In this document: positions 1 through 37,197 of the stretch, piece by piece | Position numbering within the stretch: the stretch's first letter is position 1 | Layout: the number at the start of each line of letters is the position of its first letter | From: Actinomycetes bacterium | GTDB taxonomy: Bacteria; Actinomycetota; Actinomycetes; S36-B12 | DNA: 37,197 nt | NCBI GenBank assembly: GCA_014190275.1 | Contig: BJGE01000014.1 | Location: forward strand, 1 to 37,197 | Direction: 5' to 3' | Program-made: the position numbers and the translations under genes | The notes under the pieces: generated by a model | The model's input: the letters and a program-made list of their open reading frames with translations, nothing else | The model's database searches: none | What the model was told of the DNA's origin: nothing

Positions 1-258
1 TGTCTCCTGCAAAATACGCTCGAGGGCGGCATCAACCTGCTCGGGCTCGCGTACGTCGGCGACGATCGGGAGCACCCGGCCTGCGAGCGCCATGCCGGCC
101 GTTTGCTCGAGGGTTTCAGCGGTGCGACCGAGGATGAAAACCTGTGCACCCAGCTCGGCAAGTTTGAGTGTTATCGCCCGGCCAATACCCGTGCCGCCGC
201 CGGTAACCACTGCGATGCGGCCCGACAAGAGTTGCTCAGCCAAAGATTTCTCAGACAC
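1..258 (-). CDS. Short-chain dehydrogenase/reductase, N-terminal part (cut by window edge)
   Basis: Eighty-six codons of an SDR run off the left edge. The Rossmann glycine motif TGGGTGIG lies at about residues 19-26, preceded by strand RIAVV. ADV near residue 70 matches the acidic NAD(P)-side motif of the family. The GTG start (256-258) sits inside the end of the ideR-like gene, in an 8-nt overlap that contains that gene's TGA stop, so the two are probably translationally coupled. The catalytic Tyr/Lys part is outside the window, so substrate cannot be assigned. It is the last visible gene of the ZIP-IdeR-SDR operon. Confidence 0.85.
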   Translation of the reverse strand, partial: MSEKSLAEQLLSGRIAVVTGGGTGIGRAITLKLAELGAQVFILGRTAETLEQTAGMALAGRVLPIVADVREPEQVDAALERILQET

Positions 259-955
259 CAAATGCCACCGCATCAACGAGCACGTACATGGCCAACTCAT
301 CGGCCAGCTCGGTGTATTCGCCGGCACTGCCGATCGAAACTCCGCCGGGTGATCTACGCACCTGCACGAAGGCGCCCGGCAGCGCGCCAACGCGGCGCAA
401 GCGAGTCATGGTTTGCGCGTCCACTTGGATTGGCTCACCGAATCTGCGCACTGTCACGCCGAGTAACTCAGGGCTTGATATCAGTGAGAGTGGTCGCACC
501 TCGCCAACAATGACTTCGGTGATATCAAACTCCGGGCGCAACTCCTGCAGGCCGGGTATTGGGTTTCCATATGGTGAGACGTTCGGATTGCCGAGGATCT
601 CTAGCATCCGCCGCTCGACCGCATCGCTCATTACGTGCTCCCAGCGGCACGCCTCCGCGTGGACATCCTCCCAGGGCATCCCGATTACTTCGACCAGCAT
701 GCATTCGGCGATTCGGTGCTTACGCATGACTCTGGTGGCCGCCTCGCGCCCCGCGGCGGTGAACTCCAAATGGTGATCGCCGTCGGCCACCATCACTAGG
801 CCATCGCGCTGCATGCGAGCCACTGTCTCAGATACCGTGGGGCCGCTTTGCGCCAATCGTTCTCGAATGCGTGCCCGCATCGGCAACACACCTTCTTCTT
901 CAAGTTCGAAAAGGGTGCGCAGGTACATCTCGGTGGTGTCGATGAGGTCGCTCAC
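251..955 (-). CDS. ideR: IdeR/DtxR-family metal-dependent transcriptional repressor
   Basis: A 234-residue protein, near the usual length of about 230 for IdeR. The N-terminal winged helix contains SGPTVSETVARMQRDGL, the DNA-recognition helix region. Metal ligands typical of IdeR are visible: Met10, Cys103, Glu106 and His107 (in CRWEH) for the primary site, and His80, Glu84 and His99 for the ancillary site. The Cys rather than Met/Asp at the primary site favours Fe(II) over Mn(II) as co-repressor. An SH3-like C-terminal domain follows. I chose the GTG at 953-955 because VSDLIDTTEMYLRT aligns with the start of known IdeR proteins; the longer frame adds 29 unrelated residues. It lies 10 nt after the ZIP permease gene and overlaps the SDR start, giving a three-gene operon. 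Confidence 0.92.
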   Translation of the reverse strand: MSDLIDTTEMYLRTLFELEEEGVLPMRARIRERLAQSGPTVSETVARMQRDGLVMVADGDHHLEFTAAGREAATRVMRKHRIAECMLVEVIGMPWEDVHAEACRWEHVMSDAVERRMLEILGNPNVSPYGNPIPGLQELRPEFDITEVIVGEVRPLSLISSPELLGVTVRRFGEPIQVDAQTMTRLRRVGALPGAFVQVRRSPGGVSIGSAGEYTELADELAMYVLVDAVAFGV

Positions 956-965
956 GGAAGCCAAC

Positions 966-1739
966 CTACCCGAGTACCGAGGCGAGCAGCAGGGAGAGCG
1001 CGAAGCCCGCCACCACCAGCCCTCCCGTCCACTCCCGCTCAACTTGGTATGCGTCCGGGATCATGGTGTTCGCGATCATGGCTAGCAGCGCACCGGCGGC
1101 GAAAGTCTGCACGACGCCGGTGATGGTGCCATCGTCACTTGCCAACAGGGTGTAACCAAGTCCGGATGCGATCGCACTTGTCGCAACGACCGCGGCGTAC
1201 ATGAGCAAGACTTTCGCTAATTTCCACTTTTTGGTGCGAAGTCCGGCCGAGGCCGCCATGCCTTCTGGCAGATTAGATAGTGCGACGCCAGCCAGCAGTG
1301 TCGGGCTTACCGCGCCGGAAAGAACACTGATCCCCAGAACAAATGACTCCGGCACTCCGTCCAGCACGCTACCTAGAACAATGGCGAGCGGATTGCTGCC
1401 CGTGCCGCTACTTTCATCATCGTTCTTGCCGACCGCGTGGTCCTTGCTTCCGCGACTTTCCAAGATTTTCGTCCCGAACACGAAAACCGCAGCACCAGCG
1501 AAAAGCGATAAGGCCAGGAGCGGAAGGTTCAGGGCTAGCTGGGCATCGGCAACTAGGTCATAGGAGACGGAGCCGATTAACAGGCCACTACCGGCTGCCA
1601 TCACTATCGCGGTAAGCCGTGGCGATGGTTTGAAGGCGTAAGCCAAGACGGCGCCCAAGATCAACGTCGCCGACGAGACCGCACCCCAAAACATCGCAGC
1701 TAGCACCGTGACACTGTGCCCTAAAGCGAAGGTGGGCAC
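966..1739 (-). CDS. ZIP-family metal ion permease
   Basis: A 257-residue polytopic membrane protein with about eight hydrophobic segments. Two typical ZIP metal-channel signatures are present: SVLDGVPESFVLG around residues 127-139 and ALSNLPEGMAASAGL around 153-167. A polar loop, KDHAVGKNDDESSGTGSN, precedes them, as the variable loop does in ZIP proteins. The family moves Zn(II), Fe(II) or Mn(II) into the cytoplasm. Being first in an operon with an IdeR-like repressor suggests iron or a related metal; that is inference. The GTG at 1737-1739 is the first usable start; an in-frame ATG before FWGAVSS is an alternative. The photolyase gene diverges only 19 nt away. Confidence 0.85.
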   Translation of the reverse strand: MPTFALGHSVTVLAAMFWGAVSSATLILGAVLAYAFKPSPRLTAIVMAAGSGLLIGSVSYDLVADAQLALNLPLLALSLFAGAAVFVFGTKILESRGSKDHAVGKNDDESSGTGSNPLAIVLGSVLDGVPESFVLGISVLSGAVSPTLLAGVALSNLPEGMAASAGLRTKKWKLAKVLLMYAAVVATSAIASGLGYTLLASDDGTITGVVQTFAAGALLAMIANTMIPDAYQVEREWTGGLVVAGFALSLLLASVLG

Positions 1740-1746
1740 AACCCTT

Positions 1747-1752
1747 TAGGCT
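1747..1752 (+). promoter_or_regulatory. Predicted -10 box of a leaderless photolyase transcript
   Basis: TAGGCT matches the actinobacterial -10 consensus TANNNT and ends 6 nt before the photolyase GTG. That spacing puts the transcription start on the start codon. There is no Shine-Dalgarno sequence in the 19-nt spacer, which supports a leaderless message. Confidence 0.6.
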
Positions 1753-1758
1753 GGCGCG

Positions 1759-3126
1759 GTGCCCAGCATCATGTGGTTTCGCCGCGACCTACGGCTCCTT
1801 GACAACCCGGCCCTGCTGGCCGCGCTGGCTGCGGCGCGGGCCGATGCCTCAGCTGACGGCCGGGTCGTCCCGCTGTTCACCGTCGATCCGGTGCTTTGGG
1901 ATGCCGCCGGCCCCGTTCGCCAGGCGTACCTGTCCCGATCCTTGGCCGCACTTGATAAGTCCTTGGGCGGCAATCTCCTGATCCGCCACGGGAACCCGAT
2001 CGAAGGTGTGCCAGAGGTCGTTGCTGCCACGGGCGCCAGCAGCGTGCACATCGCCGCCGATTTTGGGCCCTATGGCCGCCAACGTGATTCAGCTGTTGAA
2101 CTCGCACTCGGCACGGTGCCGCTGGTTCGAACCGGTTCGCCCTACGCAGTCGCGCCGGGCCGAGTCACCAAGGATGACGGCACCCCTTACCGCGTCTACA
2201 CCCCATACTTTCGCGGCTGGATGCGGCATGGTTGGCCCAAGCCGGCCGCGGATGTGCCCCCCGACGCCAACTGGTGGCAGGCCATGGCGTGCCACGGCTT
2301 ACCCGTGGCCCCAGACCTTGGGGCACTGGCCCTGCCGGAGGCCGGCGAGCAGGCCGCTTGGCAACGCTGGGAGCAATTTCGAACCGCCGGACTTTCGACC
2401 TATTCCGAACTCCGAAATCGGGCCGACCTCGCCGGCACCAGCGCCCTTGGCCACTACCTCAAATGGGGTGAGATCCACCCGCGCAGTCTGCTTGCTGAGT
2501 TATCAGATGACGATGAAGTCTTCCGCAAGGAATTGTGCTGGCGCGAGTTCTACGCCGATGTGCTGGCACAGAACCCGCAGACCGCACGCCTGTCCCTTGA
2601 CTCCCGCTTTGATCAGGAAATGCGTTGGTCAGATAACGCTGACGACTCCTTCGAGGCTTGGGCAACGGGCAACACCGGTTACCCATTCGTTGACGCCGGC
2701 ATGCGCCAACTGCGCACCGAAGGTTGGGTGCACAACCGGGTGCGCATGGTGGTTGCCAGTTTCCTGATCAAGGACCTGCACATCACCTGGCAGCGCGGCG
2801 CCGCCGAATTCATGTATTGGCTCCGCGATGGCGACCTGGCGAGTAACTCCCACGGGTGGCAGTGGACCGCCGGCTGCGGGACCGACGCTTCGCCGTTCTA
2901 CCGGGTCTTCAATCCCGTCCTGCAAGGCCTGAAATTCGACCCGGACGGTGACTACGTGCGCCGCTACCTCCCTGAACTTGCCCACCTACCCGGCAAAGCC
3001 GCCCATGAGCCGTGGTTACGACCCGATGGCTATCAGGGCGGATATCCGGAGCGAATCGTGGACCACCACCTAGAGCGCGAAGTCGCCTTGGCCAACTACT
3101 CGGCGATCAAAAAGCCGACGGCCTAG
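1759..3126 (+). CDS. phrB: Deoxyribodipyrimidine photolyase (class I cryptochrome/photolyase)
   Basis: A 455-residue flavoprotein that uses blue light to reverse UV-induced pyrimidine dimers. The N-terminal antenna domain opens with IMWFRRDLRLLDNPAL. The C-terminal FAD domain has WREFYADVL (261-269), TGYPFVDAGMRQL (306-318), WVHNRVRM (323-330) and DGDLASNSHGWQWTAG (357-372), all hallmark class I blocks. Trp323, 344, 367 and 369 could supply the electron-transfer chain. The GTG at 1759 places the conserved WFRRDLR at residue 6, as expected. CPD versus 6-4 specificity is not proven, but the motifs favour a CPD photolyase. Its TAG stop forms part of the parA promoter. Confidence 0.93.
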   Translation: MPSIMWFRRDLRLLDNPALLAALAAARADASADGRVVPLFTVDPVLWDAAGPVRQAYLSRSLAALDKSLGGNLLIRHGNPIEGVPEVVAATGASSVHIAADFGPYGRQRDSAVELALGTVPLVRTGSPYAVAPGRVTKDDGTPYRVYTPYFRGWMRHGWPKPAADVPPDANWWQAMACHGLPVAPDLGALALPEAGEQAAWQRWEQFRTAGLSTYSELRNRADLAGTSALGHYLKWGEIHPRSLLAELSDDDEVFRKELCWREFYADVLAQNPQTARLSLDSRFDQEMRWSDNADDSFEAWATGNTGYPFVDAGMRQLRTEGWVHNRVRMVVASFLIKDLHITWQRGAAEFMYWLRDGDLASNSHGWQWTAGCGTDASPFYRVFNPVLQGLKFDPDGDYVRRYLPELAHLPGKAAHEPWLRPDGYQGGYPERIVDHHLEREVALANYSAIKKPTA

Positions 3127-3129
3127 CAT
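3124..3129 (+). promoter_or_regulatory. Predicted -10 box for leaderless parA, sharing the photolyase stop codon
   Basis: TAGCAT fits TANNNT and ends 6 nt before the ParA ATG at 3136. Its first three bases are the TAG stop of the photolyase gene. No Shine-Dalgarno precedes the ATG. Confidence 0.55.
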
Positions 3130-3135
3130 TGGCCC

Positions 3136-3912
3136 ATGCCCACTATCGCCGTGCTGTCCATGAAAGGCGGCGTGGGCAAGAGCACCATCATCTTGGGCCT
3201 GGCCAGCGTGGCGTGGGAGCGCGGCCAACAAGCCTTAATTGTCGACCTTGACCCACAGGCCAACGCCACCATGGGCCTTGATGTGCTGTCCCCCGTCTTC
3301 ACAACAAACGACGTGCTGGCTGACGCCCGACCCGGGATCGCCGCCGATGCCGTTACCGGCACCGGATGGGCACCACATATCAAAGTCCTTGCAGCCGAGC
3401 GGGCCCTGGAGCACCGCAATGTCAATGAAGGGCGCCACTCAGCCCTTCGCCTGCGCACCGCCCTGGCCAGCCTGCCGCGGTCCTATGACCTAGTGGTGAT
3501 CGATTGCCCACCCTCACTTGGTGAACTCACCCGCAATGCACTAAGTGCCGCTGACCTGGCCGTGGTGGTGACCGAGCCCGGTTATTTCGCATTGCATGGC
3601 GCCGCGCAAGCACTCGAGGCAGTCGAAGTCATTCGAGGCACCACCAACCCCGGCTTGCGCACGGCCGCCATCGTCATTAATCGCGCCCGGCCGCATCTTG
3701 CCGAGCAACAGGTGCGCATCACCGAACTTCGCGAGGCATATGGCGACCTGGTAAGCCCAAGTGTGCTGCCCGAACGCACCTCGGTACCCCAAGCGCAAGG
3801 CGCCGGTATCCCGATCCACGCTTGGCATTCACCCGGTGCCCGCGAGATCTCAGATCTTTTCGAGGATCTTTATGACGAAATCCTGCCAGGCCTGAAGATG
3901 GGATCACCATGA
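3136..3912 (+). CDS. ParA/Soj-type P-loop ATPase
   Basis: A 258-residue ATPase of the ParA/MinD superfamily. The deviant Walker A, KGGVGKST, is at residues 10-17 with both signature lysines. VDLDPQANAT (about 36-45) is the A' motif and VIDCPPSLG (about 121-129) is Walker B. A C-terminal section with VINRARPHLAEQQVR and VLPERTSVPQAQ is typical of ParA. The family forms ATP-dependent dimers that position DNA or protein cargo. It overlaps the RHH gene by 4 nt (ATGA), resembling a ParA plus small RHH centromere-binding pair. No parB or replication genes are nearby, so it looks like a chromosomal orphan ParA rather than the main soj. Confidence 0.85.
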   Translation: MPTIAVLSMKGGVGKSTIILGLASVAWERGQQALIVDLDPQANATMGLDVLSPVFTTNDVLADARPGIAADAVTGTGWAPHIKVLAAERALEHRNVNEGRHSALRLRTALASLPRSYDLVVIDCPPSLGELTRNALSAADLAVVVTEPGYFALHGAAQALEAVEVIRGTTNPGLRTAAIVINRARPHLAEQQVRITELREAYGDLVSPSVLPERTSVPQAQGAGIPIHAWHSPGAREISDLFEDLYDEILPGLKMGSP

Positions 3913-4193
3913 GTGAGCCGAGCGTTCCAACTCAACGATCAGCCCTGGTCAAAGCCGCCGATGCCGATCTGCATCCCACCACCCCCAAACTCGAGCCCCT
4001 CGATGACCTGAGTAGCAAGGCGGGTAGCGCCACCTCAGATGTGATGCGCGCACCCAAGAAAGAAAAGCTTGTCACCATCAAAGTTGACATCCCAAAGTCC
4101 GTGCGCAAGGCACTTAGCATCGAAGCTGAAAAGCGCGGCCTAAGCGTTAAGCAATTGATCAACGCCATCCTGCGAGATCGCACCCGGGGTTGA
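3909..4193 (+). CDS. Small ribbon-helix-helix protein partnered with ParA
   Basis: A 94-residue protein. The first half is polar and probably disordered (many Ser, Thr, Pro and Asp). The second half reads KLVTIKVDIPKSVRKALS then EAEKRGLSVKQLINAILRD, a beta-strand followed by two helices as in ribbon-helix-helix DNA-binding domains. The ATG lies in a 4-nt overlap with the ParA stop, so translation is coupled. By analogy with ParF-ParG type pairs it may link ParA to DNA or regulate the pair; that role is inferred from context only. Confidence 0.7.
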   Translation: MSEPSVPTQRSALVKAADADLHPTTPKLEPLDDLSSKAGSATSDVMRAPKKEKLVTIKVDIPKSVRKALSIEAEKRGLSVKQLINAILRDRTRG

Positions 4194-4221
4194 CCCACGC
4201 CCTAGCTCAAGGGCGCGGTCA
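4191..4221. terminator. Stem-loop joining the stop codons of two convergent genes
   Basis: The outer stem TGACC (4191-4195) pairs with GGTCA (4217-4221); the inner stem GCCCT (4199-4203) pairs with AGGGC (4210-4214), with a 6-nt loop. The TGA of the RHH gene and the TGA (TCA on plus) of the MFS gene are both in the outer stem. There is no U-run, so it could act as a bidirectional 3'-end hairpin rather than a classical intrinsic terminator. Confidence 0.4.
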
Positions 4222-5478
4222 CGGTATCGGGTGGCGCGCGTCATAACGCCAAAACGATGGCATCGCTCGACTCAAGCCCAAGGCGAGCACTACGCAGGCC
4301 ACCCCGCCTGAGATAACGGCGAAGGCCTCCCCGGCAAGCGCCGCGACCGCACCGGCCTCGACATCACCAAGCCGCGGCCCGCCTGCCACCACCACCGTAA
4401 ACACCCCCTGCAACCGCCCGCGATACTCATCCGGGGTGGCCGCCTGCAAGATCGTCGTGCGAAAGATCGCCGACACGTTGTCGGCCGCACCGGCGATGAT
4501 TAGGAATAGCAGCGCCAACGGCAACCAACGCACGAGGCCAAATGCGGCAATCGCACTGCCCCACACGACGATCGAGATAACCACCCAGCGGCCCTGCGCG
4601 CGCACCAGGCCCAACCGACCGCTGAAAACACTAGATAGCAACGCGCCAACGGCCGGCGCTGCAGCCAAGAAACCCAAGACGGTAGCGACCTCGCGCATCG
4701 ATCCGCCGTACCACAAGGCGGCAATCGCCGGAAATAGCGCGCGCGGCATCCCAAAAACCATCGCGATGATGTCCTCATAGAACGACATCTGCAGATTGCG
4801 CTTGCCCTTGAGGAAGACGAAGCCCTCCTTGACCGCGCCCCAACCGGCACGCGGGCGCTCATCACCGGCAATCAGGATCGGTGGCAGGCTCGGCAATCGC
4901 CACATGGCCCAAACCACAATTGCGAATGCGGCTACGTCGATGACATAGGCAGCGGTAACGGTGCCAAATGCGGCGATCACAATGCCACCGATCAGTGGCC
5001 CGATCGTGAATCCGATATTCCAAGTGATCATGCTGAGCGCATTGGCCGCCGGCAACAGCTGCGTTGGCACCAACCGCGGCACAATCGCCTGCCGCGCCGG
5101 ATTACCCACCGCGAAGAACGCCGACTGAACAGCGACTACCAAGAAGAGAATCCCCACGGAGTTGATTGAGAGCGCGGACTGAAGCAGGAACAAGATTGAG
5201 CAGCCCCCTAGCCCGAGCGCACTGATGAGCCCAACCAGGCGCCGGTCAAAAGCGTCAGACAAAGTACCGCCGTACAAGCCGAACCCAATTAGCGGGATTA
5301 ATTGAAAGAGCCCGACCAAGCCCACCATGAAACTGGATTTGGTTAGGTCATAAACCTGCAGGCCCACCGCCACCGAAGTCATCTGCTGTCCGACATTGCT
5401 GACGCCGAGCCCGATAAACAGCCGTCGATACGGGGCGCTGACCCGAAGTGGTGTTAGGTCAGCAAAAATTCGAGCCAC
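4219..5478 (-). CDS. MFS transporter, EntS/MFS_3-like exporter
   Basis: A 419-residue protein with about 12 hydrophobic segments. The N-terminal YRRLFIGLGVSNVGQQMTSV and GGTLSDAFDRRLVGL (the MFS loop 2-3 signature, usually G-x-x-x-D-R) are typical of the EntS/tetracycline-like MFS_3 group. NPARQAIVPRLVPTQLLPAAN and EYRGRLQGVFTVV are further blocks of that group. Such proteins export siderophores or small drugs; the substrate here is unknown. The GTG start at 5476-5478 is supported by a TAGGTT box 6 nt upstream. It converges with the ParA-RHH operon. Confidence 0.8.
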   Translation of the reverse strand: MARIFADLTPLRVSAPYRRLFIGLGVSNVGQQMTSVAVGLQVYDLTKSSFMVGLVGLFQLIPLIGFGLYGGTLSDAFDRRLVGLISALGLGGCSILFLLQSALSINSVGILFLVVAVQSAFFAVGNPARQAIVPRLVPTQLLPAANALSMITWNIGFTIGPLIGGIVIAAFGTVTAAYVIDVAAFAIVVWAMWRLPSLPPILIAGDERPRAGWGAVKEGFVFLKGKRNLQMSFYEDIIAMVFGMPRALFPAIAALWYGGSMREVATVLGFLAAAPAVGALLSSVFSGRLGLVRAQGRWVVISIVVWGSAIAAFGLVRWLPLALLFLIIAGAADNVSAIFRTTILQAATPDEYRGRLQGVFTVVVAGGPRLGDVEAGAVAALAGEAFAVISGGVACVVLALGLSRAMPSFWRYDARHPIP

Positions 5479-5484
5479 AGCGAC

Positions 5485-5490
5485 AACCTA
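5485..5490 (-). promoter_or_regulatory. Predicted -10 box for the leaderless MFS_3 gene
   Basis: On the minus strand TAGGTT is followed by 6 nt and then the GTG start. It matches TANNNT at the leaderless spacing and no Shine-Dalgarno is present. Confidence 0.55.
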
Positions 5491-5544
5491 TGCCCAACGT
5501 CGGTACTTGACTTGAAATGGGTTATCGCGCTAACCACTTAAGGA

Positions 5545-6210
5545 TTACGGCGATAGCCGCTCTAAGGTCCAGGCACTTGGGTCATCCAAAGCCGCTTGGG
5601 CACTGCGCGCCGTGAAGCGCAGTCGGTCATGTAGTCGCGAGATGCGCCCCTGCCAAAACTCGATGGTCACCGGCCGAATCAGCCACCCACCCCAAAAATC
5701 GGGCAGCGGCACGTCAGTGTCGGCGTACTCGTCCACCAATTCATGGAAGCGCATGTCTAGTATCGAGCGATCCTCGATAACTTCTGACTGCCTGCTGACC
5801 CAAGCCCCAAGTTGCGAATCGCGGGGGCGGGAGGCAAAGTACGCCGCCACCTCATCGCGCGCCACGAGTTCGGCGCGTCCGACAATCACCACCTGTCGGT
5901 GCATCGAGAACCACGGGAACGTCACCGACGCTTGGGGGTTCGCGCGCAGTTCACGGCTCTTACGAGATGCGAGGTTGGTATAGAAAGTAAAGCCGCGGGC
6001 ATCAGCGCCTTTGAGCAGCACCGTCCGGGTGCTCGGGGCTCCGGCGGCATCGGCCGTGGCCAGCACCATCGCATTGGGTTCGACTACGCCTGCGGCTACC
6101 GCCCCCCCGAACCAGGCCGAAAATGCAGCCAGCGGTTCACCCCCTAGGTCAGCGGGGGCTAGGGCACCGGCGTCATAGGACACCCTAAAGTCGGCTATCT
6201 GCTGTTCCAC
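5545..6210 (-). CDS. pdxH: Pyridoxamine 5'-phosphate oxidase
   Basis: A 221-residue FMN enzyme that oxidises pyridoxine/pyridoxamine 5'-phosphate to pyridoxal 5'-phosphate. FMN and substrate blocks are clear: STRTVLLKGADARGFTFYTN (59-78), SRKSRELRANPQASVTFPW, RQVVIVGRAELV, the ASRPRDSQLGAWVSRQS segment, and the C-terminal signature IEFWQGRISRLHDRLRF. Length is normal for the family. The GTG at 6208-6210 follows an AGGGG stretch that could serve as a weak ribosome-binding site. It lies head-to-head with the citA-serC operon. SerC uses the PLP that this enzyme makes, so shared control would make sense but is not shown. Confidence 0.93.
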   Translation of the reverse strand: MEQQIADFRVSYDAGALAPADLGGEPLAAFSAWFGGAVAAGVVEPNAMVLATADAAGAPSTRTVLLKGADARGFTFYTNLASRKSRELRANPQASVTFPWFSMHRQVVIVGRAELVARDEVAAYFASRPRDSQLGAWVSRQSEVIEDRSILDMRFHELVDEYADTDVPLPDFWGGWLIRPVTIEFWQGRISRLHDRLRFTARSAQAALDDPSAWTLERLSP

Positions 6211-6315
6211 CCCCTGATCTCACCACGGGTTCATGGATCAGCGCCACCCGGCGGCGACTTCACCCCGCAATAAGTGTTGGATAGTGCCTAATCCCGTTCA
6301 CTCCAAGGAGGAGTT
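6211..6315. promoter_or_regulatory. Divergent promoter region between pdxH and citA, with a strong citA ribosome-binding site
   Basis: This 105-nt spacer must carry both promoters. On the plus strand, AAGGAGGAG (6305-6313) is a near-perfect Shine-Dalgarno 2 nt before GTG 6316. That contrasts with the leaderless genes elsewhere in the window. A GATAGT hexamer around 6280-6285 is a possible citA -10, but I could not pick a convincing -35. Confidence 0.45.
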
Positions 6316-9754
<3,439 letters not shown>

Positions 9755-9755
9755 G

Positions 9756-10607
9756 TCAAGGAATGTTCACCGTCAGCAGCCGGTCATCGCGTTCGCTCGC
9801 TATGAGCAGGGCTCGACTATCAGAAGTCCAGGTAATCGCCTCGCCTTGAAACTGATACGGCAACGCAATGCGGGCTACTTCACGGCCCGGCGGAAGACCC
9901 GAATACACCACCGCGTTGACGTAATCGCGCAAAACGTATTTTGTGCCGTCCGGTGAGATGGCCCCATCGGTTATCAGGCCACCCTCGATCTGCAGTTCCC
10001 TCGCAATGTTCAAGGCGTTTTGCCGTAGTGGATACGGCAGCGAATACAGCGACCCGTGTGCGAGTTGCTTGGTGACCACCCAAAGCCGCGGACCGGACGG
10101 ATCCGCGAGCAGCGCCTCAGCATTATGGGGTCGGTCGCCGTAGGTGAATCGGTAAGCCTTGGCGGGCACGGTTTGCGAGGCCAACCTCGCCGGCTCACGG
10201 ATTCGCAGGACTTCAACATACGGCCAGCTGTCTCGGTTATCGCCGATGTCGCCGAGCCAGATCACCGGCCGGCCACGCCTGTCGCTGCCCACCGCAATAG
10301 CTTCGAAGTCGCGGGCTTTCGCGCCGGAGATTTTGATGGTGGCGCGGGTAATACAGGTCTTGGAATCGACCGCGTAGATAACCGGGCCACCGGATGAGTC
10401 ATTGTGCAGCCAAATGGTGTGTGGGTGCTGGATTGAGGTAGCCAGTCCGCTTATTTCGGTAAACCTTACGTCCTTGAAAGTGCAGACCACCGTGGTTTGG
10501 GCGGTCGCCGCCGGCGCCCAGACAACCGTGAGGGCCGCAATCCAAAAACAGATTACGGCCCGCACGCTGGTCTTCACAGCCTTGCCGGTCCCGTAGTTGC
10601 CCATCAT
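9756..10607 (-). CDS. Secreted beta-propeller-like protein of unknown function
   Basis: A 283-residue protein with a Sec signal peptide: basic start, hydrophobic ICFWIAALTVVWAPAATAQ, likely cleavage after ATA near residue 36. The mature part is built of repeated beta-rich stretches such as ISGLATSIQHPHTIWLHNDS, DFEAIAVGSD, IWLGDIGDN and AISPDGTKYVLRDY. These recall propeller proteins of the SdiA-regulated or esterase-like-phytase kind. The motif GDIGDN and the acidic residues could bind calcium; that is inference. The ATG at 10605-10607 overlaps the stop of a 29-aa membrane peptide gene by 4 nt. An ATG directly follows it as an alternative start. Confidence 0.75.
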   Translation of the reverse strand: MMGNYGTGKAVKTSVRAVICFWIAALTVVWAPAATAQTTVVCTFKDVRFTEISGLATSIQHPHTIWLHNDSSGGPVIYAVDSKTCITRATIKISGAKARDFEAIAVGSDRRGRPVIWLGDIGDNRDSWPYVEVLRIREPARLASQTVPAKAYRFTYGDRPHNAEALLADPSGPRLWVVTKQLAHGSLYSLPYPLRQNALNIARELQIEGGLITDGAISPDGTKYVLRDYVNAVVYSGLPPGREVARIALPYQFQGEAITWTSDSRALLIASERDDRLLTVNIP

Positions 10608-10693
10608 CTTCTAATCAGGGCGGCGATCACCACAACGGCCACCGTGGAGCATAGGACCACGAGCGTGATGATGCGTCGCGTTCGTGGGTCCAT
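10604..10693 (-). CDS. 29-residue single-pass membrane miniprotein
   Basis: This short frame encodes MDPRTRRIITLVVLCSTVAV then VVIAALIRR. It has a basic N-terminus, an uninterrupted hydrophobic stretch of about 19 residues and a basic end, as expected for a tiny transmembrane peptide. Support comes from a well-placed leaderless promoter (TAGGCT 6 nt before the ATG) and an ATGA overlap with the secreted protein gene downstream. It may be a functional peptide or serve as the leader cistron that allows translation of the next gene. No family recognised. Confidence 0.65.
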   Translation of the reverse strand: MDPRTRRIITLVVLCSTVAVVVIAALIRR

Positions 10694-10699
10694 GCACCC

Positions 10700-10705
10700 A
10701 GCCTA
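10700..10705 (-). promoter_or_regulatory. Predicted -10 box for the leaderless miniprotein operon
   Basis: On the minus strand TAGGCT is followed by GGGTGC and then the ATG at 10693. The hexamer and spacing are the same as at the photolyase promoter. It lies just after the purine permease stop (10713), so the small operon probably has its own promoter. Confidence 0.6.
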
Positions 10706-10712
10706 CGACCCC

Positions 10713-12182
10713 CTAGCCCAGACCAAGTACCCCCTGAATTGGATCAATCGCAAAGTAGATGACGAACGCGATCGACACCACCCACATCAGCCAGTTGATG
10801 CTCTTGGCCTTGCCAACTGCAATCTGGATGATGACCCAGGTCACGAAACCCGCACCAATCCCGTTGGTTATGGAGTAGGTAAATGGCATCAACGCGATGG
10901 TCAAAAAGGCCGGGATCCCGATTTCATAATTCATAAAATCGATATGGCGAATCTGGGTCATCATCAAGAAGCCGACAACTATCAAGGCCGGAGTAGCCGC
11001 CTCGTAGGGGATGACGGTGACAAGTGGCGAGATGAACATCGCGACCAAGAACAGTAAACCGGTGATGATCGAGGCGATACCGGTGCGCGCACCTTCGCCG
11101 ATACCCGATGCTGACTCGATATACGAGGTATTACTCGATACCGAGGCAGCTCCACCAGCAACGGCTGCGATGGAGTCCACCACCAAGATGCTCTCGAAGT
11201 GCGGGATGTCACCCTTCTCATCAAGTAGTTCAGCCTCACCCGCGAGACCAAATGCGGTGCCCATGGTGTCAAAGAAGTCACTGAGCATCAGCGAGAAGAT
11301 CGCGAGTAGTGCGGCGATAACCCCGATGACCTGGAAACTGCCGAAGAGATTGAACTGACCGAGGAGCCCAAGGTCCGGGGTGGCCACGAACTGATCTGGC
11401 ACCCTCGGCACATTCAAGCCCCAGCCGACGGGGTTGACGGCGCCATCTGCACCGAACTTCGGGCCCACCTTGGCAACTGATTCGATAATGATCGCGACCA
11501 CGGCCGTCCCCAAAATACCAATTAGGATCGCGCCGCGAACTTTCTTGACCACCAAAATGATCGTCAGGATAAGGCCGAAGCAGAAGGTGAAGATCGGCCA
11601 GCCGGCCAGCGCACCGGCCGGGCCGAAGGTCACCAGAACCGGGCCTGGGCGTACCAAGCCGGAGTCGACCAGCCCGATGATGGTGATGAATAGGCCGATA
11701 CCGACACCGATGGCGTACTTGAGCTGCTCGGGCACCGCGTGGAATACCGCAGATCTAAATCCGGTGAGCACCAATAGCAAGATGAGCACACCTTCGAGGA
11801 CTACCAAGCCCATCGCATCGGCCCAGGTCATCTGCGGGGCCAAAGTGAACGCCACGAAACCGTTAAGGCCTAGGCCCGCCGCAACCGCGATCGGGAACCG
11901 GCCGAATACTCCCATCAAGATCGTCATCAACCCGGCGACCAAGGCCGTGGCAGCTGTAACCATGGTGATGGCCTTGACCACATCGGTAGTGCCGCCGATG
12001 AAGTTGCCATTCATGTCTTTGGCGGTACCGATGATCAACGGGTTCAAGACCACGATGTAGGCCATGGTGAAGAAGGTGACGAAGCCACCTCGAATTTCAC
12101 GTCCGTATGTTGAACCGCGCTCACTTAGCGAAAACCAGCGATCCATGCTGCTATTTGGCGCTGGTGGGGCAGAAACGGCCAT
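10713..12182 (-). CDS. AzgA-type purine (hypoxanthine/guanine/adenine) permease
   Basis: A 489-residue NCS2/AzgA-family transporter with 12-14 hydrophobic segments. The N-terminal YGREIRGGFVTFFTMAYIVV and NPLIIG are typical. The block VSSNTSYIESASGIGEGART, around residues 345-364, is the AzgA signature that includes the conserved substrate-site Glu. FDTMGTAFGLAGEAELLDE is a second conserved segment. The family imports purine bases by proton symport. The ATG at 12180-12182 is preceded by GGAGGAATA, a strong Shine-Dalgarno. No purine riboswitch is visible in the 116-nt region before it. Confidence 0.88.
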   Translation of the reverse strand: MAVSAPPAPNSSMDRWFSLSERGSTYGREIRGGFVTFFTMAYIVVLNPLIIGTAKDMNGNFIGGTTDVVKAITMVTAATALVAGLMTILMGVFGRFPIAVAAGLGLNGFVAFTLAPQMTWADAMGLVVLEGVLILLLVLTGFRSAVFHAVPEQLKYAIGVGIGLFITIIGLVDSGLVRPGPVLVTFGPAGALAGWPIFTFCFGLILTIILVVKKVRGAILIGILGTAVVAIIIESVAKVGPKFGADGAVNPVGWGLNVPRVPDQFVATPDLGLLGQFNLFGSFQVIGVIAALLAIFSLMLSDFFDTMGTAFGLAGEAELLDEKGDIPHFESILVVDSIAAVAGGAASVSSNTSYIESASGIGEGARTGIASIITGLLFLVAMFISPLVTVIPYEAATPALIVVGFLMMTQIRHIDFMNYEIGIPAFLTIALMPFTYSITNGIGAGFVTWVIIQIAVGKAKSINWLMWVVSIAFVIYFAIDPIQGVLGLG

Positions 12183-12285
12183 TATTCCTCCGGTCTACGA
12201 TGTCCAACGGGGCACTGGTGATGTCCCGGGGTAGCCGGCCAAGGGGAAACTGACGCAGCAGCAGCCCGACGTTCCGCGAGGATAG

Positions 12286-12291
12286 TACCGT
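12286..12291 (+). promoter_or_regulatory. Predicted -10 box for leaderless DUF2530 gene
   Basis: TACCGT (TANNNT) is followed by 7 nt and the ATG at 12299. An AGGAG lies inside those 7 nt but only 2 nt from the ATG, too close for a good Shine-Dalgarno. Leaderless initiation is therefore more likely. Confidence 0.5.
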
Positions 12292-12298
12292 AGGAGTC

Positions 12299-12571
12299 AT
12301 GGTTAATTCAGGTGATGATGACGCAGCGTTAACAGTAAGTTCGCCACCTGCGCAACATCAGGACAATGCGATAATTCCTGTCACAATAGGCACAGGAGTT
12401 TGGCTAATCGTCGGTCTCGCCTTGGCTCTCTTCCACACCCAACTCGGTATCGAAATTTGGTGGGTCGGTGTCGCTGGCGTCGGCTTCATCTGCGGTGTCG
12501 GCGGAATCATCTATCTCCAGTACCGCGCCCGTCGCGAGCAGCGTCTCATCAGAAATACCAGCGCCGGTTGA
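12299..12571 (+). CDS. DUF2530 membrane protein
   Basis: A 90-residue protein with a polar N-terminus, two membrane helices (IIPVTIGTGVWLIVGLALAL and WWVGVAGVGFICGVGGIIYL) and a basic C-terminus. The G-x-x-x-W in helix 1, the second glycine-rich helix and the arginine-rich end match the actinobacterial DUF2530 family. That family is usually found next to DUF3027 genes, as here. Its last 55 codons overlap, on the opposite strand, the 3' end of the DUF3027 gene. Function unknown. Confidence 0.75.
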   Translation: MVNSGDDDAALTVSSPPAQHQDNAIIPVTIGTGVWLIVGLALALFHTQLGIEIWWVGVAGVGFICGVGGIIYLQYRARREQRLIRNTSAG

Positions 12572-13378
12572 ATCACCCGGTGACTCGATTAGCACCCCAG
12601 AGTCAATCTCAGGTGAATCCGGTTCCGTTAGATCAAGGTGATCCCAGCCAACTTCATCGGTGGCGTTCTCGGCCGGTGGCGCACCGGGGTCGAGTACCAC
12701 CTCAGAGTGCCCACCGCAGCCGTAATCCATTGCCACCACATGCCCATCGGTCGGGGCGATCAAGTTGGCGCAGACCCCGAACATTTGACCCAGTGGTCCA
12801 CCGATCGGCAGCAAGAACCCGCAGGTGCTGCAGTTATTCGTTGCCGACCTAGCCATCGCCGCCGCCGGACCCACGTCACCTTCGTACCAACGCTCGGCGG
12901 CCTCATCGCGGCCCACCACCGATAGCACCCGCACCCGGCCCAGCCCAAGTTCCCAGAACCCGGTAAGTGGGCTGGCCGAGGCGGCCGTCTCCAGATCGTC
13001 TTCACCGGTAAGCCCGGCTACCAGCCGTAAATCGTCGGGCGGAGTGACAAGCACATCGCCGACCCGTAGATCACCGGGCAACACCCGCTCACTCCAGGGC
13101 ACCCAAGCCGGGGGGACCAACGCGGTTGCGCCCGGTAGCAAAACCACATCGCACACGGTGACTTCGGTTTGCTCAGGGGCCCGCGCCACCGTGACAGCCC
13201 AGTGCCAGCCAACGTAGCCAGGGTGCAGGCAGGTGAACAGATGGGTGGCTAGGCGCTCGTCTTCCATCGCCATCCCCAGGTGCGCACCGACATACTCGGC
13301 TTCGGCCTCGGCGGCGGCGGCGGCGCGCGCCAACTCGGTGGCCGCAGCCAAATCCTGATCTTCAAGCACCTTTTGCAT
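12404..13378 (-). CDS. DUF3027 protein with a long acidic C-terminal tail
   Basis: A 324-residue cytosolic protein of unknown function, matching the actinobacterial DUF3027 family. Conserved segments include YVGWHWAVTVAR, WVPWSERVLPGDLRVGDVL and ERWYEGDVGP. A cysteine cluster CSTCGFLLPIGG then GVCANLIAPTDG and YGCGGHSE may bind zinc. From about residue 235 the protein becomes a strongly acidic, low-complexity tail. The last 55 codons lie antisense to the membrane helices of DUF2530. I prefer the ATG at 13376-13378 (CACAAT lies 6 nt upstream); a GTG at 13402 would add eight residues. Confidence 0.78.
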   Translation of the reverse strand: MQKVLEDQDLAAATELARAAAAAEAEAEYVGAHLGMAMEDERLATHLFTCLHPGYVGWHWAVTVARAPEQTEVTVCDVVLLPGATALVPPAWVPWSERVLPGDLRVGDVLVTPPDDLRLVAGLTGEDDLETAASASPLTGFWELGLGRVRVLSVVGRDEAAERWYEGDVGPAAAMARSATNNCSTCGFLLPIGGPLGQMFGVCANLIAPTDGHVVAMDYGCGGHSEVVLDPGAPPAENATDEVGWDHLDLTEPDSPEIDSGVLIESPGDSTGAGISDETLLATGAVLEIDDSADTADEADASDTDPPNFDTELGVEESQGETDD

Positions 13379-13472
13379 AACCCGATTGTGGCCCACCGGC
13401 ACCCGCCCGAGCCAACCGCCCTATGCCCATGCCGCCGGGTTGCTGAATTCGGCCCGTCGACCGACTTTGCTG

Positions 13473-13537
13473 GGTGCTCGCGTTTTCGTCTTGAAATCCG
13501 GGCTTTTTGGCTTTTTCACGACAAAAACGCGCGCACC
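13473..13537. repeat. Dispersed inverted repeat, copy A
   Basis: Two 24-nt arms (13473-13496 and 13514-13537) are inverted copies with 3 mismatches, separated by 17 nt. The right arm on the minus strand ends CGTTTTTGTCGTGAAA, which is identical to the core of copy B at 23257-23323. The loop length is the same in both. It sits 3' of cspB and 5' of the DUF3027 gene, both on the minus strand. No U-run follows, so it resembles a REP-like element more than an intrinsic terminator. It fills most of the 210-nt spacer, where I saw no other feature. Confidence 0.7.
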
Positions 13538-13588
13538 GACGAAAATTGGGCGATCGCCGAGTTTGCCCCGGCCTAATTGGCTGACCGA

Positions 13589-13972
13589 TTAGATATCTAG
13601 GTCGTCAGCGACCGCGCGGAGCACCGCGGCGATTTTCTGCGCTGCGGCGTCCGGCGGGAATTTACCTCGCTGCAGTTGATTCGATACCCCGTCGAGCAAC
13701 TTGATGAGATCCTCGACAATCCCGGCCAGATCGCCGGCGTCCTTCCGTGAACCCTTAACCACCGACGGTGGTGGCCCGATGATCGAGACGGTCAGGGCCT
13801 GCTTGCCGCGCTTGCCGTCGACAATGCCGAAGTCCACCTTGGTGCCTGGCTTGAGCGAGGGCACCCCGGCGGGCAGGGTTGACACATGGACGAAGACATC
13901 CTCGCCTTCATCTGAATTGATGAAGCCAAAGCCCTTCTCCGCGTCGTACCACTTGACGATTCCCGTTGGCAT
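13589..13972 (-). CDS. cspB: Cold-shock domain protein with C-terminal extension (CspB type)
   Basis: A 127-residue RNA/DNA-binding protein. Residues 1-65 form a cold-shock domain: GIVKWYDAEKGFGFI contains RNP1 (KGFGFI, 13-18) and VFVHVS (26-31) is RNP2. After about residue 75 comes a helical extension of about 50 residues (LAGIVEDLIKLLDGVSNQLQ and onward) found in actinobacterial long CspB proteins but absent from the 67-aa E. coli CspA. The ATG (13970-13972) is fixed by a leaderless-type promoter. It diverges from the XPB-associated gene. Confidence 0.9.
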   Translation of the reverse strand: MPTGIVKWYDAEKGFGFINSDEGEDVFVHVSTLPAGVPSLKPGTKVDFGIVDGKRGKQALTVSIIGPPPSVVKGSRKDAGDLAGIVEDLIKLLDGVSNQLQRGKFPPDAAAQKIAAVLRAVADDLDI

Positions 13973-13978
13973 GAGTGA

Positions 13979-13984
13979 AGGCTA
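13979..13984 (-). promoter_or_regulatory. Predicted -10 box for leaderless cspB
   Basis: TAGCCT on the minus strand is followed by TCACTC and then ATG. It matches TANNNT at 6-nt spacing. It faces the -10 of the divergent XPB-associated gene only 12 nt away. Confidence 0.6.
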
Positions 13985-13996
13985 CCGACCCACCCT

Positions 13997-14002
13997 TAGG
14001 GT
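13997..14002 (+). promoter_or_regulatory. Predicted -10 box for the leaderless XPB-associated gene
   Basis: TAGGGT is followed by 7 nt and the GTG at 14010. This decides among three in-frame GTG codons (14001, 14004, 14010): the first two overlap or touch the -10 box, leaving 14010 as the start. Confidence 0.55.
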
Positions 14003-14009
14003 GGTGCAG

Positions 14010-16004
14010 GTGAGTCCACGCAGCTTGGCCGATGCCCTCCGGCAGCGCGATGACTCAGCCCTCGCCGCCCTGTTGCACCGGCGCCCCGATCTGCTGCATC
14101 CGATCCCCTCCGATATCACCAATCTGGCGGCCCGATCCACCACCGGTCCCAGCGTTTCCCGCTGTCTTGACACCCTCGATGCCTTAACCCTCTTCGTCTT
14201 AGCGGTGGTTGCGAGGCAGTCGGTCGAGCTGCCCGCACTGCCCAAGGAAGTCATCCGCAGCGTTATCGAGGACTTGGATGACTCGGCCCGCGACCTCGCC
14301 GAGAGGGCCCTGCAAGACCTGGTTGAACTGGCCCTGGTTTGGGGTACCGATGATGAGATTCGCGCCATCCATGCGGTGCGCGAGCACATCTTGGGCGCAA
14401 CCGCACCAACTTGGCCGCCGCCGCAGTTGCCGACCACCACCGAAAGTGCCAATACCGCGATCAGTGACGAGCAGGCCGGGGTGCACGCCCGCGAGGCGAT
14501 TGCGCAGGTACGCGACCTACTTGATGCCTGGGCCGTCGACCCACCGAGTGTCTTACGAGCGGGTGGTCTAGCCGTGCGGGATTTTGCCGCCGCCGCACGT
14601 GACCTAAACACAGATGCACCAACGGCCGCACTCTGGATCGAGATCGCACACGCGGCCGGGTTACTCGATGATGACGGCGAAGAACGCCCATCGTGGGTGC
14701 CAACAGATCGGTTTGACACTTGGCTGGGCAAACCAGCGGCCGAGCAATGGGTGGCCCTGGCTCAAGCGTGGCTCACCTCGCCGCGCCTTTCGAGTCTGGC
14801 TAATGACAAGTCGACCTTGCTAGCTACCGACTCCGAGCGCAGGGCGGTTGTCACCCTACGCGCCCAGGCACTCAAACTGCTGGCGTCAACCACCGACCCG
14901 GTCGAGCCCACCGCCTTGATCGAGGTGCTCAATTACGCGCAACCGCGACGAAGTGGTGCTCTGCAAGCCCAGGTGGTGCACGCGACTTATCGCGAAGCCA
15001 CCTTGCTTGGATTGATGGGAGCAAATGCATTGACCAGCCCGGGGCGTGCCCTGATTGGGGCCGCACCGACAAGCAGCACTGCCGCTGGTGCCGATGCAAT
15101 CGGTGCACTGATGCCACTCGAGATTGATCATGTGCTCATTCAAGCGGATCTCACCATGATCGCCCCCGGCCCGGTAGCCCCGGAACTGGCGCGCAAATTG
15201 CGGTTGCTCGCCGATGTTGAATCCCGCGGCCATGCCACCGTCTATCGACTTTCTGAGCAATCCCTTCGGCGCGCATTCGATGCCGGGTGGGACGCCGCGA
15301 AAGTGCACCAGGTGCTAAATAGCGCTTCGACAACCGGGCTGCCGCAGCCCCTTAGTTACCTGATCGACGATTTAGCCCGTCGCCACGGCGCCATCCGGGT
15401 TGGTGCCGCCTCGGCATATCTAAGGTGCGATAACGAGGGCACGATTCAAGCAATCCTCGGCGATCGCCGACTACGCGGCCTTCAACTTTCACAGACCGCG
15501 CCCAATATCTTGATCAGCCAGGCCACCCCGCATGAGTTCATGGCAGCACTGCGCGATGCTGGCTACGCGCCGGCTGCCGAAACTCCCGATGGCGCGGTGG
15601 TGGTGTTGCGCCCGGATGAACGCCGAGTGCGCTCAAAGTTGGCGCGCAAGGTCACTTCGGGTCGCCGCGATAGCGATGCACTGATCGCCAGTGTGGTCAA
15701 GGGTTTGCGCTCAGGTGACCGCGCAGCACGTACACCCCGCGGTGAGATGGTGGTCGGGCCCGCCGGCACGAACGAGGTCCCGCGCACGAGCAGTGCCGCA
15801 ACCCTTGCCGCCCTTAAGGTTGCGATCGCCGAGACCACCCCGGTCTGGATTGGCTACGCCGACGCCGATGGCACCACCACCGAGCAGATCATCGACCCGA
15901 TCCGCATGGGTGGTGGATCGGTCACCGCATTTGACCACCGCACCGAGCAGGTCCGAACTTTCTCTATTTCGCGAATCAGCGGGGTCGCGCCCCTTGCTAC
16001 CTGA
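14010..16004 (+). CDS. XPB-associated helicase C-terminal-domain/WYL protein
   Basis: A 664-residue protein resembling the mycobacterial protein encoded beside the XPB helicase (Rv0862c-like). The N-terminal third is helical (SLADALRQRDDSALAALLHR and onward). A middle-to-late section starting near LEIDHVLIQADLTMIAPGPV and running to about NILISQATPHEF matches the Helicase_C_3 (XPB-binding type) domain. The C-terminus, PVWIGYADADGTTTEQIIDP then RTFSISRISGV, looks like a WYL domain, a ligand- or nucleic-acid-sensing fold. It has no Walker motifs, so it is not a helicase. The usual direct neighbour XPB lies 3 kb away, beyond the racemase-GNAT-M20 group. Its stop overlaps the convergent racemase gene by 8 nt. 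Confidence 0.82.
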   Translation: MSPRSLADALRQRDDSALAALLHRRPDLLHPIPSDITNLAARSTTGPSVSRCLDTLDALTLFVLAVVARQSVELPALPKEVIRSVIEDLDDSARDLAERALQDLVELALVWGTDDEIRAIHAVREHILGATAPTWPPPQLPTTTESANTAISDEQAGVHAREAIAQVRDLLDAWAVDPPSVLRAGGLAVRDFAAAARDLNTDAPTAALWIEIAHAAGLLDDDGEERPSWVPTDRFDTWLGKPAAEQWVALAQAWLTSPRLSSLANDKSTLLATDSERRAVVTLRAQALKLLASTTDPVEPTALIEVLNYAQPRRSGALQAQVVHATYREATLLGLMGANALTSPGRALIGAAPTSSTAAGADAIGALMPLEIDHVLIQADLTMIAPGPVAPELARKLRLLADVESRGHATVYRLSEQSLRRAFDAGWDAAKVHQVLNSASTTGLPQPLSYLIDDLARRHGAIRVGAASAYLRCDNEGTIQAILGDRRLRGLQLSQTAPNILISQATPHEFMAALRDAGYAPAAETPDGAVVVLRPDERRVRSKLARKVTSGRRDSDALIASVVKGLRSGDRAARTPRGEMVVGPAGTNEVPRTSSAATLAALKVAIAETTPVWIGYADADGTTTEQIIDPIRMGGGSVTAFDHRTEQVRTFSISRISGVAPLAT

Positions 16005-17115
16005 CTCGGAGATCTCTGGTCCAGATTCGAAAATCTGCCAGTAACTCTGGGATCGGCTCCACCCCGATCCCCGGGCCCGCCGGCACCGGCAGCCGGCCGT
16101 TTTGGAGCACGAATGGCTCGGTGATGTCGACCGCGTAGTACCGGTTGGACGCACTGGTGTCACCCGGCAGGGTGAAGTTCGGCAGGGCGGCGAGCGCTAG
16201 GTTCGCGGCCCGGCCGATCCCGGTCTCGAGCATGCCCCCGCACCACACCGGTGAGTTGCGCTCTTGGCACATGTCGTGGATATCGCGGGCGGTTAGGTAG
16301 CTGCCAACGCGGCCCGGTTTGATGTTGATGATGGTCGCCGATCCAAATTCCAGCGCCGCCTCCGCCGAGGCCACCGACAAAATGGACTCGTCCATGCAAA
16401 TCGGTGTCGAGCAACTATCGGCAAGCATCCGGTGCCCGAGCCAGTCTTCTTCCGGCAGCGGCTGCTCGATGAGCAATAGACCGAACTCGTCAAGTTTCGC
16501 CAAATGGGCCGCATCAGCACGCGCATAGGCCTGGTTCGCGTCGACCTGCAGTGGCATTTCGGGCCACTGCGCACGTACCGCAGCAACCGGCTCCAGATCC
16601 CAGCCCGGTTCGATCTTCAACTTGATCCGGCGGTAGCCGGCATCCACGTAGACGCCGACTTCATCCAACAACTCACGCAAAGTCTCAGTCGTTGGGATGC
16701 CAACACTTACTCCGCAGTCAACTTCGGTTCGGGTCGATCCCAGGAAGCTCGCCATTGATTGATTTCGCTCCCGCAACCAGACATCGAGCATCGAAGTCGC
16801 GATCGCGGTCTTAGCCATCGGATGACCGCGGATCACGTCAAGTGCCGCCCGTACTTCCTCGGGCTCTGCGGCCATTGTCGTTTCGCGTAATGCCGGGATC
16901 AGGTGATCGGTCATTACGCCGATGACCCCTGCGGTGTATTCCGAGCTGTACCCGGGCCAGGAGGAGGCAGCGCATTCGGCCCAGCCGCTGGTGCCGCTGC
17001 TTGAGATCGCCTCGACAATCAAGACCTCGCGTACCGTGTCAGTGCCAAAGCTCGTGCGGAACGGGCGAACTAACGGCATCTTCACCAGATGCAGGCGAAA
17101 CAACTCAATGCTCAT
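15997..17115 (-). CDS. menC: o-Succinylbenzoate synthase / N-acylamino acid racemase family enzyme
   Basis: A 372-residue enolase-superfamily enzyme of the OSBS/NSAR group. The catalytic set is intact: KLK (Lys165 and Lys167), metal ligands Asp192 (VDANQAY), Glu217 (IEQPL) and Asp242 (MDES), and the opposite-face Lys266 (NIKPGR). WCGGMLETGIGRAANLAL is the family's C-terminal block. Members either make o-succinylbenzoate for menaquinone or racemise N-succinylamino acids, and many do both. No men genes are present. A GNAT gene overlaps it by 4 nt and a divergent M20 peptidase follows, so N-acylamino acid racemase is the likelier role here. The symbol is family-level only. Confidence 0.85.
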   Translation of the reverse strand: MSIELFRLHLVKMPLVRPFRTSFGTDTVREVLIVEAISSSGTSGWAECAASSWPGYSSEYTAGVIGVMTDHLIPALRETTMAAEPEEVRAALDVIRGHPMAKTAIATSMLDVWLRERNQSMASFLGSTRTEVDCGVSVGIPTTETLRELLDEVGVYVDAGYRRIKLKIEPGWDLEPVAAVRAQWPEMPLQVDANQAYARADAAHLAKLDEFGLLLIEQPLPEEDWLGHRMLADSCSTPICMDESILSVASAEAALEFGSATIINIKPGRVGSYLTARDIHDMCQERNSPVWCGGMLETGIGRAANLALAALPNFTLPGDTSASNRYYAVDITEPFVLQNGRLPVPAGPGIGVEPIPELLADFRIWTRDLRVR

Positions 17116-17915
17116 ACGCGCTCCCGATACAGGACGTAATTGCCGGCCAATTCAACCCCGATAATGCAATAGCCTTCGGCCAACGCAGTGGTCAAAGTCT
17201 CGCGAAGGCAGAGCCGCCATCGCCGTGCCGCCTCCGGATCAACTCCCCGCAATTCGACAATATCCTGCGGGATCTCTACCACGCGGATATCTCGTCCCGC
17301 CTCAATTAGCATCGCGGCGTCCAGCGGTAGCAGTCGACCCGCGACCGCGTCAGCAACCTTGGCCGATGACAGGTGCCACCACGCGAATACCCGGTCGGTG
17401 GGATCACCAACATTGATAGCGTCTGGCATCTGCCCGTAGAAATCGATTTCATATCCTTTGACATCAACGCCGAGTTTGAGAATGTTCAAGACGGCATTGC
17501 GCCTAACGAGCGGGTCGAAAGTCCACGAGATCGTTTCGATTCCACGTTCTAGTGCCCACATTCTTTGATGTAGTTTCAACGCCGTACCAATATGGCGGTT
17601 GCGATGGCTTTCGAGCACCGCCGCCATATGCGAATGCAGGTGCACCTGCCACCCATCGTCTAGGTGTCGGCCGATTACCGCTAGGGCCGCCCCCACTGGT
17701 TCACCACCTTTATATACAGCGGCGCAGTACCCACCGGCGTGGATCAACGCGGTCAGCAGATTCTGCTGGACCTGCGTGCCCTCACCGGGCCAGACCGTAT
17801 CGAAAATTCGCCGCGCGGTAGCCAAGTCAGTAGGGTCTACTACTGGACGGACTTCCACGCCTGCGCGCTCCTGCGCGCGCCGGAGATCGGCCGCCGGACT
17901 GTCCGCCAAAGTCAC
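17112..17915 (-). CDS. GNAT-superfamily N-acyltransferase (COG3375-like)
   Basis: A 267-residue acyl-CoA-dependent transferase. The region HSHMAAVLESHRNRHIGTAL (about 94-113) contains the acyl-CoA pyrophosphate-binding R-x-x-x-I-G-T/A motif of GNAT enzymes. GIETISWTFDPLVRRNAVLN then KLGV is the block I associate with the COG3375 branch. The gene ends in a 4-nt ATGA overlap with the racemase, so the two are co-translated. In the known pathway this type N-succinylates D-amino acids. The start is uncertain: GTG 17915 has a TACGGT box 7 nt upstream, while GTG 17924 adds three residues. Confidence 0.75.
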   Translation of the reverse strand: MTLADSPAADLRRAQERAGVEVRPVVDPTDLATARRIFDTVWPGEGTQVQQNLLTALIHAGGYCAAVYKGGEPVGAALAVIGRHLDDGWQVHLHSHMAAVLESHRNRHIGTALKLHQRMWALERGIETISWTFDPLVRRNAVLNILKLGVDVKGYEIDFYGQMPDAINVGDPTDRVFAWWHLSSAKVADAVAGRLLPLDAAMLIEAGRDIRVVEIPQDIVELRGVDPEAARRWRLCLRETLTTALAEGYCIIGVELAGNYVLYRERV

Positions 17916-17922
17916 ACATACC

Positions 17923-17928
17923 ACCGTA
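17923..17928 (-). promoter_or_regulatory. Predicted -10 box for the leaderless GNAT-racemase operon
   Basis: TACGGT on the minus strand is followed by GGTATGT and GTG 17915, the 7-nt leaderless spacing. The M20 gene diverges from the same 27-nt spacer, so the two transcription units are adjacent and could share control. Confidence 0.45.
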
Positions 17929-17942
17929 CCGAAAGGAGCAGC

Positions 17943-19079
17943 GTGCCCCAGGGCCTGGCATCGGCAACGGCACTACTGCCCCGCATGATCGAAGCGGTGC
18001 AACTCCTAGTCAACACCGAATCACCAACCCACGACCTCGCTGCCTGCGCGGGCATTGCGGAAATCGCCGCTGAACTCACAGGTGATTGGCTCCAGAGCCC
18101 TGCCCGCATCGAAGTCCATGATGGCTGCCCGGTTGTGCGCTGGGGCCCCGACCACCCAAGGGTCCTGCTGCTTGGTCATCTCGACACCGTGTGGCCCGTT
18201 GGCACGTTAACTCGCCTACCTGCGCAACTAAGTGATGACCAGCAAACGGGCCCGGGTGTCTTTGACATGAAAGCTGGCATCGTGCAGGCCTTGTCCGCGG
18301 TTGCCTTGCTTATCGCTGACGGCACCGACGTCTCAGCCGTCGGCCTGCTGCTGACCACCGATGAGGAGACGGGGTCGCGGGCATCGCGCGGAGTGATCGC
18401 AGCAGCCAGCACCAACGCAAAAGCGGTTCTGGTGTTTGAGCCATCCGCAGGTGGCGCCCTTAAGACCGAGCGCAAGGGCACCTCTTGGTACCGAATCAAG
18501 TTCCACGGGCGAGCCGCCCACGCCGGCCTTGACCCCGAACGAGGGGTTAATGCCACCGTTGAAGCCGCCGCATTCGTCATGGCAACCCAAGCTTGGGGTG
18601 ATCAAGTGGCCGGCACCACCGTTACGCCAACCCTGCTGCACTCCGGCACCACGGCAAATACCGTGCCGGTCTTAGCGGAGTTAACCCTTGACGTCCGGGC
18701 GTGGTCTGCTGCCGAGCAGCAACGAGTCGATGCATTTGTTAGAGCGTGGCGGGTAAGCCACCTCGAGGCGCGCATCGAGATCGACGGTGGGATTGACCGA
18801 CCACCCCTTGAGTTGTCTGCATCCGCTGGCCTATTTGCACTAGCGAAAGAAGTGGCACAAGATCTCGGTCTGCCCGAACTGAAGTCATGCGCGGTCGGTG
18901 GCGCCAGCGATGGCAACCTCACCGCCGCCGCAGGCGTCGCCACCCTTGATGGCCTCGGCGCAGTCGGCGATGGCGCCCACGCGGATCATGAATGGGCTTC
19001 GGCCCTCGCCATGGTCGAGCGGGCTGCCTTAACGGCCGGAATTATTAAAGCCACACTTGATGGAGAGGTAAATGACTGA
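17943..19079 (+). CDS. M20-family metallopeptidase/deacylase (ArgE/CPG2-like)
   Basis: A 378-residue zinc hydrolase. Metal and catalytic residues are visible: GHLDTV (His79, Asp81), GVFDMKAG (bridging Asp108), TDEETGS (catalytic Glu141 and ligand Glu142), FEPS (Glu166) and GDGAHADHEWA near the C-terminus (a ligand His). The dimerisation domain includes GRAAHAGLDPERG. AAAGGAG (17932-17938) precedes GTG 17943, which gives the start; the open frame extends further but antisense to the GNAT gene. The family removes acyl or peptide groups from amino acids. Next to the racemase and GNAT it is the likely N-acyl-L-amino acid deacylase. It overlaps XPB by 8 nt. Confidence 0.85.
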   Translation: MPQGLASATALLPRMIEAVQLLVNTESPTHDLAACAGIAEIAAELTGDWLQSPARIEVHDGCPVVRWGPDHPRVLLLGHLDTVWPVGTLTRLPAQLSDDQQTGPGVFDMKAGIVQALSAVALLIADGTDVSAVGLLLTTDEETGSRASRGVIAAASTNAKAVLVFEPSAGGALKTERKGTSWYRIKFHGRAAHAGLDPERGVNATVEAAAFVMATQAWGDQVAGTTVTPTLLHSGTTANTVPVLAELTLDVRAWSAAEQQRVDAFVRAWRVSHLEARIEIDGGIDRPPLELSASAGLFALAKEVAQDLGLPELKSCAVGGASDGNLTAAAGVATLDGLGAVGDGAHADHEWASALAMVERAALTAGIIKATLDGEVND

Positions 19080-20730
19080 AGGCCCCTTGATCGTGCAAAG
19101 CGACAAAACCCTCCTGCTCGAGGTTGACAATCCACAAGGCCAAGAGTGCCGACGCGCGATCGCACCATTTGCCGAGTTGGAGCGCGCCCCCGAGCACATT
19201 CACACCTACCGTCTTACCCCCCTTGGGCTTTGGAACGCACGCGCCGCCGGGCACGATGCCGAGCAGGTTGTTGACACCCTCATCCGCTACTCGAAGTATC
19301 CGGTGCCGCACGCTCTCCTTGTTGACGTTGCCGAGACGATGTCACGTTATGGGCGCCTGCAGATCAATAACCATCCGGTGCACGGCCTGGTGCTGCAGGC
19401 CCTTGATGAAGCGGTGCTGGAAGAAGTCCTGCGGAGTAAGAAGGTAGCGCCACTGCTCGGTGCGCGCGTTGACCAGACCACCGTCATCGTGCATCCAAGT
19501 GAGCGCGGACACCTGAAGCAAGCACTTATCAAACTCGGTTGGCCGGCTGAGGATGTCGCAGGCTACGTCGATGGCGAACGGCATGCAATCGGCCTCATTA
19601 CCAAGGACTGGCAACCCCGCCCTTACCAGCAAGAGGCCGCCGAAGGCTTCTGGCATGGTGGCTCAGGGGTTGTTGTGCTGCCGTGTGGTGCCGGCAAGAC
19701 CATCGTTGGCGCACTGGCCATGACCCTGGCCCAGGCCACCACCTTGATTCTCGTCACGAACACCGTCGCTGCCCGGCAGTGGCGTGATGAATTACTCAAG
19801 CGCACCACCCTCACCGCTGATGAGATCGGCGAATACTCCGGTGCGAAGAAAGAGATCCGCCCGGTGACTATTGCGACCTACCAGGTCATGACCACTAAGC
19901 GCCAAGGCATCTACCCGCACCTCGATGTTTTCGACTCACGCGACTGGGGCTTGATCATCTATGACGAGGTGCATCTCCTGCCCGCGCCTATCTTTCGGTT
20001 CACCGCTGATATCCAATCGCGCCGGCGCCTCGGTTTGACCGCAACTTTGGTCCGCGAGGATGGGCGCGAGAGTGATGTGTTTAGCCTCATTGGCCCGAAA
20101 CGCTACGACGCCCCCTGGAAGGACATCGAGAACCAGGGTTACATCGCACCTGCCGACTGCATCGAAGTGCGCGTCACCTTGCCCGACAGTGACCGCATGA
20201 CCTATGCGATGGCCGAGCAGGAGGATAAGTACCGGCTCGCTGCGTCCGCGCCCGAGAAGAACCGACTCGTTGAAGAAATTATCGCTCACCACCCCAACGA
20301 TCGAATCCTCGTCATTGGCCAGTACCTCGACCAACTTGCCGAGCTCGGTGAACACCTTGAGGCGCCGATTATCACCGGCGCGACCCCGGTCAAAGAGCGC
20401 GAGCGCTTATTCGCGGCGTTCCGCGTCGGTGAGATTCAACTATTGGTGGTCAGTAAAGTCGCAAACTTCTCGATCGACCTACCCGAGGCGGCGGTTGCGA
20501 TTCAAGTGAGCGGGACTTTCGGCTCTCGGCAGGAAGAAGCCCAGCGGCTCGGCCGCATCCTGCGCCCGAAATCAGATGGCCGCACCGCGCACTTCTATTC
20601 GATTGTCACGCGTGACACCGTTGACGCTGATTTCGCGCAGCACCGCCAGCGTTTCCTGGCCGAACAGGGTTATGCCTATCGAATTATCGATGCCGAGGAC
20701 ATACACTCCGGTAAGTGGGAAGCCGTATGA
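19072..20730 (+). CDS. Bacterial XPB/Ssl2-type DNA repair helicase
   Basis: A 552-residue superfamily 2 helicase. An N-terminal domain of about 180 residues is followed by QPRPYQQEAAEGFW (Q-like motif), Walker A PCGAGKT (204-210), Walker B DEVH (298-301), and motif III plus the RED motif in GLTATLVREDGRESDV (321-336). ILVIGQYLDQ opens the second RecA lobe and QEEAQRLGRILRP is motif VI with arginine fingers. It unwinds 3'-5' in nucleotide excision repair or transcription-linked repair in eukaryotes; bacterial roles are less defined. The ATG overlaps the M20 stop by 8 nt. The downstream secreted-protein gene begins 23 nt after it. Confidence 0.93.
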   Translation: MTEGPLIVQSDKTLLLEVDNPQGQECRRAIAPFAELERAPEHIHTYRLTPLGLWNARAAGHDAEQVVDTLIRYSKYPVPHALLVDVAETMSRYGRLQINNHPVHGLVLQALDEAVLEEVLRSKKVAPLLGARVDQTTVIVHPSERGHLKQALIKLGWPAEDVAGYVDGERHAIGLITKDWQPRPYQQEAAEGFWHGGSGVVVLPCGAGKTIVGALAMTLAQATTLILVTNTVAARQWRDELLKRTTLTADEIGEYSGAKKEIRPVTIATYQVMTTKRQGIYPHLDVFDSRDWGLIIYDEVHLLPAPIFRFTADIQSRRRLGLTATLVREDGRESDVFSLIGPKRYDAPWKDIENQGYIAPADCIEVRVTLPDSDRMTYAMAEQEDKYRLAASAPEKNRLVEEIIAHHPNDRILVIGQYLDQLAELGEHLEAPIITGATPVKERERLFAAFRVGEIQLLVVSKVANFSIDLPEAAVAIQVSGTFGSRQEEAQRLGRILRPKSDGRTAHFYSIVTRDTVDADFAQHRQRFLAEQGYAYRIIDAEDIHSGKWEAV

Positions 20731-20753
20731 GCCGCCGGCCAGTTGGAGCACAG

Positions 20754-21281
20754 ATGAAGCCACGCCACGTTGCCATCATCGCCTTGATCGCCGGTGCCCT
20801 AACCGTCGCTGCTGCTGCGCTCGCAGCACCCGCGCAGGCCGTCAAGCTCGTGCCATCTGATACCGCCTGCACCTATACCTACAAGAATGGCGAGCCCACC
20901 ACCAAGACCTATGCCTGCCTCTTCGTCGCCAAATCCCCGGTGCCCGCCGGCCAAACCGCCACCTTCACCGGAACCTTGAGCACCAAGGCCATATCGGCCT
21001 TGACCGACTGGACAACGGGGGCCAACACCGTTTGCCTGGATCGCTACCCGGCCAAGGCCAATAACGACAGCAGCATGCCGCGAACACCGCTTACCAAAGC
21101 CTGTTCACCGGTTAAGAAGAACGGCACCTTCACCATCAAAGCCGATCTAAGCGTCAAGGGCACCTACTATTACGGACTGAGCATGGGCCCTTGCACCGGT
21201 TCTGCCGCATTGTGCGGCAATGGTGACCCTGAACTTGTTGGAGTTGAAGGACCAGCTGTCGTGCAACTAAAAACCACCTAG
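20754..21281 (+). CDS. Secreted protein of unknown function
   Basis: A 175-residue protein with a clear signal peptide: MKPRHVAIIALIAGALTVAA then LAAPAQA, with a probable cut after AQA near residue 29. The mature part is about 145 residues, Thr- and Lys-rich, with six cysteines, and looks beta-rich. I recognise no domain. The ATG at 20754 has GGAG 5 nt upstream. An ATG at 20727 overlaps the XPB stop (ATGA) and would put an unlikely nine residues before the signal peptide. It is probably co-transcribed with XPB. Confidence 0.7.
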   Translation: MKPRHVAIIALIAGALTVAAAALAAPAQAVKLVPSDTACTYTYKNGEPTTKTYACLFVAKSPVPAGQTATFTGTLSTKAISALTDWTTGANTVCLDRYPAKANNDSSMPRTPLTKACSPVKKNGTFTIKADLSVKGTYYYGLSMGPCTGSAALCGNGDPELVGVEGPAVVQLKTT

Positions 21282-21308
21282 TTGCATTCCCACTAGTTAA
21301 GGACGCCA

Positions 21309-21914
21309 ATGCACCCTAAAGTAATGTGCACCAAGCTCACCGCGATGTGCACAGCGGTCGCATTTCTCGGCTTCGCCTTCGCTTTTGCGCCTGCCGCCCT
21401 GGCCGCGGACGGAAATAACCTGGCGGCAATTCAAAAGAAGGTTCCGTTCACGGTTTACACCCCGAAATTCACCGCGCATGTGCCACTTACGTCCATCACA
21501 CTTAGCAAATACAGCGAGCAGGCAGTCGGCCCGAACCCGGGCAAGTGCACCTACTACCTGACCACCCAGTACGGCGGAGGCAAAAGCCCGATGGTGGTGC
21601 TGGTTCAGTCTTACCGCTGCTCAGACCCACCCGCCCCGATGGCCGATGTCGCTAGCTTCAAAGCCAAAGGCCAGAACCTGACCATCACCACCGCCTGCCC
21701 GAACACCAGTGCAACTAGTGACGCCGATTGCCTAACCGGATCAACGGCCACGCCCGAGGAGTTAATGCAGCAGCAGCCCGGCACCGGCGAAACCTGGATC
21801 CCGAAGTTACCGGCGCGTGGCGGCCATCTCCCCACCACGGCCAATATCTCGACTAGCTTGATGTCGGTATCGGAGATCAAGAAGGTGGTTCGGAGCCTGG
21901 TCAGCGTCGATTAG
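21309..21914 (+). CDS. Secreted protein of unknown function
   Basis: A 201-residue protein with signal peptide: hydrophobic AVAFLGFAFAFAPAALA, cut near residue 33. The mature region has four cysteines (KCTYYL, YRCSD, TACPN, DCL), which may form disulfides. YYLTTQYGGGKSPMVVLVQS suggests beta strands. The C-terminus has a Gln/Pro/Thr-rich linker and a short helix. AAGGA lies about 5 nt before the ATG. It follows the other secreted protein by 27 nt, without obvious sequence similarity to it. Not recognised. Confidence 0.65.
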   Translation: MHPKVMCTKLTAMCTAVAFLGFAFAFAPAALAADGNNLAAIQKKVPFTVYTPKFTAHVPLTSITLSKYSEQAVGPNPGKCTYYLTTQYGGGKSPMVVLVQSYRCSDPPAPMADVASFKAKGQNLTITTACPNTSATSDADCLTGSTATPEELMQQQPGTGETWIPKLPARGGHLPTTANISTSLMSVSEIKKVVRSLVSVD

Positions 21915-22402
21915 CCGGCCGAGGCACGCAGTTCGAGTTTCGCGTCAACATCGAAACTGAAGTTGTCGATGGTGCCCATCCCCGGTATCGGCAGATGCAC
22001 GGTGCCCATGCTGGCGCTGCCGGTGATCTCAATCTCGCCCATTGGCGATGTCGCTGACGCAATGGGGGTAATGGTCAAGCCAAGATCGACTTCGATGGTT
22101 CCTGCCTGCGCAGCACCGGAAACCGACCAGGTTCCACCCGCTTGGCCGCTGCCCGAATAAACCAAGGTGTGCGCCTGATATCTGCGGACAATGCTGCGGG
22201 CCGCGGACTGCAGCAGGAAGTTTCCGGTCTCCAGTTGGTCAAGGGCCAGCTGCAAAGTGAGGTTGATTTCATGTGCGGTGACATGTAGTAACCCGCTGGA
22301 CACCGGCGCTACAACATCAAGGCTCAGGAGACCTTTTTGTCCGCTCCGCAACCGAACATCGGCGCCATCAACGGTGCGGATCTCCCACTTGCCAACACTC
22401 AT
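21911..22402 (-). CDS. YceI-like beta-barrel protein (tentative)
   Basis: A 163-residue protein without signal peptide. The opening GKWEIRTVDGADVRLRSG and the closing IDNFSFDVDAKLELRAS resemble the first and last strands of YceI lipocalin-like proteins. The middle is a series of beta strands (GTWSVSGAAQAGTIEVDLGL, GEIEITGSASMGTVHL). YceI proteins bind isoprenoid or other lipids. The similarity is partial, so another beta-barrel family is possible. Its stop overlaps the convergent secreted-protein stop by 4 nt. Confidence 0.5.
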   Translation of the reverse strand: MSVGKWEIRTVDGADVRLRSGQKGLLSLDVVAPVSSGLLHVTAHEINLTLQLALDQLETGNFLLQSAARSIVRRYQAHTLVYSGSGQAGGTWSVSGAAQAGTIEVDLGLTITPIASATSPMGEIEITGSASMGTVHLPIPGMGTIDNFSFDVDAKLELRASAG

Positions 22403-22447
22403 GGGATTACTTTGCCATGCCGGTTGAACCGCATGGTTGCAGGCGCC

Positions 22448-23209
22448 TCAGTCGCCTAGGACCCGATGCACCTTATGCTGCGCCGCTTGCGCGACCGGGC
22501 GGATAACCATCCGATCGATGTTGACATGCGCGGGAAGACCGGCGACCCAGGCGATAGCTGACGCGACATCGTCAGCGGTAAGTGGCTCCTTGACACCTTC
22601 ATACACTTTGGCCGCCCGAACTTCATCACCGCCGAAACGCTTGACCGAGAACTCATCGGTTCGAACCATGCCCGGGATGATTTCAGTGACACGGATCGGT
22701 CGCCCGGACAGCTCTAGGCGCAAGGTGCCGGCTATCGCCGCAACCCCGTGCTTGGTCGCGGTGTAACTGCCGGCATTCTCGTAGGGGACATACCCAGCGG
22801 TTGAACCCATCAGCACGATGAGGCCATGTCCGCACAGTTCAATATTGGGCAGGAAAGCTTTAACTGTTCGCACCAGACCGATGACGTTTAACTCGTAGCC
22901 GGCTTGCCATCCCGCTAAATCGGCGTTCTCGATTTGCTCGGCCTCAAATGCTGCTCCGGCATTAGCAACCAATACCGCCATTGGTCGTCCGGCTAGGTGT
23001 TTGACCAGTCGATCCACACTTCGTTGATCGGTGACATCGAGCTCCCAGGCCGTGATACGCCGATGCTCAAGGGCCAGCTGGTCGAGTCGCTCAAGGCGTC
23101 GCGCTGCGGCAATCACCTCATACCCGAGATCGGCTAATTGGCGGGCGCAGGCAGCGCCAATGCCACTACTTGCGCCGGTAATAAGTGCGAGTCCAGATAT
23201 TTTGGTCAT
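22448..23209 (-). CDS. Short-chain dehydrogenase, YdfG-like
   Basis: A 253-residue NADP-type SDR. TGASSGIGAACARQL (11-25) is the cofactor loop, followed by AARR, which favours NADP. NAGA is near residue 80, Ser in LMGSTAG and Tyr-x-x-x-Lys in SYTATKHGV form the catalytic site. The C-terminal block (GMVRTDEFSVKRFGGDEVRA then GLPAHVNIDRMVIRPVAQA) aligns with E. coli YdfG, a 3-hydroxy acid / malonic semialdehyde dehydrogenase. The ATG at 23207-23209 puts the Rossmann motif at the normal distance; the open frame extends 19 residues upstream without support. Confidence 0.87.
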   Translation of the reverse strand: MTKISGLALITGASSGIGAACARQLADLGYEVIAAARRLERLDQLALEHRRITAWELDVTDQRSVDRLVKHLAGRPMAVLVANAGAAFEAEQIENADLAGWQAGYELNVIGLVRTVKAFLPNIELCGHGLIVLMGSTAGYVPYENAGSYTATKHGVAAIAGTLRLELSGRPIRVTEIIPGMVRTDEFSVKRFGGDEVRAAKVYEGVKEPLTADDVASAIAWVAGLPAHVNIDRMVIRPVAQAAQHKVHRVLGD

Positions 23210-23256
23210 GGTGCAAGGTGCCAGATGGGGGCAGCACTCACACCGTCGGGTCCGCT

Positions 23257-23323
23257 GAACGCGCACGTTTTTGTCGTGAAAACCTGATTTTGGGCCCGTT
23301 TCACGACAATCACGTGCGCGTTC
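23257..23323. repeat. Dispersed inverted repeat, copy B
   Basis: Arms 23257-23281 and 23299-23323 (25 nt each) are inverted copies with 2 mismatches and a 17-nt spacer. The core CGTTTTTGTCGTGAAA is identical to copy A (13473-13537). As in copy A, it lies just downstream of a minus-strand gene (groEL) and upstream of another (the SDR). Confidence 0.7.
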
Positions 23324-23328
23324 ACGTC

Positions 23329-23359
23329 AAAGGCGGCTCCCCTTCGGGGAACCGCCTTT
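23329..23359 (-). terminator. Intrinsic-terminator-like hairpin 3' of groEL
   Basis: AAAGGCGG pairs with CCGCCTTT around an inner TCCCC/GGGGA stem and a 3-nt loop, with one mismatch. It lies about 50 nt after the groEL stop. The T-run is short (TTT), so it is a strong hairpin with a weak tail. Confidence 0.65.
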
Positions 23360-23408
23360 GCGTGAAGCCGTGTTGCAGAAGTCCTGCTTACCGGGACTTC
23401 AAACTTCG

Positions 23409-25106
<1,698 letters not shown>

Positions 25107-25111
25107 CCCAA

Positions 25112-25140
25112 AAGTTAGCACTCTGACCCCTAGAGTGCAA
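25112..25140 (-). promoter_or_regulatory. groEL promoter embedded in the distal CIRCE
   Basis: On the minus strand TTGCAC (25140-25135), a 17-nt spacer and TAACTT (25117-25112) form a sigma-70-type promoter. The -35 lies in the left arm of the distal CIRCE and the -10 begins in its right arm, so HrcA binding would block RNA polymerase. Confidence 0.7.
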
Positions 25141-25141
25141 A
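25115..25141 (-). promoter_or_regulatory. CIRCE operator, distal copy
   Basis: On the minus strand TTTGCACTC, 9 nt, then GAGTGCTAA: one mismatch from the HrcA consensus inverted repeat. It is separated by 8 nt from the proximal copy. Confidence 0.85.
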
Positions 25142-25541
25142 TGGATGGGCCAACCCCTGGCCGGTTGCCACCGGTAGGGCCCAAGCTGGTCCGCGATTTC
25201 CACGGTTTTACCCTGAATTCGGCCCATCCGGTGTTCCAATGGCCCCGTCGGCAGGCCCAAGTGAGCACCGAAGGCCGCCACTTATTAAGGGAGATAGGAC
25301 CAGATGCCAATTTTCGATGTTTTGGCCCCCATTAGCTCAGCACCAGCCGACCGCCTAACCCTCCAGCTGAGCTGGGCCCGCCCGGGTGCCGCCGGCACCG
25401 AGCGCACTGCAACGCCCGCGTTTTCACCCGCCATTTGCTCTTGCTTGTGCTTTGACGGCAACGAGGAATAGCAGTTTGGCGACCAACCACAGGTGACTTC
25501 GGGTGCCGAACACAGGTGAACTAGTGGGTTACTGCTCGTGG
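25142..25541. other. 400-nt spacer between groEL promoter and amine oxidase gene
   Basis: This is the longest stretch without a confident gene. It contains the tentative ORF at 25304-25471, an inverted pair AGCTCAGC/GCTGAGCT (about 25334-25369), and near 25489-25520 a TTCGGGTGCCGAA palindrome flanked by two direct copies of ACAGGTGA. The palindrome lies 3' of the amine oxidase gene and might be part of its transcript end. No tRNA-like cloverleaf could be built here. Confidence 0.4.
25304..25471 (+). CDS. Tentative 55-residue ORF
   Basis: An open frame from ATG 25304 to TAG 25471 starts [20 protein letters not shown] and ends [11 protein letters not shown]. An AGGA about 5 nt upstream could act as a ribosome-binding site. 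It carries three closely spaced cysteines near the C-terminus but no recognisable domain. It may be a chance frame in GC-rich spacer. Confidence 0.22.
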
Positions 25542-26948
25542 TCAGCTGTTGAAGCCAACCCCGAAGTGATCCAAGGTCCGAAGCCATACCCCGCGTTTGC
25601 CCGTGCGGTCCTCGCGTGCCAAGGCCGCCCGGGTGAATTGCACCGTCGGATACCTAAGCGGCTCCGGCGGAAATCGCATCGGTTGCTTTCGCACCAGGCC
25701 AAGGCGGGTGCGCTCGGTGTCTTGGCCCCCCAGGAGGTCTAGGGCTGTCAGCGCACCGAACCGAGAGGCCGCAACCCCCAAGCCGGTGTAGCCAACCGAG
25801 TAGGCCATGCGCCCATCCAGTGCGGTGCCGATCAACGGCGTGAACCTGGAAGTCGAATCGATTAGGCCGGCCCAGCGGTGGGTGAAGCGCAATCCTCGTA
25901 ACTGCGGAAACGTGTCAAAGAATTGCCTGGCGAGGAGTTGATGCGATCGATCACGTTGTTCACGTGCCGCGTCAGTCCTATTGCCGAAGTAATAGACCGC
26001 GTCGTATCCACCCCAGAGAATCCGGTCATCGGGGGTGCGCCGATAGTAGTGAAACTGATTACCCGAATCCGTCATGCCCTGATTCTCGAGCCAGCCGATA
26101 TCAGCGAGCTGGGTCGCGCTTAGCGGTTCGGTGACCAATACGTGATCGTAAATCGGTAGCACCCATGAGCGCAGGCGTTTGAGGAGTGGTGGGTACGCAT
26201 TGGTGGCGAGGAGCACCCTCCTGGCCCGGACCGCCCCGAGTGCGGTCCTGATTGCCACCCCCGCCCCTGACATCTTGATGCCGGTGACTTCGGTGCCCTC
26301 GTGAATGCGCACCCCTCGAATCAGTGCCGCGCGCTTGAGTCCCCAACACAGCAGCGCGGGATCAAGGAGCCCGCTACCGGTTCGCAGTCGCATTCCAGCA
26401 AGGTAAGTGGGTGAATTGACGTCGGCGCGCACTTGCTCGCCACTAAGAAACTCCGCGTCCTCACCAAATTGTTTATGCAATTCAACCGATGCGCGCAATT
26501 GCTCCACCTGGTGGGGCCGTACCGCCACCGCTGTCTTGCCGCAGATGCGCAGCCCGGCATCAATGCCCTCCGCCGCCACGAATTCCGCTATCTCGGCTAG
26601 GTTCTCCCGGCCCATCCGCAGCAGCGTCGACATTTCATCCGGCCACATTGCTATGCCGTGCGCAATGCCGTGGGTTAGTGACTCCGAGATGAATCCGCCA
26701 TTGCGACCGGATGCGCCAAAAGCGATGGACTTAGCCTCCAGCAGCACCACGCTGGATTCCGGGTTTGCCTCACGCGCCGAAATGGCCGCCCACAAACCGG
26801 TCAGGCCACCGCCGACAATCACCAAATCCGCGTTGACCTGCCCACTAAGTGGTGAGCAACTCGCCGGATGGTCATCTCGATCAATCCAAAAGGGGCGGGG
26901 GGTTGCATCCCGCAGCGCGTCATTAGCGGTGGCCGTCAAGATACTCAT
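25542..26948 (-). CDS. FAD-dependent amine oxidase (PuuB/OrdL-like)
   Basis: A 468-residue DAO-family flavoprotein. NADLVIVGGGLTGLWAAISA (around 38-57) is the FAD-binding GxGxxG motif. FGASGRNGGFISE is the typical gamma-glutamylputrescine oxidase / OrdL signature, and AYSVGYTGLGVAASRFGALT is the C-terminal FAD block. The family oxidises putrescine derivatives or secondary amines. It is the last gene of the pot operon, with its ATG in a 4-nt overlap with the ATPase stop, so it probably degrades the imported polyamine. No gamma-glutamylputrescine synthetase is adjacent. I chose ATG 26948 for that overlap; the frame is open 11 codons further. Confidence 0.83.
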   Translation of the reverse strand: MSILTATANDALRDATPRPFWIDRDDHPASCSPLSGQVNADLVIVGGGLTGLWAAISAREANPESSVVLLEAKSIAFGASGRNGGFISESLTHGIAHGIAMWPDEMSTLLRMGRENLAEIAEFVAAEGIDAGLRICGKTAVAVRPHQVEQLRASVELHKQFGEDAEFLSGEQVRADVNSPTYLAGMRLRTGSGLLDPALLCWGLKRAALIRGVRIHEGTEVTGIKMSGAGVAIRTALGAVRARRVLLATNAYPPLLKRLRSWVLPIYDHVLVTEPLSATQLADIGWLENQGMTDSGNQFHYYRRTPDDRILWGGYDAVYYFGNRTDAAREQRDRSHQLLARQFFDTFPQLRGLRFTHRWAGLIDSTSRFTPLIGTALDGRMAYSVGYTGLGVAASRFGALTALDLLGGQDTERTRLGLVRKQPMRFPPEPLRYPTVQFTRAALAREDRTGKRGVWLRTLDHFGVGFNS

Positions 26949-27991
26949 CTCTCTAGCACCACTGCCTTGTCCGCGGGCCATGAAAGCCTCACTGACGCCC
27001 CGCGTTCCACATTCGCGGCACCTTGACAGGTCAAGACCACGGGCGCACCGTGGCCGGCAACCTGCACCGCGATGGTTGATGCACCACCGAAGAACTGGGT
27101 TTCCAGCACGGTGCCGGTGAGGAGTCCGCCGTCATCAACTATCCGTACGTCTTCGGGTCTCACCATTAAGTACGCGGCACCAGCTACCGCCGGCGTTGGA
27201 TCTTGCGCTGGGAGAAAACCGATATTCGTGACGTCAACCCCACCCGGTGCCGCAACGCCCTCGAACATGTTGCTGGTGCCGATGAAGTCGGCGACGAAAA
27301 CATTGGCAGGCCGCTGATACATCCCCACCGGGGTATCTACCTGCTGCACCCGGCCAAGTGACATGACGGCTATCCGGTCGGCCATCGACATCGCTTCTTC
27401 CTGGTCGTGCGTGACAACAACGAACGTAATACCCACCTCATGTTGCAGCCGCTTGAGTTCAAGTTGCATTTCGGCACGCACCTTGCGGTCAAGGGCTGAT
27501 AGCGGCTCGTCAAGGAGCAATAATCGTGGCCGCTTGATGATCGCGCGGGCGAGTGCCACCCGCTGCCGTTGCCCGCCTGATAATTGGGCGGGCCGGGTGC
27601 GGGCCTTATCGCGCAACCCGACAGTTTCAAGGACTTCACCGACACGCGCGCGGATCTCGTCCTTCGGAAGTTTCTCCCGCTCCAATCCGTAGGCGATATT
27701 TCGCTCAACCGACATATGTGGGAAGAGGGCATAGGACTGGAACATCAAGTTGATCGGTCGCTTATGCGGGGGTAGCGAAAGCAGGTTGCTCCCGCCCAAC
27801 AGCACCGCACCTGAATCCGGCTCCTCGAAGCCTGCGACAACCCGCAGCAGGGTTGTCTTTCCGCAGCCGGACGGGCCAAGTAGCGCAAAGAACTCGTTCT
27901 CCTTGATTGAAATGCTCACCTCATCAAGGGCGACGACGTCCCCGTAACTCTTGCTGAGGCCGGAAATCTCCACCAGGTGTTTTTGTGTCAT
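26945..27991 (-). CDS. potA: Polyamine ABC importer, ATPase subunit
   Basis: A 348-residue ABC ATPase. Walker A GPSGCGKTT (39-47), Q-loop MFQSYALFPHMSV, signature LSGGQRQRVALARAI, Walker B LLLLDEPLSALD and H-loop VVTHDQEEAMSMADR are all intact. The C-terminal TOBE-like region (YLMVRPEDVRI) matches PotA/PotG-type ATPases. It powers the PotB-PotC channel at the inner face of the membrane. Its start overlaps the potC stop by 4 nt and its stop overlaps the amine oxidase start by 4 nt. Confidence 0.92.
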   Translation of the reverse strand: MTQKHLVEISGLSKSYGDVVALDEVSISIKENEFFALLGPSGCGKTTLLRVVAGFEEPDSGAVLLGGSNLLSLPPHKRPINLMFQSYALFPHMSVERNIAYGLEREKLPKDEIRARVGEVLETVGLRDKARTRPAQLSGGQRQRVALARAIIKRPRLLLLDEPLSALDRKVRAEMQLELKRLQHEVGITFVVVTHDQEEAMSMADRIAVMSLGRVQQVDTPVGMYQRPANVFVADFIGTSNMFEGVAAPGGVDVTNIGFLPAQDPTPAVAGAAYLMVRPEDVRIVDDGGLLTGTVLETQFFGGASTIAVQVAGHGAPVVLTCQGAANVERGASVRLSWPADKAVVLER

Positions 27992-28773
27992 ACGGCATCC
28001 GTCAGTCGGGTGATGCGCTGGGCAGCGATCACGACAGTGAAGCTAACTAGGAGCAGTAGCGCAGCCAGCGCGTTGATTTCCGGCGTCACGCCGAAGCGCA
28101 CCATCGAATAGATGACTATCGGCAGAGTCGGAGTCGCCGGTCCATCGGTGAAGAAGGCGATGACGAATTCATCAAGGGACAGGGTGAAAACCAATAGCGC
28201 CCCGGCCACTATCGCTGGCAGCAGCGTGGGCACGGTTATCTTGAAGAAGGTGGTAACCGCATTTGCCCCTAAATCACCCGAGGCCTCCTCCAAGCTCGGA
28301 TCATTTTGCCCTAGGCGTGCCGTCACCACGGCGGCTACGAATGCCATCCCGAAGACCACGTGCGCAAGAAGCACCGAATGCAACCCGAGGGTCATGCCAA
28401 TCGCACTGAAGAGCACGAGCAGCCCGATGGCAAGTGCGAGGTCGGGGATGATCGCCGGGGTTAGCGAGTAAGCCTCAAGGAGCGCCGAACGGGTGAACCG
28501 CGAGAGGCCGATAGCTAACAACGTCCCGAGGATGGTGGCTAAAATGGTGGCACCAACCGCCACGATTAACGTGTTTATCAAACCCTGCCGCACCGCGGTG
28601 TCCGACGCCAAGACGCCGTACCACCTGGTGCTGAACCCACCCCACGAAAATGGCTGTTTACTCCCATTGAATGACATCACGACGACGACCACCAAAGGCA
28701 GGTACAAGAACACGAAAGTCAGCAGAAATGGCAGACGCAGCCAGCCGAGATTACGCACGGGCGCCACGCCCAT
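27988..28773 (-). CDS. potC: Polyamine ABC importer, permease subunit PotC
   Basis: A 261-residue permease with six hydrophobic segments. The cytoplasmic coupling motif reads EEASGDLGANAVTTFFKITV, the EAA-loop form of PotC/PotI. SLDEFVIAFFTDGPATPTLP is typical of the C subunit. The start is uncertain: ATG 28773 overlaps potB by 23 nt, and in-frame GTG codons follow shortly, one giving an 8-nt overlap. Confidence 0.9.
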   Translation of the reverse strand: MGVAPVRNLGWLRLPFLLTFVFLYLPLVVVVVMSFNGSKQPFSWGGFSTRWYGVLASDTAVRQGLINTLIVAVGATILATILGTLLAIGLSRFTRSALLEAYSLTPAIIPDLALAIGLLVLFSAIGMTLGLHSVLLAHVVFGMAFVAAVVTARLGQNDPSLEEASGDLGANAVTTFFKITVPTLLPAIVAGALLVFTLSLDEFVIAFFTDGPATPTLPIVIYSMVRFGVTPEINALAALLLLVSFTVVIAAQRITRLTDAV

Positions 28774-29653
28774 TAATTCGGCGCGCCACCATCGCCTGAA
28801 CCGCGAATAACCCAGCGAGGAATAGCACCATCACCAACGCGAGAACTGCGCCAAATGGCCAGTCGCGCGCTTTTAGGAATTGATCCCGGATCAGGTTCCC
28901 GACCATCACCGTCTTACCGCCCCCGAGTAACTCCGGCACGATGAAATTCCCCAGGCTCGGCACGAATACGAAAATCGCCCCGATCATCGTGCCCGGCAGG
29001 GTCAGCGGCAACGTGACGGTGACGAAACTCCGGAACTTACTGGCACCTAGATTCGTGGCTGCTTCCAGCAGTGAGCGGTCCAGGCGTTCGATTGACGCAT
29101 ATACCGGCAAGATCATCAATGGCAAATACGCGTACAGCAGGCCCGCGATAACCGCACCTCGGGTGTAGAGCATTTCCAGGGGTTCAGCAATCAAGCCCAA
29201 GCTTTCCAATGTCTTATTGACCGGACCCTGCGAATTCAAGAGCACGATCCAGGCATAAGTGCGGATCAAGAAGTTGGTCCAAAATGGCAGCACGACGAGA
29301 ACAAGTGCAACCGTGCGCCACCTGGCAGGGAGTTTGGTAATGGCGTACGCCGTCGGGTAGCCGATCAGTAGCGCCAGCAGGGTCGTAACCGAGGCGATGA
29401 AGATCGAATTCCACAGCACTCGAAGGTAAATGGGGTCAAGGGCTCGTGCGAAGTTTTCCAAGGTGACCGGGAACTCGACCCCGCCGAATCGGCCACGGGT
29501 CAAGAAAGCGTATGAAACGACCAGCAGGATTGGGATGGTCATGAATGCTGTCACGTAGAGCAGCCCGGGACCAAGAAACACCGTACGCGCCCCAAGGGCG
29601 CGGCGCTTGGTTGCGCCGCGCCCTTGGGCGACAGTGGAAGCCATCGAACTCAC
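28751..29653 (-). CDS. potB: Polyamine ABC importer, permease subunit PotB
   Basis: A 300-residue permease with six membrane segments. EAATNLGASKFRSFVTVTLP is the EAA coupling loop. LPFWTNFLIRTYAWIVLLNS and VPSLGNFIVPELLGGGKT are diagnostic of PotB. The GTG at 29651-29653 follows potD by 3 nt; ATG at the fourth codon is an alternative. Confidence 0.9.
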   Translation of the reverse strand: MSSMASTVAQGRGATKRRALGARTVFLGPGLLYVTAFMTIPILLVVSYAFLTRGRFGGVEFPVTLENFARALDPIYLRVLWNSIFIASVTTLLALLIGYPTAYAITKLPARWRTVALVLVVLPFWTNFLIRTYAWIVLLNSQGPVNKTLESLGLIAEPLEMLYTRGAVIAGLLYAYLPLMILPVYASIERLDRSLLEAATNLGASKFRSFVTVTLPLTLPGTMIGAIFVFVPSLGNFIVPELLGGGKTVMVGNLIRDQFLKARDWPFGAVLALVMVLFLAGLFAVQAMVARRINGRGARA

Positions 29654-29656
29654 TAA

Positions 29657-30766
29657 CTAGTTAGAGGTGACCTCGGTGGCGATTTTCGTGTACTTCGAAT
29701 TATCGACTCCGACATCGACAACGACTTCCTCCTTGAGTAGGTCTGCCGCTGACATCCCCATATTCGGGTAGGCCGCAGCCAAGGCTGCCCCAACCTGATC
29801 CATTGCGGCCTTGTTAGGCACCTTGTAGAGGATGTTCTCGGCAACCCAGGCATGGTTCGCCGGGTCGAGGATGAAGTTGATGAAGGCATGTGCCGCCTCC
29901 TTGTTTTTCGACGTCTTCAAGATCACCATGGTGTCCGACCAAAGGTCACTGCCCTCCTTCGGCACCACGAACTTGATGTTCGGGTCTTCGGCGATGCCGT
30001 AGTTGCACCAGCCATCCCAGGCCACCGACATGACCGCCTCACCCGAAACCAGCCGGGAGAAGTAAGTGGTGTCGTCATAGGCCAACAGATTTGGCTTCGC
30101 CGCAATCAGCAGATCCTTCGCCTCTTGGAGTTGCGCATCGTCGGTGGTGTTAATCGAGTAGCCCAAGGACTTCAAGGCCGGCAGCAAGAGCCAGCGCTCA
30201 GTGGCAAGCGCCGTGATCTTGCCCTTGGTCTCATCCGACGGCTTTAAGATGTCATTCCAGCTGTCAGGTGCCTTGCTCACCAAATCGCTGCGGTAGCAGA
30301 TGCCTGTCGTGCCCCAGGTGTAGGGAACCGAGAAGACATTGCCCTTATCGAAAGCCAGTTGCGTTGCCTCCGGCGACAAGTTCTTCATGTTCGCGATCAA
30401 ATCGGGCTGAATCGGCTCAAGTAGCCCGGCGTCGTTTAACGCCTGGGCGTATTGGCCCGAGACAAATGCCACGTCAATACCTGAATCACCACCTGCCGTC
30501 AGCTTGCCCATGATCTCTTCGTTGGTCGCGTGGTTGGCGATCGTCAATGGTGCACCAACGGCCCCTTGGAACTTGGCCGGGAGATCCTCTGGGTAATAGC
30601 CAGCCCAGTTCGAGACCGTAAGGCTCTGCTTGGTGAGGTCAGCATTTGGATCCAGTGCGGCGGGCGCACTGCTGCTGCCACCACATGCCGCCAGCAGCAG
30701 GGCCGCGCTGGCCGCGACTGCCCCAACAGCACCCATCCTGCCCATCCTTTTTGCACTTTCTCGCAT
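29657..30766 (-). CDS. potD: Polyamine-binding lipoprotein (PotD/PotF-like)
   Basis: A 369-residue solute-binding lipoprotein. The signal ends in lipobox LLAAC (Cys near residue 28), followed by a GGSSSAPAA linker. LTVSNWAGYYPEDLPAKFQ is the typical PotD/PotF opening. NHATNEEIMGKL, VPYTWGTTGICYRSD and SVAWDGWCNYGIA line the expected polyamine pocket with Trp and acidic residues. It delivers substrate to PotBC. I chose ATG 30766 because AGGAG sits 7 nt upstream; the upstream GTG at 30787 would add seven residues. Confidence 0.9.
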   Translation of the reverse strand: MRESAKRMGRMGAVGAVAASAALLLAACGGSSSAPAALDPNADLTKQSLTVSNWAGYYPEDLPAKFQGAVGAPLTIANHATNEEIMGKLTAGGDSGIDVAFVSGQYAQALNDAGLLEPIQPDLIANMKNLSPEATQLAFDKGNVFSVPYTWGTTGICYRSDLVSKAPDSWNDILKPSDETKGKITALATERWLLLPALKSLGYSINTTDDAQLQEAKDLLIAAKPNLLAYDDTTYFSRLVSGEAVMSVAWDGWCNYGIAEDPNIKFVVPKEGSDLWSDTMVILKTSKNKEAAHAFINFILDPANHAWVAENILYKVPNKAAMDQVGAALAAAYPNMGMSAADLLKEEVVVDVGVDNSKYTKIATEVTSN

Positions 30767-30806
30767 TTGCTGGCTCCTATCCGGCACACCGGGCGCCGAC
30801 TTTGTA

Positions 30807-30826
30807 GCCGGGCTAGCTCGCCCGGC
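30807..30826 (-). other. GC-rich hairpin in the pot operon leader
   Basis: GCCGGGC pairs with GCCCGGC around a 6-nt loop, about 40 nt upstream of the potD start. It lies within the presumed 5' leader. It could affect mRNA stability or attenuation; it has no U-run. Confidence 0.4.
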
Positions 30827-30911
30827 AATGGTTGAGCGTTACACACGAATGCAAGAACTGCAAGCACTTTTGGCTATGGTATGCAAATATTTATCTGATT
30901 TTCCTGAATTT

Positions 30912-30944
30912 GGATTTAAGAGTGAATCCGGATCGCTAGAGTGA
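30912..30944. promoter_or_regulatory. tetR promoter with operator-like repeats
   Basis: GGATT (30912-30916) and AATCC (30925-30929) form an inverted repeat. AGAGTGA occurs twice (30919-30925 and 30938-30944), 19 bp apart. TAGAGT (30937-30942) fits the -10 consensus 9 nt before the tetR ATG, predicting a nearly leaderless message. These repeats between tetR and the divergent pot operon are candidate binding sites of the TetR protein. Confidence 0.4.
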
Positions 30945-30951
30945 CCAAGCC

Positions 30952-31578
30952 ATGGCCAAATCCACCGGGCGGGAGTCCCGTCAAAAAAGTGCCAAGCGCG
31001 CCGACCTCCTAGAGGCGGCGCAACGGGCCATGGCCGAACATGGCACCGCTGTCCGCCTAAATCAAGTCGCCGAGCACGCCGGGATGACTTCGGGGGCGAT
31101 CCTGTACCACTACCCCGACCTCCAGGACTTACTGGTCGATGCAAATCGCGCCGGCATGGAGCGCTTCTATACCGAACGCCTCGCCGCCCTCGAAGGCATC
31201 AGCGACCCGGCTGAGCGACTCACCGTCACCATCACCTCCGGATTGCCACTTGGGCAAGAGGATGAGGAAGTTCGCCTGCTGTGTGCTCTTGGTGGTGAGG
31301 CGGCGCGAAATACTATCTACGCGGTGCTGCTTACCGCCTTATTTGATCGGCAGGTTGCGATGTACCAGACCCTGCTCGACACCGGTGCCTTACAAGGAGT
31401 CTTCAAGCTTGCCGCAGACTCACTCACCATCGCCCGAAACCTCGTTGCCCTCGAAGACGCCTACGGCTATCGCATCATGGCCAGCCACCCCACTTTGGAT
31501 CATGAAGTAGCTGCCCAGCTCATCCTTGATTACGCCCGCTTAGCAACCAACCACCCGCTCCCCGTGGAGAACACATGA
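30952..31578 (+). CDS. TetR-family transcriptional regulator
   Basis: A 208-residue regulator. The DNA-binding helix-turn-helix is at about 17-63: KRADLLEAAQRAMAEHGTAV, then RLNQVAEHAGMTSGAILYHY, with the TetR-typical tyrosine-histidine-tyrosine at the end of the recognition helix. The rest is a helical ligand/dimer domain. It heads an operon with the glycosyltransferase (4-nt ATGA overlap) and is divergent from potD. It may control either unit, or both; the ligand is unknown. Confidence 0.87.
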   Translation: MAKSTGRESRQKSAKRADLLEAAQRAMAEHGTAVRLNQVAEHAGMTSGAILYHYPDLQDLLVDANRAGMERFYTERLAALEGISDPAERLTVTITSGLPLGQEDEEVRLLCALGGEAARNTIYAVLLTALFDRQVAMYQTLLDTGALQGVFKLAADSLTIARNLVALEDAYGYRIMASHPTLDHEVAAQLILDYARLATNHPLPVENT

Positions 31579-32891
31579 CAACGACACCAAAAACCATCCT
31601 CTTCATGCCGGAGTCCGCCTACGGCCCTACCAACCAATGCATCGGCATCGGGAAAGTCCTCCTCGAACGCGGCCACCGGGTGGTGTTCGCCGCCGAGGCC
31701 TCCTGGAAGGGCAAGTTGACGGCGCTGGGCTTCGAGGAGGATCTCGTCGACCTGGCTCCCCCGCCCGACACCGATGTCGAGCAAGATGCCGGTCAGTTTT
31801 GGAAGGATTTCATTCGTGATACCTCACCAGAGTTTCGCAAGCCCACCATTGAGCAGCTGTCAACCTTCATGCTGCCCACCTGGCAGGCCCTAATTGACGG
31901 TGCAAAGTTCTGCGAACCGCAACTAAAGCGAATCCTCGAGCGTGTTCGGCCCGATGTCGTCGTAGAGGACAACGTGCTGTGCTTCCCGGCCTTGATGACC
32001 GCCGGAGTCCCGTTCGTCCGCATTGTCTCCTGCAACCCACTTGAGATAACCGGGCCAAATATCGCCCCCGCGTACTCGGGTTACCCAGCCGGTGACCGCA
32101 GTGAATGGGATGCATTTCGCGCGGCATACGACCGCACCCACCGAGCCACCTGGGCTGACTTCAACGAGTGGGTGATCGAGCAGGGGGCAGCACCTCTGCC
32201 CGATCTGCAGTTCATCCATGAATCTGCGGATGCGAATCTGTATGTGTTCCCGAAGGAGGCGGATTACACCAGCGATCGACCACTTGATCCCACCTGGCAC
32301 CGGATGGACTCCAGCGTCCGCGAGACCGACCAGGACTTTGAGCTGCCGGAGCTCGCGCGCAATCGACCAGCTGGCAGCGCCTTGATCTACCTATCGCTGG
32401 GATCACTCGGCAGCGCCGACGTGGATCTAATGAAGCGGTTGGTTGAGGTACTCGGCCGAACCCCACATCGCTACATCGTCAGCAAGGGCCCACAGCATGA
32501 AGCTTTTGAGTTGGCCGACAACATGGTCGGCATGGAGTTCCTGCCCCAGACCAAGGTCATCCCCCAATTGGACCTGGTGATAACCCACGGTGGCAACAAC
32601 ACCACCACCGAATCACTTCACTTCGGCAAGCCGATGATCTTGCTCCCCCTGTTCTGGGATCAATATGACAATGCGCAGCGCATGGACGAACTCGGCTTCG
32701 GGGTTCGACTTTCGACCTACGCATTCACCGATCAGGAAATGTTTGATGCGCTGGACAAACTGCTCGGTGACGAAAAACTGCGCGCCCAGCTCACCAAGAA
32801 TGGTGCCGCTATTCGCGAACGCGACGGGCTGCGGGCGGGCGCCGACGTCATCGAGGCCGTTGTGCTCAAGGCGGCCGGCCTACCCGCGTGA
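31575..32891 (+). CDS. GT1-family (UGT/MGT-like) glycosyltransferase
   Basis: A 438-residue GT-B enzyme. The N-terminal acceptor lobe starts TILFMPESAYGPTNQCIGIG and GHRVVFAAEASW. The donor lobe has LIYLSLGSLGSADVDLMKRL and the sugar-nucleotide motif VITHGGNNTTTESLHFGKP (about 335-353), then LPLFWDQYDNAQRMDELGFG, as in macrolide and UDP-sugar glycosyltransferases. It would transfer a sugar from a nucleotide donor to a small hydrophobic acceptor; neither is known. It is tightly coupled to TetR upstream and the kinase downstream. Confidence 0.87.
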   Translation: MTTTPKTILFMPESAYGPTNQCIGIGKVLLERGHRVVFAAEASWKGKLTALGFEEDLVDLAPPPDTDVEQDAGQFWKDFIRDTSPEFRKPTIEQLSTFMLPTWQALIDGAKFCEPQLKRILERVRPDVVVEDNVLCFPALMTAGVPFVRIVSCNPLEITGPNIAPAYSGYPAGDRSEWDAFRAAYDRTHRATWADFNEWVIEQGAAPLPDLQFIHESADANLYVFPKEADYTSDRPLDPTWHRMDSSVRETDQDFELPELARNRPAGSALIYLSLGSLGSADVDLMKRLVEVLGRTPHRYIVSKGPQHEAFELADNMVGMEFLPQTKVIPQLDLVITHGGNNTTTESLHFGKPMILLPLFWDQYDNAQRMDELGFGVRLSTYAFTDQEMFDALDKLLGDEKLRAQLTKNGAAIRERDGLRAGADVIEAVVLKAAGLPA

Positions 32892-33994
32892 AGCCGGTGC
32901 GCGGGGTTAACCCAGGTGATGCCGATCAGCTGGTTGCGGCATTGGTTGCTGGGCGGGCGCCTAACCTCGATGAGGCCATCACGGTCTGGTACGCCGAACC
33001 GGCTGCCGGTGAACGCGAGATCACGGTGGATCAGACCAATAGATCAGTGGTGGTTGGTGAGCGGGCGGTGGTCAAATGGCTACTGCATACCGATCCCGCC
33101 GGGCACCCCGCGCCGGCCCGACTGCAGGCGCTGGTTGACGCCGGCTTCACCGCGATGCCTCGGCCCTGGGGCCTACTGCACCAACGCAACACCCAAAGCG
33201 GAGCCTTGCAACTAACCGCGATCGTCACCGAATATCTGCCGGGCACCCAGGACGGTTGGGAGTGGGCGGTCGAAGATGTGCGAGCCCATGTGCGCGGGGC
33301 GGAGTCCGGCGCGCTCAGCGCCCCCATCGAGCTCGGGGTAATTACCGCGCAAATGCATCTGGCTTTCGCGCGCACCGGTGTCGACACTGCTACGGCTGCC
33401 CAGGTTCACGAGTGGTGCGCAACCGCAGAAAGTGATCTCGCGGAGGCACTTGAATTGATCGATGGCGCCGAGGGCCAACGCCTGCGTGCGCTGGCTACTC
33501 GCATCGAGAAGGCTTTACGGCCATTGGCAGGTTGCGTTGGAACCCCACTTATTGACGTGCACGGTGACCTGCATATCGGGCAGTGGCTGCGTACTGCGAA
33601 GCCATCTGCCTACAGCGTTATTGACTTCGACGGCAACCCACTGCAAAGTGCACTAAAGCGAATGCAACGCCAACCCGCGGCCCGAGATGTGGCCGGCATG
33701 CTCGCATCACTTGACCATGTGGGGCGCGTGGTGATTTATCGAACCCCCGGTGTTGACGCGGCTGCGGTGGCAGCATGGATCGCCGTGGCGCAGGAGATGT
33801 TCCTTATGACCTATCGAGGCGAGCTCAGCAAAGGCCGGGCCGCTTACCTGCTCGATGAGCGACTACTCGGTGCCTTCTTGGTGCAACAGGAGTGCCGCGA
33901 GTTCGTCTACTCGGTGCGGCATCTGCCGCATTGGCGATATGTTCCAGATGCTGCATTACCCGCCCTCTTGGATCGATTGGAAACCCCGGCATGA
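32888..33994 (+). CDS. APH/maltokinase-fold sugar kinase, possibly glucosamine kinase
   Basis: A 368-residue kinase of the aminoglycoside phosphotransferase fold. Lys63 (AVVKWLL) is the likely ATP lysine. VHGDLHIGQWLRT (224-236) carries catalytic Asp227, and VIDFDGNP (244-251) the metal-binding Asp246 and Asp248. QPAARDVAGMLASLDHV is the block shared with maltokinases and the actinobacterial glucosamine kinases. The pairing with a SIS-domain sugar-phosphate protein favours an amino-sugar substrate. GTG 32888 overlaps the glycosyltransferase stop (GTGA). True aminoglycoside resistance is unlikely, given the maltokinase-like blocks. Confidence 0.75.
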   Translation: MKPVRGVNPGDADQLVAALVAGRAPNLDEAITVWYAEPAAGEREITVDQTNRSVVVGERAVVKWLLHTDPAGHPAPARLQALVDAGFTAMPRPWGLLHQRNTQSGALQLTAIVTEYLPGTQDGWEWAVEDVRAHVRGAESGALSAPIELGVITAQMHLAFARTGVDTATAAQVHEWCATAESDLAEALELIDGAEGQRLRALATRIEKALRPLAGCVGTPLIDVHGDLHIGQWLRTAKPSAYSVIDFDGNPLQSALKRMQRQPAARDVAGMLASLDHVGRVVIYRTPGVDAAAVAAWIAVAQEMFLMTYRGELSKGRAAYLLDERLLGAFLVQQECREFVYSVRHLPHWRYVPDAALPALLDRLETPA

Positions 33995-34944
33995 ATCCCG
34001 AGTTGTTCGCAGCCGATCTGCAGCAAAAACCAGCAGCGCTTCGCGGCCTCGCCGACCAGCTCTCGGGCGAGAACCCCTGGGCGAACATCACCCCGGCGAA
34101 CCAACTGGTGTTCCTCGGCATGGGCTCATCCCACTATGCCAATAGTGTTGCGGCCGCCCGCTTACGCTGCGCCGGCATCAGCGCGGTGGCTGAGCTCGCG
34201 AGCAGCGATCTCCTGCCAAAGGTCACCGCGGGCACCGTGGTAATCGCCGTCTCTGCCTCCGGTGGCTCGGTTGAGACCTTATCGGCGCTCGAGCATTACC
34301 AGGGCAGTGCTCGCACCATCGCCCTGACGAACACGGTTGGGTCGAAGATCACCGACCTGACTGAATCTTCGGTGTTAATGCAAGCCCATGACGAAAAAGG
34401 TGGGGTTGCCTGCCGCTCGTTTCAGCACACCCTCGCTCTCCTCCTCGCGTTGCAGTGTCACCTCGTTGGCGGACGTGACGTTCCTTGGCTCCTGCGGGCG
34501 AGCGCTGACGCCACCGAGGATCTACTTGACCGCAGTCCCCAGTGGCTGGCGAATATCAGCGAACTGCTGTTGGGGCCGCAGGGTACCCACGTGGTCGCGC
34601 CGGCTCGTCGATTCAGCTCTGCCCAGCAGTCGGCGCTGATGCTGCGCGAAGGCCCGCGCCTTGCCGCGGTTGCCTGCGAGACGGGTGATTGGAGCCACGT
34701 GGATGTCTACCTGACCAAGAGCACCGATTACCGCATGCTGCTGCTTACCGGGTCGGCGTGGGAACCGCAGTTGCTGCGTTGGGTCACCGAGCGAGGCTCA
34801 ACGGTGGTCGCAGTCGGCCAAGAGCTGCCTGCGGCTTCAGCTAGCCTGCGCTATCGCGGCGATGAGAACGACGACGTCAAACTGCTAACCGAGACCCTGG
34901 TCGCTGAATTGGTAGCCCAGCAGCTTTGGGCGTCTACGACTTGA
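33991..34944 (+). CDS. SIS-domain sugar-phosphate isomerase/deaminase-like protein
   Basis: A 317-residue protein with two SIS subdomains, like the isomerase half of GlmS but without the glutaminase half. FLGMGSSHYANSVAA (41-55) and AVSASGGSVETLSAL (86-100) are the phosphosugar-binding loops. TNTVGSKITDLTESSVLMQA and EKGGVACRSFQHTLALLLAL match the GlmS/AgaS-type core. It probably acts on an amino sugar 6-phosphate, for instance deaminating glucosamine-6-phosphate made by the kinase. The ATG overlaps the kinase stop (ATGA). It ends the operon and overlaps the convergent xthA by 11 nt. Confidence 0.8.
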   Translation: MNPELFAADLQQKPAALRGLADQLSGENPWANITPANQLVFLGMGSSHYANSVAAARLRCAGISAVAELASSDLLPKVTAGTVVIAVSASGGSVETLSALEHYQGSARTIALTNTVGSKITDLTESSVLMQAHDEKGGVACRSFQHTLALLLALQCHLVGGRDVPWLLRASADATEDLLDRSPQWLANISELLLGPQGTHVVAPARRFSSAQQSALMLREGPRLAAVACETGDWSHVDVYLTKSTDYRMLLLTGSAWEPQLLRWVTERGSTVVAVGQELPAASASLRYRGDENDDVKLLTETLVAELVAQQLWASTT

Positions 34945-35746
34945 AAGTCACCGTCAGCGGGGCGTGATCACTCCACCGCTCGGCGTAGGTGGGTGCCTTG
35001 CCGACCACCGCGGCCACCGCCTTACCGGCTAAGCCCGGGGTCGCGATCACATAGTCGATGCGCCAGCCCCCATCGGTGTCGAACCCGCGCCCGCGCCACG
35101 ACCACCAGGTGTAGGGGCCGGGGCCGTCACCACCGAGGGTGCGCCCCAGGTCAACCCACTGCTTGGCGAACCAGCGATCCAGGTACTCGCGCTCTTGCTC
35201 CAAGAACCCAGCGCGGCCGCGATTACCGCGCCAATTCTTGATATCAACCTCATGGTGGGCGATATTGAAATCACCGCAGACCACCACCTCGCCACCTCCA
35301 CGCGCAGCTCGCGCACGCAATGCCTTCAGACGGGCATCCATCGCTGCGAGGAACTCATACTTATCAACTTGCCTAGGAGTGTCGGCTTCACCGGTATGGA
35401 CATAAACCGAGGCCACGGTCAGCGGCCCGCCCTTGGTTTCGAGGTCGACTTCGATCCACCGCCCGGAGTTCGCCAGCACCGGATCCTTCAGCACCGCGCG
35501 CACCTCGGTCGGGCTGCTGCGGGTCAAGATCGCAACCCCCGCGCGACCAAGCTGCGGTGCCGGTGCGTGGGCGACATGCCAACCGTGCAATGGCGAGTCG
35601 GCGAGAGTGGCATGGAGTTGCTCGTGGGTTGCCCTTACCTCTTGCAGGCAAATCACATCGGGTTTCGCCTCGGCCAGCCAGTCCAGGCCACCGCGGCGAT
35701 GGGCCGCGCGCACGCCGTTGACGTTGACCGTCACCACACTGAGCAT
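34934..35746 (-). CDS. xthA: Exodeoxyribonuclease III / AP endonuclease
   Basis: A 270-residue EEP-family nuclease for base excision repair. VNVNGVRAA near the start carries the metal-binding Asn, ICLQEVRA the Glu, VYVHTGE the active-site region, VVCGDFNIAH the Asp/Asn, and ERWSDHAPLTV ends with the catalytic Asp-His. I chose the ATG at 35746, giving MLSVVTVNVNG. A TTG at 35761 would overlap the upstream stop by 8 nt and is possible. It follows a small gene and the PPTase in an operon. Confidence 0.92.
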   Translation of the reverse strand: MLSVVTVNVNGVRAAHRRGGLDWLAEAKPDVICLQEVRATHEQLHATLADSPLHGWHVAHAPAPQLGRAGVAILTRSSPTEVRAVLKDPVLANSGRWIEVDLETKGGPLTVASVYVHTGEADTPRQVDKYEFLAAMDARLKALRARAARGGGEVVVCGDFNIAHHEVDIKNWRGNRGRAGFLEQEREYLDRWFAKQWVDLGRTLGGDGPGPYTWWSWRGRGFDTDGGWRIDYVIATPGLAGKAVAAVVGKAPTYAERWSDHAPLTVTFKS

Positions 35747-35753
35747 TACCGGC

Positions 35754-36023
35754 TCACGCAATCCGAAGGGTAATCACTTGACCGGTCACCGCTGTCACCG
35801 CGGCCAGCAGCGCATCACTATGACGGGCATCGGTGCTGAGCGGGTAAGTCTGGCTTTGGTCAAAACGCTGCGGATCGGAGAAGTCGATCGTCAGTACGTC
35901 ATCGTCGAGTGACACCAACCGTGCGTCGAAGTAGAGCAGCCAAGCGACCCGGCTTTGGGATTCCAGATAGAACAGCACGTCATTCCACCGTGCTTTCAGG
36001 GCCGCTAGTTCATCCGCAGACAT
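35754..36023 (-). CDS. Small protein resembling a DnaX (tau) C-terminal segment
   Basis: An 89-residue protein. LKARWNDVLFYLESQSRVAW then VSLDDDVLTIDFSDPQRFD resembles the W-x-x-V-L-x-x-(6-8)-R-x-x-W...LTLGF pattern of the conserved C-terminal region of actinobacterial DNA polymerase III gamma/tau. It has no ATPase domain, and no dnaX or recR is in the window. The similarity is from memory and modest. It lies 4 nt after the PPTase stop and just before xthA, so the three are probably co-transcribed. Confidence 0.6.
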   Translation of the reverse strand: MSADELAALKARWNDVLFYLESQSRVAWLLYFDARLVSLDDDVLTIDFSDPQRFDQSQTYPLSTDARHSDALLAAVTAVTGQVITLRIA

Positions 36024-36027
36024 AGTT

Positions 36028-36768
36028 CTAGGCCGCGTCGATATCGGGAGCGATGTAACAGATACCGAGCACCGTATCCAATGGATGCAAAACCAACACC
36101 GGCAGTACTAACCCAAGATCCGTGGTTGAGGTTACGTCCACCATCACCCCCTGTGGCAACGGAGTAACTGACACCACCGGCCAACGCGACACCCCGCCCC
36201 CAAGGCCAACACCAAGTGCCTTGGTCGCCGCCTCCTTGGCAACCAAGATGTCCAGCACCGAAGCAGCCTCGGCATCCACGAAGGCTTGCTCAGTCTCGGA
36301 CAAAGCCCGCGCCACCACATCTATTTTTCGGTCAGCGTATTCGATGTCGATACCGATCAATGCCCCCGGATCAGCGGCGGCGGCCACCACCACCCCGGAG
36401 TTATGCGAAAGCGAAATCACCGGCGAGCCGCCAACCCCCGACAATGCCGCGCAGCGGGCGAACGGCGCCCCTTCGTCATCTATATGAATCTCGATATCAC
36501 TCGGCTCGAGAGTTTGACCACGCTCACTCGCCCATGCCCGCACCACATCCTTTAGTGCCAGCCGCCCGAGTAACCATTCGTGCTGGCGACTTGCACTTGC
36601 TGTTAAGGATTGCCAAGTCTCGTGTTCACCGGATGTCAGCGCTGCCACGAAAGCCGGCCCGATAGCAACACTGCCTCCTAGTGCAATTTCCGCAACATCA
36701 ATCCGGCGGACTAAGACTTCAGGTGGCCCAATCTCCCAAGCCCGGCTAACGAACTGACCTAATTGCAT
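36028..36768 (-). CDS. 4'-Phosphopantetheinyl transferase superfamily protein
   Basis: A 246-residue enzyme of the Sfp/AcpS superfamily that loads phosphopantetheine from CoA onto carrier proteins. VISLSHNSGVVVAAAAD precedes LIGIDIEYADRK, which carries the metal-binding Asp and Glu. SVLDILVAKEAATKALGVGL contains the K-E-A-x-x-K motif. The N-terminal half, including EWLLGRLALKDVVRAWASER, fits the Sfp-type layout. ATG 36768 lies inside the end of the Cys-rich miniprotein gene (10-nt overlap). The open frame upstream of it is antisense-free but reads through that small gene in another frame. Confidence 0.82.
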   Translation of the reverse strand: MQLGQFVSRAWEIGPPEVLVRRIDVAEIALGGSVAIGPAFVAALTSGEHETWQSLTASASRQHEWLLGRLALKDVVRAWASERGQTLEPSDIEIHIDDEGAPFARCAALSGVGGSPVISLSHNSGVVVAAAADPGALIGIDIEYADRKIDVVARALSETEQAFVDAEAASVLDILVAKEAATKALGVGLGGGVSRWPVVSVTPLPQGVMVDVTSTTDLGLVLPVLVLHPLDTVLGICYIAPDIDAA

Positions 36769-36881
36769 TGCCCACCGTCGCAGCAGGGCTGGATGTAATA
36801 GCACTTGGGGCACATATCCTTGCCGCCACGACGCTCCAGCGCTACCGTCTCGCAGGCCGGGCACGGGCCAGGGTCACCCAT
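36759..36881 (-). CDS. 40-residue Cys-rich zinc-ribbon-like miniprotein
   Basis: The short frame encodes MGDPGPCPACETVALERRGG then KDMCPKCYYIQPCCDGGQCN. Two C-P-x-C knuckles 17 residues apart make a plausible zinc ribbon; three further Cys follow. GAAGGGGTG just before the ATG can act as a ribosome-binding site; GTG 36884 is an alternative start, with CATACT 6 nt upstream. Its TAG stop lies 10 nt inside the PPTase gene, so translation is likely coupled. Function unknown. Confidence 0.65.
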   Translation of the reverse strand: MGDPGPCPACETVALERRGGKDMCPKCYYIQPCCDGGQCN

Positions 36882-36935
36882 CACCCCTTCAGTATGCCGC
36901 GGCCCAATGAGTAGGTCTGGCCCCGACGCTCCGGG

Positions 36936-37118
36936 TTAATGCACCCGAGCCGCCGCGGGGTCTCTCCCAGCGTTCGCGATTTCTTGCGCCCACGCGATTA
37001 CCGCGCCCAGCACGAACGCGGTTACCGCCAGTTCCTGCTCCTTTGCCGCCCACCTGATCAAAGCCAATTCGTCCGGGGTCAGCCGCAAATTCAGCCGCGC
37101 CGTTCGAAGATCCTGCAC
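36936..37118 (-). CDS. RHH antitoxin-like protein (DUF1778/TacA-like)
   Basis: A 60-residue protein: TARLNLRLTPDELALIRWAA then KEQELAVTAFVLGAVIAWAQ gives one strand and two helices, matching the DUF1778 antitoxin ribbon-helix-helix. AGGGGG lies 5 nt before GTG 37118. Antitoxins of this type usually precede a GNAT toxin gene; the 54 nt after this gene lead straight to the Cys-rich miniprotein, so no toxin is present. It may be an orphan antitoxin or a plain DNA-binding regulator. Confidence 0.65.
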   Translation of the reverse strand: MQDLRTARLNLRLTPDELALIRWAAKEQELAVTAFVLGAVIAWAQEIANAGRDPAAARVH

Positions 37119-37197
37119 CGCTACCCCCTGGTCTCCACCAAAATCGTCTGGAGTTGAGCAAAGCGCAGGGGTCCGACACTTACACGGGTGTTATTTA

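Follow-up and report, generated by a model that had tools for sequence, protein, structure and literature searches.

A candidate D- to L-amino acid conversion cluster (N-acylamino acid racemase, GNAT and M20 hydrolase) in an actinobacterium

The window—the whole stretch of 37,197 nucleotides that was analysed, from an Actinomycetes bacterium (contig BJGE01000014.1)—contains a compact group of three genes, for a predicted racemase, an acyltransferase, and a metallohydrolase. The features are as follows:

15997..17115, minus strand: N-succinylamino acid racemase (NSAR)/OSBS-family enzyme of the enolase superfamily, 372 aa, by match to TIGR01928 and to the Amycolatopsis NSAR
17112..17115, minus strand: translational overlap of the GNAT stop and the racemase start, 4 nt, ATGA, read from the sequence
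17112..17924, minus strand: GNAT acyltransferase, 270 aa, by match to Pfam Acetyltransf_1
17925..17942, no strand: short spacer separating the divergent starts of the GNAT and M20 genes, read from the sequence
17943..19079, plus strand: M20-family metallohydrolase, 378 aa from a GTG at 17943, by match to Pfam Peptidase_M20 and M20_dimer

An earlier, sequence-only reading had placed the three genes exactly here, and the 4-nt overlap that it described between GNAT and racemase is exact. The M20 gene was said to be divergent and 27 nt away; the divergence holds, and the distance depends on the start chosen—counted from the likely GTG start at 17943, the first GNAT start (17924) is 18 nt away, while 27 nt is a valid choice because an alternative GNAT GTG is present at 17915. 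The M20 gene and the beginning of an XPB-type helicase gene share 8 nt, and a convergent gene for a Helicase_C_3/WYL protein overlaps the 3' end of the racemase gene, also by 8 nt. Comparison with six relatives gives dN/dS values of 0.04-0.25 for the three genes; each is thus held by purifying selection and is not a chance open frame.

The racemase scores 310.7 bits against TIGR01928 (cut-off 200.65), and its closest solved relatives are the Amycolatopsis NSAR (PDB 1sja; also 4a6g) and variants of it (E 1.5e-128), with 59% identity over 351 aa. The full catalytic set is common to both enzymes, in agreement with the sequence-only reading. In the alignment, lysines K165/K167 and K266 correspond to Amycolatopsis K161/K163 and K263, and metal ligands D192, E217, and D242 correspond to D189, E214, and D239. 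R269 is the equivalent of Amycolatopsis Arg266, which we take to be a residue tied to racemase activity and specificity; this equivalent is found in 130 of the 131 racemase family members collected. The two enzymes differ at position 323, where the window protein has Tyr for Phe, and at position 50, where it has Ser for Met. Characterised NSAR relatives, including those of Amycolatopsis and Geobacillus, racemise N-succinyl amino acids (PMC8142540), and by its sequence the window enzyme would have this activity as well. One genome (G004) carries a divergent enolase-superfamily gene at the XPB/helicase site (L063 5056-6135; G004:C6:20949-22037), 36% identical and with no GNAT; it has neither of the KxK lysines and no Arg266 equivalent, and is therefore unlikely to be an NSAR.

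Bifunctionality with o-succinylbenzoate synthase (OSBS) is common among NSAR-family enzymes, so the racemase sequence taken by itself is compatible with activity in menaquinone synthesis. We searched the source genome (2.25 Mb, 96.8% complete) one protein family at a time. On contig 8, a 340-aa protein scores above the cut-off of NF002782, the model for actinobacterial o-succinylbenzoate synthases (336.8 vs 288 bits); its gene, menC, lies between menB and menD, both above their cut-offs, and is flanked by UbiA (menA), AMP-binding (menE), and chorismate-binding (menF) genes, together with a methyltransferase that by the look of its sequence resembles MenG. The window racemase is therefore an additional member of the family, encoded away from the men cluster. 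The sequence-only reading had argued against a purely menaquinone role and had suggested looking for another menC and a men pathway; both are on contig 8. This full cluster with its own menC rules out the candidate role of dedicated MenC, and likewise that of sole menC, which that reading had named as fatal to its proposal. A second MenB-like protein is found elsewhere in the genome (G000:C65:7134-7901; 317 bits, under the 342.7 cut-off). According to a review, the Amycolatopsis enzyme was later given OSBS as its physiological role (PMC4215206); here, the presence of a dedicated menC on contig 8 speaks against such a role.

In the profile search, no curated NCBIfam model names the GNAT. Its predicted structure (AlphaFold, pLDDT 93.3) is closest over residues 23-187 to N-alpha-acetyltransferases (Z 16.0, rmsd 2.0 over 150 residues), with residues ~190-270 barely covered; this likeness fits an enzyme that acylates alpha-amino groups. 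The structure search returned no D-amino acid N-succinyltransferase among the matches listed, and a sequence-profile search against solved structures gave weak GNAT-domain matches and none of the protein's own family. The GNAT is homologous to GNATs that adjoin "menC" genes in Bacilli and Deinococcus; tblastn aligns 86-90% of its length with those of Lysinibacillus and Priestia at 27.9-29.2% identity (E 2e-24 to 2e-26). A mixed-phylum alignment of the GNATs gave no conserved stretch, and the genome scan was built on an actinobacterial alignment.

The M20 protein is well predicted (AlphaFold, pLDDT 95.4), and its model best matches carboxypeptidase G2 (CPG2; PDB 1cg2) with Z 43.5 and rmsd 2.6 over 370 residues; the next protein scores 35.8. 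The two share the fold and the M20 metal-site motifs, with 27% identity, and the metal ligands and catalytic Glu (H79, D108, E141, E142, E166, H346) are invariant in 30 aligned sequences. The window protein is under every curated NCBIfam cut-off listed. It was rejected as a CPG2/PRK06133 member, since it scores 186.2 bits against a cut-off of 349 and the fold alone matches. It was likewise rejected as a TIGR01891 amidohydrolase/aminoacylase of the Bacilli type, with 34.5 bits (cut-off 153.75) against 269 for the Lysinibacillus M20 and 263 for that of Priestia, and a BLAST alignment with the former of 68 residues. CPG2 frees an L-amino acid from an N-acyl group, which makes a deacylase role for the window M20 chemically reasonable, judging by the modelled fold; the context in the window is amino acid racemisation, not folate.

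Conservation of the neighbourhood, a check put forward by the sequence-only reading, was examined in 119 genomes of the order Ca. Nanopelagicales. There are 62 racemase and 63 GNAT matches, which coincide in 61 genomes (counts uncorrected for shared ancestry), and the two genes are nearly always adjacent. The exceptions are the G004 enolase described above, and two genomes (G080, G081) in which the GNAT is accompanied by a racemase fragment or by a racemase at a contig edge. When loci were gathered with the GNAT as the sole query, 76 of 80 had the racemase directly downstream and 47 carried an M20 of the window type. These contigs come from metagenome assemblies, most of them labelled Actinomycetota or Candidatus Nanopelagicales and many from lakes; one record was deposited as acI. 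Several of the assemblies (L111, L114, L126, L128, L129, L170) are titled, for instance, "Bifidobacterium breve" or "Streptomyces griseus", yet have loci like those of Nanopelagicales; the labels look wrong. In genus g25 (L194, L195; G021, G036), GNAT and M20 are at the XPB/helicase site and the racemase is on another contig—one such off-site racemase (L055 3394-4524) lies near a phage integrase. The surroundings also point to amino acids in another lineage (L180 3724-8260), where genes for a Glu/Leu-type amino acid dehydrogenase and for a PLP-dependent enzyme of the PALP family flank the pair. A literature search found no paper joining Nanopelagicales with D-amino acids.

The racemase-GNAT pair is also present on plasmids of distant taxa: Streptomyces, Nonomuraea, Arthrobacter, Deinococcus, Sulfitobacter, Pseudosulfitobacter, Priestia, and Lysinibacillus. 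In 11 of 13 plasmid loci the two genes lie side by side or almost so, and this repeated pairing in distant phyla is strong evidence of a shared function. Neighbouring genes encode amino acid or oligopeptide/peptide ABC transporters, beta-lactamase-fold serine hydrolases, and M20 hydrolases; amino acid or peptide transporters adjoin the pair in Sulfitobacter and Deinococcus. Three M20 subfamilies accompany the pair according to taxon. The CPG2-like type is found in Actinomycetota (beside the pair in the window, Streptomyces, and Nonomuraea, and a few kb from it in Arthrobacter), the TIGR01891 amidohydrolases in Lysinibacillus and Priestia, and a PRK06446-like protein in D. ficus. On Streptomyces plasmids (NZ_CP107961.1, NZ_CP108083.1), an M20-GNAT-"menC" cluster comprises the same three families as the window, with identities of ~50% for the M20, 57-58% for the racemase, and ~40% for the GNAT; unlike in the window, all three genes run in one direction, and beta-lactamase-fold serine hydrolases and an amidohydrolase are nearby. 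The Sulfitobacter mediterraneus pair (L096, NZ_CP068999.1), together with an amino acid ABC transporter, is on a plasmid typed as conjugative, which is a possible route of horizontal spread.

Taken as a whole, the cluster likely carries out an irreversible conversion of D- to L-amino acids by N-acylation, racemisation, and deacylation. This model is based on gene identity, active sites, linkage, the separate men cluster, purifying selection, and predicted folds. In the first step, the GNAT would move an acyl group, most likely succinyl from succinyl-CoA, onto the alpha-amino group of a D-amino acid. The racemase would then interconvert the N-acyl-D- and N-acyl-L-amino acids by means of two lysines and a divalent metal. 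Finally, the M20 hydrolase, which may be specific for the N-acyl-L form, would cleave the N-acyl-L-amino acid and so pull the sequence towards L-amino acid and succinate. The substrate range would be broad, probably of hydrophobic D-amino acids, and the purpose may be salvage of D-amino acids from the environment. The D-to-L route as first proposed is well supported in its core, through the sequences, active sites, separate men cluster, and conservation of the pair; the M20 part fares less well, being of another subfamily and not always present.

The M20 is indeed the loosest of the three. In most of family f1, and in one genus of f6, it adjoins the pair. No M20 lies next to the pair in genus g4, in the majority of f6 genomes, or in most of family f7, there in those genomes that have retained the pair. 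It also stands alone at the XPB/helicase site in three genomes (G069, G097, G035; L191 1566-2663, L192 5766-6863, L193 5316-6386) that give no GNAT or racemase match, which suggests either loss of the pair or an independent role for the M20. Given these absences and lone occurrences, the M20 is not an obligate partner of the pair. Where it is missing, the neighbours of the pair that were tested as a possible alternative deacylase include no M20; they are DUF3145, a methyltransferase, PAP2, a zinc alcohol dehydrogenase, a Glu/Leu dehydrogenase, a PLP enzyme, and LysE. In two genomes (G105:C53:84889-85971, G072:C48:13508-14593) the M20 match crosses one in-frame stop (TGA and TAG, respectively); these may be pseudogenes or sequencing errors, or the alignment may run beyond the end of the gene.

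These patterns bear on an alternative in which GNAT and racemase form the functional unit, the M20 shares the locus as an unrelated enzyme (a CPG2-like peptidase or a hydrolase of N-acyl amino acids), and deacylation falls to another enzyme, such as a general deacylase. The many genomes with the pair and without a window-type M20, the three with the M20 alone, its divergent, non-operonic position, and the two further M20 proteins in the source genome all speak for it. However, the same M20 subfamily is in line with the pair on the Streptomyces and Nonomuraea plasmids at ~50% identity, and M20 presence correlates with that of the GNAT (34/37, uncorrected for shared ancestry); we consider this alternative unlikely.

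It is also possible to keep the enzymes and change their role—detoxification, action on N-acetyl rather than N-succinyl substrates, or use of scavenged N-acyl amino acids. The acyl donor of the GNAT is unreadable from its sequence, and characterised members of the racemase family take N-acetyl-methionine too (PMC8142540). In the same table, however, the kcat/Km of characterised relatives is higher on N-succinyl substrates (PMC8142540), and the transporters beside the pair in Sulfitobacter and Deinococcus also weigh against such a role, which we find rather improbable. That the racemase serves menaquinone synthesis as an additional or reserve o-succinylbenzoate synthase, with incidental neighbours, is very improbable: the name of TIGR01928 (o-succinylbenzoate synthase), the menC labels given in public records to the neighbours of such GNATs, and the OSBS role assigned to the Amycolatopsis enzyme (PMC4215206) can be cited for it, but contig 8 already provides a complete men cluster, menC included, the racemase accompanies the GNAT and not men genes across phyla, and it has the NSAR-linked Arg266 equivalent that is absent from the divergent G004 enolase.

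As for the source of D-amino acids in the preferred D- to L-conversion, peptidoglycan had been suggested as an example from the sequence; nothing in the window supports this. There is no cell-wall gene in the cluster, and although some plasmid loci have MurR/RpiR regulators and sugar genes nearby, these are not specific enough to count. Nor was any gene dedicated to D-amino acids, for example one for a D-aminopeptidase, recognised in the window. Further along, a DAO-family FAD oxidoreductase (25542-26981) is in an operon with a polyamine-type ABC transporter (25542-30787); as it overlaps that operon, more than 6 kb away, it was set aside as a D-amino acid oxidase of the pathway. The operon is probably devoted to polyamine catabolism, outside the D-to-L cluster.

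A D- to L-amino acid pathway of this kind is reportedly known from Geobacillus kaustophilus (Sakai et al. 2006), and is said to consist of a GNAT succinyltransferase, an NSAR/OSBS, and an M20 L-desuccinylase; the same three enzyme classes are clustered in the window. We compared the window with Bacilli stand-ins for Geobacillus. The racemase and GNAT on Lysinibacillus pMGMM7 are 44% and 28% identical to those of the window and are judged homologous, which bears out the likeness to Geobacillus drawn in the sequence-only reading for these two families. The likeness does not extend to the M20 subfamily—the window protein belongs to a carboxypeptidase-G2-like branch, whereas the stand-ins (Lysinibacillus, Priestia) have TIGR01891 amidohydrolases—and the window M20 is transcribed divergently, unlike in the Geobacillus kaustophilus arrangement.

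The kind of pathway is already known; what is added here is its conservation across Nanopelagicales and the CPG2-like M20 in Actinomycetota. D-amino acids persist in the pool of dissolved organic nitrogen. We tentatively suggest that in the actinobacterial pathway a CPG2-like M20 may have replaced the aminoacylase-type deacylase, and that the pathway may have been kept across freshwater Nanopelagicales for the use of dissolved D-amino acids, with small-genome lineages keeping the pair, mostly without the M20. Enzymes of the racemase family are routinely annotated as menC; a GNAT neighbour together with a second menC elsewhere in the genome is an easy marker by which N-acyl amino acid racemases can be told apart from genuine enzymes of menaquinone synthesis. 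If the proposal is true, the use of D-amino acids would be predictable for many uncultured lake bacteria of the order.
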